Assembly (NCBI RefSeq): GCF_001441165.1
Contig: NZ_CP013126.1
Span: forward strand, 2,943,551-3,007,550
Direction: 5' to 3'
DNA: 64,000 nucleotides
Source of the DNA: Acidipropionibacterium acidipropionici
GTDB lineage: Bacteria; Actinomycetota; Actinomycetes; Propionibacteriales; Propionibacteriaceae
The notes beneath the pieces are model-generated. The model was not told the origin of the DNA. It did not search any database and saw only the letters and a program-made list of their open reading frames with translations. Each line of letters opens with the position of its first letter. Position 1 is the stretch's first letter. This document shows positions 1 through 64,000 of this stretch, piece by piece. The position numbers and the translations under genes are program-made.

Positions 1-1
1 G

Positions 2-319
2 CGGTGCCGGATGGTGCTGGTGTGCAACTGCGGGCTGCTGCCCGGGGGCATCGATCTGGTCCCGGAGGCCCGCGTCGACGACGGGGAGCTGGACATGATG
101 GTCTTCTCCCCGCGCGGGGTGGTCGGCTGGGCGGCGGCGACGCTGCGGGCGGTGACCCTGCACCGCCGGGGCCACCGGATCATCCGGCACAGTCACTGCC
201 ACACCGGGCTGGTGAGCACGCGCTTCCCGGTGCCCGCGGAGGTGGACGGCGACCCGGTGGGGTCGGCCACCACGATGCGCATCCGGGTGGACCAGGGGGC
301 CCTGCTGGTCAGGGCGTGA
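2..319 (+). CDS. Diacylglycerol kinase-family lipid kinase, C-terminal fragment
   Basis: Only the last 105 residues are inside the window; the gene begins upstream. The fragment carries the C-terminal beta-sandwich signature of the DagK/YegS lipid kinase family: an N-C-G-L-L-P-G-G-I stretch, then P-E-A-x3-D-D-G-E-L-D followed by a short hydrophobic strand. The catalytic GGDGT-type N-terminal half is missing, so the substrate (diacylglycerol, sphingoid base or other lipid) cannot be judged. The family phosphorylates membrane lipids at the inner face of the membrane. Its stop codon overlaps the end of the convergent nucleosidase gene by 11 nt. Confidence 0.72.
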   Translation, partial: RCRMVLVCNCGLLPGGIDLVPEARVDDGELDMMVFSPRGVVGWAAATLRAVTLHRRGHRIIRHSHCHTGLVSTRFPVPAEVDGDPVGSATTMRIRVDQGALLVRA

Positions 320-1049
320 GCCGGCGCTCGGGGGTCTCGCGCAGGCCCGCGACCAGCGCGTGGGCCAGCCGGCGGTCGAGTTCGGCGGCCCGGGCCAGGA
401 AGGCCGGGAAGTCGGAGGCGGCCTGCCCGTCGGCGGAGTCCGAGAGGGTGCGGACCACCGCGAAGGGGACGCCGAGGTGGCTGGCGGCCTGGGCCAGGGC
501 CGCTCCCTCCATCTCCACCGCCGAGGCGTCGAAGCGGTCCCGCAGCCAGGCGACCACGGCGGGATCGGCGATGAACTGGTCGCCGCTGGCGATGGCGCCG
601 GTGACCACCGTGCGGTCGGCGCCGACCCGGTGGGCGGCCTCGAGCACCCTGGCGGTCAGGGCGGGGTCGGGTCTCCAGAACTCCGGTTCGCCGGGCACCT
701 GGCCGATCGGGTCGCCGAAGGCGGTGCCGTCGGCGTCGTGCTGGATGAACCGGTCGCCGACCACGACGTCCCCGATGCCCAGTCCGGCGGCAACCGCCCC
801 GGCCACCCCGGTGAAGACGATGGAGGCGGCTCCGGCGGAGGCCATGGCGGCCGCCGACAGGGTCGCGTTGACCTTGCCGATGCCGGAGCGGGCCAGCAGC
901 ACCGGGATGCCGTCGAGCCAGCCGAAGGTGACGTCGATCGGCCCAGGAACGGGTCGCGGGTCGGCGAGGTCGTCGCGGATGAGGCGGACCTCGTCGTCCA
1001 TGGCGCCCATGATCCCGAAGGCGGGCACTCCCCCCTGGAGCACGCTCAT
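309..1049 (-). CDS. mtnN: 5'-methylthioadenosine/S-adenosylhomocysteine nucleosidase
   Basis: The 246-residue protein matches the MTA/SAH nucleosidase family, which cleaves adenine from methylthioadenosine and S-adenosylhomocysteine in the cytosol to recycle methionine and relieve methyltransferase inhibition. The start region reads G-I-M-G-A-M-D-D-E-V, with Glu20 at the family's proton-handling Glu. The motif V-E-M-E-G-A-A is the ribose-binding Glu region, and S-D-S-A-D near the C-terminus supplies the catalytic Asp. The start at 1049 is chosen because GAGG precedes it and because an upstream in-frame ATG would run into the neighbouring gene. It lies 7 nt after the YrdC-like gene and is probably co-transcribed with it. 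Confidence 0.88.
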   Translation of the reverse strand: MSVLQGGVPAFGIMGAMDDEVRLIRDDLADPRPVPGPIDVTFGWLDGIPVLLARSGIGKVNATLSAAAMASAGAASIVFTGVAGAVAAGLGIGDVVVGDRFIQHDADGTAFGDPIGQVPGEPEFWRPDPALTARVLEAAHRVGADRTVVTGAIASGDQFIADPAVVAWLRDRFDASAVEMEGAALAQAASHLGVPFAVVRTLSDSADGQAASDFPAFLARAAELDRRLAHALVAGLRETPERRLTP

Positions 1050-1056
1050 CGTCGCC

Positions 1057-1677
1057 TCACTGGAAGGGTGTCGGGTCGCCGGCGCCGGTCCGGGTGATGA
1101 CCGGTTCGCCCGAGGTGAAGTCGACCACGGTGGTCGGTTCGGTGCCGCAGTCACCCGAGTCGAGGACGGCGTCCAGCTCGCTGTCGAGGGTCTCCTTGAC
1201 CTGCCAGCCGTCGGTCATCGGCTGTTCCTCGTCGGGAAGGATCAGCGTCGAGGAGACGATGGGCTCGCCCAGGGCGTCCATCAGGGCCAGCGCGGTGACG
1301 TGGTCGGGGACCCGGATGCCCACCGTGTGCTTCTTCTGGTGGAGCATCACCCTCGGGACGTCGCGGGTGGCCTTGAGGATGAAGGTGTAGCGCCCCGGGA
1401 CGGCGCTCTTGATGGCACGGAACATCCAGTTGTCCATCTGGACGTACTGGCCCACCTGGGCGAACTCGCTGAGTACCAGGGTGAAGTGGTGCTTCTCGTT
1501 GAGCCGGCGGATCCGCCGGATCCGCTCAACGGCCTCGCGGTTGCCCAGCTGGGCGCCGAAGGCGTAGCCCGAGTCTGTCGGGTAGGCGATCAGGCCGCCA
1601 TCACGCAGCAGCGTCACCACCTGGTTCAGCGAACGCTGCTGCGGGTTCACCGGGTGCACGGGGTAGTAGTTGGCCAT
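1057..1677 (-). CDS. Sua5/YciO/YrdC family protein (YciO type)
   Basis: The 206-residue protein has the single YrdC-like dsRNA-binding fold. Near the N-terminus it has the K/R-x-G-G-L-I-A-Y-P-T-D-S-G-Y signature for nucleotide binding, and later the strand G-I-R-V-P-D-H. The size and lack of a C-terminal Sua5 domain match YciO-type paralogues. True TsaC/Sua5 proteins make L-threonylcarbamoyladenylate for tRNA t6A. YciO-type proteins may act on threonylcarbamoyl-modified RNA or nucleotide but are less understood, so t6A synthesis itself is not claimed. It is the first gene of a pair with mtnN and starts 6 nt after a TACGAT hexamer, so the mRNA may be leaderless. Confidence 0.8.
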   Translation of the reverse strand: MANYYPVHPVNPQQRSLNQVVTLLRDGGLIAYPTDSGYAFGAQLGNREAVERIRRIRRLNEKHHFTLVLSEFAQVGQYVQMDNWMFRAIKSAVPGRYTFILKATRDVPRVMLHQKKHTVGIRVPDHVTALALMDALGEPIVSSTLILPDEEQPMTDGWQVKETLDSELDAVLDSGDCGTEPTTVVDFTSGEPVITRTGAGDPTPFQ

Positions 1678-1683
1678 CTGCCC

Positions 1684-1689
1684 ATCGTA
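1684..1689 (-). promoter_or_regulatory. Putative -10 element for leaderless yciO-type gene
   Basis: On the minus strand TACGAT is followed by six bases and then the ATG at 1677. There is no Shine-Dalgarno sequence in the gap. This is the arrangement expected when transcription starts at the start codon itself. Confidence 0.5.
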
Positions 1690-1707
1690 GCGAGGTCGCC
1701 GGCCCGG

Positions 1708-2127
1708 TCACCGGGCCACCAGTCGGCATGTCACGGTGGCGCTTCCGGTGACGGCGTCCAGGCCCACCGCCGACAGGATCACCGTGGCGCGGGTGGCGTC
1801 GACGGTGACACTCAGCCGCCCGCCGTCCACGGCGGCCCGGGCCCGCATCCTCGCCCCGTCGGCGGGGGCGGCCCCGGCCGCCGCCAGCGCGGCACGGCGC
1901 GCGGCACCCGGGTCGGGGCGGCCCACCAGTTCAGCGGCCGAGGCCTCATCGCAGCCTGTCCTGGCCGCGTCGGCCGCCACCGCGTGGGCCTGGCGGCGTG
2001 CCCGCGCCTGCTGGGCGCCGTCGACCGCCAGACCCCCGGCGAGGATGAGGCAGGGCAGCAGCACGGCCGCGGCGACCGACAGGCCGGCGCCCCGCTGATC
2101 GGCGGCCCTGCTCCGGTGGGGGCTCAT
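1708..2127 (-). CDS. TadE/TadG-like single-pass membrane protein
   Basis: The 139-residue protein begins with a short basic stretch ending in R-G-A-G, followed by one hydrophobic helix (about residues 17-37, ending in G-G-L-A-V-D-G) and then an Arg/Ala-rich A-R-R-Q-A-H-A-V-A segment. That N-terminal layout is typical of TadE/TadG-like pseudopilins of actinobacteria, which are secreted or anchored through the N-terminal helix and linked to tight-adherence pili. The C-terminal part is a small Ala/Arg/Val-rich domain with two cysteines (in the T-G-C-D and T-C-R-L contexts). No other tad genes are in the window, so a pilus role is inference. The start at 2127 is the closest to the helix; an open upstream frame would add about 42 unlikely residues. 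Confidence 0.5.
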   Translation of the reverse strand: MSPHRSRAADQRGAGLSVAAAVLLPCLILAGGLAVDGAQQARARRQAHAVAADAARTGCDEASAAELVGRPDPGAARRAALAAAGAAPADGARMRARAAVDGGRLSVTVDATRATVILSAVGLDAVTGSATVTCRLVAR

Positions 2128-2223
2128 GGGGCCAAGCTCAGCACGGGATGGCGGCCCGTGGGAAGGGTCTGTGGAGAACTGTCCGGAACCGGACTCCCGC
2201 GGGCGCGCGGGCGGGGTGTGGCC

Positions 2224-2229
2224 TAGGCT
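2224..2229 (+). promoter_or_regulatory. Putative -10 element upstream of pfp
   Basis: TAGGCT lies 40 nt before the pfp start. It resembles the TANNNT hexamers found in front of other genes here, and a start about 7 nt further on would give a leader of roughly 34 nt holding the AAAGGT ribosome site. No clear -35 is visible. Confidence 0.4.
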
Positions 2230-2269
2230 TGTCGATGTTTCATTTCTCTGCATGAAAGGTCACCACACC

Positions 2270-3493
2270 ATGGCCCAGGTCAAGAAGGTCGCCCTCCTCA
2301 CGGCGGGCGGGTTCGCCCCCTGCCTCTCGACGGCGATCGGCGGACTCATCAAGCGCTACACCGAGGTGGCTCCCGAGATCGAGATCATCGCCTACCGGCA
2401 CGGCTACGAGGGCCTTCTCAAGGGCGACTACCTGGAGGTCACCGACGGGGTGCGCGCCAAGGCCGATGTGCTGCACCGCTTCGGCGGGTCCCCGATCGGC
2501 AACTCCCGCGTCAAGCTCACCAACAAGGACGACCTGGTCGCGCGCGGACTGGTCGGCGCCGACGATGACCCGCTCAAGGTCGCGGCGGACCGCCTGGTCG
2601 CCGACGGGGTCGACGTACTGCACACCATCGGCGGGGACGACACCAACACCACCGCCGCCGACCTGGCGGCCTACCTGGGCGAGCACGACTACGGCCTGAC
2701 GGTCGTCGGCCTGCCCAAGACCATCGACAACGACGTGATCCCGATCCGCCAGTCGCTGGGCGCCTGGACGGCCGCCGAGCAGGGGTCGAAGTTCGCCCAG
2801 AACATCGTCGCCGAGCACAACTCCGGATCCCGGATGCTCATCATCCACGAGGTGATGGGCCGCAACTGCGGCTGGCTGACCGCCGCCACCGCCGCCAAGT
2901 ACCACGAGTGGGTCGAGGCCCAGGAGTGGGTGCCCGAGATCGGCCTGAGCGCCGAGGCCTGGGACGTGCACGCGGTCTACGTGCCGGAGGCCGCCATCGA
3001 TCTGGACGCCGAGGCCGAGCGCCTAGGCAAGGTGATGGACACCGTCGGCAATGTCACCATCTTCCTGTCGGAGGGCGCGGGCCTGGACGCCATCATCGCC
3101 GAGCTCGAGAAGTCCGGCGAGGAGGTGCCGCGCGATCCCTTCGGCCACGTCAAGCTGGACAAGATCAACCCCGGTGCCTGGTTCGGCAAGCAGTTCGCCG
3201 AGCGCCTGTCCGCCGAGAAGGTCATGGTTCAGAAGTCGGGGTACTTCTCCCGGTCCGCGGCCTCCAACGAGGCCGATCTGGAGCTCATCGGCCGTTGCAC
3301 CGATCTGGCGGTCGAGTGCGCCCTGTCGGGCCGCTCGGGTGTCATCGGGCAGGACGAGGAGGCCGGCGACGTGCTGACCAACATCGACTTCACCCGGATC
3401 AAGGGTGGCAAGCCCTTCGACCTCACCCAGCCCTGGTTCACCGGTCTGCTGGAGTCGGTCGGCCAGCCTCCGGCCACCCCGGTCCACGGCTGA
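2270..3493 (+). CDS. pfp: Pyrophosphate-dependent 6-phosphofructokinase
   Basis: This 407-residue cytosolic enzyme phosphorylates fructose 6-phosphate with pyrophosphate, a reversible glycolytic step that is a hallmark of propionic-acid bacteria. The donor-site motif is I-G-G-D-D (residues about 123-127), where PPi enzymes have Asp and ATP enzymes have Gly. The sugar site P-K-T-I-D-N-D follows, with the M-G-R-N-C-G-W segment after it. N-terminal L-L-T-A-G-G-F-A-P-C is the phosphate-binding loop. The ATG at 2270 is preceded by AAAGGT at a 9-nt spacing; an earlier in-frame ATG at 2252 has no such site. It ends facing the YihY gene across a shared hairpin. Confidence 0.93.
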   Translation: MAQVKKVALLTAGGFAPCLSTAIGGLIKRYTEVAPEIEIIAYRHGYEGLLKGDYLEVTDGVRAKADVLHRFGGSPIGNSRVKLTNKDDLVARGLVGADDDPLKVAADRLVADGVDVLHTIGGDDTNTTAADLAAYLGEHDYGLTVVGLPKTIDNDVIPIRQSLGAWTAAEQGSKFAQNIVAEHNSGSRMLIIHEVMGRNCGWLTAATAAKYHEWVEAQEWVPEIGLSAEAWDVHAVYVPEAAIDLDAEAERLGKVMDTVGNVTIFLSEGAGLDAIIAELEKSGEEVPRDPFGHVKLDKINPGAWFGKQFAERLSAEKVMVQKSGYFSRSAASNEADLELIGRCTDLAVECALSGRSGVIGQDEEAGDVLTNIDFTRIKGGKPFDLTQPWFTGLLESVGQPPATPVHG

Positions 3494-3510
3494 TCCTCCT
3501 CCGGTTCCGG

Positions 3511-3542
3511 CGGGCCCGTCACTCCTCGCGGTGGCGGGCCCG
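3511..3542. terminator. Bidirectional hairpin terminator between pfp and yihY-like gene
   Basis: Bases 3511-3522 and 3531-3542 pair as a 12-bp stem with one G-U pair and an 8-nt loop. It lies between two convergent genes and includes the stop codon of the minus-strand gene. There is no T run, so termination is inferred from position and stem strength. Confidence 0.55.
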
Positions 3543-4607
3543 TCGTGCGCGCCGGGGGGCCTCGGGATCGGTGTCGGGCTCGCCATCGGGCTCCTCGGGC
3601 TCCTCATCGGAGTCCTCGCAGCGCTGGGCCCTCCGATCGGCCAGGGCCCGGTCCCAGTGCCCCTTGACCGTCCAGGCGTCCCCGCGTGCCAGCAGCGGGG
3701 CGTCGGCGTCATTCCACCGCAGGGCCACCGCCGGCTGGTCGGCGGTGGCGATCCAGGCCGCGACGAAGAGCACCATGCGGGCCAGCACGTTGAACACCAG
3801 CATCACGATGATGATCGATCCGAAGGCCTGGACGGTCCGGTTGGCGTTGAGGGCGCCCACCAGGAATCCGGCGACGGTCTGCAGCAGCGCCAGGCAGATC
3901 CCTGCCGCCACCGATCCGATGGCGATCGCCCGCCAATTGCGCCGGCCCCTCGGCAGGGCGGCGTAGAGGAAGAGGAAGAAGATCGAGCCGGCGAGGGTGG
4001 AGACCACCAGGGCGCCGACCCGGATGATGACGGCGTGGCCCGGCAGCAGGTTGATCCCGATCCGGCGGCCCACGGCGCTGGTGAGGGCGTTGCCGACCTG
4101 GGCTGTGCCGAAGGCCACCAGCAGCACCACCAGGAGGGCCAGGAAGGTCAGCGCGTCGAAGGCCTTGCGCATCAGCAGCCCGTCATCGTCGTCCTTGACC
4201 CGTCCGAAGGCCGGCTCCCACTGGGCGCGGATCCCCGAGCGCAGGTGCCCGACCCAGGAGATCCCGGTCCACAGGGCCGTCAGGACGGTGATGACCACCG
4301 TCCAGGCCGAGCCCGAGGTCCTCAGCGAAGCGTCGATGATATCGGCCACCTTGTCCCCTCCCCCGGCGACACCGAGGGCGGCGATGACCAGATCCTTGAG
4401 GCCGGCGAAGACGTCGGGAAGCACCCGGGTGAGGACCAGACTGAGGACCGCGAAGGCGAAGGCCAGCAGCGGCACCATCGCCAGCACCGTGAAGTAGGCG
4501 ATCGACGCGGCGAAATGGTTGCCGAGCCGACGGGAGTAGCGCGTCTGGGCGCGCATCAGGTGCGCGATGGCCGGCCTGGCCAGCAGTGCCTCGAGATGCG
4601 TCCTCAC
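3519..4607 (-). CDS. YihY/BrkB-family inner-membrane protein
   Basis: The 362-residue protein has six predicted hydrophobic segments, the first near residues 37-65 with the family-typical Y-F-x4-M-V-P-L-L-A-F-A. An N-terminal R-Y-S-R-R-L-G-N-H-F-A-A-S-I-A segment precedes it. The last 50 residues are acidic and Arg-rich (runs of E-D-S-D-E-E-P-E) and should be cytosolic. YihY/BrkB (UPF0761) proteins are widespread envelope proteins whose transport role is unsettled; the family was once wrongly called RNase BN. The start is a GTG with AAGGGGAC upstream. No partner gene suggests a specific function. Confidence 0.82.
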   Translation of the reverse strand: MRTHLEALLARPAIAHLMRAQTRYSRRLGNHFAASIAYFTVLAMVPLLAFAFAVLSLVLTRVLPDVFAGLKDLVIAALGVAGGGDKVADIIDASLRTSGSAWTVVITVLTALWTGISWVGHLRSGIRAQWEPAFGRVKDDDDGLLMRKAFDALTFLALLVVLLVAFGTAQVGNALTSAVGRRIGINLLPGHAVIIRVGALVVSTLAGSIFFLFLYAALPRGRRNWRAIAIGSVAAGICLALLQTVAGFLVGALNANRTVQAFGSIIIVMLVFNVLARMVLFVAAWIATADQPAVALRWNDADAPLLARGDAWTVKGHWDRALADRRAQRCEDSDEEPEEPDGEPDTDPEAPRRARRARHREE

Positions 4608-4651
4608 AACCGTCCCCTTCCCCGACCATCATGTCAGGGAGGACGGCGGTC

Positions 4652-5227
4652 CTAGCGGAATCGGCGCGTCGCCCGTCGGGCGGCGAGCTCGTCGCGGGCG
4701 GTCGGACTCGGATCCTCGGCCTCCACGTGCTCCCGCGGCAGCTGCGACAGGCTGCCCTGGACGTCGCGCCACACGGCGCCCAGCGCGATGGCGAACATCC
4801 CCTGACCGCGATGCAGCAGGTCGATGACCTCGGCGTCGGTGGTGCACTCGTAGACGGCGACCCCGTCGCTCATCAGGGTGACCCCGGACAGCTCGTGGTC
4901 CTCGTTGTCGCGCAGGTGGTCGATGGCCGCCCGGATCTGCGCCAGGGCGACGCCGGCGTCCAGCAGCCGTTTGACCACCTTGAGCATGAGGATGTCGCGG
5001 AAGGAGTAGAGCCGCTGGCTGCCCGAGCCGCTCGCCCCCCTGATCGTCGGACGCACCAGCCCGGTGCGCGCCCAGTAGTCCAACTGGCGGTAGGTGATGC
5101 CTGCGGCGCCCGAGGCCACCGGTCCCCGGAACCCGATATCGTCGGGCAGCGGTGAGAAGTCCCCCTCGAACAGCGCCTCCTGGGCATGCCGCGGGAACTC
5201 CACCTGCGCCGACGCACCTTCGACCAT
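4652..5227 (-). CDS. MerR-family regulator (Rv1830-type)
   Basis: The 191-residue protein has a winged helix-turn-helix of MerR type: G-I-T-Y-R-Q-L-D-Y-W-A-R-T-G-L-V followed by the wing and a S-Q-R-L-Y-S-F-R-D-I motif. A short coiled region follows, with no cysteine ligand cluster for metal sensing. It matches the second MerR protein of the conserved actinobacterial garA-ftsR-nuclease locus, placed after the bifunctional nuclease gene as in mycobacteria. The start at 5227 is preceded by GAGGA. An open frame continues to 5398 and a longer N-terminus is possible, but the family N-terminus is short and variable. It probably acts as a dimeric DNA-binding regulator of this locus or of division genes (inference). 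Confidence 0.8.
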   Translation of the reverse strand: MVEGASAQVEFPRHAQEALFEGDFSPLPDDIGFRGPVASGAAGITYRQLDYWARTGLVRPTIRGASGSGSQRLYSFRDILMLKVVKRLLDAGVALAQIRAAIDHLRDNEDHELSGVTLMSDGVAVYECTTDAEVIDLLHRGQGMFAIALGAVWRDVQGSLSQLPREHVEAEDPSPTARDELAARRATRRFR

Positions 5228-5418
5228 GTCCTCATCCTCATGCTCCGGCGCCGTCCTTGTGACGGCCCCTCTGCCCACAGACGCTACGACAGCCCTCGGA
5301 CCAGACCCCACAGCCACGCCGCTCCCCTGCGGCACCACCTTCAAGATTTCCGTCAACATGCCTCTGACTAGGGATCTCTTCGTCATTGAGGGGGTCAAGC
5401 GGAGGTGGAGGGTTGAGG

Positions 5419-5880
5419 TCAGTCCTCGAAGTCGTCGGGACTGACGTGGTCGAGGAACTCCTTGAACCTCTCCACCTCGTCCTGCGGGGACTCGTCCAGA
5501 AGGATACCGGACTCCTCCAACAACTCCTCGGGGCAGGTCACCGTGGCCCCCAGCCGGACCGCCACCGCGACCAGGTCCGAGGGCCGGGCGGTCACGGTGT
5601 GCCCGGCCAGCCGCATCTCCCCGTGCCAGACGCCGTCGACGACCTCTGTGATGACCAGTTCGGGGCGGGGATGGCCCAGTTCGACCAGCACTGAGGCCAG
5701 CAGGTCATGGGTCAGGGGACGGGGCGGCGTGAGGCCGTCACGGGCCTGGGCGATCGAGGCGGCCTCGGCGGCCCCGATCCACAGCGCGAGATGCCGGCTC
5801 CCCCCGGACTCCTTCATGAGCAGGATCGGGGACTGTGAGATCTGGTCCAGCCGGATGCCCACGACCTCGAGATCGACCAT
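5419..5880 (-). CDS. Bifunctional nuclease-family protein (DUF151)
   Basis: The 153-residue protein belongs to the bifunctional nuclease (BFN) domain family. It has the N-terminal V-G-I-R-L motif, the L-W-I-G-A-A-E-A segment where the fold's conserved acidic residues sit, and P-R-P-L-T-H-D-L preceding the second half. Family members are small cytosolic proteins reported to cleave DNA and RNA; the in vivo role in actinobacteria is not established. It sits between the two MerR-type regulators, an order shared with Mycobacterium (Rv1828-Rv1829-Rv1830). It starts 6 nt after TAGGCT with no ribosome site and so is a leaderless candidate, suggesting a promoter inside this run of genes. Confidence 0.85.
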   Translation of the reverse strand: MVDLEVVGIRLDQISQSPILLMKESGGSRHLALWIGAAEAASIAQARDGLTPPRPLTHDLLASVLVELGHPRPELVITEVVDGVWHGEMRLAGHTVTARPSDLVAVAVRLGATVTCPEELLEESGILLDESPQDEVERFKEFLDHVSPDDFED

Positions 5881-5886
5881 GACGCA

Positions 5887-5892
5887 AGCCTA
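5887..5892 (-). promoter_or_regulatory. Putative -10 element for leaderless nuclease gene
   Basis: TAGGCT on the minus strand is followed by six bases and the ATG at 5880. No ribosome-binding site is present between them. Confidence 0.5.
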
Positions 5893-5924
5893 CCCGCGCC
5901 GCGGCCACCAGCCCGGCAGGTCGG

Positions 5925-6608
5925 TCAGTGCTCCAGCAGGTCGTAGACCATGGCGGCATGGGCGTGCAGCACCAGCTGGGTCACCTGGGAGGCGATCTCG
6001 CCGGCCTGCTCACGGTGGCGCACATGGGGCAGCACGGTCTGCTCGATCATGCCCGCCTCCCGCTCTGCCGCCTGCCGCAGTGCCCGCAGATGGCGGGTGT
6101 CCATCCCGAAGGCCCGCAGCCGCCGGGAGGCCACGCACACCATGAGCGCCTCCTGGCCGTACCAGTCCTGGCCGCGCTTGGTGCGCACCAGCTGGTGGCG
6201 CTCCAGCTCCACCAGCTGGGCCTCGGTGATGCCGCTGGCGCGGATCAGCTCCCGCCTCTTCATCCTGATCGGGCCGCGGGGAGCGCCGATGCCGAGGTGC
6301 TCCTCCTCGCCGCCCGACGCACCGGGCGGGGCCGGCGGCTCGACGGCGGGCGGCTCCTCGCCGCGGTCGATCATCTCCAGATGCTCACGGATCACCTTGA
6401 GCGGCTGGAAGTTGTCACGCTGGCACGTCAGGATGTAGCGCAGCCGGTCGACATCGGCCCTGGAGTACTTGCGATACCCGGACGGAGCCCGTTCAGGGCT
6501 CAGCAGCCCCTCCGACTCCAGGAATCGGATCTTCGAGATGGAGAGGTCGGGGAAGTCCGGCTTGAGGAGCTTCATCACCTGCCCGATGCTCCGCACCGGC
6601 CCGGGCAT
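5925..6608 (-). CDS. ftsR: MerR-family regulator FtsR
   Basis: The 227-residue protein starts with S-I-G-Q-V, leading into a MerR helix-turn-helix: F-P-D-L-S-I-S-K-I-R-F-L-E-S-E-G-L-L, then the wing P-S-G-Y-R-K-Y. A Pro/Glu-rich linker (about residues 83-107) leads to a second conserved block, R-x-R-E-L-I-x-A-S-G-I, and an alpha-helical C-terminus. This architecture and the position next to garA match FtsR of Corynebacterium (Rv1828 in M. tuberculosis), which activates ftsZ. The start overlaps the garA stop as TGATG, so the two are translationally coupled. Control of division here is inferred from homology and synteny. Confidence 0.86.
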   Translation of the reverse strand: MPGPVRSIGQVMKLLKPDFPDLSISKIRFLESEGLLSPERAPSGYRKYSRADVDRLRYILTCQRDNFQPLKVIREHLEMIDRGEEPPAVEPPAPPGASGGEEEHLGIGAPRGPIRMKRRELIRASGITEAQLVELERHQLVRTKRGQDWYGQEALMVCVASRRLRAFGMDTRHLRALRQAAEREAGMIEQTVLPHVRHREQAGEIASQVTQLVLHAHAAMVYDLLEH

Positions 6609-7114
6609 CAGTGCAGTCCGCGCCCGCCGGTGTGGAAGGTCATCCGGAACTTGCCGATCTGGACCTCGTCGCCGTCGCGCAGCAGCGCCGAGCCGTCGAC
6701 CAGGGTGCGGTTGACGTAGGTGCCGTTGAGACTGCCCTGGTCCTCGACGTAGACGCGGCCGTCCTTGAGGATGAACTTGACGTGGTGGCGCGAGACGGTG
6801 ATGTCGTCGAGGAAGATGTCGGAGTGGGTGCTGCGGCCGGCGGTGGTGACCTCATGGTCCAGCAGGAACCGCGATCCCACATTGGGACCCCGCTGGACCA
6901 CCAGCAGAGCGGTGCCCTCGGGCAGCTCCTCGATCGCCGACAGGTCATCGCCCGACAGCTCGGGGGCGTCGGCGGCGACCTCCTCGGTCATCACCGGGAT
7001 CACCCCGGTGTTGTCGCCGGGGATGTCGGCGGCCGCTCCCAGCCGCGCCCCGCAGCGCGAGCAGAAATTGGCGTCGCCGGCATTGGCCTGCCCGCATCTC
7101 TGGCACTCGTTCAT
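6608..7114 (-). CDS. garA: FHA-domain regulator GarA with zinc ribbon
   Basis: The 168-residue protein has an N-terminal four-cysteine ribbon (C-Q-R-C-G and C-S-R-C-G) and a C-terminal FHA domain with the phosphothreonine-binding residues G-R-S-T-H, S-R-H-H and S-L-N-G-T-Y-V-N. GarA proteins bind and inhibit 2-oxoglutarate dehydrogenase and glutamate dehydrogenase, and are switched off when protein kinases phosphorylate an N-terminal threonine that then docks on their own FHA domain. A D-N-T-G-V segment ahead of the FHA domain (about residues 35-40) is the likely phosphosite region, though it differs from the classic E-T-T-x-V. The start at 7114 is preceded by GAGG; an ATG at 7138 lacks one. 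Confidence 0.88.
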   Translation of the reverse strand: MNECQRCGQANAGDANFCSRCGARLGAAADIPGDNTGVIPVMTEEVAADAPELSGDDLSAIEELPEGTALLVVQRGPNVGSRFLLDHEVTTAGRSTHSDIFLDDITVSRHHVKFILKDGRVYVEDQGSLNGTYVNRTLVDGSALLRDGDEVQIGKFRMTFHTGGRGLH

Positions 7115-7175
7115 CTCACCGTCCTCGCTCTCAATCATGTCCGGAAGTCCATCATGCCCACCCCCGGCAAGACAC

Positions 7176-7565
7176 TCATTCCTGCTCGTCCAGCGCGCTG
7201 TACGCGTCGACGTCGAGCAGGTCCTCCAGGTCGGTGGGATCGTCGATCTCCACGGCCACCAGCCAGCCGTCCCCGAAGGGGTCGGCGGCGATCTGGTCGG
7301 GGGCCTCGGCGGCCACCGCGTTGACGGCGACCACCTCCCCGCCGACCGGGGTCTCGATGTCGACCGACTCGTCGTCGGTCTCGATCTCCGCCAGCACGTC
7401 CCCGCGGCTCAGCACCGCACCCACATCGGGGAGGCTGATCCCGACAATGCCGCCGAACCGGGCCACGGCGGTCTCGGTGATCCCGATGCGCACCTCGTCC
7501 CCGTTTCCGGGACGGACCCACAGATGGTCCTCGGTGTACTGGAGATCCTCGGGCAGTTCTGCCAT
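7176..7565 (-). CDS. GcvH-like protein lacking the lipoyl-lysine
   Basis: The 129-residue protein aligns over its whole length with glycine-cleavage H protein: Y-T-E-D-H-L-W-V-R at the start, V-G-I-S-L-P-x-V-G-A, S-G-type hinge P-V-G-G-E-V-V-A-V-N, and the C-terminal P-F-G-D-G-W-L. In true GcvH a lysine in an E-S-T-K-S-V-type loop carries lipoate. Here the loop is E-T-D-D-E-S-V, with Asp65 at that position, and the protein has no lysine anywhere. It therefore cannot be lipoylated and should not carry the aminomethyl group. A structural or regulatory role alongside GarA is inferred from position. The start is set by AGGAGG 8 nt before the ATG. No gcvT or gcvP is nearby. Confidence 0.85.
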   Translation of the reverse strand: MAELPEDLQYTEDHLWVRPGNGDEVRIGITETAVARFGGIVGISLPDVGAVLSRGDVLAEIETDDESVDIETPVGGEVVAVNAVAAEAPDQIAADPFGDGWLVAVEIDDPTDLEDLLDVDAYSALDEQE

Positions 7566-7683
7566 GACGGGAGCCTCCTGGGGTGCCACGGTCCGCGGGG
7601 ACCTGGGATGGGTGCGCGGCTGACGCCGCGTCGGGTCCCACACTAGCGGTCCTGCGGCCCGGTGGGTGCGAGGTCGCGGCCGC

Positions 7684-8427
7684 TCACCTCACAGGTGTCG
7701 CATGACTGAGCGGCCGCGGGGTCGCGACGGCGTCGATGCGCACCTGCTGGGAGCGGGTGATCGTCACCGTGGCTCCGACCTGGGGGGCCTGCATCTGGGA
7801 GACCATGCCGCCGCGGAACATCGCCCCCTCCTCCAGGGAGTGGGGGTCGCCGATGGCGGTGATGGTGATCGGGCGGGAGACGGCCTTCCCGGAGACGGTG
7901 AGCCCGTCGGCGCGGGAGGCGAACCAGGTGCTCGCCACCACGCGGACCTTCCCGTTGATCGCCAGCGCCTCGGCGCCGGCGTCGCGCAGCTCCTCCACGG
8001 CGTCGAGGATCATGTCCGAGGAGACCTTCGAGTCCGGGTCCTCGATGCGGATCGTGACGCCCGGGCCGGCCACCGGGACGGTGCCCTCCAGCACCTTGAG
8101 CTGGGAGAGACGCCGGTCGGCCTGGGCCCGGGCCGCCCGCCGGGAGTCGGCCCCCGACTGCAGGTCCCGCTGGGTCTCGCGCAGGTCGGCCAGTTCGGAG
8201 TCGAGCTGACGCGAGGACGTCGACAGGGAGTCGAGCATGGACACCAGGTCGGCGCGTCGCATGGTGGCGAAGGGGTCCTCGTGGTCGCGGGAGCGCACCT
8301 GGGCGACGACGGCGAAGGCGCACAGGCACAGGATCACGGCGATGACGAGCTGGGCCCTGGACGGGCGGGCCGGCCGGCGGCGGGCGGCCGGCGGCAGGTC
8401 CTGGTCGGTGGTGTCGTCCTCAGGCAT
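7684..8427 (-). CDS. DUF881 membrane-anchored protein (first copy)
   Basis: The 247-residue protein has an N-terminal cytosolic basic segment, one membrane helix (A-Q-L-V-I-A-V-I-L-C-L-C-A-F-A-V, about residues 26-43), a coiled-coil stretch with L-x6-L heptads (about 65-115), and the DUF881 domain with G-P-G-V-T-I-R-I-E-D and A-L-A-I-N-G. The family is found beside the small basic protein Sbp in actinobacteria and firmicutes. Its role is unknown but linked by context to cell-envelope growth or division. The start overlaps the sbp stop by 8 nt, showing tight coupling. It is one of two DUF881 genes flanking sbp, an order shared with M. tuberculosis Rv1823-Rv1825. Confidence 0.83.
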   Translation of the reverse strand: MPEDDTTDQDLPPAARRRPARPSRAQLVIAVILCLCAFAVVAQVRSRDHEDPFATMRRADLVSMLDSLSTSSRQLDSELADLRETQRDLQSGADSRRAARAQADRRLSQLKVLEGTVPVAGPGVTIRIEDPDSKVSSDMILDAVEELRDAGAEALAINGKVRVVASTWFASRADGLTVSGKAVSRPITITAIGDPHSLEEGAMFRGGMVSQMQAPQVGATVTITRSQQVRIDAVATPRPLSHATPVR

Positions 8428-8752
8428 GGAGCACCGCCCGGCGGATCGCTGCGGCGTTGGTGAAGATGCGGATGCCCAGCACCACCACGACGGCGGTCGA
8501 CAGCTGGGAGCCGACGCCGATCTGGTCCCCCATCCAGACGATGAGGGCGGCGATGGCGACATTCGACAGGAAGGACACCACGAAGACCCGGTCGGAGAAG
8601 GTGTGGGACAGGTAGGAGCGGCATGCGCCGAACAGGGCGTCCAGGGCGGCGACGATCATGATCGGCAGATAGGGCTGGAGCCACACCGGGATGCTCGGGT
8701 TGAGAACGATGCCGAGCACGATGCCGACGATCAGGCCGATGACTGCTAACAC
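8420..8752 (-). CDS. sbp: Small basic protein Sbp (DUF1290)
   Basis: The 110-residue integral membrane protein has three hydrophobic segments and the conserved cores Q-P-Y-L-P-I-M-I-V-A-A-L-D-A-L-F-G, F-V-V-S-F-L-S-N-V and L-G-I-R-I-F-x-N. Sbp-family proteins accompany DUF881 proteins in Gram-positive bacteria and are associated with the division or sporulation envelope machinery in several species; the molecular function is not known. The GTG at 8752 is chosen because the family begins immediately before the first helix and AAGGGG precedes it. An in-frame ATG at 8800 would add 16 polar residues. Confidence 0.82.
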   Translation of the reverse strand: MLAVIGLIVGIVLGIVLNPSIPVWLQPYLPIMIVAALDALFGACRSYLSHTFSDRVFVVSFLSNVAIAALIVWMGDQIGVGSQLSTAVVVVLGIRIFTNAAAIRRAVLHA

Positions 8753-8837
8753 CTGGGTCCCCTTCCACCTCCCACGGCCCTCGGCCGTGGATCCGTCCAT
8801 CCTGTCATTGCCGGGACCTCCCGGCCATCGGCACCCC

Positions 8838-9659
8838 TCAACGCGGGGTGGCGGCGGTCGCGGTGACCCGGTCGCTGCCGGGCAGCCGCACCGAGCTGCG
8901 CGGGGTCACCGAGTACCTCACGCCGAAGTTGTTGTGCAGATAACTCATCCACTCCCCTCCGTCGTTCTGCGACAGGTCGGCCGGCAGACTCCGCGAGTCG
9001 CCGAGGGCGACCACCCGGTAGGGGCGGGTGATCGAGGCGTAGTCGACGGTGATAGCCGAGCCGGCTCCCCGGATCGAGGTCCTGGTGGTGACCCGGTGCC
9101 CGTTGACCGCCACGGCCTCAGCCCCGGCCTGCCACAGCCCGTTGACCAGCATCCGCAGGTCCTTGTCGACAATGCGCCCGTCCTGCGACCCGTCGGCGGA
9201 GTCGTCGACGAGCACCTCGACGCCCTGGCCGGCGACAGGGGCGGCCCCGGCCGCGACCTCGGCCCGGCTCACCTGGGCCGACGCCGACCGGGCGGCGCTC
9301 TCGGAGGCCCGCATGGCACCCACCTGGCGGCGCAGCGCCTCGACGCGGGCCTGCTGGGTGGACTGGTGGGCGCTGGCGGACTCGATCCGCTGGATGATGT
9401 CGCCGCGCTCCTGGGTGGTGGCGGGGCGCTCGGCGGAGGTGGCCCGCCAGGATCCGCCGAGCATGAGGCCGGCCAGCACGAGCACCAGGACGGTGCCGAC
9501 GATGCCACGGCCGGGCGGGGTGGTGACTCCGCGACGATCGGCGGCGGTGAGGTACTCCGGCTCCATGGCCTCCTCACGGACCTGTCTCAGCAGGTCCATG
9601 CTGGCGTCGGGACGGGCCGGGCGCCCCGGCCCGGTCCCGGCGCCGCCCGGGGAGGTCAT
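8838..9659 (-). CDS. DUF881 membrane-anchored protein (second copy)
   Basis: The 273-residue protein has a 50-residue polar N-terminus, one membrane helix (G-I-V-G-T-V-L-V-L-V-L-A-G-L-M-L, about residues 52-68), a coiled coil (about 80-120) and a DUF881 domain with G-Q-G-V-E-V-L-V-D-D, A-V-A-V-N-G-H-R-V and the C-terminal R-Y-S-V-T-P region. It shares architecture with the copy at 7.7-8.4 kb but differs clearly in sequence. Its start overlaps the upstream phosphatidyltransferase stop (ATGA). The open frame upstream of 9659 runs through that gene and is not coding. Function unknown; context suggests envelope assembly at the growth or division site. Confidence 0.82.
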   Translation of the reverse strand: MTSPGGAGTGPGRPARPDASMDLLRQVREEAMEPEYLTAADRRGVTTPPGRGIVGTVLVLVLAGLMLGGSWRATSAERPATTQERGDIIQRIESASAHQSTQQARVEALRRQVGAMRASESAARSASAQVSRAEVAAGAAPVAGQGVEVLVDDSADGSQDGRIVDKDLRMLVNGLWQAGAEAVAVNGHRVTTRTSIRGAGSAITVDYASITRPYRVVALGDSRSLPADLSQNDGGEWMSYLHNNFGVRYSVTPRSSVRLPGSDRVTATAATPR

Positions 9660-10261
9660 CGGCGCACCTGTTCGCGGCTCTTCGCCGGGGGCAGGGTGGT
9701 GTAGATGTGCCAGGTCTGGCGGGCGTAGAGCAGGCCGGCCCACCAGTACAGGACAGTCCCCCAGATGGCGAAGGCCCAGCCGACGATCCGGGCGACGGTC
9801 CAAATCCCGGCCCCGAGGTGGCCCAGCAGCACCAGGGGGAAGGAGTACAGCAGGCAGAAGGTGGCGGCCTTGCCGACGAAATGCACCGGCAGGGAGGTGA
9901 ATCCCCGGGTGTGCAGCAGCGGCACCTGAGCCAGCAGGAGCAGATCCCTGGCGACCAGGACGACCACCAGCCAGGCGGGCACCACCCCGCGCACCATGAG
10001 GGCCACGATGGTCGACAGGATGTAGAGCCGGTCGGCGGCCGGATCCAGGATCTGACCGGCCCGGGACACCTGGTGCCATCTGCGGGCGATCTGGCCGTCG
10101 AGCCAGTCGGACAGACCGGCGGCGGCCAGCACCAGGACCGCCCAGCCGTCGGCGCGGGGCACCAGCACCAGCCACAGGAAGACGGGGACGCCGAGCAGCC
10201 TGAGTATCGACAGGCCATTCGGCACTGTCCAGAACCGTTCGGTGTCGTAGCTCGTCGTCAC
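9656..10261 (-). CDS. CDP-alcohol phosphatidyltransferase family protein (PgsA2-like)
   Basis: The 201-residue membrane protein carries the complete CDP-alcohol phosphotransferase motif, D-x2-D-G-x2-A-R-x8-G-x3-D-x3-D (from S-D-W-L-D-G-Q-I-A-R), followed by hydrophobic helices. Such enzymes transfer a phosphatidyl group from CDP-diacylglycerol to an alcohol at the membrane. The acceptor (glycerol 3-phosphate or other) cannot be told from sequence; M. tuberculosis PgsA2 (Rv1822) holds the same position next to DUF881-Sbp. The start is a GTG at 10261. TAGTCT stands 7 nt before it, so transcription may begin at the start codon even though GGAG is also present. Confidence 0.83.
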   Translation of the reverse strand: MTTSYDTERFWTVPNGLSILRLLGVPVFLWLVLVPRADGWAVLVLAAAGLSDWLDGQIARRWHQVSRAGQILDPAADRLYILSTIVALMVRGVVPAWLVVVLVARDLLLLAQVPLLHTRGFTSLPVHFVGKAATFCLLYSFPLVLLGHLGAGIWTVARIVGWAFAIWGTVLYWWAGLLYARQTWHIYTTLPPAKSREQVRR

Positions 10262-10268
10262 GACTCCA

Positions 10269-10274
10269 AGACTA
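10269..10274 (-). promoter_or_regulatory. Putative -10 element for the pgsA2-like gene
   Basis: TAGTCT on the minus strand lies exactly 7 nt before the GTG start at 10261, within the 55-nt gap after pimA. If used, it separates the PIM gene group from the DUF881-sbp-garA group. A GGAG also occurs in the gap, so a conventional start is not excluded. Confidence 0.42.
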
Positions 10275-10316
10275 GAGGACGCGCCGAAAACGGCGGATCG
10301 GCCCACAGCCGGGGCC

Positions 10317-11582
10317 TCAGCGGTTCGAACGGTCCTCCATCGCGGCGCGGTAGCGCTCCACCAGGAGCGGGCCCACGGCGTCCCAGTCGAACTGGCGGGC
10401 GCGCCGCAGTCCGCGGGCCTGGAGATCGGACCCGAGGCCGGCGAGGGCCTGGTTGACCCCCCGGGCCAGCGCCGTGACGTCGCCGACCGGGGCGAGCCAG
10501 CCAATGACGCCGCGGGAGTCGGTGACCACCTCCCGGAACCCGGTGAGATCGCTGGCCACCACCGTCGCCCCCGCGGCCATCGCCTCGACCAGGACGATGC
10601 CGAAGGACTCACCGCCGGTGTTGGGGGCCAGGTACACGTCGGTGCGGCCCAGCACCGCGTCGCGCTCAGCATCGGGCAGGGGGCCCAGGAAGCGGATCCG
10701 CAGGTCCGCCTCGAGGTCGGCGGGCGGGTCCCCGGGCCCCACGACCACCGCCTCGAGGTCCGGGTGGGCCCGTCGGACCCTCCGGACGACCTCGGTGAAC
10801 ACGGCGAACCCCTTGCGGGGCTCCCCGAAGCGTCCCAGGAAGCAGATCCGCGGATGGTCGCCGGCCCGCCAGCGCCCGGGCGGAGCCCAGCACGCCGCCA
10901 ACCGTCCGGTCTCCACTCCGTTGCCGATGATCGCCGGGTCCACCTGCCAGTAGCGACGGGCCGCTCCCGCCGCCGCCTGGGAGACGGCCACCGCCTCGTC
11001 GATCCGCGCCACCGAGGAGGGGGCCAGCCGCCGGGCGGCCCTCAGTACCACCGAGTCGGCGAAGGCGGAGTCCTCGAAGCAGGAGTGGAAGGTGGCGACC
11101 AGCGGCCGGTCGGCGTTCCACAGCGCCAGCAGGGAGCTGGACGGCGTGAGGGGCTCGTGGAGGTGGATGACGTCGAAGTACTGGGACTCCAGCCATGCCC
11201 GCACCCTGGTGGCCGCGCCCAGGCCGAAGCCGAGCCGGGCCACCGACCCGTTGGCCGGCACGGGCACCGTCATGCCGGTGCTGGTGAAGCACTCCGGCGG
11301 CAGCCCGAGACTCTCCAGCGTGCGGCGTCCGGGATGTCCCGGCCCCAGGATGTGGACCACATGGCCCTGGGAGCGCAGCCAGGAGGCCAGGCCGAGGACG
11401 TGATTCTGCACCCCGCCGGGACGGCTGAAGGAGTAGGGGCAGACCAGCCCGATGCTGAGCCACTCTCCCTCGCGGCCGAGCGCCTCGGGGGGTTCGCGCC
11501 GCGACGGGGTGAGGCGGCGGGTCAACGAGCGCAGGTCGCGCAGGGTGTCGATGCGGCGTCGGTCGCCGGTGTGTCCGGTCAT
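10317..11582 (-). CDS. pimA: Phosphatidylinositol alpha-mannosyltransferase PimA
   Basis: The 421-residue GT4-family glycosyltransferase should add the first mannose from GDP-mannose to phosphatidylinositol on the cytosolic membrane face, starting PIM/lipomannan synthesis. It has the family N-terminus I-G-L-V-C-P-Y-S-F-S-R-P-G-G-V-Q-N-H, the D-V-I-H-L-H-E-P segment with the catalytic-site His, and the donor-site E-x7-E motif in G-G-E-S-F-G-I-V-L-V-E-A-M-A-A-G. An extra 40-residue N-terminus is present relative to mycobacterial PimA. Its start overlaps patA (ATGA), and gene order pgsA1-patA-pimA equals the mycobacterial PIM locus. Confidence 0.92.
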   Translation of the reverse strand: MTGHTGDRRRIDTLRDLRSLTRRLTPSRREPPEALGREGEWLSIGLVCPYSFSRPGGVQNHVLGLASWLRSQGHVVHILGPGHPGRRTLESLGLPPECFTSTGMTVPVPANGSVARLGFGLGAATRVRAWLESQYFDVIHLHEPLTPSSSLLALWNADRPLVATFHSCFEDSAFADSVVLRAARRLAPSSVARIDEAVAVSQAAAGAARRYWQVDPAIIGNGVETGRLAACWAPPGRWRAGDHPRICFLGRFGEPRKGFAVFTEVVRRVRRAHPDLEAVVVGPGDPPADLEADLRIRFLGPLPDAERDAVLGRTDVYLAPNTGGESFGIVLVEAMAAGATVVASDLTGFREVVTDSRGVIGWLAPVGDVTALARGVNQALAGLGSDLQARGLRRARQFDWDAVGPLLVERYRAAMEDRSNR

Positions 11583-12469
11583 GGCCTCACCCCGTCGAAG
11601 AAGGGCTGGAACATGTGCCAGTCCAGCACGTGGTCGCGGATCCTCATGGAGAACCACTCTGCCAGCCGGTCGGTGAGCGCCCCGGCCCGCCGGCGGGAGG
11701 ATCCGGTGGGCGGCGGTTCCAGGACCGGGGAGAAGTCGATCCGCATGTGGGTGGGGTCGGTGTAATGGCAGGCGGCGCCGATGAGCGCCGCCCCGGTGAG
11801 CACCGCAAGATGGGCGGGGCCCGGTGGGATCCGGCCGTCGACGGCTCCGCGGGCGGTCCGCCAGTGGGTCGCGATCCCAGATCCGGACAGGTCGCGGTCG
11901 GCCACAAGGCAGACCAGCCGCCCGGAGGAGACGTCGTCGAGAAGGTGCCTCATGACCCCGGTCTCGGTGTTCGCGTGGACGCGCATTCCGAGCCGGTTGC
12001 GGGTGCGCACGAAGAGGTCGAACTGGGGGTCGGGGAGCCGTTCGGCGACCGTGGTGACCGGCAGTCCCTGGCCGGCGACCCACGCCCCGGCCAGGTCCCA
12101 GGACCCCATATGGGGCAGCGCCACGACCGCTCCGCGGCTTCCGGCGGCCGTCCGCAGCAGGTCCAGCGCGGCCGGGTCCCAGGACACCGCGGCGGCGATC
12201 CGGCCGGGCGACCAGCGGGGCAGCTGCATGGAGACCACCTGGGTGCGCGCCCACGAGACCACGGCGGCACGGACCTGCCCGGCGCTCGGGCGCGAGCCGG
12301 TCATCACCTCGGCGTTGAGCATCCACTGGCGCACCGGGGGCGCCGGGTGGGCCCCCATCAGCGCACCGGCGGCCCGGGATGCCGGCTGCCACAGGGCGCG
12401 GGGGCAGTAGCGCAGGCCGGCGATGGCGCCGGCCTGCAGGCCGTCCCGAAGCTGCTCAGGTGACCCCAC
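11579..12469 (-). CDS. patA: Phosphatidylinositol mannoside acyltransferase PatA
   Basis: The 296-residue protein belongs to the LpxL/HtrB lysophospholipid acyltransferase family, with the catalytic H-x4-D (P-H-M-G-S-W-D-L-A-G, about residues 112-121). A following E-R-L-x-D-P-x-F-D-x-F-V-x3-R-N segment and V-A-D-R-D-L are also typical. In actinobacteria the enzyme acylates the mannose of PIM at the inner membrane. It lies between PI-phosphate synthase and pimA, overlapping pimA by 4 nt. The start is a GTG at 12469 with GAGGAG close upstream, 8 nt after the preceding stop; the longer open frame upstream is a shadow of pgsA1. Confidence 0.88.
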   Translation of the reverse strand: MGSPEQLRDGLQAGAIAGLRYCPRALWQPASRAAGALMGAHPAPPVRQWMLNAEVMTGSRPSAGQVRAAVVSWARTQVVSMQLPRWSPGRIAAAVSWDPAALDLLRTAAGSRGAVVALPHMGSWDLAGAWVAGQGLPVTTVAERLPDPQFDLFVRTRNRLGMRVHANTETGVMRHLLDDVSSGRLVCLVADRDLSGSGIATHWRTARGAVDGRIPPGPAHLAVLTGAALIGAACHYTDPTHMRIDFSPVLEPPPTGSSRRRAGALTDRLAEWFSMRIRDHVLDWHMFQPFFDGVRP

Positions 12470-12477
12470 GGGGCTCC

Positions 12478-13101
12478 TCAGGACAGGGCCTGGCGGCGCA
12501 CCGCCGTCATCCGCTGGCCCACCGTCACCAGACCGGCGAGGGTGAGGTAGCACAGTGCCACCGGAAGCCCCCAGACGAAGATGTGCGCGAAGATGCCGGA
12601 CTCGGCCAGGCCAGTCAGTTCGACGCCGACGAGCACGATCAGCAGACGGTCGGACCGAGTGGCCAGGCCCATCTTCGCCTCCTTGCCCAGAGACTCGGCC
12701 TTGGCCCGCACATAGGAGGTGATCTGACCGAAGGTCATCGCCGCGATGGCGATGCCCGCCCAGACCACCGAGTGGCCGTGCCCGGCGTAGTACAGGGCCA
12801 CGCCGGCGAAGATGGCGGCGTCGCCGAACCGGTCGAGGGTGGAGTCCAGGAAGGATCCCCACTCGGAGTGCCGGCCCAGCTGGCGGGCCATGTTGCCGTC
12901 CAGGGAGTCGGAGAAGATGAACAGCGCCACGAGCCAGGCCCCCTGCCACAGCCACCCCTGGGGGAAGCAGATCAGCGCCATCGCCACGGTGCCGATGGTG
13001 CCGGCCCAGGTGACCATGTCGGGGGTGATGTGCATCCGGATGAGGGCGGCGGCCAGCGGGTGCATCAGCTTGGACCAGCCGGCCCGGAAGTGCTCAAGCA
13101 T
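12478..13101 (-). CDS. pgsA1: Phosphatidylinositol phosphate synthase
   Basis: The 207-residue integral membrane enzyme has the CDP-alcohol phosphotransferase motif D-S-L-D-G-N-M-A-R-x8-G-x3-D-x3-D followed by five hydrophobic helices. In actinobacteria, the paralogue in the HIT-pgsA1-patA-pimA operon condenses CDP-diacylglycerol with inositol 3-phosphate to make phosphatidylinositol phosphate, the base of PIMs. The R-S-D-R segment after the core (T-R-S-D-R-L) fits a phosphoinositol-binding role. The start at 13101 overlaps the HIT gene end by 8 nt; the open frame to 13218 is a shadow. Confidence 0.9.
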   Translation of the reverse strand: MLEHFRAGWSKLMHPLAAALIRMHITPDMVTWAGTIGTVAMALICFPQGWLWQGAWLVALFIFSDSLDGNMARQLGRHSEWGSFLDSTLDRFGDAAIFAGVALYYAGHGHSVVWAGIAIAAMTFGQITSYVRAKAESLGKEAKMGLATRSDRLLIVLVGVELTGLAESGIFAHIFVWGLPVALCYLTLAGLVTVGQRMTAVRRQALS

Positions 13102-13681
13102 GGTCCTCCCAGGCCTCGGCCAGCATGGCCCGTCCGTCGCCGAGCAGCTGCGGGATCGCTCGGGTGCCTCCGGTGATGGGAAGGAAGTTGGTGTCGCCGA
13201 CCCACCGGGGCACCACATGCTGATGCAGGTGGGCGGCCACCCCCGCGCCCCCGGCCGCTCCCTGGTTCATCCCGAGGTTGAAACCCTGGGGATGGGAGGT
13301 GGCGGTGAGCACCCGGATCGCCGACTGGGACAGTTCCGCCATCTCCCGGGTCTCCTCGGGCGTGGCGTCGATGTAGCCGGCCACGTGCCGGTAGGGGCAC
13401 ACCAGGAGGTGGCCGGGAGAGTACGGGTACAGGTTCATGATGACGTAGCAGTACCGCCCGCGGTGGACGATGAGGGACTGGTCATCGGTCTGTCCCGGGG
13501 CCCGGCAGAACGGGCAGCCCTGACCCTCGCGGTCGTCGGCGGGTTTGTTCTCGCCGTCGATGTAGGCCATCCGGTAGGGGGTCCACAGCCGCCGGAAGGG
13601 GTCGGGGATCCCCGCCTGGTCGGCTGCGAACTCGACGCGGATCGCCTCCGCGGCGGCACCGGAGTCGCGGTCCTCGCCCAT
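13094..13681 (-). CDS. HIT-family nucleotide hydrolase/phosphorylase (Ap4A phosphorylase-like)
   Basis: The 195-residue protein has the histidine triad H-L-H-Q-H-V-V-P-R near residues 156-164 and a C-P-F-C zinc-type motif near residue 56, with a second half strand N-L-Y-P-Y-S-P-G-H-L-L-V. The homologue at the same place in M. tuberculosis (Rv2613c) is reported as an Ap4A phosphorylase; hydrolysis or phosphorolysis of dinucleoside polyphosphates is therefore likely. It is 3 nt from the thrS stop. Threonyl-tRNA synthetase can itself make Ap4A, so the pairing may be functional (inference). Confidence 0.87.
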   Translation of the reverse strand: MGEDRDSGAAAEAIRVEFAADQAGIPDPFRRLWTPYRMAYIDGENKPADDREGQGCPFCRAPGQTDDQSLIVHRGRYCYVIMNLYPYSPGHLLVCPYRHVAGYIDATPEETREMAELSQSAIRVLTATSHPQGFNLGMNQGAAGGAGVAAHLHQHVVPRWVGDTNFLPITGGTRAIPQLLGDGRAMLAEAWEDHA

Positions 13682-13684
13682 CTC

Positions 13685-15751
13685 TCAGGCCACTCCCCCG
13701 TCGAGAACGTCCTCGGCGTTCTCGGCGGTGGGATCCTCATTGCGTCGGGCCCGCGCCCATCCGGACACGATCGCCACCGCCCGGTCCACGGGCACCCCGT
13801 TGAGCTGGGAGCCGTCGCGGAACCGGAAGGAGACGGCGCCGGCCTCGGCGTCCTCCCCGCCGGCGATGACGATGAAGGGGGCCTTGGTCTGGGTGGCGTT
13901 GCGGATCTTCTTGCCGAACCTGTCGGTGCTGCGGTCGACCTCGATGCGCAGGTCGGCGGCCCGCAGCCGGGCCGCGAAGGCGTCCAGGTAGGAGTCGAAC
14001 TCCTCGGCGACCGGCACCGCCTGCACCTGGACCGGGGACAGCCAGACGGGGAAGGCGCCGGCGTAGTGCTCGGTGAGCACCCCGATGAACCTCTCCACCG
14101 AGCCGAGCTTGGCGGAGTGGATCATCACCGGGCGCCGGCGGGTGCCGTCGGATGCGGTGTACTCGAGCTTGAACCGTTCGGGCTGGTTGAAGTCGTACTG
14201 GACGGTCGACATCTGCCAGGTCCGTCCGATGGCGTCCTTGGCCTGCACCGAGACCTTCGGTCCGTAGAAGGCCGCCCCGCCCGGGTCGGGGACCAGGTCC
14301 AGGCCGGTCGAGCGGCAGGTCTCGTCGAGGATCCGGGTCGCCTCGGCCCAGTCCTCCTCGGAGCCGATGAACTTGTCCTGGTTCTTGCCCTCGGTGTCGC
14401 GGGTGGACAGTTCGAGGTAGAACTCCCCCAGCCCGAAGGCCTTCAGAACGTCGTCGAAGAAGCTCAGCAGCTCGCGGATGACGTCGGGGGCCTGCTCGGG
14501 GGTGCAGTAGATGTGCGAGTCGTCCTGGGTGAAGCCGCGCATGCGGGTGAGTCCCTGGACCACCCCGGACTTCTCGTAGCGGTAGTCGTGTCCCATCTCG
14601 AACAGCTTGAGCGGCAGGTCGCGGTAGGAGCGGCCCCGGGAGCGGTAGATGAGGTTCTGCATCGGGCAGTTCATGGCCTTGAGGTAGTACTCCTGGCCGG
14701 CCCGGGTGACCTCGCCGTTCTCGTCGCGCTCCTCGTCGACCGTCATCGGCGGGAACATGGTGTCGGCGTAGTGCGGCAGGTGACCGGAGGTGTGGAAGAC
14801 CCCGCTCTTGGTGATCTCGGGGGTGTAGACGATGTCGAATCCACGGCGCAGGTGCTCGGTGGTGATGAAGTCCTCGATGATGTGGCGCAGGATGCCGCCC
14901 TTGGGGTGGAAGACGGCCAGTCCCGGTCCGATCTCCTCGGGGAAGCTGAACAGGTCGAGTTCGGCGCCCAGCTTGCGATGGTCGCGCCTGGCGGCCTCGG
15001 CCATCCGCGTCTGGTAGTCGACGAGGTCCTCCTTGGAGGCCCAGGCGGTGCCGTAGATGCGCTGCAGCTGATCGTTGGCCTGGTCGCCCTTCCAGTAGGC
15101 GGCCGAGGACTTGGTCAGGGCGAATCCGTTGCCGAGGTATTTGGTGGAGGGCACATGGGGGCCGCGGCACAGGTCCTTCCACGCGGTCCGGCCGTCGCGT
15201 CGCACATTGTCGTAGATGGTGAGCTCGGCTCCGCCGACCTCCACCGACGCCCCCTCGGCCTGGTGACCGCCCTTGGAGCCGATGAGTTCCAGCTTGTAGG
15301 GCTGGTCGGACAGCTCGGCGCGGGCCTCATCCTCGGAGACCACCCGGCGCACGAAGCGCTGGTTCTCCTTGACGATCCTCTTCATCCTCTTCTCGAGATC
15401 CTTGACGAGCTCGGGGGTGACGGCGTCGATGTTGCCGAAGTCGTAGTAGAAGCCGTCGGTGATGAACGGTCCGATGCCCAGGTCGACCTGGGGGAAGACC
15501 TGCTGAACGGCCTGGGCCATCACGTGGGTGGCGGAGTGCCGGATGATGTTCAGCCCGTCGGGGCTGGTGGCCTCGACGGCCTCGACCACGGCCCCCTCGG
15601 GCACGATCCGCTGCAGATCCCGCAGCTCTCCGTCGATCCTCATGGCCACGACGCCGCGATCGGCTCCGAACAGGTCCAGGCCGGTAGTCGTGGTGTCCAC
15701 CTGGCGTTCCTCGGAGCTTCCGGATCGCTGCACGGTGATGGAGATGGACAC
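13685..15751 (-). CDS. thrS: Threonyl-tRNA synthetase
   Basis: The 688-residue class II synthetase charges tRNA-Thr. It has an N-terminal TGS domain (residues about 1-65), the editing/SAD domain with H-S-A-T-H-V-M-A and its C-terminal H partners, the catalytic core with motif 1, motif 2 ([12 protein letters not shown]) with the zinc Cys in K-A-M-N-C-P, and an anticodon-binding domain at the end. The ATG at 15751 is the only sensible start before the TGS fold. No T-box leader is visible in the 112 nt upstream, which instead hold an imperfect inverted repeat. It heads the HIT-pgsA1-patA-pimA run. Confidence 0.95.
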
Positions 15752-15791
15752 GATGACATTCTTTCTCTCGAGGCGCCCGGCGGACGCCGGA

Positions 15792-15839
15792 CCGTACCCA
15801 TCATGCCCGATATCGACACCGGGGTGATCATCGGTACGG
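15792..15839. repeat. Inverted repeat between alcohol dehydrogenase and thrS
   Basis: CCGTACC at 15792-15798 pairs with GGTACGG at 15833-15839, with further imperfect pairing inside (AT-rich steps and CCC with GGGG). It lies in the 112-nt gap downstream of the dehydrogenase and upstream of thrS, so it could be a weak terminator or a thrS leader hairpin. Nothing decides between the two. Confidence 0.35.
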
Positions 15840-15863
15840 ATGGCGGTCCGGGCGGGGTACGGC

Positions 15864-16925
15864 TCAGAAGGTGGAGGTGTCGATGACGAAGCGGAATCTC
15901 ACGTCGCCGGCGACGACCCGGTCGTAGGCCTCGTCCACCTGGTCGACGCCGATCGTCTCGATCCGGGCCCCGAAACCGTGCTCGGCGCAGAAGTCGAGCA
16001 TCTCCTGTGTCTGGGCGATCCCGCCGATGTTGGAACCGGCCAGCACCTTGTTGCCGCCGATGAGGCTGCCCATCGGCAGATCGAGGGGCTCGGGGGGCAG
16101 ACCGACGTTGACCATGACGCCGCGCGGGCGCAGCAGTCCCAGGTAGGAGCGCAGCGGGATCTGGGCGCTGATCGTGTTGAGAATGAGGTCGAAGGAGGCC
16201 CGGTGGGCCTTGAAGAACTCGGGTTCGGAGGTGGCCAGGACGTGGTCGGCACCGAGTTCGCGGGCCAGCCCCTCCTTGCGCAGGGTGCGGGTGAGCACGG
16301 TGACCTCGGCGCCGCGGGCGGCGGCGATCTGGACCCCCATGTGGCCCAGCCCGCCGAGCCCCACGACGGCCACCCGGGAGCCGGGCCGGGCGTTCCACGC
16401 CGCCAGCGGGGAGTAAGTGGTGATCCCGGCGCACAGCAGCGGGGCGGCCTCCTCGAAGCCCAGGGCGTCGGGGATGCGGCACACGAAGCGCTCGTTGACC
16501 ACGATCTTCTGGGCGTAGCCGCCCTGGGTGATGGTGCCGTCGACGTCGGTCGAGTCGTAGGTGCCCACCATCCCGCGGGCCTGCCCGTTGGTCCCGGTGC
16601 AGCACTGCTCCTGACCGGCCAGGCACTCCTCGCACCGCCCGCAGGAGTTCACCATGCAGCCCACCCCGACCCGGTCGCCGACCCTCCAGCGCGTCACAGC
16701 CGACCCGACGGTCTCCACGACGCCGGCGATCTCGTGGCCGACGGTGAGAGGGAAGTGGGCGCGCCCCCACTCGTTTCGGATGGTGTGGATGTCGGAGTGG
16801 CAGATGCCGGCGGCCCTGATGGCGATGACGACGTCATCGGGCCGCGGATCGCGCCGGGCGATCTGGACCACCCGGAAGGGCTGATCGGGTCCGGCCTTCT
16901 GCAGCGCCTTGACGGTGATGGGCAT
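15864..16925 (-). CDS. Zinc-dependent alcohol dehydrogenase (cinnamyl/AdhC type)
   Basis: The 353-residue medium-chain dehydrogenase has the catalytic zinc region A-G-I-C-H-S-D-I-H and G-H-E-I-A-G-V-V-E, a structural-zinc cluster (C-G-R-C-E-E-C then C-C, residues about 95-110), and the NAD(P) Rossmann motif G-L-G-G-L-G-H-M. The [10 protein letters not shown] stretch is characteristic of the CAD/YahK-like subgroup, which reduces a range of aldehydes with NADPH. Substrate is not predictable. GAGGAG precedes the ATG. It has no evident functional link to thrS downstream. Confidence 0.88.
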
Positions 16926-17026
16926 GGATCACTCCTCGTCTGTGGACGGCTGTGGCCCGGCCGGGCCGACAGCACCCAGCCTATCGGCCCGCCGCCGTCA
17001 CGGACTCGCGGTGAGGATCCCGACCG

Positions 17027-17882
17027 CTACCCTCCGGCGACTGCGGACAGTCCCTCCCGCAGGCCCGCCAGCGCCCCGGGGCTGGAATCGGCCCGCCAGT
17101 CCCGCTCCTTGTCGGCGTCGAAGAGGACGAGCGCCTCGACGGCCGGGAAGTCGTCGCCCAGGGCCCGAAGCGCCTGCCGCCGCCAAGCCCCCTTGTCATG
17201 GCCGGGGTCCTCGGCGCAGCCGGTCTCGGCGATCCACACCGGCAGATCGGGGGCCAGCGCGGTGAGGCGGGCGTACTGCTCGGCGAAGATGTCGGTGAAG
17301 GACCGCCATGTCAGGCCCCGGCCTTCGCCCCAGTTGTAGCCGTCCAGGGCCAGCAGGTCGACGTGCTCGTCACCCGGGTAGAGGGCCTCGACGGGGGGTG
17401 GTCTGCGGATAGGTGTCGGCGGTGGGGTTGAAGGCCCATTTCACATTGGTGACGCCGCAGCTCCGAACGGTCTCGACGACATGCCGCCAGGCGCCGATGA
17501 ACTCCTCGTAGGTCCCGCCGCGGGGCCGCGGTGCGGCTCCGCGAGGGGTGGGCTGGAACCCGACCCAGTCGCCGTTCATCTCGGCCCACGGGCGCAGCAC
17601 CACCGGACCGCCGTGGCCCTGGATGCGCGCGGCGGCCTCTCGCAGCCAGCCGTCCTGGTCGCCGGCCGCCCAGCCGGCCATGTCGGCCTTCTCGTCGAGA
17701 TGCCAGGAGACCAGCAGGGTCCGGCCCTCGCCCAGCTCGACGTCGCCGGGGTAGGGCCAGTCATCGTCGGGGCCTCGGAAGATGCCGGCGATGTCCATGG
17801 GCACGCCGAGCTGTTCGGCGTACCGGTCGAGGACGGACGGATCGGCGTCCATCCCCTCGACCCATGCTCCCAGTCTCACCAT
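17027..17882 (-). pseudogene. GH26-type glycoside hydrolase, broken by a +1 frameshift
   Basis: Two adjacent frames together encode one 284-residue protein of the GH26 type. The first part has the acid/base motif R-P-W-A-E-M-N-G-D-W, with W-A-F-N-P as the next family marker. After the shift the second part has A-L-D-G-Y-N-W-G-E-G and the nucleophile segment I-A-E-T-G-C. The break is at a run of six G (17393-17398, plus strand); five would keep the frame. Without repair, translation stops at 17370 and the nucleophile is lost. There is no signal peptide. GH26 enzymes act on mannans or related beta-glucans. It follows the sortase-fold gene by 10 nt and may process the polymer of this cluster (inference). 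Confidence 0.75.
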
Positions 17883-17892
17883 GCCCCGAGTC

Positions 17893-18549
17893 TCACCGCA
17901 TTCCCACGTACTGGGCGACCATCCCGATGTTGTCGTCGGGGTCGGTGCCGTATCTCGACTGTCCGCAGGTGAGGAAGACCAGTCGTCCCGCGGTGGAGCT
18001 GGTGGGGGTGCCCCACAGGGCGGTGGCCTGCCCCAGACGGTTCTTGGCGACGTGCTCGACGGAGGTGAAGCGGAAGACCAGCCATCGGGACCCCGAGGCC
18101 TTCGTCCGGATGAGGATCTCCCGGCCGACGAGGGTGTCGAGGTGGGCCAGCAGCCGGTTCATGGTGGTGTCGGTGGCGCCGCTGCGCGTGGAGTGCCCGG
18201 TGATGATTCCGTAGTGGGGCATGTCGCTGCCCGGCAGGGCGCGGTCGGTGCAGTAGAAGGCCCGCCACACGTCCGGTCCGCTGGTCGGGTACGGGATGGT
18301 CGATCCGCAGGCGAGGGCCTTCGGCTCGGTCCGGATCTCCTTGGCGGGGTCGGGATCGGGCAGGTAGATCGCGGTGGGCACAGACATCGCCGCGTGCGGG
18401 GTCGCCGCGGCCGGCGGGGCCGGCGTCACTGATGAGGCTGAGGAGCTGCTCGGTGTCGGCCCGACGTCGGCGGGCACGTAGGAGGCGCCTGCAGCGGATC
18501 CGCAGCCCGCCAGCACCAGAGCGACCAGGAACACGGCCAGAGTCTTCAT
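17893..18549 (-). CDS. Sortase-fold lipoprotein (class E/F-like, atypical active site)
   Basis: The 218-residue protein has a lipoprotein signal (hydrophobic residues 4-12, lipobox L-A-G-C with Cys16), a Ser/Pro/Ala linker, and a C-terminal domain that aligns with class E/F sortases: I-I-T-G-H-S with His119, strands ending in W-L-V-F-R-F, and L-V-F-L-T-C-G with Cys195. The third catalytic residue, an Arg normally just before the last strand in a Y-R-D-N-type motif, is Asp here (D-P-D-D-N, Asp205); the only nearby Arg is Arg199. It may act on a non-standard substrate or be inactive. Lipid anchoring is unusual for a sortase. The start at 18549 is preceded by GAGG. It lies between the 59-aa protein and the hydrolase. 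Confidence 0.68.
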   Translation of the reverse strand: MKTLAVFLVALVLAGCGSAAGASYVPADVGPTPSSSSASSVTPAPPAAATPHAAMSVPTAIYLPDPDPAKEIRTEPKALACGSTIPYPTSGPDVWRAFYCTDRALPGSDMPHYGIITGHSTRSGATDTTMNRLLAHLDTLVGREILIRTKASGSRWLVFRFTSVEHVAKNRLGQATALWGTPTSSTAGRLVFLTCGQSRYGTDPDDNIGMVAQYVGMR

Positions 18550-18625
18550 GCCGCCTCGTTCCAGTTCGGGTGCCACCGGGCCGCGGGTGTGCCGGCGGTG
18601 GCGCCGGGCCACCACCGGCCGCCGA

Positions 18626-18805
18626 TCATCGCTGCTTGGCGCTGAAGTCGTACCGCTTGACCGTCCTGCGCCCGGCAACGGCGTTCCTCGGGGCGAAGGC
18701 GCCGATGAACACGAAGAGCAGGGTCCAGGACCCGCTCATCAGGGCGAGGCCTCCTCCACCGAGTCCTGCGGATGCGGCCACCGGGCCGGCAGGGTTGTTG
18801 TACAT
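18626..18805 (-). CDS. Small one-helix membrane protein (59 aa)
   Basis: This short gene has a strong ribosome site (AAGGAG, 6 nt before the ATG). The product has a Gly/Ala-rich start, one hydrophobic helix (L-A-L-M-S-G-S-W-T-L-L-F-V-F-I-G-A-F-A, about residues 22-40) and a basic tail (R-R-T-V-K-R-Y). Nothing in it is recognised as a known domain. It sits 52 nt after the GT2 synthase and 76 nt before the sortase-fold lipoprotein, all on one strand. Position suggests a small membrane partner of the synthase or a substrate of the sortase-like protein, but it has no LPXTG-like motif (inference). Confidence 0.6.
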   Translation of the reverse strand: MYNNPAGPVAASAGLGGGGLALMSGSWTLLFVFIGAFAPRNAVAGRRTVKRYDFSAKQR

Positions 18806-18857
18806 GTCTTCTCCTTTTCCGGGCGGGGGGACACTCCCCGTGCCCAAGTCCTGTGAC

Positions 18858-19927
18858 TCACCAGGCGGTCCTGGTGTGCAGCAGAGCCCCGGTCAGGGCT
18901 CGCAGCTGAATGGCCTGGAGGAAGATGTCGAAGGGCATCTCGATGACGATCACCGACGCCATCAGCATCTGCCGCCAGCCGCGGGAACGGACCGTCACGA
19001 CCCGCTCGACCATGTAGATGACGGTGACGCCGATCCACAGGGCGTGGAGGCTCAGGGTGCCGGTGACGATCGCAGCGGTGAAGGTCGTGAGGTAGATGGC
19101 GGTCACCAGGATCCCGAGCAGGCCCCACCACTGCAGGAAGTGGTACTTGGCGGTGAGCCGGGTGACGCCGTAGTGCCTGTTGTTCTCCACGGCCCCGCGC
19201 TTCCAGCGGTAGCGCTGCCGGGCGAGGTCGTGCCAGGTCTCCATGACCTCGGTGCGCAGCGCGCACTCGGGAGGCGCGATGATCCGGTATCCCAGGTGGA
19301 GCAGGGCGTAGGTGAGTTCGTTGTCCTCGGTGAGGGCCTTCGTGTCGTAGACGTGCGAGACCGCGCCGGTCCCGGGCAGGCCGCCGTCTGAGCGCGCCCG
19401 CACGACGTCCTTGAGGCACTGGGCGCTGAAGATCGTGGCGGTCCCGGTGAGGACGAGGGTGCGGCCCTTCTTGCGGCTGACGTCACGGGCGTAGCGCGCG
19501 TACTCGTTGCGCTGCAGCGCCCCGACGAAACCGGCACCCTCCTTGCCCTGGAAGACGCCCCCGACGGCGTGGTGGCCCTTCGCCATGTAGATCAGCGCGT
19601 TGCGGATGAAGTCGCGGTCCAGCGCACTGTCGGCGTCCATCACCAGGATGCGGTCCCCGTCCGGAAGGTAGGGCAGGTGGTAGTCGAGCCAGAAGTTCAG
19701 GGCACCGGCCTTCTTGTCCGGGTTCAGCGGGACCTCCACCGCCTGGGCGCCGGCGGCCCGGGCCAGCTCGATGGTGCCGTCGCTCAACCCGCCGTTGTTC
19801 GCCAGGACGATGATGCGCTCGGGCGGTCTGCTCTGGTTCTGCAGACTCTCTCGATCGTCTCGACGATCTGAGGCCTGCCTCCCTCGACGTAGCCGGCCTT
19901 GTGGGCCGGGATGAGCACGGTGATCAC
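18858..19927 (-). pseudogene. Processive GT2 glycosyltransferase, broken by a 2-nt insertion
   Basis: The intact reading (about 355 aa) begins V-I-T-V-L-I-P-A-H-K-A-G, contains the D-x-D of the donor site (V-M-D-A-D-S-A-L), a T-E-D general-base motif (A-L-T-E-D-N-E-L-T) and the polymerase signature Q-R-Y-R-W, then two or three membrane helices. These mark BcsA/HAS/PgaC-like synthases that extend and export a beta-linked polymer. The frame is lost about 25 residues in: TCTCTC at 19847-19852 (plus strand) has one TC unit too many. The larger ORF from 19787 lacks the nucleotide-binding N-terminus. The GTG at 19927 has AAGGGGAG upstream. There is no N-terminal helix, unlike BcsA. Confidence 0.78.
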
Positions 19928-20121
19928 CACTCCCCTTCCAGTCCGGGCGTCGATCGCGACGCCATTCTCGTCAACACCTGTGAATACCGACCGGGCTACG
20001 TGATTCCGACGAGTCCGCGGCCCTGAAGTAGATGTTGTACACATCGTAAGCCATGGATACGACGATGCCGAAACTTCCGCTGTACGCGATCCGGGTGACA
20101 GATCGCTGCCCGGAGGGGCGC
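19928..20121. other. 194-nt gap upstream of the GT2 gene
   Basis: No gene of normal quality is seen here. A 15-nt imperfect palindrome with arms GATGT and ACATC lies at 20031-20045, about 105 nt before the GT2 start. Its TGTACAC core recurs just before the deacetylase-like gene (20935-20941). A possible 27-codon frame without a ribosome site is not supported. Confidence 0.3.
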
Positions 20122-20931
20122 TCAGTCCTTCCAGTGCTGTCCCCGGTCGGGGGGCACGACCGTCACCCAGGAGTCGCCGTTGAGCGCGTTGGGCCCGTCA
20201 GCTGTGGCGAGCAGACCGAAGGTGACGCCGTGGCCCCGGGCCCAGTCCAGGTACCGGTCGAGCCACACGATCTGGCCGGTGCACCTGGTCACCTCATTGG
20301 CATCATGGGCCAGCAGGATCGCCCCGTCCACCGAGGCGTCCTGGGCGAACCTGAGGGTCTGCTCCACCCCCTTGCACCGCCAGTCGTCCTCCCCGACGTC
20401 GGCCTGGCTGTAGTGCCACGCCACAGTTCCGGTCATCCCCAGATCACGGGTCGCCCGCTGCAGGGCGGGGCTCTCCAGGCCGAGCGGATACCGCACGAAC
20501 CTGGGAGCGTGGCCGGTGATCGAGGACACGATCTGCTCGGTGCCGAGGAGCTCCTTGAACGCCTTGTCGTAGGGCAGCTTGTTGAGGGCGCCGTTGCCGT
20601 ACCCGTGATTGCCGATCACATGCCCCTCCGCGACGGCGCGCCGGATCAGGTCCGGATGCGCACTCGCGTTCTCCCCGGTGACGAAGAAGGTCGCCTTCAC
20701 CCCATGGGCCTTGAGGACGTCGAGGACGATCGGGGTGATCGCCGGATCCGGACCGTCATCGAAGGTCAGGGAGACCATGGTGCGCCGCGGGGCCGTCGAG
20801 ACCCCGGTCGCGGCCGAGGGCGAGCTGCATCCCGCGGCGAACACGGTGGCCAGTGCCAGCAGGAATACGCACAATGTCCTGGCTGGGGACCACTGTGCAC
20901 GAATTGAGACCCGAGCGCTCATCACGCCCAT
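20122..20931 (-). CDS. NodB-fold polysaccharide deacetylase-like lipoprotein
   Basis: The 269-residue protein has a lipoprotein signal (hydrophobic 20-33, A-A-G-C with Cys35) and a NodB domain. Motif 1 is T-F-D-D-G-P-D with catalytic Asp58 and metal Asp59; the last motif I-L-L-A-H-D holds His209. In motif 2, normally H-x3-H, the second His is Asn113 (N-H-G-Y-G-N), and motif 3 is R-Y-P-L-G rather than R-P-P-Y-G. Family members remove N- or O-acetyl groups from envelope or secreted glycans outside the membrane. The altered metal triad may change the metal or activity. It is the first gene of the minus-strand module with the GT2 synthase. A start at 20922 is also possible. Confidence 0.8.
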   Translation of the reverse strand: MGVMSARVSIRAQWSPARTLCVFLLALATVFAAGCSSPSAATGVSTAPRRTMVSLTFDDGPDPAITPIVLDVLKAHGVKATFFVTGENASAHPDLIRRAVAEGHVIGNHGYGNGALNKLPYDKAFKELLGTEQIVSSITGHAPRFVRYPLGLESPALQRATRDLGMTGTVAWHYSQADVGEDDWRCKGVEQTLRFAQDASVDGAILLAHDANEVTRCTGQIVWLDRYLDWARGHGVTFGLLATADGPNALNGDSWVTVVPPDRGQHWKD

Positions 20932-20983
20932 ATGTGTACACCGTCCACTGGCTGGTGTCGAGAGGCCGCGACCGCACCGGAAT

Positions 20984-21018
20984 GCACGAAGGGCGCCCCC
21001 CGGGGGCGCCCTTCGTGC
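20984..21018. terminator. Strong palindromic terminator between tRNA-Val and the NodB gene
   Basis: Bases 20984-21000 and 21002-21018 are perfect 17-bp inverted arms around one base. It lies just past the 3' end of the minus-strand tRNA-Val and upstream of the NodB gene, so it probably ends the tRNA transcript. There is no clear T run. Confidence 0.6.
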
Positions 21019-21080
21019 TGCGGTTCTTCACCGCGATTATCAGTCCTCGATGCTGCGTTCCAGATCCAGGTCCATGCTGG

Positions 21081-21152
21081 TGGGCGATGCGGGTTTCGAA
21101 CCCGCGACCTCTTCGGTGTGAACGAAGCGCGCTACCACTGCGCCAACCGCCC
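21081..21152 (-). tRNA. tRNA-Val (anticodon CAC)
   Basis: The 72-nt cloverleaf has a 7-bp acceptor stem with one G-U pair, a D arm, a CTTCG/CGAAG anticodon stem with loop TTCACAC (anticodon CAC), and a GTTCGAA T loop. The discriminator A is followed by an encoded CCA (21078-21080). It is divergent from the other three tRNA genes. Confidence 0.93.
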
Positions 21153-21163
21153 AGCGGAGAAGA

Positions 21164-21194
21164 ACTATGCCAGACCGTCACCGGACATGTCCAA
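21164..21194 (-). promoter_or_regulatory. Putative promoter for tRNA-Val(CAC)
   Basis: On the minus strand TTGGAC (21189-21194) and CATAGT (21164-21169) are separated by 19 nt. The -10-like box is 12 nt before the tRNA 5' end, a normal distance for a tRNA leader. Confidence 0.4.
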
Positions 21195-21217
21195 CCGGGC
21201 GCCCGAGAGGCCCAGAT

Positions 21218-21247
21218 TTGCGCCCCCGGTGCGCGGTGGTCTACTGT
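21218..21247 (+). promoter_or_regulatory. Putative promoter for the tRNA-Gly/Cys/Val array
   Basis: TTGCGC (21218-21223) and TACTGT (21242-21247) are 18 nt apart and lie 43 nt before tRNA-Gly. No other promoter candidate precedes the three plus-strand tRNAs. Confidence 0.45.
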
Positions 21248-21289
21248 TCTTTCTCGTCGCCCGGCGGGTTCGCCCACCGGATCAGACAT

Positions 21290-21362
21290 GCGGACGTGGC
21301 TCAGTTGGTAGAGCATCACCTTGCCAAGGTGAGGGTCGCGGGTTCGAGTCCCGTCGTCCGCT
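21290..21362 (+). tRNA. tRNA-Gly (anticodon GCC)
   Basis: The 73-nt cloverleaf begins GCGGACG and closes with CGTCCGC plus discriminator T. The anticodon loop is TTGCCAA (GCC), and the T loop is GTTCGAG. CCA is not encoded. Confidence 0.95.
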
Positions 21363-21401
21363 CGGAGAGGGTCCCTCGGACCTCATCCAAGACACAACCT
21401 T

Positions 21402-21472
21402 GGTGGAGTGGCCGAGAGGCGAGGCAACGGACTGCAAATCCGTCTACACGGGTTCAAATCCCGTCTCCACCT
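21402..21472 (+). tRNA. tRNA-Cys (anticodon GCA)
   Basis: The 71-nt cloverleaf pairs GGTGGAG with CTCCACC and has discriminator T. The anticodon loop CTGCAAA reads GCA, and the T loop is GTTCAAA. CCA is not encoded. It ends one base before the next tRNA. Confidence 0.94.
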
Positions 21473-21473
21473 C

Positions 21474-21545
21474 GGGCGGTTGGCGCAGCGGTAGCGCGCT
21501 TCCCTGACACGGAAGAGGTCGCCAGTTCAAACCTGGCATCGCCCA
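21474..21545 (+). tRNA. tRNA-Val (anticodon GAC)
   Basis: The 72-nt cloverleaf has an anticodon stem CTTCC/GGAAG with loop CTGACAC (GAC) and an encoded CCA at 21546-21548. Its acceptor and D arms are almost identical to the divergent tRNA-Val(CAC). Confidence 0.95.
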
Positions 21546-21550
21546 CCATC

Positions 21551-21594
21551 GGACAAAGGGGCCGGTCGGCGCACGCCGGCCGGCCCCTTTGTCC
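21551..21594 (+). terminator. Terminator after the tRNA array
   Basis: Bases 21551-21571 pair with 21574-21594 over 21 positions with one G-U pair. It begins 3 nt after the encoded CCA of tRNA-Val(GAC) and its descending arm ends in CCCCTTTGTCC, so it is a convincing factor-independent terminator. Confidence 0.75.
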
Positions 21595-21617
21595 GTCGCC
21601 CCGACGAGAGGAGAGCC

Positions 21618-22361
21618 ATGACCGCGCCGGTCCTCGTGCTCGTCATGCCGTCGGCTCCCGAGGGACCGGCGACGATCACCGCCCACCGGATCAGACAGCG
21701 ACTGGCCAAGGTCCATCCCCACATCGAGACCGCGATCGCGTTCAGCGGCGGGCCCCTCGACCAGCCCGCGCTCAAGGAGGAATGGTCCGAACTCGTCCTG
21801 GTGCCGATGGACCTCACCCATCTCCACGAGGTCCCCGACCCGGTGCGCGGACTGTCGGACCGCCTCGAGGCGTTGCGGCCCGATCTGTCGATCCGGCTGG
21901 CCCGGCCGCTCGGCCCCGCACCCGCCCTGCTGGGGCTGGTCGATGCGAGGCTGAGGCTGGCCACCCACCGGGCCCACACCCAGGAGATCGACGCCCTGGT
22001 GCTGTCCTCCCCCGACACCGGTGACAAGCGGGGCGCCGCGATGCTCTCCCGGCTGTCGCGGATGTGGTCCCAGCACCACCGGCTGCCGGTCCACCTGGCC
22101 AATGACGGGGGCGGGGCCGGCCACGTCGACGAGGTGGTCCACACGCTTCGCCGGGAGGGACGCCGTCACGTCGCGGTGGGCAGCCTGTGGGTCTGCGAGA
22201 ACTCCGCCTGGCACGAGCACGTGCGCTGCGCCACCGGGGCCGGCGCGGAGGTGGTCTCCTCCCCCATCGGCGACGATCCGCTGCTGGCGACCTGGGCCTT
22301 CGAGAGGTACTGCTCGGCCGCCATGGGCCTGGTGGCCGGCGATCCCGCCGACGAGGACTGA
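21618..22361 (+). CDS. Possible CbiX/sirohydrochlorin chelatase-like protein
   Basis: The 247-residue cytosolic protein has two alpha/beta repeats. The first has a V-L-V-L-V-M-P strand, a conserved-looking E-L-V-L-V-P-M-D-L-T-H segment and R-L-A-R-P-L-G; the second repeats L-V-L-S-S-P and H-V-A-V-G-S-L-W-V. This resembles the duplicated chelatase fold of CbiX/SirB. However, the N-terminal His of the usual H-G-S motif is absent (M-P-S-A), so activity is doubtful and the assignment is tentative. Propionibacteria make cobalamin, which makes a chelatase relative plausible, but no cobalamin gene is adjacent. GAGAGGAG precedes the ATG. Confidence 0.4.
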   Translation: MTAPVLVLVMPSAPEGPATITAHRIRQRLAKVHPHIETAIAFSGGPLDQPALKEEWSELVLVPMDLTHLHEVPDPVRGLSDRLEALRPDLSIRLARPLGPAPALLGLVDARLRLATHRAHTQEIDALVLSSPDTGDKRGAAMLSRLSRMWSQHHRLPVHLANDGGGAGHVDEVVHTLRREGRRHVAVGSLWVCENSAWHEHVRCATGAGAEVVSSPIGDDPLLATWAFERYCSAAMGLVAGDPADED

Positions 22362-22370
22362 GACCCGGGC

Positions 22371-23228
22371 TCAGGACCGCGCCACCCGGCGTCTCTCCTC
22401 CGCCACGTCGAAGGAGGCCGGCGGCCAGGTGAGCTGCATCCCCCGCAGGGTCTCCAGCATGATCCGTGCCACCGCCCAGTTGCGGTACCACTTGTGATCG
22501 GCCGGGATGACGTACCACGGGGCGATGTCGGGGTTGGTCCGCTGCAGCACCTCGCCGTAGGCGTCCATGTACCCGTCCCAGTGGGAGCGGGTGTCCAGAT
22601 CCGAGGAGCTGTACTTCCAGTACTTCGCCGGGTCCTCCAGCCGCGCCGCCAGTCGCTCCTTCTGCTCCCCCTTCGAGACGTTGAGGAAGCACTTGACGAC
22701 ATGGGTGCCCGAGGCGGCCAGCTCGGCCTCGAAGCGGTTGATCGTCTCGAACCTGGCCCGCCACACCGATTCCTCCACCAGCCGGTTGACCCGCACGGCC
22801 AGGACGTCCTCGTAGTGGGACCGGTCGAAGACGCCGATCATGCCGGGGCCGGGCAGCTCGCGGCGGATCCGCCACAGGAAGTCGTGCTCGAGCTCCTCGG
22901 GGGTCGGGGCCTTGAAGGCCTTGAGGCGGATGCCCTGCGGATCGACCAGGCCGAAGGTGTGGCGCACCACCCCGCCCTTGCCGGCCGTGTCCAGCCCCTG
23001 GAGCACCACGAGCATCCGGCGGGCCTGCTGCGGCTCGGCCCGTCCCCGGGCGAACAGCCTCTCCTGCAGCTCCGACAACTCGGCCCCCAGCTCATCCATC
23101 TGGGCCAGCGCCTCCTTGCGGCCGCCCCGGGCTCCGGGAGTCGCCGCGGCGTCGAGGGAGGGGACGTCGACCTGCCCCTGGGGGCAGCGGAGCAGGTCGC
23201 CGATGAGGATGCGCTCGTGCTGGTCCAT
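22371..23228 (-). CDS. ppk2: Polyphosphate kinase 2 (PPK2) family protein
   Basis: The 285-residue P-loop protein has Walker A G-L-D-T-A-G-K-G-G, the PPK2 lid and Walker B region F-D-R-S-H-Y-E-D-V-L, and later K-Y-W-K-Y-S and W-Y-V-I-P-A-D-H-K-W-Y-R-N-W, all typical of single-domain PPK2. These enzymes transfer phosphate between polyphosphate and nucleoside mono- or diphosphates in the cytosol, either making NDP/NTP from polyphosphate or the reverse. The subclass (AMP, ADP or both) is not settled by sequence. The start at 23228 is chosen over an upstream ATG because the family begins close to it. Confidence 0.9.
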   Translation of the reverse strand: MDQHERILIGDLLRCPQGQVDVPSLDAAATPGARGGRKEALAQMDELGAELSELQERLFARGRAEPQQARRMLVVLQGLDTAGKGGVVRHTFGLVDPQGIRLKAFKAPTPEELEHDFLWRIRRELPGPGMIGVFDRSHYEDVLAVRVNRLVEESVWRARFETINRFEAELAASGTHVVKCFLNVSKGEQKERLAARLEDPAKYWKYSSSDLDTRSHWDGYMDAYGEVLQRTNPDIAPWYVIPADHKWYRNWAVARIMLETLRGMQLTWPPASFDVAEERRRVARS

Positions 23229-23344
23229 GGGCACATCCTGCCGCCCGCCGGTGCCACCGGGGAACAATCCGGCCCTACCGGGCGTTCCCCCGTCGCGGGC
23301 CCGCCGTGCGGACGGGTCGGACGCGAGACGAGCAGGAGACGGCG

Positions 23345-23770
23345 ATGAGCAGTGACGACCGGGGCCCGAGGGTGACGCTCTCCGACGACCAGTGGCGCGA
23401 GCGCCTCACCGACACCGAGTTCCAGGTGCTCCGCCGATCGGCCACCGAGGCCCCCTTCACCGGCGAGTACAACGACACCACCAGCGAGGGCGTCTACCGG
23501 TGCCGGGCGTGCGGCGCCGAGCTGTTCCGCAGCACCGAGAAGTTCTCCTCCCACTGCGGATGGCCCAGTTTCTTCTCCCCGCTGGCCGAGGACCGGGTCC
23601 GCTACATCACCGACACCTCGCTTCCGGGAGCGCCCCGCACCGAGGTCCGCTGCGCCGCCTGCGACTCCCACCTGGGCCACGTCTTCGCCGGGGAGGGCTA
23701 CGACACCCCGACCGATCTGCGGTACTGCATCAACTCGATCAGCCTCACCCTGGAGACCACCGGGGACTGA
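23345..23770 (+). CDS. msrB: Peptide-methionine (R)-S-oxide reductase
   Basis: The 141-residue enzyme repairs oxidised methionine (R-sulfoxide) in proteins using a reductant such as thioredoxin. It has the two zinc C-x2-C pairs (C-R-A-C-G and C-A-A-C-D), the substrate motif H-C-G-W-P-S-F, G-H-V-F and the catalytic R-Y-C-I-N-S near the C-terminus. AGGAG lies 7 nt before the ATG at 23345; an upstream in-frame ATG lacks a site. Confidence 0.94.
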   Translation: MSSDDRGPRVTLSDDQWRERLTDTEFQVLRRSATEAPFTGEYNDTTSEGVYRCRACGAELFRSTEKFSSHCGWPSFFSPLAEDRVRYITDTSLPGAPRTEVRCAACDSHLGHVFAGEGYDTPTDLRYCINSISLTLETTGD

Positions 23771-23822
23771 GCGGCGGCCGGGGGCCACGGCGCGCCGACG
23801 ACGGCGTCGTGCCCGGCACAGC

Positions 23823-23828
23823 TAGCCT
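23823..23828 (+). promoter_or_regulatory. Putative -10 element for leaderless DUF3000 gene
   Basis: TAGCCT is followed by six bases and the GTG at 23835. There is no ribosome site in between. Confidence 0.45.
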
Positions 23829-23834
23829 TCGGGT

Positions 23835-24431
23835 GTGACCCCAGACCCTCACATCGACTTCATCAGCGACTTCGCCTCCGTGCGCGGCCGGGTCGCCGAT
23901 CACGCCTGGCGCCCGGAGCTCGCGGTCTCCGAGATCCCGGCCCCCACCCGGATCGCCCCCGACGCCCTGGCGCTGGAGGCCGTCGTCCGCGACGGCGACG
24001 CCCAGCTGGGCACCGGCCGCCTCATCATCCTCCACGACCCCGCCGGGAGCGAGTCCTGGCAGGGCACCTTCCGGCTGGTGACGATGGCCCGCGCCGATGT
24101 CGATCCGGAGATGGCCACCGATCCCCTGCTGGCCCCGGTCGCCCGCTCCTGGCTCACCGACTCCCTGAACAGCAGAGGAGCCGCGTACCTCGCCCTGGCC
24201 GGTACCGCGACCTCGGTGGTCAGCCGACCCTTCGGCCAGCTCGACGAGGAGCCCGACGAGAACCGGGTGGAGCTGCGCGCCTCGTGGACGCCGCTGCTCA
24301 CCGACCCCGGCGACATCGCCGGGCACCTGGCCGGCTGGCAGGACCTGCTGTGCCACGCCTGCGGTCTCCCGCCGCTGCCCGAGGGAGTGCTCCGGCTCAA
24401 GCCGCGCCACGCGGACGAGGACCAGGCGTGA
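23835..24431 (+). CDS. DUF3000 family protein
   Basis: The 198-residue protein matches the actinobacterial DUF3000 family: a R-P-E-L-x3-E-I-P-A-P motif near the start, a D-P-x-G-x-E-x-W-x-G-T-F-R-L-V strand, and R-A-S-W-T-P near the end. The function is unknown. It is invariably found before ribonuclease D and dxs in actinobacteria, and that order holds here. The start is a GTG preceded by a TANNNT box, so it may lack a leader. Its stop overlaps the rnd start (GTGA), so the two are coupled. Confidence 0.82.
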   Translation: MTPDPHIDFISDFASVRGRVADHAWRPELAVSEIPAPTRIAPDALALEAVVRDGDAQLGTGRLIILHDPAGSESWQGTFRLVTMARADVDPEMATDPLLAPVARSWLTDSLNSRGAAYLALAGTATSVVSRPFGQLDEEPDENRVELRASWTPLLTDPGDIAGHLAGWQDLLCHACGLPPLPEGVLRLKPRHADEDQA

Positions 24432-25684
24432 ACGAGTCCGAGCTGCCCGTCCTGAACGCCCCCGCCGAGGGAGTCCCCCCGCTCATCGCGACCCCCGACG
24501 CGCTGGATCGCGCCGCGGAGCTCATCGCATCGGGAACCGGCCCGGTGGCCATCGACACCGAACGGGCCCACGGCTACTGCTACGACACCCGGGCCTATCT
24601 CATCCAGCTGCGCCGCGAGGGGTCCGGCACCCACCTGGTGGATCCGGCCGCTCTGGACCCCGAGGGACCCGGGTCGGGGCTGGGCCCGCTGGCCGAGGCA
24701 CTGGAGGGCACCGAGTGGATCCTGCACGCCGCCACCCAGGACATGCCCTGCCTGGCCCGGGAGGGGCTGCGCCCCCACCGCATCTTCGACTCCGAGCTGG
24801 CGGGACGGCTGCTGGGCCTGCCCCGGGTCGGCCTGGGGCCCATGGTCGAGCAGTACTTCGGTGTCCACCTGCTCAAGGAGCACTCCGCGGCGGACTGGTC
24901 CACCCGCCCGCTGCCCGCCGACTGGCTGGTCTACGCCGCCCTCGACGTCGAGCTGCTCATCGGGCTGCGCGAGCGCCTGCTCGCCGACCTCGCCGAGGCA
25001 GGCAAGGCCGGCTGGGCCCGCGAGGAGTTCGAGCACCTGGCCCGGATCGGCGCCGAGCTGCCCGACCACCAGCCCGAACCCGACCCGTCACGCTGGCGGC
25101 GCACCAGCGGCCTCCACGACGTGGCGACCCGGGCCGGCCTCGAGCTGGTCAAGGACCTGTGGTGGGCCCGCGAGACGGTGGCACGGCGCGTCGACATCGC
25201 CCCCGGGAGGATCGTCAACGACCGCGCCATCTCGGCCCTCGGGGTCCGCTGCGGCGACCGTGTGACCCTGGAGCCGGCCGATCTGCTGGGATCCTCCGGG
25301 TTCCGGCGAGGACGGGCCAGGCGCTACACCGAGGACTGGGAGCGCGCCCTGGAGCGGGCCCGCAGCACCGCCGAGTCCGACTACCCGCCGCGCAGGGCGC
25401 CGCAGGAGGGGCCCCCGCCGCCCCGCTCCTGGGACCGCCATCACCCCGACGAGGCGGCGCGGTGGCAGGCGGTGCGCCCGGCCATGAACCGGCGGGCCGA
25501 GGAGCTCGCCCTTCCCCCGGAGAACCTCATCTCCCCCGACTGGCTCCGCCGGCTCGCCTGGCGGCCCCCGGTCGACCGGTCCCCCGCCGGTGTCGACGCC
25601 TTCCTGGCCGATCTGGGCGCCAGGCAGTGGCAGCGCAATCTGGTCTGCGGTGAGCTCTCACGCCTGCTGAGCGGCCTGCGCTGA
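24428..25684 (+). CDS. rnd: Ribonuclease D-like 3'-5' exonuclease with HRDC domain
   Basis: The 418-residue protein has the DEDD exonuclease motifs: V-A-I-D-T-E-R (Exo I), the H-A-A-T-Q-D-M (Exo II) region and Y-A-A-L-D-V-E-L-L (Exo III). HRDC-type helical repeats follow, including the R-x-I-V-N-D segment. RNase D enzymes trim tRNA and other small RNA 3' ends in the cytosol. The GTG at 24428 overlaps the DUF3000 stop. It converges with dxs, the two reading frames overlapping by 27 nt. Confidence 0.88.
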   Translation: MNESELPVLNAPAEGVPPLIATPDALDRAAELIASGTGPVAIDTERAHGYCYDTRAYLIQLRREGSGTHLVDPAALDPEGPGSGLGPLAEALEGTEWILHAATQDMPCLAREGLRPHRIFDSELAGRLLGLPRVGLGPMVEQYFGVHLLKEHSAADWSTRPLPADWLVYAALDVELLIGLRERLLADLAEAGKAGWAREEFEHLARIGAELPDHQPEPDPSRWRRTSGLHDVATRAGLELVKDLWWARETVARRVDIAPGRIVNDRAISALGVRCGDRVTLEPADLLGSSGFRRGRARRYTEDWERALERARSTAESDYPPRRAPQEGPPPPRSWDRHHPDEAARWQAVRPAMNRRAEELALPPENLISPDWLRRLAWRPPVDRSPAGVDAFLADLGARQWQRNLVCGELSRLLSGLR

Positions 25685-27553
25685 GGCCGGGATCCGCCCG
25701 GCGAGGTCGCGGACCGACGCCGCGATGCCCTCGGCGTCCAGCCCCAGCCGGTGCAGCAGGGCCGAGCGGGAGGCGTGTGGCAGATAGGCCTGGGGGATGC
25801 CCAGTTCCCGCACCGGCGTCCACACCCCCCGCAGCCTCAGCTCCTGGGACAGGCGCGAACCCAGCCCGCCGACCACCAGCCCGTCCTCGACGCTGACCAC
25901 CGCCCTGCTGGACGCCGCGGCGTCCAGCAGGGCGTCGCAGATCGGCAGGTCCCAGTGCGGGCTGACGACCGTGGCGGCGGGCCCGTCGAGCAGCCGGGCG
26001 GCCTCCAGGGTCTCGCCGCACAGCTGGCCGTGGCACACCAGCAGCAGCCCCTCGGGGTCCCCCTCCTGAAGGATGTCCAGCCCCTCCCGATCGGCCACCA
26101 CCGGGATCTCATCGGGCATCCGGTCCTTGGAGTAGCGGATCACGGTGGGCCCGTCGTCGATCCCGACGGCCTCGTGGAGAAGGCCGACGAGGTGGCCGCG
26201 GTCCCTCGGGGAGGCCAGTCGCAGGCCTGGCACCAGGCCGCACATGGACATGTCCCACATGCCGTTGTGACTCGCCCCGTCGGTACCGGTCAGGCCCGCC
26301 CGGTCAAGCACCACGGTGACCCCCTGGTGGTGCATCCCGACGTCCATCAGGAGCTGGTCGAAGGCCCTGTTGAGGAAGGTGGCGTAGAGGGCGACGACCG
26401 GATGCATCCCGGCGGCCGACAGTCCCGCCGCCATGGTGAGGGCGTGCTGCTCTGCGATCCCGACGTCCAGCACCCGGTCGCCGAAGCGCTCGGCGAAGGG
26501 GGCCAGGCCGACCGGATGGAGCATCGCCGCGGTGACGGCCACGACATCGTCGCGCTGCTCGCCTATCTCGGTCATCGTCTCGGCGAAGGTGGAGGTCCAG
26601 GTGGCGCCGCGGTCGGTGGCCAGCGGCTCGCAGGTCACCGGGTCCATCGCGCCGACGGTGTGGAAGTGGTCCTCCTCGTCGCGCTCGGCCGCCGGGTAGC
26701 CCTTGCCCTTGGAGGTGATGGTGTGCACGATGACCGGCTGCCGGTAGCGCCTGGCCATCTCCAGCACCCGTTCCATGGCCCCCAGGTCGTGGCCGTCGAC
26801 CGGGCCAAGATATTTGATGCCCAGATCGGAGAAGATGCCCTGCTGGCCGATCAGCGCGTCCTTCACCCCGGTCTTGACCCCGTGCATGAGGCCGTAGACC
26901 TGGCGGCCCAGGGGTTTGTCGGTGACGTGCTGCTTGATCCGGTCGAGGGTCTCCTCGTAGCGCGGGTCGGTGCGGATCGCCGAGAGCCGGTTGGCCAGTC
27001 CGCCGACCGTCGGGTAGTAGGAGCGACCGTTGTCGTTGACGACGATGACCAGTCTCAGGTCCTGGCGGGCGGCGATGGAGTCCAGGGCCTCCCAGGCCAT
27101 GCCACCGGTCAGGGCCCCGTCGCCGATGACGGCGACGACTGTGCGGTCCTCCCCACGCAGCCGGATCCCCTCCGCGATCCCCTCGGCCCACGACAGGGAG
27201 GTGGAGGCGTGGGAGTTCTCCACCCAGTCGTGAGGGGACTCCGAGCGCGACGGGTAGCCCGACAGGCCGCCCTCCCGGCGCAGTGTGTCGAAATCGCCGG
27301 CCCGGCCGGTGAGGATCTTGTGGACGTAGCCCTGGTGCCCGGTGTCAAAGATGATCGGATCATTCGGGGAGTCGAAGACCCGGTGGATGGCGAGGGTGAG
27401 CTCCACCACGCCGAGGTTCGGGCCGAGATGGCCCCCGGTGCGGGAGACGTGCTCGATGAGGAACCGCCGGATCTCGGTGGCCAGTTTCTCGGTCTGTCCG
27501 TCCGACAGTTCACGCAGATCATCGGGACAGGAGATGTCGTCGAGCAGTGCCAT
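25658..27553 (-). CDS. dxs: 1-deoxy-D-xylulose-5-phosphate synthase
   Basis: The 631-residue thiamine-diphosphate enzyme makes DXP from pyruvate and glyceraldehyde 3-phosphate, the entry to the MEP isoprenoid pathway. Visible motifs are the N-terminal S-R-T-G-G-H-L-G-P-N-L-G-V-V-E-L, the thiamine-binding G-D-G-A-L-T-G-G-M-A-W-E-A, the transketolase-type Y-A-T-F-L-N-R-A-F-D-Q, and a C-terminal transketolase C domain. TAGGAT lies 7 nt before the ATG at 27553, which could act as a -10 of a leaderless message or, through AGGA, as a ribosome site. A upstream ATG at 27598 is inside the terminator and is rejected. Confidence 0.95.
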   Translation of the reverse strand: MALLDDISCPDDLRELSDGQTEKLATEIRRFLIEHVSRTGGHLGPNLGVVELTLAIHRVFDSPNDPIIFDTGHQGYVHKILTGRAGDFDTLRREGGLSGYPSRSESPHDWVENSHASTSLSWAEGIAEGIRLRGEDRTVVAVIGDGALTGGMAWEALDSIAARQDLRLVIVVNDNGRSYYPTVGGLANRLSAIRTDPRYEETLDRIKQHVTDKPLGRQVYGLMHGVKTGVKDALIGQQGIFSDLGIKYLGPVDGHDLGAMERVLEMARRYRQPVIVHTITSKGKGYPAAERDEEDHFHTVGAMDPVTCEPLATDRGATWTSTFAETMTEIGEQRDDVVAVTAAMLHPVGLAPFAERFGDRVLDVGIAEQHALTMAAGLSAAGMHPVVALYATFLNRAFDQLLMDVGMHHQGVTVVLDRAGLTGTDGASHNGMWDMSMCGLVPGLRLASPRDRGHLVGLLHEAVGIDDGPTVIRYSKDRMPDEIPVVADREGLDILQEGDPEGLLLVCHGQLCGETLEAARLLDGPAATVVSPHWDLPICDALLDAAASSRAVVSVEDGLVVGGLGSRLSQELRLRGVWTPVRELGIPQAYLPHASRSALLHRLGLDAEGIAASVRDLAGRIPASAQAAQQA

Positions 27554-27560
27554 GGGCCCG

Positions 27561-27566
27561 ATCCTA
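27561..27566 (-). promoter_or_regulatory. Putative -10 element for dxs
   Basis: TAGGAT on the minus strand is 7 nt before the dxs ATG. It directly follows the acnA terminator, so dxs needs its own promoter. Confidence 0.5.
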
Positions 27567-27591
27567 TTGCCCGGGTGGGAACTGCGAGGAC

Positions 27592-27629
27592 GCATCACGG
27601 CCCCGGCCGACGGGCCGGGGCCGTGATGC
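27592..27629 (-). terminator. acnA terminator
   Basis: Perfect 17-bp arms (27592-27608 and 27613-27629) enclose the loop GACG. It lies 34 nt after the acnA stop and ahead of dxs. There is no T tract, as usual for terminators in this genome. Confidence 0.7.
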
Positions 27630-27637
27630 TCTCAGCG

Positions 27638-27662
27638 GATCAGGCGGACGCCGCTGTACTGA

Positions 27663-27677
<15 letters not shown>
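27638..27677. repeat. Short direct repeat spanning the acnA stop
   Basis: A 17-bp sequence at 27638-27654 recurs at 27661-27677 with a 23-bp period. The gene-proximal copy contains the acnA stop codon and last Ala codons; the other lies between the stop and the terminator. It looks like a small local duplication. Confidence 0.7.
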
Positions 27678-30338
<2,661 letters not shown>

Positions 30339-30419
30339 CCGAACTCCAAGCTGTAGCGGGCTGGAAATCTCTGGGACCCATCATGGCCCCATGGGTGCCG
30401 GGCCGCGCCGGAACGAAAA

Positions 30420-30437
30420 TATCTTGACGTCAAGATA
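30420..30437. promoter_or_regulatory. Perfect 18-bp palindrome upstream of acnA (candidate operator)
   Basis: TATCTTGACGTCAAGATA reads identically on both strands and stands out in GC-rich DNA. It overlaps the stop codon of the small CxxC gene and lies 82-99 nt before the acnA start, where the promoter should be; it includes a TTGACG that could act as -35 on the minus strand. Its form resembles MarR-family operators, but no such regulator is nearby, so the binding protein is unknown. Confidence 0.6.
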
Positions 30438-30654
30438 CCACGTTCGGCACGCCGTCAGAAGGACCGGCGACGGCCTCTTCGCGGCTTCGGGCCGTCCCCG
30501 CGCCTGTTCTGTAGGTGCTCAGCAGGTCCCTCAGCTCCGGATCGTCCATCACCAGGTAGACAAGCCCGCAGTCGGCGGGACCGGTGACATTGAGCTGGCA
30601 CAGCGAGCACGGCTCCCCCGGTCGCAACGGGCATCGCGGCGTCGGCACAGCCAT
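30430..30654 (-). CDS. Small cysteine-rich protein (DUF6767-like)
   Basis: The 74-residue protein has the start C-P-L-R-P-G-E-P-C-S-L-C-Q with three cysteines and a fourth in A-D-C-G-L-V-Y, then a V-M-D-D-P-E-L-R-D-L-L helix. This looks like a small zinc- or iron-binding domain of the kind found in propionibacteria as DUF6767; the family name is from memory and not checked. It is coupled to the upstream methyltransferase (TGATG overlap). The methyltransferase is itself predicted to be a 4Fe-4S protein, so a link to RNA modification is possible (inference). Confidence 0.65.
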   Translation of the reverse strand: MAVPTPRCPLRPGEPCSLCQLNVTGPADCGLVYLVMDDPELRDLLSTYRTGAGTARSREEAVAGPSDGVPNVVS

Positions 30655-31886
30655 CAGGACTGCCTCTCGGACGCGCGAAGTGTCGCTGTGTCGGACGCGC
30701 GAAGTATCGCGACGCACTCGATGTGATGGGTCATCGGGAACAGGTCGAAGGCCCTGATCGAGACCGGCCGGTATCCCTGCTCGGCGAACAGCGACAGATC
30801 CCGGGCCAGAGCCGCCGGGTCGCAGGCGACATGGGCGACGGCCCTCGGGCGCACCGCGGCGACCTGGCCCACCACCTTGCGTCCGGCCCCCTTGCGGGGC
30901 GGGTCCAGCACGACGAGGTCCGCGCGATGCCACAGCTTCGGCATCATCCGGTCGGTGCGACCCGCCAGGAACCGTGCCCCCGGCACGTTCCGCCGCGCCA
31001 GGCCGGCGGCGGCCCGGGAGATCTCCACCCCCTCCACCTGCACCCCGGCGTCGGCCAGCAGGCCGGCGAACAGCCCCACGCCGCAGTACAGATCCAGGGC
31101 CCGCTCCCCCGAGCGGGGTGCCAGCCCGCCGAGGACGGCCTCGGCGAGCACCGTGGCGGCGCGGGTGTGCACCTGCCAGAAGCCGTCCGCACCCACCTTC
31201 CAGGTCCGCCTCTGCGCCCCGGCCAGCGGCGCTCCGTGGTCCAGGGACTCGGCGAGCAGCACCGGGCCGGCGACCCGCCTGCCGTCGGCGAGCACCCCCA
31301 CCGTCGGTTCGGCGGTGGTGGCCCCGGCGACCGCCACGGCGACCTGCTCGGCGCCGGCCACCGCCGTCTCGGCGGCCCGCCGCCCGGCCGGATGGGCGAT
31401 CGGGCAGCCGTCGGCGGGCACCGGGACCAGGTCGTGGGAGCGGAATGCCCGCAGCGCCGGACGGTCCTCCTCGACGCCGTAGCGCATCCGGGTGCGCCAG
31501 CCCAGACCGTTCTCGTGGTCGTCCGCCGGCTCCACCACGCCGTCCCAGTCGATGCCTGCGCCACGGCTCAGCTGCTCGGCCACCACCCGGCGCTTGAGTT
31601 CGCGCTGGAAGGCGAGATCGACGTGCTGGAAGTCGCAGCCGCCGCAGCGCTGAGCGACCGGGCACGGGGGCACCACCCGGTGCTCATCGGCCCTCAGCAC
31701 CTCGCTCACCGTGGCGAACCAGTGGGAGGCCTTCGAGTCGTCGATCATCTCGGCACGGACCCGCTCCCCCGGCAGGCCGCCGCGCACGAAGACCACCCGG
31801 CCCTCGTGACGGGCCACGCAGAAACCCCCGTGCGCGATCGCGCCGAGCTCCAGGTCAAGGACAGCGGGATGTGTGGACATCGACAC
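30654..31886 (-). CDS. TrmA/RlmD-type RNA m5U methyltransferase-like protein
   Basis: The 410-residue protein has an N-terminal TRAM-like OB fold (G-x-C-V-A-R-H-E-G-R-V-V-F-V-R-G), an Fe-S cluster region C-P-V-A-Q-R-C-G-G-C, and a Rossmann methyltransferase domain with L-D-L-Y-C-G-V-G-L-F, L-D-P-P-R-K-G-A-G and the catalytic Cys in V-A-C-D-P. These mark RumA/TrmA-family enzymes that methylate uridine C5 in rRNA or tRNA using SAM. The RNA target cannot be assigned. The order with the KimA-like transporter and two TrkA genes equals that of M. tuberculosis Rv2689c-Rv2692. Confidence 0.87.
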   Translation of the reverse strand: MSMSTHPAVLDLELGAIAHGGFCVARHEGRVVFVRGGLPGERVRAEMIDDSKASHWFATVSEVLRADEHRVVPPCPVAQRCGGCDFQHVDLAFQRELKRRVVAEQLSRGAGIDWDGVVEPADDHENGLGWRTRMRYGVEEDRPALRAFRSHDLVPVPADGCPIAHPAGRRAAETAVAGAEQVAVAVAGATTAEPTVGVLADGRRVAGPVLLAESLDHGAPLAGAQRRTWKVGADGFWQVHTRAATVLAEAVLGGLAPRSGERALDLYCGVGLFAGLLADAGVQVEGVEISRAAAGLARRNVPGARFLAGRTDRMMPKLWHRADLVVLDPPRKGAGRKVVGQVAAVRPRAVAHVACDPAALARDLSLFAEQGYRPVSIRAFDLFPMTHHIECVAILRASDTATLRASERQS

Positions 31887-31889
31887 CTC

Positions 31890-33920
31890 TCAGTTCTTCG
31901 GGGCCTCCACAGTACGCGCGGAATCCCGCCAGGAGCGCGGATCGTCGCGCCGCCAGCGCTGCTCGGCCGCCTCCGAGGAGCGCAACTGGTAGGGCACGGT
32001 GGAGATGAGGACTCCGGGCATGAAGTGCAGCCGGGTCCGGATCACCAGACCGGTCTGATTGTGCAGCACCTGCTCCCACCAGTGGCCCACGACGTACTCA
32101 GGGATGAACACCTCCACCATGTCGCGGGGGTTCTCGCTGCGGATCCGCCGGATGTGCTCGATGAACGGATTGGTGACCTCGCGGTACGGCGAGGCGATCA
32201 CCTTGAGGGGCACGTCGATATCCTCCTCGTCCCAGCGCTCGAGGACCTGTTCGGTGACATCGGGGTCGACGTCCACGGTCGTGGCCTCGAGGAAGGTCGG
32301 CACCGTGGCCTTGGCGAACTGCAGGGCCCTCATGGTGGGCTTGTTGAGATCGGAGACGAGCACCACGGCGTGCACCCTGGACGGCAGCGCCCGGTCGGAG
32401 GCGCTCGAGAGGGCCAGCTCGCGCTTCACCGCGTCGTAGTGACTCCGGATCGCCTTCATCCCGATGAACACCACCGCCATCGCCAGCAGAGCCAGGTAGG
32501 CGCCGTGGACGAACTTGGAGACGAGGATGATGATCAGCACCACGCCGGTCATCGCCAGGCCGACGGCATTGATGATCCGGGAGCGCTGCCAGCGACGCCG
32601 CTCCCGACGGTCGGCCCGGGTGTCGGTGCGCAGCCGGCGGGTCCAGTGCCGCAGCATCCCGGTCTGGCTGACGGTGAAGGAGATGAACACCCCCACCACG
32701 TAGAGCTGGATGAGTGCGGTGACCGATGCGTTGAACACCAGGACCAGGACGGCGGCCCCCACCGCCAGGGTGATGATGCCGTTGGAGAAGGCCAGCCGGT
32801 CGCCGCGGGTGTGGAGCTGCCGGGGCAGGTAGCCGTCCTTGGCGAGGATGGAGCTGAGCACCGGGAAGCCGTTGAAGGCGGTGTTGGCGGCCAGGAAGAG
32901 GATCACCATGGTGGTGATGATCATGATGTAGAAACCGGGCCGGAATGACGTGTAGAAGACGGCCTGGGCGAGCTGCCCCACGACTGTCGACTGGGCCTCG
33001 ATCACCTGTCCGTCGGGTCCCACCAGGCGCGAGGCGCCGCCCTGCTCGTCGAACATCTTCACCCCGGTGACACGGGCGAGCACGATGATGCCGATGAGCA
33101 TGGAGACCGCGATCGCACCGAGCAGCGCGAGGGTCGCTGCCGCGTTGCGGGACTTCGGCTCGCGGAAGGAGGGCACCCCGTTGGAGATGGCCTCGACTCC
33201 GGTCAGCGCCGCACAGCCCGACGAGAAGGTGCGGGCCAGCAGGGCGACCATCGCCAGGCCGGCCAGGGAGGCGTACTGCGGGGATCCCTCGACGGTGGCC
33301 GACGCGGTCGGGGCGCGCAACTGGTCGCCCATCACGTAGATCTGGGTCAGTCCCCAGATCACCATGGCCGCCACGCTCACCATGAAGGCGTAGACCGGGA
33401 TCGCGAAGAAGGAGCCGGACTCCCTGGTGCCTCTCAGGTTCATGCCGGCCAGCACCAGGATCACCCCGGCCGCGATGATCCCCTCATGACCGCGGATGGC
33501 CGGGATCATCGCCTCGGCGTTCTGCACCCCCGAGGAGACCGACACCGCCACGGTGAGCACGTAGTCGACGAGCAGGGAGCTGGCCACCACGAGTCCGGCG
33601 TTGGAGCCGAGGTTCTTGGTGGCCACCTCGTAGTCGCCTCCGCCGGACGGATAGGCGTGCACGGTCTGGCGGTAGGACAGCACCACCACGAGCATGACGC
33701 AGGCGACCGCGATGCCGATCTTCCAGGAGAAGGCGAATCCGGCGGCTCCGGCCAGCGACAGGGTGATGAGGATCTCGTCGGGCGCGTAGGCGACACTCGA
33801 CAGGGCGTCGGAGGCGAAGACGGGCAGGGCGATCCTCTTGGGCAGAAGGGTCTGCCCGAGAGAGGAACTCTCGAGTTTGCGACCGATGAGCACGCGCTTG
33901 ACGGCCTGCGATAGTTTCAC
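31890..33920 (-). CDS. KimA-like potassium transporter (APC superfamily)
   Basis: The 676-residue protein matches KimA (YdaO) along its N-terminal half: K-R-V-L-I-G-R-K-L, S-D-A-L-S-S-V-A-Y, L-S-Y-R-Q-T-V-x-A-Y-P-S-G-G-G, and S-L-L-V-D-Y-V-L-T-V-A-V-S. About twelve membrane segments follow, then a cytosolic C-terminal domain of about 190 residues with a USP-like fold (V-H-A-V-V-L-V-S-D-L-N-K-P-T near its start). KimA of Bacillus is a high-affinity K+ importer controlled by c-di-AMP. It is divergent from two TrkA RCK proteins, which suggests a K+ uptake system. The start is a GTG at 33920; a longer open frame is not coding. Confidence 0.72.
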   Translation of the reverse strand: MKLSQAVKRVLIGRKLESSSLGQTLLPKRIALPVFASDALSSVAYAPDEILITLSLAGAAGFAFSWKIGIAVACVMLVVVLSYRQTVHAYPSGGGDYEVATKNLGSNAGLVVASSLLVDYVLTVAVSVSSGVQNAEAMIPAIRGHEGIIAAGVILVLAGMNLRGTRESGSFFAIPVYAFMVSVAAMVIWGLTQIYVMGDQLRAPTASATVEGSPQYASLAGLAMVALLARTFSSGCAALTGVEAISNGVPSFREPKSRNAAATLALLGAIAVSMLIGIIVLARVTGVKMFDEQGGASRLVGPDGQVIEAQSTVVGQLAQAVFYTSFRPGFYIMIITTMVILFLAANTAFNGFPVLSSILAKDGYLPRQLHTRGDRLAFSNGIITLAVGAAVLVLVFNASVTALIQLYVVGVFISFTVSQTGMLRHWTRRLRTDTRADRRERRRWQRSRIINAVGLAMTGVVLIIILVSKFVHGAYLALLAMAVVFIGMKAIRSHYDAVKRELALSSASDRALPSRVHAVVLVSDLNKPTMRALQFAKATVPTFLEATTVDVDPDVTEQVLERWDEEDIDVPLKVIASPYREVTNPFIEHIRRIRSENPRDMVEVFIPEYVVGHWWEQVLHNQTGLVIRTRLHFMPGVLISTVPYQLRSSEAAEQRWRRDDPRSWRDSARTVEAPKN

Positions 33921-34008
33921 GGGCGGCCACTCTACTTCCGAGAGGGCGGTGGTGAACCACCAGCCCACCAGGGTGCAGAATGTGATCGGACTAATGACGG
34001 GAGAGGAC

Positions 34009-34671
34009 GTGCACATCGTCATCATGGGATGCGGCAGGGTCGGATCCAGCCTGGCCAGATCGCTGGAGAAGCGGGGCCACAGCGTGGTGGTCATCGACAC
34101 CGACGCCGACTCCTTCCGTCGGCTCGGCCCGGAGTTCAAGGGGTCGACGGTCAAGGGGGTCGGCTTCGACCGCACCGTTCTGGAGAAGGCCGACATCCGC
34201 AACGCCGACGGCTTCGCCGCGGTCTCCAGCGGTGACAACTCGAATGTGCTGGCCGCCCGGGTGGTGCGCGAGGAGTTCGGCCTCGACAATGTGGTCGCCC
34301 GCATCTACGACCAGGGACGCGCCGAGGTGTACGAGAGGCTCGGCATCCCGACCGTCGCCACCGTGCGCTGGGCCGCCGACCAGGTGCTGCGCAGCCTCAT
34401 GCCGGAGGGGTCCGAGCCGGCCTGGCGCGACCCGTCGGGGCAGGCCAGGCTGATCCGCATCAACACCCATGCCGGATGGGTGGGCATGAAGATCAGCACC
34501 ATCCAGGCCCAGATCCACACGCCACTGCCGTTCCTGCAGCGTTTCGGGACAGGCATCGTGCCCGATCCCTCCACCCTGCTCCAGGACGGGGACGTCGTCT
34601 ACGCGGCGGTGGAGGTGGAGCGGGTGCCCGAGGTCGAGCGTCTGCTCGCCGCGCCTCCGGCCCGTCGCTGA
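34009..34671 (+). CDS. ceoB: TrkA potassium-uptake regulatory protein (CeoB type)
   Basis: The 220-residue protein has a Rossmann N-domain (H-I-V-I-M-G-C-G-R-V-G-S-S-L-A) with the nucleotide-binding Asp in V-V-I-D-T-D and a C-terminal RCK/TrkA-C domain (about residues 140-215). TrkA proteins gate K+ transporters in response to NAD(H) or nucleotides. The GTG at 34009 is preceded by GGGAGAGGAC. It is followed 18 nt later by a second TrkA, as CeoB/CeoC in mycobacteria. Here the divergent KimA-like gene is the obvious candidate partner (inference). Confidence 0.85.
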   Translation: MHIVIMGCGRVGSSLARSLEKRGHSVVVIDTDADSFRRLGPEFKGSTVKGVGFDRTVLEKADIRNADGFAAVSSGDNSNVLAARVVREEFGLDNVVARIYDQGRAEVYERLGIPTVATVRWAADQVLRSLMPEGSEPAWRDPSGQARLIRINTHAGWVGMKISTIQAQIHTPLPFLQRFGTGIVPDPSTLLQDGDVVYAAVEVERVPEVERLLAAPPARR

Positions 34672-34689
34672 CCCACAGAAAGAGACCTC

Positions 34690-35349
34690 ATGCGCATCGC
34701 CATCGTCGGCGCCGGAAACGTCGGCCGCTCCATCGCCCGCGAGCTCATCGCTCACGGCCACCAGATCCTGCTCATCGACCGGAATACGCACGCCATGAAA
34801 CCGGACACCGTTCCGGAGGCGGAGTGGCTGTGCGCCGACGCCTGCGAGCTGGCCTCACTCGAGGAGGCCAGACTCGACCGCTGCGACGTCGCCATCGCGG
34901 CGACCGGCGACGACAAGGCGAATCTCGTGCACTCCCTGCTCGCCAAGACCGAGTTCGGGGTGCCGCGGACGGTCGCCAGGGTGAACCACCCGGGCAATGA
35001 GTGGATGTTCGACGAGGTGTGGGGAGTCGATGTGGCCGTGTCGACCCCGCGGCTGATGGCCGCCCTGGTCGAGGAGGCTGTGACGGTCGGCGATCTGGTG
35101 CGGCTGTTCACCTTCCAGAAGGGCCGGGCCAATCTCGTCGAGCTCACCCTCCCCGACGCCAGCCCCCGGGTCGGCGAGCGGGTGCGCGACATCCCACTGC
35201 CCGGTGACGCCACCCTGGTGGCCGTCATCCGCGACGGCCAGGGACGCACGCCGGAGCGCGAGTCGGCCCTGGAGGCCGGCGACGAACTGCTGTTCATCGT
35301 CTCGCCGAACTACGAGTCGGACCTGGTGAACCTCCTCGCACCCAAGTGA
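34690..35349 (+). CDS. ceoC: TrkA potassium-uptake regulatory protein (CeoC type)
   Basis: The 219-residue protein repeats the TrkA layout: M-R-I-A-I-V-G-A-G-N-V-G-R-S-I-A, I-D-R-N-T-H in the nucleotide site, and a TrkA-C domain with V-R-D-I-P-L-P-G-D-A-T-L-V-A-V-I-R. AAAGAG precedes the ATG. It forms a pair with the gene just upstream and should heterodimerise with it (inference). Its stop is followed at once by a long tandem repeat. Confidence 0.86.
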   Translation: MRIAIVGAGNVGRSIARELIAHGHQILLIDRNTHAMKPDTVPEAEWLCADACELASLEEARLDRCDVAIAATGDDKANLVHSLLAKTEFGVPRTVARVNHPGNEWMFDEVWGVDVAVSTPRLMAALVEEAVTVGDLVRLFTFQKGRANLVELTLPDASPRVGERVRDIPLPGDATLVAVIRDGQGRTPERESALEAGDELLFIVSPNYESDLVNLLAPK

Positions 35350-35370
35350 GCGGGCGCAGACCCGACCCGC

Positions 35371-35595
35371 CCGGGGGCGAAGGTGCCGCCCAGGGAGGCA
35401 GGAGCGCTTGCGCGAACTCGGGCACAGAAGTGATCCGCAGCGCGTGGCCGGCGACGCCGACCCTACCGGGGGCGAAGGTGCCGCCCGGGGAGGCAGGAGC
35501 GCTTGCGCGAACTCGGGCACAGAAGTGATCCGCAGCGCGTGGCCGGCGACGCCGACCCTACCGGGGGCGAAGGTGCCGCCCGGGGAGGCAGGAGC
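35371..35595. repeat. 95-bp tandem repeat, two copies plus a third partial copy
   Basis: Units begin at 35371, 35466 and 35561, each starting CCGGGGGCGAAGG. The first two are 95 bp, differing by one base in the aligned part; the third stops at about 35595. As 95 is not a multiple of 3, it is not a coding repeat. It fills most of the 276-nt gap between two convergent genes. Copy number may vary between strains (inference). Confidence 0.9.
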
Positions 35596-35605
35596 GGAGC
35601 GACGT

Positions 35606-35623
35606 GGAGGGGTCGCCCCCTCC
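35606..35623. terminator. Possible terminator between the repeats and the OB-fold gene
   Basis: GGAGGGG (35606-35612) pairs with CCCCTCC (35617-35623) around loop TCGC, followed by TCTCACTCATT. It could end either the trkA transcript or the minus-strand run. Confidence 0.4.
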
Positions 35624-35625
35624 TC

Positions 35626-36018
35626 TCACTCATTGAGCAGCTGGTACCTGGGGTTGTAGATGACCCGTCGGCCGTCGACGGCGGCGATGAGCCCCTCGAC
35701 GGCCAGCCTCCGCCCGGCCCTCAGACCGGGGATGCGGCGTCGACCCATCCAGATGAGGTGGACGGTCCCGGTTCCGTCGCTCAACTCGGCCTCGAGCCAG
35801 CGGTTGGTGCCCTTCGGATTGAGGGTGAGCACCTCGATACGGCCCTGGAGTTTCACCCTCGTGCGCAGTGCGGCGTCCGCGACGGTCATCGCCCCCGCGT
35901 CGATGGAACTCTGACGCAGCTCGTCGTCCTCGAGGTCCTCGTTGGACGCCGCGACCCGGCGCAGCACCCGGCGCAGTACGCCGACGCGGCCCCCGGAGGT
36001 GATGGACCTGTCGGCCAT
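35626..36018 (-). CDS. OB-fold nucleic-acid-binding protein
   Basis: The 130-residue protein ends in an OB fold: R-V-K-L-Q-G-R-I-E-V-L-T-L, then E-A-E-L-S-D-G-T-G-T-V-H-L-I-W-M-G-R-R-R-I-P-G and I-Y-N-P-R-Y-Q-L-L. The D-G-T-G motif with an adjacent W-x-G is typical of single-domain OB proteins resembling those of RecG and aspartyl-tRNA synthetase. It corresponds to Rv2694c in position. It probably binds nucleic acid; the partner is unknown. Its start is coupled to the DUF3710 stop (TGATG). Confidence 0.8.
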   Translation of the reverse strand: MADRSITSGGRVGVLRRVLRRVAASNEDLEDDELRQSSIDAGAMTVADAALRTRVKLQGRIEVLTLNPKGTNRWLEAELSDGTGTVHLIWMGRRRIPGLRAGRRLAVEGLIAAVDGRRVIYNPRYQLLNE

Positions 36019-36764
36019 CAGGACTCCTCCGAGGCCAGGTCGGCCGGCATCTGAAGGGTGATGATGTCGCCGGGGACCCGGGGCCGGTCGTCACGGCGCA
36101 CCACCAGATTGCAGAAGAACTCCATGAGCAGCCGCCCGGTGGGGTCCAGGTCCTCCTCCATGGCGCTCTGGCCCATCAGCACCCCCCTCAGCAGCCAGCG
36201 CGGGCCCTGGGCCAGCCAGCTGCGCGAGATGTGGTAGCCCTGCTGGCCGTCGGGGCCCTCCATGGGCACCACCCGTCGCAGTTCGGCGCCGAGCAGCCCC
36301 TGGGCCACGCTGGCCTCGCCCCCCTGGCTCTCGGTGCCGTCGATCATCTCCTGGTGCACCTGGCCGATCATCTGGCCGTTCGAGGGTGCCGCGAAGAGGG
36401 CCACCTCGAGGGCCGAACCGTCCTGGACCACCAGGAGGCTCTGCACCTCGCCGGTCTCCTGATCGACCTGGATCTGCATCTCCATGTTCTCGAAGGGGGT
36501 GACGATCAGCGAGCCGAAGTCGATCCGCGCGATGTCGTCGGCGTCCAGGTCCACCTCGGCGATGTCGAAGGGGCCGTCCTCGCGCTCCAGATTGGGCCGG
36601 TAGGCGTCGCCCTCATCGTCCTCCGCGGGCTCCTCGTCGGATGCGGTGCCCTCGGGAGACTCGGCGTCCTCCTCGTCCTCGGTCTCCTCGTCGACGCTGT
36701 CGAGAGTCGCCTCGTCGGGCTCCTCGACGTCCACGTCCTTGTTCTTCCTGCGACCGAAGATCAC
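36018..36764 (-). CDS. DUF3710 family protein
   Basis: The 248-residue protein starts with a basic patch (F-G-R-R-K-N-K) followed by about 50 very acidic residues (repeats of D-E-E-x-E-D), then the DUF3710 domain: R-E-D-G-P-F-D, R-I-D-F-G-S-L, Q-V-D-x2-T-G, and G-P-R-W-L-L-R-G-V-L. The family is universal in actinobacteria and its function is unknown. It sits between dut and the OB-fold gene as in mycobacteria. GGAGGAGG before the GTG at 36764 defines the start; the ATG at 36782 overlaps that ribosome site. Confidence 0.83.
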   Translation of the reverse strand: MIFGRRKNKDVDVEEPDEATLDSVDEETEDEEDAESPEGTASDEEPAEDDEGDAYRPNLEREDGPFDIAEVDLDADDIARIDFGSLIVTPFENMEMQIQVDQETGEVQSLLVVQDGSALEVALFAAPSNGQMIGQVHQEMIDGTESQGGEASVAQGLLGAELRRVVPMEGPDGQQGYHISRSWLAQGPRWLLRGVLMGQSAMEEDLDPTGRLLMEFFCNLVVRRDDRPRVPGDIITLQMPADLASEES

Positions 36765-36884
36765 TGGGCCTCCTCCGTTCATCGTGCGGGCATGCCGGGC
36801 GGGGCATCCTCATGCTCCGGGCCGTTCGGCGGCCCGCGAACTCACCGCAGTCTATCCGCGCCGCGGCATCTCCCGATCCGGCCC

Positions 36885-37325
36885 TCAGGACACTCCGGTC
36901 GATCCGTAGCCCGACTCCCCGCGCGTGGTCTCGGGCAGCTCCTCGACCGGGATGAACCGGGCGGTCATCATCGGCAGTATCACCAGTTGGGCGATCCGGT
37001 CCCCCGCGGCCAGGTCGACGGGCCTGTCGGGGTCGGTGTTGACGAGCAGCACCTTCAGCTCCCCCCGGTATCCGGAGTCGATGGTCCCCGGGGCGTTGAC
37101 GATGCTCAGGCCGGTGCGGGCGGCCAGCCCGGACCTCGGGTTGATGAGGCCGACGCATCCCTCGGGGACCGCCACTCTCACCCCGGTGGGCACCAGAGCG
37201 CGACGCCCGGGTTCCAGGTGGACGTCGACGGTCGTGGCGAGATCGGCGCCGGCGTCGCCGGGCATCGCGTAGCGCGGGGCGGTGGCTCCGGGATCCAGCA
37301 CCAGGTGGACGTCCACGGTCCTCAT
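36885..37325 (-). CDS. dut: dUTP diphosphatase
   Basis: The 146-residue trimeric dUTPase hydrolyses dUTP to dUMP, keeping uracil out of DNA and supplying dTMP synthesis. All five motifs are visible: P-G-D-A-G-A-D-L, P-R-S-G-L-A, G-T-I-D-S-G-Y-R-G-E, G-D-R-I-A-Q-L and R-G-E-S-G-Y-G-S-T-G. The ATG overlaps the DUF3093 stop by 4 nt and is preceded by GAGGAG. Confidence 0.95.
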   Translation of the reverse strand: MRTVDVHLVLDPGATAPRYAMPGDAGADLATTVDVHLEPGRRALVPTGVRVAVPEGCVGLINPRSGLAARTGLSIVNAPGTIDSGYRGELKVLLVNTDPDRPVDLAAGDRIAQLVILPMMTARFIPVEELPETTRGESGYGSTGVS

Positions 37326-37858
37326 CGTCTCTCCTCAGGGATGGTCGCGGCGGGACGGGTCGCCTCACTGACGCGATTCAGATGGTCGCCGATCGCATCG
37401 GCGAGCCTCTCGGGGTGCCGGGAGGACAGGATCCAGGCCGGATGCGGGTCGGCCGGGTCTGCCAGCCGCAGCACCACCCCGGTTCCGATCCACGGCCTGG
37501 TGCAGATGAAGGATCCGACCTGGTGCCCGCTGTGCAGGATCGTCGACATCGTGCCTGCATCGCATCCGCGGACGCGGTCCACCCATCGCCACTCGATCCG
37601 GTTCGGGCCCACGCCCAACCCCTCGGCGTCCACCCTGATGAGCACCCGGCCGGCGGCCAGGCCGGCCCACAGGCTCAGCGCGGCGATGGCCGCGCAGGCC
37701 AGTGCGCCGGGCAGCGAGGGGACCCAGGCCGCCACGGCGAGGATCATCGAGCCGGCGACGGCTGCCAGCAGCAGCCACCACCACCACGACATCCACATCC
37801 GTTCGGTGTAATGGGCGGCCTCAGCCGCGCGGGAACCGGTGGGCAGCCGAGAGGCCAC
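37322..37858 (-). CDS. DUF3093 family membrane protein
   Basis: The 178-residue protein has two membrane helices near the N-terminus starting Y-T-E-R-M-W-M-S-W-W-W-W-L-L, then a mostly beta cytosolic part with R-V-D-A-E-G-L-G-V-G and R-P-W-I-G-T-G-V-V-L. This is the DUF3093 pattern, always beside dut in actinobacteria; the function is unknown. AAGGAG 7 nt before the GTG at 37858 sets the start. The divergent DUF4235 gene begins 64 nt away. Confidence 0.82.
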   Translation of the reverse strand: MASRLPTGSRAAEAAHYTERMWMSWWWWLLLAAVAGSMILAVAAWVPSLPGALACAAIAALSLWAGLAAGRVLIRVDAEGLGVGPNRIEWRWVDRVRGCDAGTMSTILHSGHQVGSFICTRPWIGTGVVLRLADPADPHPAWILSSRHPERLADAIGDHLNRVSEATRPAATIPEERR

Positions 37859-37909
37859 GGTCCGCTCCTTCCTGACCGTCGCGGTGGACGGGAACCCCAC
37901 GAACGCTAA

Positions 37910-37915
37910 TACGAT
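37910..37915 (+). promoter_or_regulatory. Putative -10 element for leaderless DUF4235 gene
   Basis: TACGAT lies exactly 7 nt before the ATG at 37923, with GGGCCCC between and no ribosome site. Confidence 0.52.
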
Positions 37916-37922
37916 GGGCCCC

Positions 37923-38189
37923 ATGATCTCTGACAAGCTCTTGTGGAGGGTCTACGCGGGCGTGGCCGGTGCCCTGACGACTTTCGTCGCCCAGAAGGTG
38001 GTCACCGGCGTGTGGACCCTGGTGACCGGGGATGAGACCCCTCCGGAGTCCTCCGATCCCGATGTCCCGGCCGTCAAGGCCTTCAGCTGGGCGCTGGCCA
38101 GCGGCATCGGGATCGCCGGCAGCCAACTGCTCATCAACCGTGCGATCCGCAGCCACCAGCTGCGCGCTCACACGCAGTCGACGCAGTAG
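37923..38189 (+). CDS. DUF4235 family membrane protein
   Basis: The 88-residue protein has an amphipathic N-terminus (W-R-V-Y-A-G-V-A-G-A), a V-A-Q-K-V-V segment, a P-E-S-S-D-P-D-V-P-A motif and a second hydrophobic helix ending in R-A-I-R-S-H. This is the DUF4235 pattern of small actinobacterial membrane proteins of unknown function. It has no ribosome site and is preceded by TACGAT at 7 nt. It overlaps the convergent DUF4193 gene by 22 nt. Confidence 0.8.
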   Translation: MISDKLLWRVYAGVAGALTTFVAQKVVTGVWTLVTGDETPPESSDPDVPAVKAFSWALASGIGIAGSQLLINRAIRSHQLRAHTQSTQ

Positions 38190-38464
38190 AACTTGCCGTC
38201 GCGCTCCTCGGCCAGCTGGGAGCGGCCCTTGACCAGGAAGCAGGAGGCGCAGGTGAACTCGCCGGACTGGCGGGGCAGCACCCGCACGGTCAGCTCCTCG
38301 TGGGACAGGTCGGCGCCGGGCAGCTCGAAGGACTCCGCCGCCTCGACCTCGTCCTCGTCGACCTTTCCGGAATTCTTGTCGTTCCGGCGGTTCTTGAGCT
38401 CCTCGATGGAATCCTCGTTCGCATCCTCGTCGGTCTTTCGCGGGGCGTCGTAATCCGTCGCCAT
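38168..38464 (-). CDS. DUF4193 family zinc-ribbon-like protein
   Basis: The 98-residue protein is highly acidic and ends in a four-cysteine zinc-ribbon: T-C-A-S-C-F-L-V-K and Y-C-V-D-C at the extreme C-terminus. The start M-A-T-D-Y-D-A-P-R and the F-x-L-P-G-A-D-L segment are DUF4193 hallmarks. This family (Rv2699c) is near-universal in actinobacteria next to dut; its function is unknown. Confidence 0.86.
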   Translation of the reverse strand: MATDYDAPRKTDEDANEDSIEELKNRRNDKNSGKVDEDEVEAAESFELPGADLSHEELTVRVLPRQSGEFTCASCFLVKGRSQLAEERDGKFYCVDCV

Positions 38465-38671
38465 GTTGCCCTCCCGTAGCGGCTGTCTGCCGTGCTCGCA
38501 GGCTCTCGACGGTCAATCCGCCGCTCGGCCTGCCGGTCAATGTTCGGCCCTATGTGTATCACACCGATCAAGCGCTGCAACCGGGGCCTCCGTCAAGCTA
38601 GATTGGGAGACCGGGCGATACGGCGAGACCACACCCAGGACCTCAGGCCCCCTGGGAGAGAAGGGTTGGAG
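38465..38671. other. 207-nt region upstream of sepH
   Basis: No gene is supported. TAGATT at about 38598 may be a -10 for sepH. This stretch does not encode the N-terminal part that SepH has in Streptomyces. Confidence 0.4.
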
Positions 38672-39709
38672 ATGGACAGCGCGCTGAGTCCGCGGGAGAT
38701 TCAGGCCCGTATTCGTTCCGGTGCCAGTGTCGACGACGTCGCCGCCGAGGCGGGCGTCTCCACCGAGCAGGTGGAGCCCTTCGCCGTTCCCGTTCTCGCT
38801 GAGCTTGATCATGTCGTCGAGGTGGCCATGGACTGCCCGGTGCGCAGGCACGGCGACCCCGGCTCGCACCGCGGCCTCGGATCCATCGTCGCCCAGGTGT
38901 GCCGCGCCCATGACATGGATGTCGACGCGATCACCTGGCGGTGCTGGCGCCACCAGGACCGCAGCTGGGCCGTGGTGGCCGGTTGGGAGGGCGATCCCGG
39001 CCCGGGCCAGGGGCAGGCGACCTTCCGCTTCGACCTGAGGAGCCGGTACTCCGTCCCCCAGGATGTGGGCGCCCGCTGGCTGGTCGACGACCGGGTGCCG
39101 CTGGCGGAGGTGGTCGACGAGGGGAAGGATCCCGACAAGGAGCCGACCATCGACCTGCACGACGACCTGGCGATCGTCCGGGCCGTCAGCGACCGTGCCC
39201 GTCCGTCCCGGCACCGCACCACCCGTCCCTCGACCCCTCCTGACGCCGGCGAGGCCTCTCAGGGCCCGTCCGGGCAGGCTGAGGGGGATCAGAGCCCGCA
39301 GGTGCCCGGCATGACGTCGACGGACGGCGTCTACGACTTCGTGCCCAGTACGGGCAGCCAGATGGACATGCTCTACGAGATGCTGGCGGGGTTCCAGGAG
39401 GACTCGGTCAACATCTACGAGGGGTTCTCCGAGCCGGTGGCCACCCCGGTCGAGCCCGTCGACGACCATTCCCGTGGCACCACGGCGGACCACCAGCCCG
39501 AGGACCACAGCGCGCAGGAGACCGGCGGCACCGACGGACCCGAGAAGGCGGCCGACGACGAGCCGTCGCAGGAGGGCTCGCCGTCCACTCCTGACGAGCC
39601 GGAGGAGAAGCCCCGGCCCGGGGGGCGCCGCAAGAAGCGCAACCACAAGCGGGCGTCGATCCCCAGCTGGGACGAGATCATGTTCGGCGGCCCCGGCTCG
39701 CAGAACTGA
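38672..39709 (+). CDS. sepH: Division protein SepH (DUF3071), N-terminally short
   Basis: The 345-residue protein starts with the SepH helix-turn-helix (S-P-R-E-I-Q-A-R-I-R-S-G, then V-A-A-E-A-G-V), followed by the DUF3071 block W-R-C-W-R-H-Q-D-R-S-W, a long acidic Pro-rich linker (about residues 170-330), and the conserved tail R-A-S-I-P-S-W-D-E-I-M-F-G. SepH binds FtsZ and promotes Z-ring assembly in Streptomyces and mycobacteria. The Streptomyces protein has about 50 residues before the HTH that are absent here. AAGGG is 7 nt before the ATG at 38672; the upstream in-frame sequence does not resemble that domain. Confidence 0.85.
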   Translation: MDSALSPREIQARIRSGASVDDVAAEAGVSTEQVEPFAVPVLAELDHVVEVAMDCPVRRHGDPGSHRGLGSIVAQVCRAHDMDVDAITWRCWRHQDRSWAVVAGWEGDPGPGQGQATFRFDLRSRYSVPQDVGARWLVDDRVPLAEVVDEGKDPDKEPTIDLHDDLAIVRAVSDRARPSRHRTTRPSTPPDAGEASQGPSGQAEGDQSPQVPGMTSTDGVYDFVPSTGSQMDMLYEMLAGFQEDSVNIYEGFSEPVATPVEPVDDHSRGTTADHQPEDHSAQETGGTDGPEKAADDEPSQEGSPSTPDEPEEKPRPGGRRKKRNHKRASIPSWDEIMFGGPGSQN

Positions 39710-39727
39710 CCCGGCGCCCCCGGGGCC

Positions 39728-40882
39728 TCACCAGCGGGGGCTGCCGACGGTCTCCCAGCGCAGCGGCACGGCCATCTCGACCGAGGTGAGCGAACCGTGC
39801 ATCCCGATCAGCCCCATCTCCTGGGGCTGCCGCTCGGTCATCACCGCCCAGTCCCGGCGCATCGGCACCACAACGTCGCCCAGCCGGCTCCTCAGGCCGG
39901 GGTCCCAGTCGCCGAACAGGCCCGCGGCGATCGCCTCGTCGGCGGTCAGCACGCAGGCGCGGTCGCCGAGGACCCGCGACCATCGCCGGGCCACCTCCTC
40001 GGGCCGATCGGTGTAGATGTGACGGAACCGGGGCTCCCCGGCGATGTCGTCGACGTCGGCCAGCAGGGAGGCGTCGTCCTCGACGACGATCCGTCGGTCA
40101 CCGGGGATGTCGACCATGCCGTGGTCGGCGGTGACGACGAGGACCGTGCCCGGGTCGAGGCCCTCCGACAGGGCCTCGACCAGCTCGTCGACCCATCCCA
40201 GTCGCCGTCGCCAGGCGGAGGACTCGCAGCCGTCGCCGTGACCGACGTGGTCCAGGGAGCGTTCGTAGACATAGGTGAGGGAGCGGTCCCCCCTGTCGGC
40301 CGCGGCCCGGGCCAGGTCGGCGCGCAGGTCGATATCGTCCTCATCGGCGACGGGGACGAACTCGGGGCCCCGCAGGGAGGCCATCGTCAGCCCTGACCGC
40401 TTGAACCGTTCGGGCCCCACAGAGGTCACCGCCACCTGCCGGGCGACGAGCTTCTCGAAGGCCGTGGGGTGGGGCTGCAGCACCGACGGCGCGTCGCCGC
40501 CCCGCCAGGTGAGGGCGTTCATCACCACCCCGCCGAGCGGGGAGCGGAAGGTGTATCCGAGGATGCCGTGGCGGCCCGGCTGGGCGCCGGTCCCCAGGCA
40601 GGACAGGGAGGTGGCGGTGGTGGAGGGCACCGCACAGGTGACGGTGCCGCGGTGCCCGTCCATCGAGGTGAGGTGCGGGGCCAGGCCGGAATGGGAGTTC
40701 AGGAGCTCGGCGCCCATGCCGTCGACCAGCAGGAGGACGTAGCGCTGCGCATCGGGGAGACCGAAGGGGTCGGTCCCCTGCCCGGTGAGGTGGGAGGAGA
40801 TGGCCGGCACCAGTTGGGCGAGGGTGGAGCGACCGTGCTCCGGCCGCAGGAACTCGGGCGCCAGGCCCGCACCGGCGCTCAT
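39728..40882 (-). CDS. Alkaline-phosphatase superfamily (nucleotide pyrophosphatase/phosphodiesterase-like) protein
   Basis: The 384-residue protein has the superfamily metal motif L-L-V-D-G-M-G near residue 51, a catalytic Thr in C-A-V-P-S-T-T-A-T-S, a second metal set V-V-T-A-D-H-G-M-V-D, and a late H-G-S-L-T His. This matches nucleotide pyrophosphatase/phosphodiesterase-type hydrolases; the substrate is unknown. There is no signal peptide, so it should be cytosolic. The start overlaps the DUF5998 stop (ATGA). Confidence 0.85.
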   Translation of the reverse strand: MSAGAGLAPEFLRPEHGRSTLAQLVPAISSHLTGQGTDPFGLPDAQRYVLLLVDGMGAELLNSHSGLAPHLTSMDGHRGTVTCAVPSTTATSLSCLGTGAQPGRHGILGYTFRSPLGGVVMNALTWRGGDAPSVLQPHPTAFEKLVARQVAVTSVGPERFKRSGLTMASLRGPEFVPVADEDDIDLRADLARAAADRGDRSLTYVYERSLDHVGHGDGCESSAWRRRLGWVDELVEALSEGLDPGTVLVVTADHGMVDIPGDRRIVVEDDASLLADVDDIAGEPRFRHIYTDRPEEVARRWSRVLGDRACVLTADEAIAAGLFGDWDPGLRSRLGDVVVPMRRDWAVMTERQPQEMGLIGMHGSLTSVEMAVPLRWETVGSPRW

Positions 40883-41508
40883 GAGTCCCCGCCGGTGGCC
40901 ACCTGCTGCAGCCGGGTGGCGAAGGCCACGAGCCTGGCGACCTGCTCGGAGCCGTCGCCGGCCGGGCTCATCCGGATGGTGATGTCGTCTCGCGACAGGG
41001 TTCCGGTGTAGCCGTGGTCGGCCTCGCAGGTCGGGTCCCCGCAGTCGGCGGGGGCCAGGTCGATCCGGGAGACCGCCCCCCAGGCGATCTGCAGCCAGGT
41101 CTCGACGGTGCTGGAGTGCGGCTCCGCCTCGTGCCCGAAGGACTCGGGGTGGGAGACGACCCGGGTGAGGACCACCGAGGAGATCCGACCGAAGGGGATG
41201 GACTCGCTGGAGGTGATCGCCTGGAGCTGGCCGTTCTCGGTGCGGTCGTCGGTGTGGCAGATGATCAGCCTGGTCGGGGTGCGCAGGATCACGGTGAGAT
41301 GACGGTGGATCTCGTCCATCTCGAAGGTGGCCTCGTGGTGGACGAGGTGGTCGAGGACCTCCTCGGCGCCGCAGGCCGTCTGGGCGGCGTCGATGACGAC
41401 CTCGGGGAAGTACCCGCAGGACTGGATCTCGGCCGACACGGCGGGCGGCAGCCCGGGGCGGTCCGCCCGGAGGCGGGCCGCCCGGTCCCGATGATTGGAG
41501 GGTGTCAC
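40879..41508 (-). CDS. DUF5998 family protein
   Basis: The 209-residue protein has the DUF5998 pattern: a Y-F-P-x-V-V-x-D-A start, V-H-H-E-A-T-F, R-L-I-I-C-H-T-D-D, the S-S-V-V-L-T-R-V-V block, and I-A-W-G-A-V-S-R-I-D-L-x-P-A followed by C-G-D-P-T-C-E-A-D-H-G-Y. The closing C-x4-C may bind a metal. The function is unknown. The start is a GTG, 7 nt after the OPT gene's stop, and the stop overlaps the phosphodiesterase gene; the three form one transcription unit. Confidence 0.8.
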   Translation of the reverse strand: MTPSNHRDRAARLRADRPGLPPAVSAEIQSCGYFPEVVIDAAQTACGAEEVLDHLVHHEATFEMDEIHRHLTVILRTPTRLIICHTDDRTENGQLQAITSSESIPFGRISSVVLTRVVSHPESFGHEAEPHSSTVETWLQIAWGAVSRIDLAPADCGDPTCEADHGYTGTLSRDDITIRMSPAGDGSEQVARLVAFATRLQQVATGGDS

Positions 41509-41515
41509 GCGGCCC

Positions 41516-43495
41516 TCAGCCCTGGTGCTCGGCGGCCACCCTGGCCTCCGCCTTGCGGGTGGTCCAGCGGTAGAGGACCGCCAGCGTCGCGACGAAGATC
41601 ACCACTCCGACGATCCCGGAGAAGTTCTCGTACCCGCCGGTGAGGAAACTCAGGGCGAGCGGGGCGTCGGATCCGGTGGCCGCGACGATGCCCGCGTAGA
41701 TCACGCCGAAGATCGACTCTCCGACGATGAGGCCGGTGGCCAGCAGGATCCCGGTGCGCTTCTTCTCGTCCACGTCGCCGTTGGTGTGGGAGGCCCAGCG
41801 GTTGTACAGGGCTCCGACGGCGGCACCGATCGGGATGGTCAGCGAGAGGGTGATGGGCAGGTACATGCCCATGCCCACCGCCAGCGGCGGCAGGCTGAAC
41901 CGCCTGTTGCTGGTCTTCGACAGCACCTCGTCGATGACGATGATGACGGCGCCGATCGCGGCGCCCAGTCCGATGAGTCCCCAGTCGAGGTCGCCGCCGA
42001 AGACGCCCTTGGCCAGTGAGGAGATGAGAGCGGCCTGCGGGGCCGCCAGGGCGTTCTCCCCGGCACCGGGGGCCCCGAGGAATCCGAAGGCCCTCTGCAT
42101 GAGGTCCATCACCGGGGGGATGATCGCCGATCCGAAGACCACGCCGATGATGAGGGCGACCTGCTGCTTCCACGGGGTGGATCCGACCAGCTGGCCGGTC
42201 TTGAGGTCCTGGAGGTTGTCGTTGGAGATGGTGCCGATGCCGAAGACGATCGCGGCGGTGAACAGGGTGTAGGCGATGAGGGCGGCACTGTGCTCGGCGT
42301 CGGCCTGGCCGTAGACGCCCTTGATGATGACTGCGGCGATGAGGACGACGAGGATGCCCACACCGGAGATCGGGGAGTTGGAGGCGCCGATGAGACCGGC
42401 CATGTAGCCGCACACCGAGGCGACCACCAGGCCGATGAGAAGGGTGAAGACGACGCTGACGATCACGATCCCGGCGATGCCGCCGTGCAGCACGGTGCCG
42501 GAGGCGAAGTCCCACAGCAGGAAGGCGATCGGGATCATGCACACGATGGTGACGATGGCCACGATGTTGATCGGGATGTCGCGCTCGGTGATCGGGACCT
42601 GGCCGCCGCTGCGGCGGGTGCGGGCGGAGACGACGGCCTCCTTGATGCCCTTGACGATGGGCCCGATGATCTTGAGCAGGGTCCAGATGGCGGCGATGGC
42701 GATGCAGCCGGCGCCGATGAAGCGGACGTCGCTGCTGAAGACGGTGCCGACGACGTCCTCCCAGCCCTTCCCGGCGAGTTTGCCGGAGGTGCGCATCGGC
42801 AGCAGCACGCCGTAGGAGATGATCATGCCGATGAACATGGCGATGCCGACGGTCAGCCCGACGCCCATCAGGGCCATCGACAGGCTGGCACCCACCATGG
42901 TGCCGCCGTTGCCGGTGCGGAAGGTCTTGGACACCTCGGACTTCACCAGCCCGAAGTCGGAGGCCAGCACATATCCCGCCGAGCTCAGTGCGCCGGCGAG
43001 GATGACCTTGATGCCCACCTTGTTGGCGGCGGCTCCCTCATGGGTGTCGCCGACCTTGAGCACCTCGGCGCCGGCGACCCCCTCGGGGTAGGGCAGGTCG
43101 GAGCCGGTGACCAGGGCGCGACGCAGCGGGATCGAGTACATCACGCCGAGCAGGCCGCCGACCGCGCAGACCGCCGCGGTGGTCCAGTAGGGGAAGCCCT
43201 GCCACCATCCGACCATCACCAGGCCGGGCAGCACGAAGATGATGGCCGACAGGGTGCCGGCCGCCGAGGCGATGGTCTGGACGATGTTGTTCTCGACGAT
43301 GGTGTGGTTGGAGAACCTGTGGAGGACGGCCATCGAGATGACCGCGGCTGGGATCGAGGTGGCGAAGGTCAGTCCCACCTTGAGACCGAGATAGACATTG
43401 GCGGCCGTGAAGATCAACGTGATGAGCGCGCCGAGGATGACGGCGCGCACTGTGAGTTCACGAACCTGCGACGATGACCGGTCCGATTGAGACAT
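41516..43495 (-). CDS. OPT-family oligopeptide transporter
   Basis: The 659-residue integral membrane protein has about 15 hydrophobic segments and OPT signatures: N-V-Y-L-G-L-K-V-G near residue 33, P-Y-W-T-T-A-A-V-C-A-V-G-G near 103, and Y-P-E-G-V-A near 137. Bacterial OPT proteins import oligopeptides or metal-chelate complexes by proton coupling. The substrate is unknown. GAGGAG precedes the ATG. It heads the unit with DUF5998 and the phosphodiesterase; this link is positional only. Confidence 0.88.
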   Translation of the reverse strand: MSQSDRSSSQVRELTVRAVILGALITLIFTAANVYLGLKVGLTFATSIPAAVISMAVLHRFSNHTIVENNIVQTIASAAGTLSAIIFVLPGLVMVGWWQGFPYWTTAAVCAVGGLLGVMYSIPLRRALVTGSDLPYPEGVAGAEVLKVGDTHEGAAANKVGIKVILAGALSSAGYVLASDFGLVKSEVSKTFRTGNGGTMVGASLSMALMGVGLTVGIAMFIGMIISYGVLLPMRTSGKLAGKGWEDVVGTVFSSDVRFIGAGCIAIAAIWTLLKIIGPIVKGIKEAVVSARTRRSGGQVPITERDIPINIVAIVTIVCMIPIAFLLWDFASGTVLHGGIAGIVIVSVVFTLLIGLVVASVCGYMAGLIGASNSPISGVGILVVLIAAVIIKGVYGQADAEHSAALIAYTLFTAAIVFGIGTISNDNLQDLKTGQLVGSTPWKQQVALIIGVVFGSAIIPPVMDLMQRAFGFLGAPGAGENALAAPQAALISSLAKGVFGGDLDWGLIGLGAAIGAVIIVIDEVLSKTSNRRFSLPPLAVGMGMYLPITLSLTIPIGAAVGALYNRWASHTNGDVDEKKRTGILLATGLIVGESIFGVIYAGIVAATGSDAPLALSFLTGGYENFSGIVGVVIFVATLAVLYRWTTRKAEARVAAEHQG

Positions 43496-43639
43496 GGGCG
43501 GATACTCCTCGATTCAGAAACAAGCCCGGCTCACTATGCCACTCCGGGCATCCACCGACACCACCGGAGCGATGGATTGCTCCCCTGCGCAGTCCACGGG
43601 CCGTGCGCCGGATCGGTGCTGATCGTGGCCCCGATGCTC

Positions 43640-43645
43640 TATGGT
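43640..43645 (+). promoter_or_regulatory. Putative -10 element for leaderless App1 gene
   Basis: TATGGT lies 7 nt before the ATG at 43653, with CGTGGCC between and no ribosome site. Confidence 0.5.
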
Positions 43646-43652
43646 CGTGGCC

Positions 43653-44711
43653 ATGACCAACCGGCCCTTCATCGGCGCTCGGATCGAGGAGGCTCTGACG
43701 CGCCGCCTCAATCGGATCCTGGCACGGCGGGGCTGGGTCAACTCCATCATCCCGTTCTACGGCTACGGATCGCAGTCCCGGATCAGGGTGCTGGCCAGGG
43801 TCGTGCTGGCCCCTCCGCTGGGGCGAACCATCCTGGGCCGGGTCGCCGACGACTTCCTCTCGCAGCGCGGCTGGCGCAATTTCATCGGGCTGCCCAGCCC
43901 GCGCTCCGAGGTGGGCATCGACCTGCCGGGTGGCCGCCAGGAGGTCCGATCGGACCGGGGCGGGTATGTGGACCTGCGCTTCCCGAATCCGGGCCTGACC
44001 CCCGGATGGCACGAGGTGGCGCTGCACGGACCGGGCGACTCGCACTCCTCGGCCAGGGTCCTGGTCGTGGGTCCGGACCAGGACTTCGGCCTCATCTCCG
44101 ACATCGACGACACCGTGATCTCCACCTCCCTGCCGAGGCTGCTCATCGCGGCCTGGAACTCCTTCGTGCGCACCGAGCAGGCGCGCCAGCCGATCCCCGG
44201 AATGGCGCGGATGTATCAGCGACTGCTGGCCGATCACCCGGACGCCCCGGTGATCTACGTGTCCACCGGGGCGTGGAACACCTACCCCTTCCTCACCCGC
44301 TTCCTGGCCCGCCACGGATATCCCACCGGGCCGCTGCTGCTCACCGACTGGGGTCCGACGAACACCGGGTGGTTCAGGTCGGGAACAGACCACAAACGGG
44401 AGGCGATGCGCGAGGTCGCCCGCGCCTTCCCCAACGTCCGCTGGGTGCTGGTCGGCGACGACGGTCAGCACGACGTCGCCCTGTACACGGAGTTCGACCG
44501 GGATCATCCCGATCGGGTGCGGGCGATCGCGATCCGCGAGCTCACACCCACCGAGCAGGTGCTGGCGCACGGCACCGCCGCCGGTATGGAGGGCGGCCGG
44601 CACCGGCTGCGGGCGGCCGGCCCGGCACCGCTGGTCAGGGCCCCCGACGGTGACCTTCTGTACCCTCCCCTCAGGAGCGTGCTCGCACGGGCGGGGCAGG
44701 ACGGCGACTGA
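43653..44711 (+). CDS. App1-family phosphatase (phosphatidate phosphatase-like)
   Basis: The 352-residue protein has an N-terminal region of unknown fold and a C-terminal App1/DUF2183 domain of the HAD superfamily, with the catalytic I-S-D-I-D-D-T-V-I-S-T-S (D-x-D-x-T), the V-Y-V-S-T-G-A-W-N motif and V-L-V-G-D-D-G-Q-H-D. App1-type enzymes dephosphorylate phosphatidate in fungi; in bacteria they are predicted to act on phospholipid or phosphorylated sugar. An ATG 12 nt earlier (43641) overlaps the presumed -10 box. Confidence 0.82.
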   Translation: MTNRPFIGARIEEALTRRLNRILARRGWVNSIIPFYGYGSQSRIRVLARVVLAPPLGRTILGRVADDFLSQRGWRNFIGLPSPRSEVGIDLPGGRQEVRSDRGGYVDLRFPNPGLTPGWHEVALHGPGDSHSSARVLVVGPDQDFGLISDIDDTVISTSLPRLLIAAWNSFVRTEQARQPIPGMARMYQRLLADHPDAPVIYVSTGAWNTYPFLTRFLARHGYPTGPLLLTDWGPTNTGWFRSGTDHKREAMREVARAFPNVRWVLVGDDGQHDVALYTEFDRDHPDRVRAIAIRELTPTEQVLAHGTAAGMEGGRHRLRAAGPAPLVRAPDGDLLYPPLRSVLARAGQDGD

Positions 44712-44821
44712 CCCGTCCGGGTGCGACATGTCAGGGGCGGGTCGCCGGGTGTCGGTGAGATCGGCCACAATGAGGGGCGCCGCGGCGAGTGCGCGGCCCA
44801 CGGGAGGAGCAGGACAGTTCG

Positions 44822-47344
44822 ATGGCACGATCGACCGCCGATGACGAGTTCACCGAGAACATCATCGATGTGGACGTCTCCAGCGAGATGGAGAACAGCT
44901 ACCTGGAGTACGCCTACTCGGTGATCTACTCACGGGCGCTGCCCGACGCCCGCGACGGACTCAAACCCGTCCAACGGCGGATCCTCTACACCATGGGCGA
45001 TATGGGCGTCCGCCCCGACCGGCCCCACGTGAAGTCGGCCCGCGTGGTCGGCCAGGTGATGGGCCAGCTCCATCCCCACGGGGACTCCGCCATCTACGAC
45101 GCCCTGGTGAGGATGGCCCAGCCATGGGCGATGCGGCTGCCGCTCATCGACGGCCACGGCAACTTCGGTGCCCTGGACGCCGGCCCCGCGGCGATGCGGT
45201 ACACGGAGTGCCGGATGGCTCCGGCGGCCTCGGCGATGATCGCGGGCCTGGACGAGGACACCGTCGATTTCGTGCCGAACTACGACGGCAAGGAGACCGA
45301 GCCCGGGGTGCTGCCGGCCGCCTTCCCGAACCTGCTGGTCAACGGCGCCTCGGGGATCGCGGTCGGGATGGCCACCAATATGCCTCCCCACAACCTCGTG
45401 GAGGTGGTCGCCGCGCTGCGGCACATGCTCGACCACCCCGACGCAGACCTGGACGCCATCATGAGGTTCATCCCCGGACCCGACCTTCCCACCGGCGGGC
45501 GGATCATCGGTCTGGACGGGATCCGGGACGCCTACCGCACCGGTCGGGGCACCTTCCGGATCCGGGCCACGAGCACCATCGAAAGGGTGTCGCCGCGCCG
45601 TCAGGGCATCGTCGTGACCGCCCTGCCGTACATGGTCGGCCCCGAGAAGATCATCGACCAGCTCAAGACGCTGGTGCAGTCCAAGAAGATCACCGGCATC
45701 GCCGACGTCAAGGACCTCACCGACCTCGCCAACGGCACCCGACTGGTCATCGAGATCAAGAACGGCATCAACGCCGAGGCGATGCTCCAGCGGCTCTACA
45801 GGCTGACCAAGCTCGAGGACACCTTCGGCATCAACAACGTCGCCCTGGTCGAGGGTCAGCCGCGCACCCTCGGACTGATGGAGCTGCTGCAGGTCTACCT
45901 TGACCACCGGCTCGACGTCACCCTGCGCCGCACCCGCTTCCAGCTGCGCAAGGCCACCGACCGCCTCCACCTGGTGGAGGGGCTGCTCACCGCGATCCTC
46001 GACATCGACGACGTCATCGCCATCATCCGGTCCTCCGAGGACGTCGGTGAGGCGCGGACCCGCCTCATGGACGCCTTCGACCTGGACGAGGTGCAGACCA
46101 ACTACATCCTCGACATGCAGCTGCGCCGCCTCACGAAGCTGTCGCGGATCGAGTTGGAGTCCGAGCGCGACGACCTGCGGGCCGAGATCGACAGGCTCAC
46201 GCGGATCGTCACCGACGACCGCAGGCTGCGCAAGGTGGTCTCCCAGGAGCTCGCCGAGATCGCCAAGAGCTACGGGACCCCGCGCCGCACCGTGCTGCTC
46301 GGATCCTCGGGTGCCACTGAGGCCGCCGCCGGCCCCCTCGAGGTGCCCGACGACCCCACCTGGGTGCTGCTGTCGGCCACCGGCCGCATCGCCCGGATCG
46401 ACACCGCCGACGGCCTGCCCTCCACCGGGCCGCGCGCCAAGCACGACGTCATCGTGTCGTCGGCGCGCACCACGGCCCGCGGGGATTTCGGCGTCCTCAC
46501 CTCGACCGGCCGGCTCATCAGGGCCCGGGCCATCGATCTGGTCGATCTGCCGGCCACCGCGAACGCCCCGTCGCTGACCGGCGGCACGCCCGTGGCCGAG
46601 CTCGTCCAGCTGGAGAAGGGCGAACAGGTCATCGCGGTCACCGGCCTGTCCGGCCAGGGCCCGGCCCTGGCACTGGGCACCCGCGACGGCGTCGTCAAGA
46701 GGGTCAATCCGGAGATCACCGGCCAGGACTGGTGGGAGGTCATCGCCCTCAAGGGGGACGACCGGGTGGTCGGTGCCGCCGAACTGGATCCCGACTCCCC
46801 CGAGGACACCCAGCTGTGCTTCATCACGGAGTCGGCGAGCCTGCTGCACTTCAGCGCCTCCCTGGTGCGCCCCCAGGGCCGCAAGGGCTCGGGCGTGGCG
46901 GGCATCAGGTCCGCCTCACCGGTGATCTTCTTCGGAGCGGTGCCGGCCGCCGACGCGGTGGTCGTCACCGGTGCCGACGACACCGGGGAAACGACGGGGT
47001 CGGCGTCGGTGAAGGTGACCGATCTGTCCCGCTTCCCCGCCAAGGGGCGGGCCACGGGAGGGGTGCGGTGCCACCGCTTCCTGCGCACCGAGACCCGCCT
47101 GCTGCTGGCCTGGGCCGGCCGTCGGCCCGCGGTGGCCTGCGGAGCCACGGGCAAGCCCGTCGAACTGCCCGACGCCAACGACCGGCGCGACGGCTCCGGC
47201 GACCAGCTCCCCGCTCCGATCACCGCCGTGGCCTCCCGCGGCACCGGTACCGAGCCCGGGCCGGAGACATCCTCGCCCTCCCCCGATCCGGTGGACAGGC
47301 GACCCGAGCAGGCTGATCAGCCGGATCTGTTCGGCGACAACTAG
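44822..47344 (+). CDS. parC: DNA topoisomerase IV subunit A
   Basis: The 840-residue type IIA topoisomerase subunit holds the breakage-reunion Tyr in M-R-Y-T-E-C-R and the quinolone-determining region with H-V-K-S-A-R-V-V-G and H-P-H-G-D-S-A-I-Y-D, i.e. a wild-type-looking Ser/Asp pair. The C-terminal beta-propeller lacks a canonical gyrase Q-R-R-G-G-K-G box and ends in a charged tail, which favours ParC over GyrA. It decatenates daughter chromosomes with ParE (50.8-52.9 kb, opposite strand). An extra GGAGGAG lies 12 nt further upstream than usual. Confidence 0.9.
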   Translation: MARSTADDEFTENIIDVDVSSEMENSYLEYAYSVIYSRALPDARDGLKPVQRRILYTMGDMGVRPDRPHVKSARVVGQVMGQLHPHGDSAIYDALVRMAQPWAMRLPLIDGHGNFGALDAGPAAMRYTECRMAPAASAMIAGLDEDTVDFVPNYDGKETEPGVLPAAFPNLLVNGASGIAVGMATNMPPHNLVEVVAALRHMLDHPDADLDAIMRFIPGPDLPTGGRIIGLDGIRDAYRTGRGTFRIRATSTIERVSPRRQGIVVTALPYMVGPEKIIDQLKTLVQSKKITGIADVKDLTDLANGTRLVIEIKNGINAEAMLQRLYRLTKLEDTFGINNVALVEGQPRTLGLMELLQVYLDHRLDVTLRRTRFQLRKATDRLHLVEGLLTAILDIDDVIAIIRSSEDVGEARTRLMDAFDLDEVQTNYILDMQLRRLTKLSRIELESERDDLRAEIDRLTRIVTDDRRLRKVVSQELAEIAKSYGTPRRTVLLGSSGATEAAAGPLEVPDDPTWVLLSATGRIARIDTADGLPSTGPRAKHDVIVSSARTTARGDFGVLTSTGRLIRARAIDLVDLPATANAPSLTGGTPVAELVQLEKGEQVIAVTGLSGQGPALALGTRDGVVKRVNPEITGQDWWEVIALKGDDRVVGAAELDPDSPEDTQLCFITESASLLHFSASLVRPQGRKGSGVAGIRSASPVIFFGAVPAADAVVVTGADDTGETTGSASVKVTDLSRFPAKGRATGGVRCHRFLRTETRLLLAWAGRRPAVACGATGKPVELPDANDRRDGSGDQLPAPITAVASRGTGTEPGPETSSPSPDPVDRRPEQADQPDLFGDN

Positions 47345-47400
47345 GCGACACACCGTCCACCTGGATCCGCCTCCGATGGCCCCTGTGGTCCGAATGTGAG

Positions 47401-47406
47401 TAATCT
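47401..47406 (+). promoter_or_regulatory. Putative -10 element for leaderless carbonic anhydrase gene
   Basis: TAATCT is 7 nt before the ATG at 47414, with no ribosome site between. Confidence 0.55.
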
Positions 47407-47413
47407 GACGCCC

Positions 47414-47899
47414 ATGGGATTCAACGACCTCCTCGCGGGGAACACCCGCTATGCCGCCGACTTCCAGAGTGCTGGAGTGCCGGGCAGAGCGGCCCGTGGG
47501 GTGGCCGTGGTCACCTGCATGGATTCCCGGCTCGATCCCCTGGCGATGCTCGACCTGAAGGTCGGCGACGCGAAGGTCCTTCGGACCCCGGGGGGCAGGG
47601 TCACCCCTGAGGTGGTCACCGGCCTGGTGGTCGGCGTCCATCTCCTCGGGGTGGAACGCATCATGGTGATCGCCCACAGCAGGTGTGCGATGGCCTCGGG
47701 GGACGATACCCAGATCGCTGACGCGATCGCCAGTGCCGACGGCGCCCAGGTGCACGGCATGGCGATCGGCGCCTCGACCGACCAGGCCGCCGCGCTCGCC
47801 TTCGACGTGTCAGTGCTCCGGGCGAATCCCCTCATCCCCGCCGAGGTGGGGGGCTTCATGTACGACGTCGACACCGGCATCATCGCCCAGGTCCACTGA
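47414..47899 (+). CDS. Beta-class carbonic anhydrase
   Basis: The 161-residue enzyme interconverts CO2 and bicarbonate in the cytosol. The zinc ligands are visible: Cys in V-V-T-C-M-D-S-R and the H-S-R-C pair. Asp and Arg of C-M-D-S-R-L form the active-site dyad. Bicarbonate supply is of interest in propionic bacteria, which fix CO2 in the Wood-Werkman cycle. A GTG at 47396 would be an alternative start but falls on the presumed promoter. Confidence 0.9.
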   Translation: MGFNDLLAGNTRYAADFQSAGVPGRAARGVAVVTCMDSRLDPLAMLDLKVGDAKVLRTPGGRVTPEVVTGLVVGVHLLGVERIMVIAHSRCAMASGDDTQIADAIASADGAQVHGMAIGASTDQAAALAFDVSVLRANPLIPAEVGGFMYDVDTGIIAQVH

Positions 47900-47923
47900 C
47901 ACCCGACGATCCAGGAGAACAGG

Positions 47924-49333
47924 ATGAACGACAATCCGGGCAATCAGCCCTGGGGACCCAACAATCAGGGCCAGTGGCAGCCCAACAGCGGCTCCGATCC
48001 CCAGAGCTGGGGGTCGCCGAACCAGCAGCCGCAGAACTGGCAGTCCCCCTCCCAGCAGTCCTGGTCCGATCAGGGTCAGGGCCAGCAGCCGGGACAGGCC
48101 GGCCCCTACGACGGCGCCACCCAGACCTGGCCCGCCGCCGATCAGAACAGCTGGGGGTCGGCGAACGACCCGAACCAGGGTCAGTGGTCCGGCCAGCAGC
48201 AGCCCGGGCAGGGCTCCCCCACCTGGGACAACACCGGCCAGCAGGCCCAGTGGGCCTCCCAGCCGCCCAACGGCGGTGCCGGCGGACCGGGAGCCCCCGG
48301 CGGCCAGGGAGGATCCCGCAAGGGTCTGGGGATCGGCATCGCGATCGTCGCCGTGGTCCTGGTGGCCGCGATCGGCCTGGCATTCTTCCTGGTCAATCGC
48401 AACAAGAGCGACTCGGCCGGCGGCTCGAGCTCGAAGTCGGCGAATCCGAATGCCATCATCGACAAGCCCGACGCGGCCCTCAAGGACTACTTCGACGCCC
48501 TCATCAAGGGAGATGCCAAGCGCGCCCTCAAGTACGGCAGCAGCACCAACACGGGCTCCTCGAAGTACCTCACCAATGAGATGCTGAAGGCCTCTCAGAA
48601 GGCCAACCCGATCTCCTCGGTGGAGATCTCCGGGGACACCTCTTCGGACTCCTCGGCCTCGCTGTCGGCCGACTACAACATCGGCGACGAGTCGGTGACC
48701 GCCACCTACCGCATGTACCGCAGCGGCAAGGGCAGCCGGTGGCAGATGTCGCGGGCGGCCTCCGACGTCGACCTGTCGACGCTGGGCAGCGACACGCTGA
48801 AGATCAACGGCGTCAGCGTCAAGGCGGAGAAGATCTCGCTCTTCCCGGGCGGCTACACCTTCGACTCCGGGAACGACTACATCAAGTACGGATCCGACGA
48901 TGATTCCACGATATACGTCAAGGACCCCTCGTCCTACGTCTCCTCCTACAATCTGAAGCCCGACCTCACTACGAAGGGCGTCCAGACCTACAAGGATCTG
49001 GTGAAGGCCAAGCTGACCAGCTGCCTGGCCTCCCACAAGATCCGCCCCGACGGCTGCCCCTTCTACTCCCCGTCCACGACCAACCAGGGTTCCAAGATCA
49101 CCGAGGGCTCGCTCAACTACACCTCGTCGACCCTCAACAGCATCGACTCGTCGAGCCCGCGCCTGGACTCCGGCACGACGAAGGCCAAGGCCTACCTGTA
49201 CCTCAGCGTCCGGGTGACCGGAAAGGCCGTCAACTCCAGCGGCCAGACGGTCAACGTCTCGGGCACCGCGTCGACGACCGGCAATTACCCGGTGGTCGAT
49301 TTCGGCACCGAGAAGCCGACCCTCACCTGGTGA
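47924..49333 (+). CDS. Gln/Trp/Pro-rich single-pass membrane protein with surface domain
   Basis: The 469-residue protein has a low-complexity N-terminus (about 130 residues rich in Gln, Asn, Trp, Pro, Gly), one membrane helix (I-G-I-A-I-V-A-V-V-L-V-A-A-I-G-L-A-F-F-L), and an extracellular part of about 310 residues. The latter has a D-A-L-I-K-G-D-A-K-R-A-L helix typical of small NTF2-like stress domains and a L-T-S-C-L-A-S-H-K-I-R-P-D-G-C-P-F segment, in which two cysteines may form a disulfide; this pattern is common in actinobacterial surface proteins. No catalytic motif is recognised. AGGAGAACAGG precedes the ATG. Confidence 0.72.
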   Translation: MNDNPGNQPWGPNNQGQWQPNSGSDPQSWGSPNQQPQNWQSPSQQSWSDQGQGQQPGQAGPYDGATQTWPAADQNSWGSANDPNQGQWSGQQQPGQGSPTWDNTGQQAQWASQPPNGGAGGPGAPGGQGGSRKGLGIGIAIVAVVLVAAIGLAFFLVNRNKSDSAGGSSSKSANPNAIIDKPDAALKDYFDALIKGDAKRALKYGSSTNTGSSKYLTNEMLKASQKANPISSVEISGDTSSDSSASLSADYNIGDESVTATYRMYRSGKGSRWQMSRAASDVDLSTLGSDTLKINGVSVKAEKISLFPGGYTFDSGNDYIKYGSDDDSTIYVKDPSSYVSSYNLKPDLTTKGVQTYKDLVKAKLTSCLASHKIRPDGCPFYSPSTTNQGSKITEGSLNYTSSTLNSIDSSSPRLDSGTTKAKAYLYLSVRVTGKAVNSSGQTVNVSGTASTTGNYPVVDFGTEKPTLTW

Positions 49334-49354
49334 TGTGATCGGCCCGATTCACAG

Positions 49355-49388
49355 CGGAGCCCCGGAACCTCACGGTTCCGGGGCTCCG
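49355..49388. terminator. Terminator between the surface protein gene and the MFS gene
   Basis: Perfect 15-bp arms (49355-49369 and 49374-49388) enclose loop TCAC. It separates two convergent genes and can serve both. Confidence 0.72.
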
Positions 49389-49409
49389 TCGCGTGGGAGG
49401 GGTTGAGCC

Positions 49410-50754
49410 TCATCGGGCGGTGTCCTTGACGGGGATCATGGCCAGCAGCCCGGCGAGCAGGACCACGGCGATCCCGAGGATGCCCCAGTACTGGTTGTTG
49501 TCTCCCCCCGCCGATGAGCCTGCCCATGGTGATGAACAGGCCGAAGAGCAGCGGGGCCAGGAAGGAGACGGCCTTGCCGGTGGTGGCGTAGAGGCCGAAG
49601 ACCTCGCCCTGCATGCCCTGGGGGCAGACCCTGGCCAGGTACGACCGGGAGGCCGACTGGGCGGGCCCCACGAAGGCGCACATCGCCATGCCGAGCACCC
49701 AGAAGACCTTCGCTCCGCCGTCGTGCAGCCAGAAGACGGCGAGTGCGATCGCGATGAGGATGATCAGAGAGCCGATGATGACCCGGCGCGGGCCGATCCG
49801 GTCGTCGAGGAGGCCGAAGGCGATGGTCGACACGCCCGCGACCAGGTTGGCCGCGATGCCGAAGATGAGCACCTGGGCGGAGGTGAATCCGAAGGTCTGC
49901 TTGGCGATGGGGCCGCCGAACTGGAAGACGCCGTTGAGGCCGTCGCGGAACAGCGCCGAGGCGATGAGGAAGACCACGATGCCGCGGTGGGTGCGCCACA
50001 GCCCGGCGACTGACCGGCCCAGCTGCGCGTAGGCCCCCACCAGACCGGTTCCCGGGACGGCGGCGGCCCGGGGACGGTCGCGCAGGATGATGAAGGTGGG
50101 CAGGGTGAGCAGCAGGATCCAGACGGCGCAGAACAGCATGGAGACGCGGATGTCCATGCCGTTGGTGGAGGTGACGCCGAACCATCCGACGTCGGGCTGG
50201 ATCCAGGCGATGTAGATGACCAGCAGGGCGATGATGCCGCCCATGTAGCCCAGGCCCCAGCCGAATCCGGAGATCCTGCCCACCTTCCCGCCGGCTGCGA
50301 CCTCGTCGAGCAGCCCGTTGTACAGGGCACTGCCGACGTCGCTGATCACCGTTCCGAGCCCCAGCAGGACCAGGCCGAGCAACAGGTAGGAGGCCCGGGC
50401 CTGGACGAAGAAGAGGCAGCCGGAGACCAGCGCCAGGGCCCAGGTGAGCCATTTCAGGGTGCTGATGCGATGGCCGCTGCGGTCGGCCCACTGTCCCACG
50501 ACCGGGGCCAGCAGGGCGATGAGCAGTCCGGCCAGGGCCATCGTCCAGGACAGCGAGGTACTGGTGTGGTCGTTGGATCCGAAGGAGTCACTGACGATGT
50601 AGACGCTGAAGACGAAGGTGGTGATGACCGAGTTGAACGGCTGGGTGCCCGGGTCCCACATCGCCCAGCCGAGGATCCGGCGCCGCCGGGCTCGCCGGTC
50701 GGGCTCCGGGGCCGCAGCGGCCTGGTCGACGGGTGTCCCCTGATCAGAACTCAT
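49410..50754 (-). pseudogene. MFS transporter (UMF1/Atg22-like), C-terminus frameshifted
   Basis: The protein should have about 447 residues and twelve membrane segments, with the UMF1-type N-terminal W-A-M-W-D-P-G-T-Q-P-F-N and V-G-Q-W-A-D-R-S-G. The frame is lost near codon 415 in a run of six C (49504-49509, plus strand; five would keep the frame). With the shift, translation reads past the natural stop at 49410 and ends at 49285 with a scrambled, Arg-rich tail that crosses the terminator. The last membrane segment (L-G-I-A-V-V-L-L-A-G-L-L-A-M-I) is thus lost. Family transporters move varied solutes; substrate unknown. Confidence 0.78.
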
Positions 50755-50782
50755 GGACGCTCACGCTAGCGTGTCCGGGCCC

Positions 50783-52903
50783 CTATGCATCGATCTGTTC
50801 CTGATCGAGGCGGTAGGCGCCCTGGACGATGAACTCCTTGCGGGGGGCGACGTCGTTGCCCATCAGGATCTTGAAGGTCTGCTCGGCCTCCTCGGCGTCG
50901 TCGATCGTGATCCGGCGCAGCATCCGGTGGCGGGGATCCATGGTGGTCTCCTTGAGCTGGGACGCATCCATCTCGCCCAGCCCCTTGTAACGCTGCGGCT
51001 CCTTGAAACGGACCCCCTTCTTCGTGAGAGAGGCCAGGGTGCGCTGGTACTCGGCGTCGGAGTAGGTGTACAGGAACTTGTCCATGCCCCGCTTGGGATT
51101 GATGAGTTCGAAGCGGTGAAGGGGCGGGACCGCCGAGTAGACCCTCCCGGCCTCGATCATCGGGCGCATGTACTTGAAGAACAGGGTGGCCAGCAGGGTC
51201 CGGATGTGGGCCCCGTCGGAATCGGCGTCGGCCATGAAGATCACCTTGCCGTAGCGGGCCTGGTCGATGTCGAAGGTCTTGCCCGATCCGGCTCCCACGA
51301 CCTGGATGATCGAGGCGCACTCCTGGTTGCGCAGCATGGCGCCCAGGTCGGCCTTCTGGACGTTGAGGATCTTGCCGCGGATCGGCAGCAGGGCCTGGTG
51401 CTCGGAGTTCCGGGCGACATTCGCGGTGCCCAGGGCCGAATCGCCCTCGACGATGAAGAGCTCCGTGAAGTCGGGGTCGCTGGACCGGCAGTCCTTGAGC
51501 TTGGGAGGCAGATGGGAGGACTCGAGGGCGTTCTTGCGCCGCTGGTTCTCCTTGTGGGCCCGGGCCGCCACCCTGGTGCGCGAGGCGTTGACGGCCTTCT
51601 CCAGCAGGGCGCGGGCCACCGGCTTGACCGCGGCCCGGGTGGAGGTGAGGTAGGCGGTGAGTTCCTTCTCGACGATCCGGGCAACCAGGCGTCGGACGGG
51701 CGGTGTACCGAGCACCTCCTTGGTCTGGCCCTCGAACTGCGGTTCGGCCAGCCGGACGGTGATCACGGCGGTGAGCCCCTCCAGGACGTCGTCCTTGATG
51801 ATCTCCTCGGAGTTCTTCAGCAGCCGTGTCCCGTCCAGGGAGGCGGCGAAGGCCCTCAGCAGGCCCTGTTCGAAGCCCTGGACGTGGGTGCCGCCCTTGG
51901 GCGTGGCGATGATGTTGACGAAGGACTTCTCGACGGTGTCGTAGCCGGTCCCCCATCGCAGCGCAACGTCCACGTCGAGGTTGCGGTGCACGTCGGTCGG
52001 AGTCATGGCCCCGGTGGCGTCCAGCTCGGGGACGGTCTCGGTGAAGGAGTCCGATCCCTGGAGCCGCAGCACCTCGCAGATCGGCTGGTCGGGGGACAGG
52101 AACTCGGCGAACTCGGAGATGCCGCCGTCGTAGCGCAGCGTCTCGACGACCTGGGCACGGGGCTCCCCGGTCCCGGGGTCGGTCTGGACCCCTCGACGGT
52201 CGGCGATCTCGATCTCCAGCCCGGGCACCAGGAATGCGGTCTGGCGGGCCCTGTCGAGCAGTTTGCGCCAGGATAGCTGGGCGTCGGCCAGGAAGATCTG
52301 GCGGTCGGGCCAGTAGCGGACCCGCGTCCCGGTGACTCCGCGGCCCGCCCGGCGCAGCTTGTCGATACCGGAGGCTGGGGTGAAGGGGGCGTCCGGCCCG
52401 TCCCCGTCGAAGTGCCCCGGGACGCCGCGTCGGAAACTCATCCCCCAGGTGCTGCCCTTCCGGTCGGTCTCGACGTCCAGCCGGGTGGACAGCGCATTGA
52501 CCACCGAGGCGCCGACCCCGTGCAGGCCGCCGGAGGCCTTGTAGGCTCCCCCGCCGAACTTCCCGCCGGCGTGCAGCCTGGTGTAGACGACCTCGACGCC
52601 GCTCAGCCCGGTCCGCGGTTCCGTGTCGACCGGGATGCCTCGTCCCTCGTCGGTGACCAGGATGGATCCGTCTGCCTCCAGGGCCACCGTGATGCGGTCG
52701 CCGTATCCGGCCAGGGCCTCGTCGACGCCGTTGTCGAAGATCTCCCACAGGCAGTGCATCAGGCCCCGGGTGTCGGTGGAGCCGATGTACATCGCCGGCC
52801 TCTTGCGGACCGCCTCGAGGCCTTCCAGGACGAGGATGCTCTTCGCCCCGTACTCCTTGGACTGGTCGGTCCTGACTCTCCGGGATTGCTGCGTCGTGGT
52901 CAC
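50783..52903 (-). CDS. parE: DNA topoisomerase IV subunit B
   Basis: The 706-residue ATPase subunit has the GHKL motifs D-N-G-V-D-E-A-L-A-G-Y, D-E-G-R-G-I-P-V and G-G-L-H-G-V-G-A-S-V-V-N-A, the TOPRIM acidic residues in E-G-D-S-A-L-G and D-A-D-S-D-G-A-H-I, and the P-L-H-R-F-E core. ParE pairs with ParC to unlink chromosomes. The start is a GTG with TAGTCT 6 nt upstream and no ribosome site. ParC and ParE genes lie 3.4 kb apart and convergent rather than in one operon. Confidence 0.92.
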   Translation of the reverse strand: MTTTQQSRRVRTDQSKEYGAKSILVLEGLEAVRKRPAMYIGSTDTRGLMHCLWEIFDNGVDEALAGYGDRITVALEADGSILVTDEGRGIPVDTEPRTGLSGVEVVYTRLHAGGKFGGGAYKASGGLHGVGASVVNALSTRLDVETDRKGSTWGMSFRRGVPGHFDGDGPDAPFTPASGIDKLRRAGRGVTGTRVRYWPDRQIFLADAQLSWRKLLDRARQTAFLVPGLEIEIADRRGVQTDPGTGEPRAQVVETLRYDGGISEFAEFLSPDQPICEVLRLQGSDSFTETVPELDATGAMTPTDVHRNLDVDVALRWGTGYDTVEKSFVNIIATPKGGTHVQGFEQGLLRAFAASLDGTRLLKNSEEIIKDDVLEGLTAVITVRLAEPQFEGQTKEVLGTPPVRRLVARIVEKELTAYLTSTRAAVKPVARALLEKAVNASRTRVAARAHKENQRRKNALESSHLPPKLKDCRSSDPDFTELFIVEGDSALGTANVARNSEHQALLPIRGKILNVQKADLGAMLRNQECASIIQVVGAGSGKTFDIDQARYGKVIFMADADSDGAHIRTLLATLFFKYMRPMIEAGRVYSAVPPLHRFELINPKRGMDKFLYTYSDAEYQRTLASLTKKGVRFKEPQRYKGLGEMDASQLKETTMDPRHRMLRRITIDDAEEAEQTFKILMGNDVAPRKEFIVQGAYRLDQEQIDA

Positions 52904-53109
52904 GGGACGAGACTACCGGGCCGCCCCGACAGGAACCTCCGGGCGCCCCGTCTGCGGCGGGGCGGTGGGGGGTCGCTGGACCGGGTCGTTACGATGGGAA
53001 CATATCGGGCCCCCGGTGCGTTGCCACTGTCGGTCCGCGGGGCCGTCGATGCGGCTCCGGAACCGGAACCCCCGGGACGGGGGAACCAGATCTGATTGAG
53101 GAGGTTGCC
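52904..53109. other. 206-nt divergent gap between parE and the DUF7455 gene
   Basis: On the plus strand TACGAT at 52990-52995 is a possible -10 about 114 nt before the DUF7455 start, which would give a long leader. No palindrome of note is seen. Confidence 0.35.
52910..52915 (-). promoter_or_regulatory. Putative -10 element for leaderless parE
   Basis: TAGTCT on the minus strand is 6 nt before the GTG at 52903. Confidence 0.5.
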
Positions 53110-53307
53110 ATGAGTACCACGATGATCGAGGACCGAGCGCTCACCGCTTCCGATCGCTGCGACCGTTGCGGCGCGCAGGCGTACTTCCGAGTGACTCTCC
53201 ACAACGGCGGGGAGCTGCTGTTCTGCGCTCACCACGCCAAGGCCCACGAGGACAAGCTGAAGCAGGTGGCACTGTCGATCCAGGATGAGAGCGGTCGGCT
53301 GGGCTGA
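53110..53307 (+). CDS. Small zinc-ribbon-like protein (DUF7455 type)
   Basis: The 65-residue protein has C-D-R-C-G near residue 17 and a L-F-C-A-H-H-A-K-A-H motif near residue 38, giving four potential zinc ligands (two Cys, then Cys/His). This pattern matches the small actinobacterial proteins filed under DUF7455; the name is from memory. GAGGAGG 5 nt before the ATG shows it is a real gene. Its function is unknown. Confidence 0.75.
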   Translation: MSTTMIEDRALTASDRCDRCGAQAYFRVTLHNGGELLFCAHHAKAHEDKLKQVALSIQDESGRLG

Positions 53308-53334
53308 ACCGCCGCGGCCGATATCGGCCCATGA

Positions 53335-53370
53335 CACCACGGGCACCGGAGGGATCCGGTGCCCGTGGTG
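53335..53370. terminator. Terminator after the DUF7455 gene
   Basis: Perfect 16-bp arms (53335-53350 and 53355-53370) around loop GGGA, 28 nt past the stop and facing the convergent GNAT gene. Confidence 0.7.
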
Positions 53371-53400
53371 CCGTCTCAGGTGGTGCTGAGTGTCGGGGGA

Positions 53401-53949
53401 TCAGGTCAGTCTGACCATCCGCTGCATGATGATGCCGCCCAGCGAGTTGTCCGTGGAGTCGTTGTCCACCTCGAAGCCGTGGCGGCGGAAGAAGGAGATG
53501 GCCCGCCGGTTGTCCTGGAACACCCAGACGTAGGCCGAGGACTCCCCCAGGGCCTCGTCGATGAGGGCGTCGGAGGCCCCGCAGGTGCGGGCCTCCGGGA
53601 GGACGTGGAGGGTGGACAGCTCCACCGGGGTGGGCGCGTCGCTGGCATTGCTGATCTGGGTGAGCGCCACGCCGACGATCTTCATGTTGAGACGGTCGGA
53701 CAGCACCCAGAACTGTCCGCCGGCGTCCATGAGCTCATTCCACTGCTCGATCGTGGTGTGCACGGTGTCGGGGCCGGTGAGGTCCTCGAGTGCCTCGTCG
53801 GGGATCACCCCCCGGCCGATCTCGCGCAGGCAGACGGCCTGCACGGCCGCCGCCTGGGGAAGGTCCTGGCGGTTCGCCGGCTTGACGACGAACCGGCCGG
53901 GCCCCTGCTCCACCGGTGTGCTCGACTCAGCGCTGCTCGACGTTCCCAT
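53401..53949 (-). CDS. GNAT-family N-acetyltransferase
   Basis: The 182-residue protein has the GNAT fold: an N-terminal strand F-V-V-K-P-A-N-R, a middle strand V-E-L-S-T-L-H-V-L-P-E-A-R (motif A region, acetyl-CoA binding through the following T-C-G-A-S-D), and the C-terminal W-V-F-Q-D-N-R-R-A-I-S-F-F-R-R-H-G-F, typical of this superfamily. Substrate unknown. The ATG is 6 nt after TAGGCT and has no ribosome site. Confidence 0.85.
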   Translation of the reverse strand: MGTSSSAESSTPVEQGPGRFVVKPANRQDLPQAAAVQAVCLREIGRGVIPDEALEDLTGPDTVHTTIEQWNELMDAGGQFWVLSDRLNMKIVGVALTQISNASDAPTPVELSTLHVLPEARTCGASDALIDEALGESSAYVWVFQDNRRAISFFRRHGFEVDNDSTDNSLGGIIMQRMVRLT

Positions 53950-53955
53950 GGGTCG

Positions 53956-53961
53956 AGCCTA
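53956..53961 (-). promoter_or_regulatory. Putative -10 element for leaderless GNAT gene
   Basis: TAGGCT on the minus strand is 6 nt before the ATG at 53949. Confidence 0.52.
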
Positions 53962-53988
53962 TCTGGCGCAGGACCGGCTGTCCCCCGC

Positions 53989-55377
53989 TCAATCCAAGTA
54001 GTCCCGCAGAACCTGGGAACGGCTGGGGTGGCGCAGCTTCGACATGGTCTTGGACTCGATCTGGCGGATCCTCTCGCGGGTCACCCCGTAGACCTTGCCG
54101 ATCTCGTCGAGGGTCTTGGGCTGGCCGTCGGTCAGACCGAAGCGCATCGAGACGACTCCGGCCTCACGCTCCGAGAGGGTGTCCAGGACGTCATGGAGCT
54201 GTTCCTGGAGCAGGGTGAAGTTCACGGCGTCGGCCGGGACGATGGCCTCAGAGTCCTCGATGAGGTCGCCGAACTCGGAGTCCCCGTCCTCGCCGAGGGG
54301 GGTGTGCAGGGAGATGGGCTCACGGCCGTACTTCTGCACCTCGATGACCTTCTCGGGGGTCATGTCGAGTTCCTTGGCGAGCTCCTCGGGAGTGGGTTCG
54401 CGGCCCAGGTCCTGGAGCATCTGGCGCTGCACGCGGGCCAGCTTGTTGATGACCTCGACCATGTGCACCGGGATGCGGATGGTGCGCGCCTGATCGGCCA
54501 TGGCACGGGTGATGGCCTGCTTGATCCACCAGGTGGCGTAGGTGGAGAACTTGTAGCCCTTGGTGTAGTCGAACTTCTCGACGGCGCGGATGAGGCCCAG
54601 GTTGCCCTCCTGGATGAGGTCCAGGAAGAGCATGCCGCGGCCGGTGTAGCGCTTCGCGAGGCTCACGACCAGACGCAGGTTGGCCTCCAGCAGGTGGTTC
54701 TTCGCCGCCCGGCCGTCCTCGGCGATCCACTCGTAGTCGTCGTGGTCCTTGTTGGCGACCTTGGCGTCCGGATCGGCCAGCTGCTCGCCGGCGAACAGGC
54801 CCGCCTCGATCCGCTTGGCCAGATCGACCTCCTGGGCGGCGTTCAGCAGTGCCACCTTGCCGATCTGCTTGAGGTAGTCCTTCACCGGGTCGGCGGTGGC
54901 TCCGGCCACCATGACCTGTTGCTCGGGCTCATCGGTGTCGTCGTTGTCATTGAGCGAGAACCCCTGGGAGTCCTTGTTGATCTCGGCCTCGTCCTTGGCG
55001 GCCTGTTTGGGGTCGTAGTCCTTGTCATCGACGTCGTCGAGGGAGCGCTTCTTGCCCCCGACGGTCAGCACGACGTCGTCGCCGTCTCGCTCCACGTGCA
55101 CGTCCACCTGGCCGCTGGCGGCCTCGGCCACCGTCGTGGTGCGGCGCGACCCGCTCTTGCTCTTGCCGGCGGTCTTCCGGGTGGTGGTCTTCTTCGCCGA
55201 GGGCTTGCGCGCGGTGCTCTTCTTCTTCGTCGCGGTCGTCCTGCCGGAGCTCGACGACTTGGTCGTCGTCGTGGCCGTCCTGGCCCGGGTGCCTGTGGAC
55301 TTCGCAGTGGTTCTGGGCTTCGCCTCCTCGTCGGCAGCAGTCATTTTGGTGCTTGATGACGTGGAACGAGTCGTCAC
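53989..55377 (-). CDS. sigA: Primary RNA polymerase sigma factor SigA
   Basis: The 462-residue sigma-70 factor has a 160-residue N-terminus with a Lys/Thr/Ser-rich stretch (repeats of T-K-K-K-S-T and K-T-T-T-R-K) followed by an acidic part, then region 1.2 ([10 protein letters not shown]), region 2 ([12 protein letters not shown] and [11 protein letters not shown]), region 3, and region 4 ([11 protein letters not shown]). It directs transcription of housekeeping genes. The GTG at 55377 has GAGAGGAT upstream; an in-frame ATG at 55344 is an alternative. It is divergent from sigB. Confidence 0.93.
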
Positions 55378-55668
55378 GGGGATCCTCTCAACAGGGCAGC
55401 AAACCTGTGCAATGGCAGACGACAGCCGGGAGCCGTCAAGAGCCGCGTTCCATTGTGACACCGCCGACCCCCCGGCACAAACCCGACCCCCAAGGGGCTC
55501 CCTGAGATTCCAGTGGTCCGGAGGGCCCAAGCCCCGCATCCGAGGGTACGACCACAGTCTGATCATGGTTCCGCACGGCGCCACCAGGGGTGTCGATGGC
55601 CCCGGCGGGAATGACAACGGGGCCGTTTGACGTTGTGATGGGTGTCCTACGTTGAAAGGCGGGAACAC
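55378..55668. other. 291-nt divergent sigA/sigB control region
   Basis: No gene is seen. For sigA a weak TTGACG (55434-55439, minus strand) with CATTGC 19 nt on is the best candidate. For sigB there are two overlapping possibilities on the plus strand: GGAAT (55608-55612) with GTT 19 nt further (55632-55634), or TTGACG (55627-55632) with TACGTT 15 nt further. The first fits a SigH/SigR-type stress promoter. Confidence 0.4.
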
Positions 55669-56607
55669 ATGGACACCAAGTCACGAGTTCGTACCACCGA
55701 CGGGATCGATGGCAAGGACGCGGTTGGTCTGTACCTGGAGGGGATCGCGAAGACTCCCCTGCTGAACGCCGCCGAGGAAGTGGCGCTGTCCCAACGGATC
55801 GAGGCCGGCGTCTTCGCCCATGCGGTGCTCAACGGGGATGCCGAGACCGGGATCGAGGTCACCCGTGCCGAGTTGGAGGAGATCGCCGACGACGGTGACG
55901 AGGCGATGACCCACTTCGTGCGCGCCAATCTGCGCCTCGTCGTCTCGGTCGCCCGCAAGTACGGACGCTCTCAGATGCCGTTGCTCGATCTTGTCCAGGA
56001 GGGCAACACCGGGCTTATCCGCGCGGTCGAGAAGTTCGACTACGCCAAGGGTTACAAATTCTCCACCTACGCCACCTGGTGGGTCCGCCAGGCGATCAGC
56101 CGGGGTATCGCCCAGCAGGGCCGCATCGTGCGTCTTCCGGTGCATGTCGCCGAGCAGGTCAATCAGGTCTCGGCGGCGCGCCGCAACCTCGAGCGTCATC
56201 TGGGCCGGGAGCCCGAGACCTCCGAGATCGCCGACGAGCTGGGGCTGCCCGAGGAGAGGGTCATCGAGCTCATCCGCTTCGGCCGCGATCACGTGAGCCT
56301 GGATGCTCCGGTCGAGGACGACGGCGACACCAGCCTCGGCGACCTGATCGCCCGTGAGACCGCGCCCGGCCCCGACGATATCGTCCTGGACGCCGAGGAC
56401 CGCGGCCGTCTGGAGGGTCTTCTCGAGGACCTCGACGAGAGGTCCGCCGATGTGGTGCGCCGCCGGTACGGCCTGGTCGACGGCCGTCAGGCCAAGCTGG
56501 CCGACATCGGCAAGGTCTGGGGCATCACCGCCGAGAGGGTGCGCCAGATCGAGCGTGCCGCCCTGGCCACCATGCGCGAGGCCAATCAGGCGGTCATGGC
56601 CGCCTGA
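55669..56607 (+). CDS. sigB: Principal-like sigma factor SigB
   Basis: The 312-residue sigma-70 factor has sigma regions 1.2 to 4 without the long SigA N-terminus: [36 protein letters not shown] and region 4 [11 protein letters not shown]. It resembles mycobacterial SigB and streptomycete HrdA/D-like factors, which run stationary-phase and stress genes. AAAGGCGGG precedes the ATG at 55669; an in-frame GTG at 55642 overlaps the presumed promoter. It is divergent from sigA. Confidence 0.9.
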
Positions 56608-56624
56608 TCCTCTGATCCCGAGTG

Positions 56625-56654
56625 ACGCCCCCGGCCCCGACGGGCCGGGGGCGT
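56625..56654. terminator. Terminator between sigB and hrpA
   Basis: Bases 56625-56637 and 56642-56654 form a perfect 13-bp GC-rich stem with loop CGAC between two convergent genes. Confidence 0.65.
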
Positions 56655-56681
56655 TGTGCGTCCTGAGGCCCGGCGCGGCCT

Positions 56682-59600
56682 TCAGATCCGGCCGATTGCG
56701 GTTCTGATGCGTTTGGCGGACACCGGCACATGGGTACCGAGCCGCTGCGCGAAGAGCTGGACTCGGAACTCCTCGATGAGGAAGCCGATCTCCTCGACGG
56801 CCGGGGGCAGTGGGCCCTCCGGCTGGCGCGAGCACAGGTCGTCGTAGGCGTCCAGCAGAGGATCCAGCTCCGCCATCCCCCGCGCGTCACGACCGGGATT
56901 GGCACGCAGCCCCTCGACCCTCACGCCGATCCCCCGCAGCCATCTCGCCATCCTGGAGTACCAGGGGTCGGGCGTGGCGGAGATGAAGTTGAGGAAGACG
57001 AGGTCGTCGATCTGACGGGCCATGTCGGTCCTGGCGGGGCCGCCCGGCAGCGTGGCCACACTCTGCCCGGCGGCGCCGGCGGCGGTGAGGATCTCCCCCG
57101 CCTGTTCCACGACCCGGGCCATGGTGCCCGCCGCCTCCTGGCGCACCGCCAGGGCGAGGTCGTCGAAGGACCGCTCGTCGCGCACCCCCGACAGGTCGCC
57201 GGCGAACCGGCCGGCCAGGGAGGCCACCGCCTTGTGGCGTGCATCGGCCAGCAGAGCGGGAACCGTCGGGTAGGGGGAGGAGGACAGCGCCAGCTTGGTG
57301 CGGTTGGTGAGGTGGGCGACCGTCCAGTTGGTGGGGTCCGGCAGATTGAGCAGCAGCAGTCTCACGACCCCGGCGGCATGGCTGCGGGTCTGGGCGGCCA
57401 CCGAGTCCTGCACCGCGGTGCCCACCGCCCGGCCCTCGTCGACGAGGCTGGGGTGGCCGACGGCATCGGCCCCGCTGCGCCGCAGCGACACCTCGCGGGG
57501 GATGGTGCCGAAGACCCAGCCGGTGGCGCCGTGGATCTGCTCGTCCCCGGAGGCGCGGGTCAGCGACTCGGAGACCTTCGGCGCCAGGTCGGTACGCAGC
57601 CCGGAGAGGTCCTCGGAGTGCGCCACCGGTGCGGGATCGGGCCGGGCGGCCGACTTCTTGCGGCCGGTACGGGCCCGTCCCTCGGCGTCGACGACGTCGA
57701 ATCCGACCCTCAGATGTGCCGGGACGGCATCGGGGCGCCACTCCCCCGGTTCGATGACGACGCCGGTGAGCGCCCGCAGGGCGCGGCCCAGCTCGACCTC
57801 GAAGGCGCCGGAGGTGTCGGCGTCGTGCTCCTCGAGCCAGGTGAGGGCCTGGCGGGCGCGGTCGGGGGCGGGCACCAGCTGGGTGCGCAGGCGCTTCGGC
57901 AGGTTCCGGATGAGTTCGGTGGCCAGGTCGGTGCGCAGGCCGGGCACCTGCCAGCTGAACGGCTCGGCCGGCACCTGGTTGAGCAGGGCCAGCGGGATCG
58001 TCACGGTGACGCCGTCGTGGCCGGAGCCCGGGTCGAAGACGTAGCGCACCGGGAGGTCGAGGCCGGCCACCTGCCAGCTGTCGGGGAAGTCGTCGCGGCG
58101 CACCGCACCGGGGTCGACGAGGTCGTCGACACTCAGGTCGAGCTGGTGGCGGTCGTCGACCCGGCGCCACCAGGCGTTGAAGTGGTTGGCCGAGACGATG
58201 TCGCCGGGGATGCGCCGGTCGTAGAACTCGTAGAGGGCGTCGTCGTCGGCCACCAGGCCGCGCCGGCGGGTGCGCTCCTCCAGCTCGTCGGCCTCGGCCC
58301 GGATGCGGTCGTTGTGGACCAGGAAGCCGTGGTGGGCGCGCCAGTCGCGCTCGACCAGGGCCGAGCGGATGAAGATCTCTCGGGCGACGACGGGGTCGAT
58401 CCGGGCGTAGTTGACGCGGCGGTCGGCCCACACCGGCACTCCGTAGAGGGTGGCTCTCTCGGTCGCCACGACCGAGGCGGTGGAGGTGGCCCAGTGGGGT
58501 TCGGAGTACTGGCGTTTGAGCAGATGCGCCCCGACCTCCTCCACCCATTCCGGCCGGATCGCGGCGACCGTGCGGGCCCACAGCCGGGTGGTCTCCACCA
58601 GTTCGACGGCCATCACCAGTTCGGGCGGGTGGCCGGCCAGCGCGGAACCGGGATTGATGGCGAATTTCGCGCCGCGGGCGCCGAGGTACTCCCGTGGGCC
58701 GGGACGCCGTCGGCCGCGCCGATCGTTCTTCTCCCGCACCTCGGCCAGCCCGATGTGCGACAGCAGGCCGGACAGCAGGGCCACCAGGATGCGGTCGGGC
58801 GGGGCCTCGTCCTTGTTGCGCTCGAGTCCGAGATCCCGGCAGATCTGCTTGAGCTGGGTGTGGAGGTCCTGCCACTCGCGCACCCGCATGAAGTTGATGA
58901 ACTCCCGCCGGCACATCCGGCGGAATGGCGATCCGCTGAGTTCCTTGCGGCGGTGGCGCAGATAGACCCACAGCCTCCAGACGGCCATCACGTCGCCGCC
59001 CTCCTCGACGCCGTCACGGGGCTTGCCGGCCTCCTCGGCCGACTCGTCGCGATCGGTTCCCAGGGCGGTGCGCAGGGCCCCGTCAGTACGGAACCGGGAG
59101 TGGAAGGAGTCGGCCTCGGCCCGCTTCTCGGCGGGTCGTTCGCGCACGTCGGGGATCGACAGGGCGGCCACGATCACCAGCACCTCGCGCAGGCTGTGCT
59201 GGCGGGCCCCCTCCAGGATCATCCGGCCCATCCTGGGGTCGATGGGCATCGCCGCGAGCTGGTGCCCGGTTCTGGTGAGGCGCGGCGCCTCCCGGTGGCC
59301 GGGTTTGAGCGCACCCAGTTCGTCGAGCAACCGGATGCCGTCGGAGATCTGGGATCCGTCGGGGGGTTCGACGAAGGGGAAGCTCGTGATGGCTCCGAGG
59401 CGGGCCTGGGCCATCTGGAGGATGACGGCCGCCAGGTTGGTCCGCAGGATCTCCGGTTCGGTGAACTCGGGGCGGGCCTCGAAGTCATCCTCGGAGTACA
59501 GCCGGATGCAGATTCCGGGGGCGACGCGGCCGCAGCGCCCGGCGCGCTGGTTGGCCGAGGCCTGGGAGACCGGTTCGATGGGCAGTCGCTGCACCTTCGT

Positions 59601-60590
59601 CCGCACCGAGTAGCGGGAGATGCGGGCGGTGCCGGGGTCGATGACGTATCGGATGCCCGGGACGGTCAGGGAGGTCTCGGCGACATTGGTGGCCAGCACG
59701 ATGCGCCGGCCGGAGTGCCGGGTGAAGACGCGGTGCTGCTCGGCGGCCGACAGCCGGGCGAACAGTGGCAGCACCTCGGTGTCGCGCAGCTTGAGATCGC
59801 CCAGCGCGTCCGCGGTGTCGCGGATCTCCCGCTCACCGGCGAGGAAGACCAGGATGTCCCCCAGGCCCTCGCGGGCCAGCTCCTGGACCGCCTGGCAGAT
59901 CCCGGTGGTCTGGTCGATCGGGTCGGCGCTCACCTGGATGTCGTCAGCGTCGATCTCGGCGGCGGGGTCCAGGGGGCGGTAGCGGATCTCGACGGGGTAG
60001 GTGCGCCCGGACACCTCGATGACGGGGGCGTCGTCGAAGTGGGCGGAGAAGCGCTCGGTGTCGATGGTGGCCGAGGTGATGATGACCTTGAGGTCGGGGC
60101 GTCGGGGCAGCAGCTGCTTGATGTAGCCGAGGAGGAAGTCGATGTTGAGGCTGCGCTCGTGGGCCTCGTCGATGATGATGGTGTCGTGTGCTCGCAGGTC
60201 CCGGTCGTGGGAGATCTCGGCGAGCAGGACGCCGTCGGTCATCACTGTCAGTGCGGTCTGGCGGGTGGCGCGGCGGGTGAAGCGGACCTGGAAGCCCACC
60301 TGGTCGCCGATCTCCACGCCCATCTCCTCGGCGATCCGGTCGGCGACGCTGCGCGCGGCGATACGGCGGGGCTGGGTGTGGGCGATGTGGCGGCGTCCCA
60401 GGGCCAGGCAGATCTTGGGCAGCTGGGTGGTCTTGCCGGATCCGGTCTCGCCTGCGACCACCACGACCTGGTGGTGTGCGATGAGGTCGGCGATCTCATC
60501 GGCGTGGGCGGCGATGGGCAGGTCGGGATCGAATCGGACGGTGCCGCCCTGGGGCAGCTCCCCCTCGAGATGTGACGCGTGTGCTGGCAT
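56682..60590 (-). CDS. hrpA: ATP-dependent RNA helicase HrpA
   Basis: The 1302-residue DEAH-box helicase has Walker A G-E-T-G-S-G-K-T-T, the D-E-A-H box followed by E-R-S-L-N, a helicase C domain with A-T-N-V-A-E-T-S-L-T and Q-R-A-G-R-C-G-R, then HA2, OB-fold and the DUF3418 C-terminal region of full-length HrpA. In Escherichia coli HrpA acts on mRNA and helps resolve stalled ribosomes. The ATG at 60590 is 15 nt after TAGGCT. Size agrees with the family (about 1300). Confidence 0.94.
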   Translation of the reverse strand: MPAHASHLEGELPQGGTVRFDPDLPIAAHADEIADLIAHHQVVVVAGETGSGKTTQLPKICLALGRRHIAHTQPRRIAARSVADRIAEEMGVEIGDQVGFQVRFTRRATRQTALTVMTDGVLLAEISHDRDLRAHDTIIIDEAHERSLNIDFLLGYIKQLLPRRPDLKVIITSATIDTERFSAHFDDAPVIEVSGRTYPVEIRYRPLDPAAEIDADDIQVSADPIDQTTGICQAVQELAREGLGDILVFLAGEREIRDTADALGDLKLRDTEVLPLFARLSAAEQHRVFTRHSGRRIVLATNVAETSLTVPGIRYVIDPGTARISRYSVRTKVQRLPIEPVSQASANQRAGRCGRVAPGICIRLYSEDDFEARPEFTEPEILRTNLAAVILQMAQARLGAITSFPFVEPPDGSQISDGIRLLDELGALKPGHREAPRLTRTGHQLAAMPIDPRMGRMILEGARQHSLREVLVIVAALSIPDVRERPAEKRAEADSFHSRFRTDGALRTALGTDRDESAEEAGKPRDGVEEGGDVMAVWRLWVYLRHRRKELSGSPFRRMCRREFINFMRVREWQDLHTQLKQICRDLGLERNKDEAPPDRILVALLSGLLSHIGLAEVREKNDRRGRRRPGPREYLGARGAKFAINPGSALAGHPPELVMAVELVETTRLWARTVAAIRPEWVEEVGAHLLKRQYSEPHWATSTASVVATERATLYGVPVWADRRVNYARIDPVVAREIFIRSALVERDWRAHHGFLVHNDRIRAEADELEERTRRRGLVADDDALYEFYDRRIPGDIVSANHFNAWWRRVDDRHQLDLSVDDLVDPGAVRRDDFPDSWQVAGLDLPVRYVFDPGSGHDGVTVTIPLALLNQVPAEPFSWQVPGLRTDLATELIRNLPKRLRTQLVPAPDRARQALTWLEEHDADTSGAFEVELGRALRALTGVVIEPGEWRPDAVPAHLRVGFDVVDAEGRARTGRKKSAARPDPAPVAHSEDLSGLRTDLAPKVSESLTRASGDEQIHGATGWVFGTIPREVSLRRSGADAVGHPSLVDEGRAVGTAVQDSVAAQTRSHAAGVVRLLLLNLPDPTNWTVAHLTNRTKLALSSSPYPTVPALLADARHKAVASLAGRFAGDLSGVRDERSFDDLALAVRQEAAGTMARVVEQAGEILTAAGAAGQSVATLPGGPARTDMARQIDDLVFLNFISATPDPWYSRMARWLRGIGVRVEGLRANPGRDARGMAELDPLLDAYDDLCSRQPEGPLPPAVEEIGFLIEEFRVQLFAQRLGTHVPVSAKRIRTAIGRI

Positions 60591-60602
60591 GACCGGCTCA
60601 GC

Positions 60603-61262
60603 CTACCCTTCGAGTCGCCGCTGCCTGCGCTCCTGGCGGCGCATCGCCCGCCGCTCCTCGTCGGTGTACCACTCCGCAGCGTCGGGCCCCAGCACCGAGA
60701 CGCCGCCCATGAGCACGAAGCCGTTCAGCTCCAGGACGGGGCCGGTGCGCGAGGCCCGCAGCCCCTTGGTGTCGACCCCTCCCATCACGGGCACCAGATT
60801 GCTGAGGACGCGGACCCCCTCGGGGACCCTGATGGACGCCCCTCCCATCACGATGATGCAGCTCACCCGCACGGAGCCCTCCGCGGGCCAGATGCTGTCC
60901 CGGAGGTCCAGATCGAGGCCGCCGAACAGGGCGTAGGCGCCCACCGTGGAGGGGGCGATCCAGTCCCCCTGACGCGCGGCCCCGCTGAGCAGCGCGATCA
61001 TGGTCTCGCGGCGTCCGACCCCGGCCTGCGAGACCCGCAGCGCGGGCAGCGCGGCCTCGGCGGGCTGCTCGCGCAGCTGCTCGGGCAGATCGGCCACCAG
61101 GGCGTCGAGCTCGTCGCGGAACCGTGCCGCGACCGCCCGGTCGCTGCGGTCCTGGTACTCGGCGTCCTGGAGGTATCCGGCGGCGTAGGCGTCGCCGAGC
61201 CGGGAGATGGCGGTGTCCCGGTCGGCGAAGCCGGCGCGGACCCTGGGAAGATCGGCGGTCAC
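60603..61262 (-). CDS. DUF1707 protein with LiaF-like C-terminal domain
   Basis: The 219-residue protein has the DUF1707 start R-V-R-A-G-F-A-D-R-D-T-A-I-S-R-L-G-D-A-Y-A-x-G-Y-L and a C-terminal beta-helix-like part (V-M-G-G-A-S-I-R-V-P, V-M-G-G-V-D and V-L-M-G-G-V-S-V-L-G), which is the cell-wall-active-antibiotic-response/LiaF-C repeat. There is no membrane helix. Such proteins respond to envelope stress in actinobacteria. The GTG is 6 nt after TAGGCT, though GGGAGG directly abuts the start. Confidence 0.82.
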   Translation of the reverse strand: MTADLPRVRAGFADRDTAISRLGDAYAAGYLQDAEYQDRSDRAVAARFRDELDALVADLPEQLREQPAEAALPALRVSQAGVGRRETMIALLSGAARQGDWIAPSTVGAYALFGGLDLDLRDSIWPAEGSVRVSCIIVMGGASIRVPEGVRVLSNLVPVMGGVDTKGLRASRTGPVLELNGFVLMGGVSVLGPDAAEWYTDEERRAMRRQERRQRRLEG

Positions 61263-61268
61263 CCTCCC

Positions 61269-61274
61269 AGCCTA
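61269..61274 (-). promoter_or_regulatory. Putative -10 element for leaderless DUF1707 gene
   Basis: TAGGCT on the minus strand is 6 nt before the GTG at 61262. The intervening GGGAGG is too close to the start to be a normal ribosome site. Confidence 0.48.
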
Positions 61275-61290
61275 CGGCCTGCCGTGGCGG

Positions 61291-62175
61291 TCAGTGCACG
61301 ACTGCCAGCGGGGATCGGGAGTGGGCCATGATGCCGCGGATCACGCCCCCGGCGGTCCACCCGAGGATCGGATGGCGCTTCATGCCGACGATGAGCAGGT
61401 CCACGTCCTCGGAGATGCCGACCAGCTCATCGACGGCCTGGCCGCACAGCACCTTGGTGTCCAGCTCCACATTCGGGAAGTCGGCGGCCACCGGGTCGAC
61501 GACCCCCTGGAGGTGGCGGGCGTTCTCGGCCAGGAAATGCTCCATCGCATCGTCGGTGAGCTGGTAGCCGCCGGCGGCGCCCGGCGGCAGCGGCGGGGCG
61601 ACGGTGATCACCTGGAGGGTCGCGCCGTACCGGGCGGCCTCCTCGAATCCGAAGCGCAGCGCCGCGGTGCCGGTGCTCTGCGGCCCGACGGCCACCGCTA
61701 TCCGCTTCTTGTCGCCGACCGGCTGAGGAGTCGAGGCCCGGGAGATCACAACCACCGGGCATGCCGACATGCCGGAGACCGCCACCGAGGTGGAGCCGAC
61801 GAACATCCGCTCCAGGCCGCTGGCCGCCCTCCTGCCGACGACGATGAGATCGGCCTGGCGGCTGCGATCGGCCAGCACGGCGGCCGGATTGCCGAGCACC
61901 ACCTGGCCGCGGACCCGGTCGGCGGGGCAGCCGGCGTCCACGGCCTCCTTCCTGGCGTCCTCGACGACGACCTGGCCGGCCTCCTGAAGTGCACTGGGGT
62001 CGTAGACGACTCCCCAGGCACCGGCCACCGCCGCGTCGTCGACGGCGTGCAGGAGCAGCAGGTCGGCATCAAGGGTGACCGCATGTCCAGCGGCGTATCT
62101 GGCTGCTCTCAGGCCGTCCTCGGAGCCGTCGACTCCCGTGATGACCAGATGTGGGCGATTGGTTTCAGTGGACAT
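61291..62175 (-). CDS. Universal stress protein (tandem USP domains)
   Basis: The 294-residue protein has two USP domains. The first holds V-I-T-G-V-D-G-S-E-D-G and the ATP-type G-x2-G-x9-G-S/T region V-V-G-R-R-A-A-S-G-L-E-R-M-F-V-G-S-T; the second holds A-V-A-V-G-P-Q-S-T-G and V-G-M-K-R-H-P-I. Tandem USPs help survive starvation and hypoxia in actinobacteria. GAGGAGG precedes the ATG at 62175. A 19-bp palindrome lies 25-43 nt upstream. Confidence 0.9.
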   Translation of the reverse strand: MSTETNRPHLVITGVDGSEDGLRAARYAAGHAVTLDADLLLLHAVDDAAVAGAWGVVYDPSALQEAGQVVVEDARKEAVDAGCPADRVRGQVVLGNPAAVLADRSRQADLIVVGRRAASGLERMFVGSTSVAVSGMSACPVVVISRASTPQPVGDKKRIAVAVGPQSTGTAALRFGFEEAARYGATLQVITVAPPLPPGAAGGYQLTDDAMEHFLAENARHLQGVVDPVAADFPNVELDTKVLCGQAVDELVGISEDVDLLIVGMKRHPILGWTAGGVIRGIMAHSRSPLAVVH

Positions 62176-62199
62176 GACCGTCCTCCTCGTTCCGATCGA

Positions 62200-62218
62200 T
62201 TCCGGCGGGCCGCCGGAA
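62200..62218. promoter_or_regulatory. 19-bp palindrome upstream of the universal stress gene
   Basis: TTCCGGCGG-G-CCGCCGGAA (62200-62218) is a perfect inverted repeat in the leader, 25-43 nt before the USP start. It could be an operator or an mRNA hairpin. The rest of the 208-nt gap to 62383 holds no gene and no clear promoter. Confidence 0.4.
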
Positions 62219-62383
62219 CTGACGGTCCGCCCGCTCAAGACGGCGATGGCCTTGGCATCCATTGCCACCCCTGTTGTCGCGTACCCCGATTCTCTCACTG
62301 ATCAGGTACTTCGCGCTGGACCGGTGGTGGTACGGGCCGCCCCATCAACCAGAATGTGACCGATCCCACACGGGGCCGGCGGA

Positions 62384-63322
62384 TCAGCGATCCGCCTCGA
62401 ATGTGGTGCGGCCGCGCAGCTTGCGGGCCAGCTCGTCGTCGATCCCGTCGGCCAGCCGCGACATGATGCGCACCCCCTGGTGGAGGTGCTCGGCGACGAA
62501 GGGCCGGGCCATCAGCGACATCGTGACGAAGACCCGGTCCTGGTGGAGCGCGAAGCGCCCGTAGCGGGAGGCGACGTTGATGTCGTTGAGCACCTCGACG
62601 GCCCTGGAGCGCCCTTCGATGTCGTGGACCAGCACCGAGAACAGCAGCAGCTCCTCGGCGTCGGGGGTGGTTCGCACGAAGACCATCGTCGAGCCGACGC
62701 GGATCGCGTAGTCCCCCTCGGTGTCGCAGATCGGCTGGTGCCCGAACATGGCGGTGAGCTCCCGGGTCACCAGGCGATCGAGGTGGGCCTGGTCGACCGG
62801 CACGACCGCCTCCACGGTGCGCTCGGCCGGGGCCTCGCGGACCGGTTGCGAATCGGGCTGGAGGATCTCGGCCAGCTGGTCGGGGGCCAGGAAGACGGGG
62901 TGCTGGACGCCGAAGACGTCGCGCAGGGTGCGCACCCCCAGCACGGCCAGGTCCTGGCTGGTCTCCTGCGAGCGGTACACCCAGAAGTCCTGACAGGGAT
63001 GGGCCCCCTCGGCGTCGGGGGCCTGCCAGCCGAGCTCGGCGAGGTCCTCGGCCTGGTCGGTCGACAGCCGGAAGGCCTCACCCAGGCTGGCGTTGCTGGA
63101 GGCCTGGGCCAGGATCATCGGCTCCTGGGCGGGGTCTGCGGGATCCTCCTGGGTGAATCGCAGGTAGGGCGCCGGTTCATCACTGGTCGACAGCGTCCCG
63201 ATGGTGAGCTCTCCGTTGTCGTCGATGACGGAGATCACCTCGGCGAGCCGGTCGGTGAACTGCGACCAGGCCTCCGCCGTGCTGCGATCCAGATCGAACT
63301 CGAAATCCAGTGGCTCCTCCAT
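62384..63322 (-). CDS. YbjN/T3SS-chaperone-fold protein
   Basis: The 312-residue protein has two alpha/beta domains of the YbjN-type peptide-binding chaperone fold: the first spans about residues 1-125 (with F-W-V-Y-R and Q-D-L-A-V-L-G), the second about 160-310 (V-F-V-R-T-T-P, L-L-F-S-V-L-V-H-D, L-N-D-I-N). Such tandem proteins are widespread in actinobacteria; the partner is unknown. The ATG is 6 nt after TAGGTT without a ribosome site. Confidence 0.75.
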   Translation of the reverse strand: MEEPLDFEFDLDRSTAEAWSQFTDRLAEVISVIDDNGELTIGTLSTSDEPAPYLRFTQEDPADPAQEPMILAQASSNASLGEAFRLSTDQAEDLAELGWQAPDAEGAHPCQDFWVYRSQETSQDLAVLGVRTLRDVFGVQHPVFLAPDQLAEILQPDSQPVREAPAERTVEAVVPVDQAHLDRLVTRELTAMFGHQPICDTEGDYAIRVGSTMVFVRTTPDAEELLLFSVLVHDIEGRSRAVEVLNDINVASRYGRFALHQDRVFVTMSLMARPFVAEHLHQGVRIMSRLADGIDDELARKLRGRTTFEADR

Positions 63323-63328
63323 GTGGCC

Positions 63329-63334
63329 AACCTA
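63329..63334 (-). promoter_or_regulatory. Putative -10 element for leaderless YbjN-like gene
   Basis: TAGGTT on the minus strand is 6 nt before the ATG at 63322. Confidence 0.5.
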
Positions 63335-63382
63335 GCAACTCCGGACCCGGGCGTGCTGGCAACGACGGGGCCGTGCCGCCGA

Positions 63383-63964
63383 TCAGAATCCGGCGCGGTA
63401 GAAGTCCTGCCAGGAGCGGCTGGCGGTGGGTCCCCGCTGGCCCTGGTAGCGGTTGCTGGTCGAGGGGTCGGAGCCGTAGGGGTGCTCGGCCGGGCTGGAC
63501 AGCGCGAAGAAGCAGAGCTGGCCGATCTTCATCCCGGGCCACAGAGCGATGGGCAGGGTGGCCACATTGGACAGCTCGAGGGTGACGTGTCCGGTGAAAC
63601 CGGGGTCGATGAACCCGGCGGTGGAGTGGGTGAGCAGACCGAGACGGCCGAGCGACGACTTTCCCTCCAGACGGGCGGCCAGATGGTCGGGAACCGTGAC
63701 CTGTTCGCGGGTGGAGGCCAGCACGAACTCCCCGGGATGCAGCACGAAGGGCTCCTCGGGCGACTCCTCCACCAGATGGGTGAGCTCAGGCTGGTCCTGG
63801 GCCGGGTCGATCATCGGGTACTTGTGATTGTCGAAGAGTCGGAAGTAGCGGTCCAGGCAGACGTCGATGCTGGAGGGCTGCACCAGGGCCGGATCGTAGG
63901 GGTCCAGGACGATGTGCCCGGCGTCTATCTCGGTGCGGATCTCACGGTCTGACAGAAGGCTCAC
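63383..63964 (-). CDS. dcd: dCTP deaminase
   Basis: The 193-residue trimeric enzyme of the dUTPase superfamily deaminates dCTP. Visible are [14 protein letters not shown], the catalytic-Glu region [17 protein letters not shown] and the C-terminal Y-Q-G-Q-R-G-P-T. The R-L-E-G-K-S-S motif is shared by both the dUTP-forming and the bifunctional dUMP-forming (actinobacterial) types, so the product is not decided. The GTG is 7 nt after TAGGGT. Confidence 0.93.
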
Positions 63965-63971
63965 GCCCTCG

Positions 63972-63977
63972 ACCCTA
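63972..63977 (-). promoter_or_regulatory. Putative -10 element for leaderless dcd
   Basis: TAGGGT on the minus strand is 7 nt before the GTG at 63964. The window ends 23 bases further on. Confidence 0.5.
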
Positions 63978-64000
63978 CGGCACCGCCCCGCGGACTCTCC

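Follow-up and report, generated by a model that had tools for sequence, protein, structure and literature searches.

The garA locus and its gcvH-like gene

The window analysed here is a 64,000-nucleotide stretch of the Acidipropionibacterium acidipropionici genome (contig NZ_CP013126.1, positions 2,943,551 to 3,007,550). Its minus strand carries a gene for a GcvH-like protein, placed between a DUF881 gene and a homologue of garA/odhI, with an ftsR homologue beyond (Table 1). The gap between the gcvH-like gene and garA is 37 nt, and an alternative start at Met9 is possible for garA. The GarA homologue has a zinc-ribbon-like N-terminus (CxxC...CxxC), which is also found in 14 other GarA matches examined in the family. 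Upstream of the gcvH-like gene, the six bases of the putative -10-like box are identical in two of the five genus members and in genome G054, and the other three members differ by one base. Excerpts of PMC6683498 describe odhI/garA-ftsR-nuclease-merR as a conserved core and the region upstream of odhI as variable; its main text mentions neither gcvH nor glycine cleavage.

Table 1. Features of the garA locus, with positions counted from the first base of the window
Feature	Position	Strand	Basis
gcvH-like gene linked to garA, 129 aa, Asp65 in place of the lipoyl-lysine	7176..7565	-	translation, Pfam, phmmer, Foldseek
GAC codon of Asp65 (lipoyl-lysine position)	7371..7373	-	sequence; aligned to E. 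coli Lys65
Leu15 codon, where the HEW motif has a conserved Glu	7521..7523	-	alignment
N-terminal beta hairpin, residues 15-29, GNGD turn	7479..7523	-	conserved stretch in Lys-less copies and AlphaFold2 model
AGGAGG, ribosome-binding site of the ATG	7574..7579	-	found in all five genus members
TAGTGT, putative -10-like box, 75 nt 5' of the ATG	7640..7645	-	comparison with relatives
garA/odhI homologue, zinc-ribbon-like N-terminus and FHA domain, next gene downstream	6608..7138	-	
ftsR homologue (MerR type)	5925..6608	-	named from gene order, as in excerpts of PMC6683498
DUF881 gene (putative), upstream neighbour	7684..8427	-	name from the earlier note

An H protein without its lipoyl-lysine

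Translation of the frame gives 129 amino acids and a stop, with no lysine. The protein matches the Pfam family GCV_H (PF01597) at 91.7 bits, where the cut-off is 22.2, and the match covers residues 8-125; phmmer aligns it end to end and without gaps to the E. coli H protein (3a8i_E), placing Asp65 opposite the E. coli Lys65. An AlphaFold2 model built on an eight-sequence alignment had a mean pLDDT of 88.2, and when Foldseek was given this predicted model, solved H proteins ranked first (best TM-score 0.91-0.93). The NCBIfam models draw a finer line: the protein fails TIGR00527, the GcvH equivalog (97.6 against a cut-off of 115.85), just passes the broader NF002270 (118.3 against 117), and with 66.1 bits does not reach the equivalog cut-off of TIGR03077, not_gcvH (144.05). 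The lipoyl-lysine that marks a working H protein is absent from the loop, and the sequence holds neither lysine nor cysteine anywhere. Judged by its sequence, the protein cannot serve as a lipoyl carrier. The earlier note had described an H-protein fold along the whole length, aspartate at the lipoyl position, no lysine in 129 residues and hence no carrier function, and on each of these points the analysis agrees with it.

Two further readings of the missing lysine were rejected. The first was that the total absence of lysine is itself a meaningful trait. It is weak evidence, because garA-linked copies which keep the lipoyl-lysine are lysine-poor and a single loss can therefore give zero: the lipoyl-lysine is the sole lysine in 16 of the 62 Lys-bearing garA-linked copies in the family, and in 29 of 103 overall. 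The second, that aspartate mimics the modified lysine, is unlikely, as the site reads D, E, D, A and D in the genus and S (three times), A (twice), D, V and G in its sister genus.

A separate, normal gcvH

The host genome contains two GCV_H matches, so the garA-linked copy (91.1 bits) is not its sole gcvH, a possibility which was considered and discarded. The other match, at G000:C1:3287020-3287364 (130.5 bits), is the second, normal gcvH that the earlier note had suggested looking for: its loop reads EVEST[K]SVSD, with a normal lipoyl-lysine, and it lies in the order gcvT-gcvH-gcvP. A lipA match is also present. The garA-linked copy is not beside the host's gcvT or gcvP, and the glycine cleavage genes are present without it, in the normal gcvT-gcvH-gcvP cluster elsewhere.

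Distribution of the loss

Among the five genomes searched in the genus (the host included, one genome 86% complete), all five have a garA-linked copy without the lipoyl-lysine, and all five have a normal gcvT-linked gcvH. A local mutation can therefore be rejected. Across the family, 197 genomes were searched and 159 had a match to the window protein. We examined 79 garA-linked copies from 78 genomes (G160 has two), not counting L082, an Acidipropionibacterium MAG which is the same record as G002 with an identical H-like protein. The lysine is present in 62 copies and absent in 17, namely the five of the genus, eight of the sister genus (g13, so called from the GarA+FtsR tree described below), G027, G052, G080 and G056. 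These 17 Lys-less copies all adjoin garA and ftsR, with DUF881 on the other side in 15, the exceptions being G052 and G080. Outside the family, 56 regions from 47 genomes were read (leaving out a 51-bit fragment in G228), and the lipoyl-lysine is kept in all 41 copies that are garA-linked. The earlier note had proposed scoring this position in relatives at the same locus, and the outcome is mixed: the loss is shared throughout the genus, but most relatives keep the lysine (62/79 in the family, 41/41 outside it). On the sequences sampled, the loss is therefore lineage-specific and does not characterise the garA locus as such.

All 17 Lys-less copies seem unneeded as carriers, because 14 of their genomes have a normal gcvT-linked gcvH (among them all eight of the sister genus in which the locus copy persists) and the other three, G052, G080 and G056, gave no gcvP match. 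In these three there was likewise no second GCV_H match other than a 22-bit partial one in G080, and no lipA match in G052 or G056 (the latter 90% complete). By comparison, gcvP is present in all five genus and nine sister-genus genomes searched.

Some listed family members have gcvH, garA and gcvP within a few kilobases, G067 and G039 among them; in G067, gcvH lies at 1105522, garA at 1106053 and gcvP at 1108712. From this proximity of gcvP to the locus, we infer that the garA-locus copy is the ancestral metabolic gcvH.

The locus can also be found without gcvH. In G110 (L166), one of nine g13 genomes, garA follows DUF881 by about 90 nt with no gcvH match between them, so whatever role the locus copy plays is dispensable there. 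Thirteen of the 20 family garA loci that we fetched had no gcvH match (these loci were picked via garA, mostly for having no nearby gcvH, so this is not a frequency), and ftsR was beside garA in all 13, one of which belongs to the sister genus. The garA-ftsR pair can thus persist without this protein.

Two other variants were seen at or near these genes. G085 (L177) has a garA-linked gcvH with the lysine, its loop followed by a few additional residues; its window-protein match reported an internal stop, and the genome gave no gcvP match. The gcvT-linked H proteins of g28 (L075, L076 and L077) have a divergent loop, AIDST[K]AASG, and the garA loci of two of these genomes (L169 and L167) have no gcvH.

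The arm cavity and an intermediate state

According to excerpts of PMC7733448, simulations indicate that Glu-14 and Ser-67 of the E. coli H protein hold or gate the aminomethyl-lipoate arm, and for Ser-67 there are also mutants. By our reading of the alignment, these correspond to sites 15 and 68 of the window protein, a shift by one. There, the HEW motif has become HLW (Leu15) and the serine has become Val68, so both cavity residues are lost; an acid is retained at the E. coli Glu-12 site as Asp13, and the full E. coli set of Glu-12, Glu-14 and Ser-67 is not present. The same division runs through the relatives. Of the 133 Lys-bearing copies, 129 have Glu15, and all 14 Lys-less copies of the genus, the sister genus and G027 have Leu, Val or Ile. 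Ser68 is found in 123 of the 133, and the 14 have Val or Trp (the G027 entry in this column is uncertain owing to a loop insertion). A buried acid that no longer meets a cargo would be expected to give way to a greasy residue.

The group g22 may illustrate a state between the two. All four genomes read have a garA-linked copy which keeps the lysine and has Leu for the HEW glutamate, and these four copies are the sole exceptions at that site among the 133. Each of these genomes has a second match to the window protein, gcvT-linked in G025. Two further sequences with Leu here are those of G056 and L088 of Nocardia thailandica (4001-4363). The latter is a GcvH-like gene on a long branch, with the HLW motif, Ala at the lipoyl site and no lysine, and no garA or gcvT match was found in its 8 kb locus.

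How many losses

Of 175 GcvH sequences, 17 were dropped to leave a 158-row tree: ten duplicates of the same gene, L183 (G164), regarded as a near-duplicate of L058, and six distant GcvH-like rows (L089, L110 twice, L111, L113 twice). A second tree was built from GarA+FtsR. In the latter, the genus and g13 form one clade (100*), for which a single loss and subsequent long retention would be the simplest reading. Separate from this clade are G027, the g27 pair and G056, and g22 also falls elsewhere. In the GcvH tree, G027 joins the genus and the sister genus (93), and g22 is next to them (89).

A single origin of all the losses was considered and set aside: the GcvH tree brings lineages together, but the GarA+FtsR tree separates G027 and g22. 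Topology tests on GarA+FtsR (71 rows, with seven long ones left out) did not reject grouping these lineages with the clade (p-AU 0.122 for G027, 0.145 for g22 and 0.081 for both). When trait columns were removed from the GcvH data, holding G027 with the clade scored better (p-AU 0.738). Since the two datasets reject neither arrangement, we count three or four losses.

The normal copies of both genera belong to a part of the GcvH tree with 27 rows, 26 of them gcvT-linked (support 90, not starred). Because they fall among almost purely gcvT-linked GcvH, this suggests a separate origin for the gcvT-linked cluster.

Selection on the Lys-less copies

The Lys-less copies of the genus and its sister genus are under purifying selection. 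Omega is approximately 0.07 for the five genus copies, 0.14 for the eight of g13 and 0.12 for these 13 with G027, and fixing omega at 1 (on a fixed tree with a grid of kappa) costs 266, 216 and 509 in 2dlnL, respectively. The normal gcvH copies of the genus and g13 give 0.09 and 0.05, and the four g22 copies give 0.06. The nearest pair, G000 and G004, has an NG86 omega of 0.24 and differs at 11, 8 and 36% of first, second and third codon positions; more distant pairs are near saturation in NG86. Some Lys-less copies look relaxed: NG86 omega is 0.48 for G052 and G080, the latter with a diverged C-terminus, and 0.59 for Lys-bearing G039 against Lys-less G056. The four g27 copies together (two with the lysine, two without) give 0.08.

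Between the two Lys-less genera, identity is 8.5% in the loop (residues 60-69), 20% in residues 31-44, 64% in residues 5-30 and 62% in residues 95-122. For the 62 Lys-bearing copies of the family, the corresponding values are 83, 63, 63 and 62%. Constraint is gone from the lipoyl loop and retained on residues 5-30 and 95-122. Examples of residues fixed in all 14 Lys-less copies of the genus, g13 and G027 (more exist) are Pro5, Trp16, Arg18, Gly20, Asn21, Arg26, Gly28 and Thr30 in the N-terminal part, and Asp56, Asp95, Gly98, Asp99, Gly100, Trp101, Leu102, Pro110 and Tyr122 later on. Pro5, Arg18 and Arg26 occur in 98, 76 and 94% of Lys-bearing garA-linked copies, and Arg18 and Arg26 each occur in one of 30 gcvT-linked copies. 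This mark of garA-linked copies may reflect ancestry alone.

Purifying selection makes a role other than that of carrier likely for this protein. Selection has preserved much of it after the loss of the residue that carries the cargo, which points to a second, lipoyl-independent job for the Lys-less H protein.

What the protein may do

The reading that we consider probable is that an ancestral garA-locus gcvH, relieved of glycine cleavage, has been kept as a non-lipoylated binding protein. The separate gcvT-gcvH-gcvP cluster would have relieved the locus copy of its carrier job. The copy has lost the lipoyl-lysine, the cavity glutamate (HEW to HLW) and the cavity serine, but its predicted fold is intact and purifying selection holds its N-terminal stretch and C-terminal part. 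Such a pseudo-carrier would bind a partner via a face made up of residues of about 5-30 and 95-122, and the binding role may predate the loss of the lysine, having existed alongside the carrier role. Candidate partners are GarA, a 2-oxoacid dehydrogenase-type enzyme controlled by GarA homologues, or another protein of the locus.

A more specific proposal, which we regard as unlikely, gives the protein a place in carbon/nitrogen signalling, where it would act as partner or adapter to GarA or to the enzyme that GarA targets. Position favours it, with a gcvH copy beside garA and ftsR in 17/17 Lys-less genomes, DUF881 opposite in 15/17 and only the short gap to garA in the window, as does an open frame of 1257 aa in the host genome that contains a 2-oxoacid dehydrogenase E2 domain. 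We take this to be the size of the OdhA/Kgd-type enzyme bound by GarA homologues. However, the gene order is explicable by ancestry, given how close gcvH, garA and gcvP lie in G067 and G039, and the 13 family loci with garA and ftsR (picked via garA) do without gcvH. The earlier note had suggested a signalling or scaffold partner of GarA rather than a metabolic enzyme; purifying selection without the lysine speaks for a non-carrier role, but the GarA partnership is unsupported.

It is very unlikely that the protein is a regulator or decoy of glycine cleavage, i.e., an armless carrier that binds GcvP or GcvT. The kept fold and the presence of gcvP in the genus and sister genus would suit such a role, but constraint has been lost in the lipoyl loop and residues 31-44, and Lys-less copies also occur in the three genomes with no gcvP match. 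Least credible is a relic, retained by accident or for the benefit that its reading frame brings to garA expression. In favour of this, the gene comes first behind a promoter-like box with garA nearby, gcvH is missing here in other lineages and the end of the G080 copy has diverged. Against it stand omega values of 0.07-0.14 and the strong rejection of omega = 1, constraint limited to certain stretches as would be expected of a binding face, and a G110 garA that follows DUF881 with no gcvH-like gene.

Relationship to known proteins and significance

The closest known protein is GcvH itself (PF01597; E. coli 3a8i_E), which the window protein resembles in its ungapped full-length alignment, its TM-score of 0.93 and its place at the locus where relatives have a Lys-bearing gcvH. 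It differs in having no lipoyl-lysine, Glu-14 or Ser-67, and in scoring below the TIGR00527 cut-off. GcvH-L of Streptococcus pyogenes (5a35) is a weaker structural match to the model (TM-score 0.76); it is also GcvH-like and outside the usual cluster, but with its lipoyl-lysine kept and another gene neighbourhood. The description of TIGR03077 is that of a protein resembling glycine cleavage protein H, but the window protein stays below its cut-off. LbpA, a lipoate-binding protein of sulfur oxidation, is a GcvH-like protein with a job outside glycine cleavage. In excerpts of PMC6067878, however, 95 aligned LbpA share a strictly conserved lipoyl-lysine and, some archaeal ones excepted, two conserved cysteines, and the window protein has neither. 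In L110 (G201) and L113 (G219), from other families, a tandem pair of GcvH-like genes, whose loop reads ES[GA]KWVG, lies apart from the garA-linked gcvH of the same genomes; these may be LbpA-like. Among the PMC papers listed in our searches, we saw no account of an H protein at the garA locus that lacks the lipoyl-lysine.

This case carries a warning for annotation, as the gene passes family searches as GcvH yet cannot be a working component of glycine cleavage. When an H protein is conserved, the usual conclusion is that its function as a lipoyl carrier is conserved too. In this case neither the attachment site nor the arm cavity survives, and yet part of the protein remains under selection. 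The Lys-less copy therefore offers a handle on a lipoyl-independent GcvH role in a conserved actinobacterial gene cluster. A broader conjecture, which we think quite improbable, is that the garA-locus GcvH of Actinomycetes has two jobs, as a carrier and as a lipoyl-independent partner of GarA/FtsR in carbon-nitrogen control and division, and that Acidipropionibacterium and its sister genus split them. If this were true, these two genera would leave the second job open to study alone.
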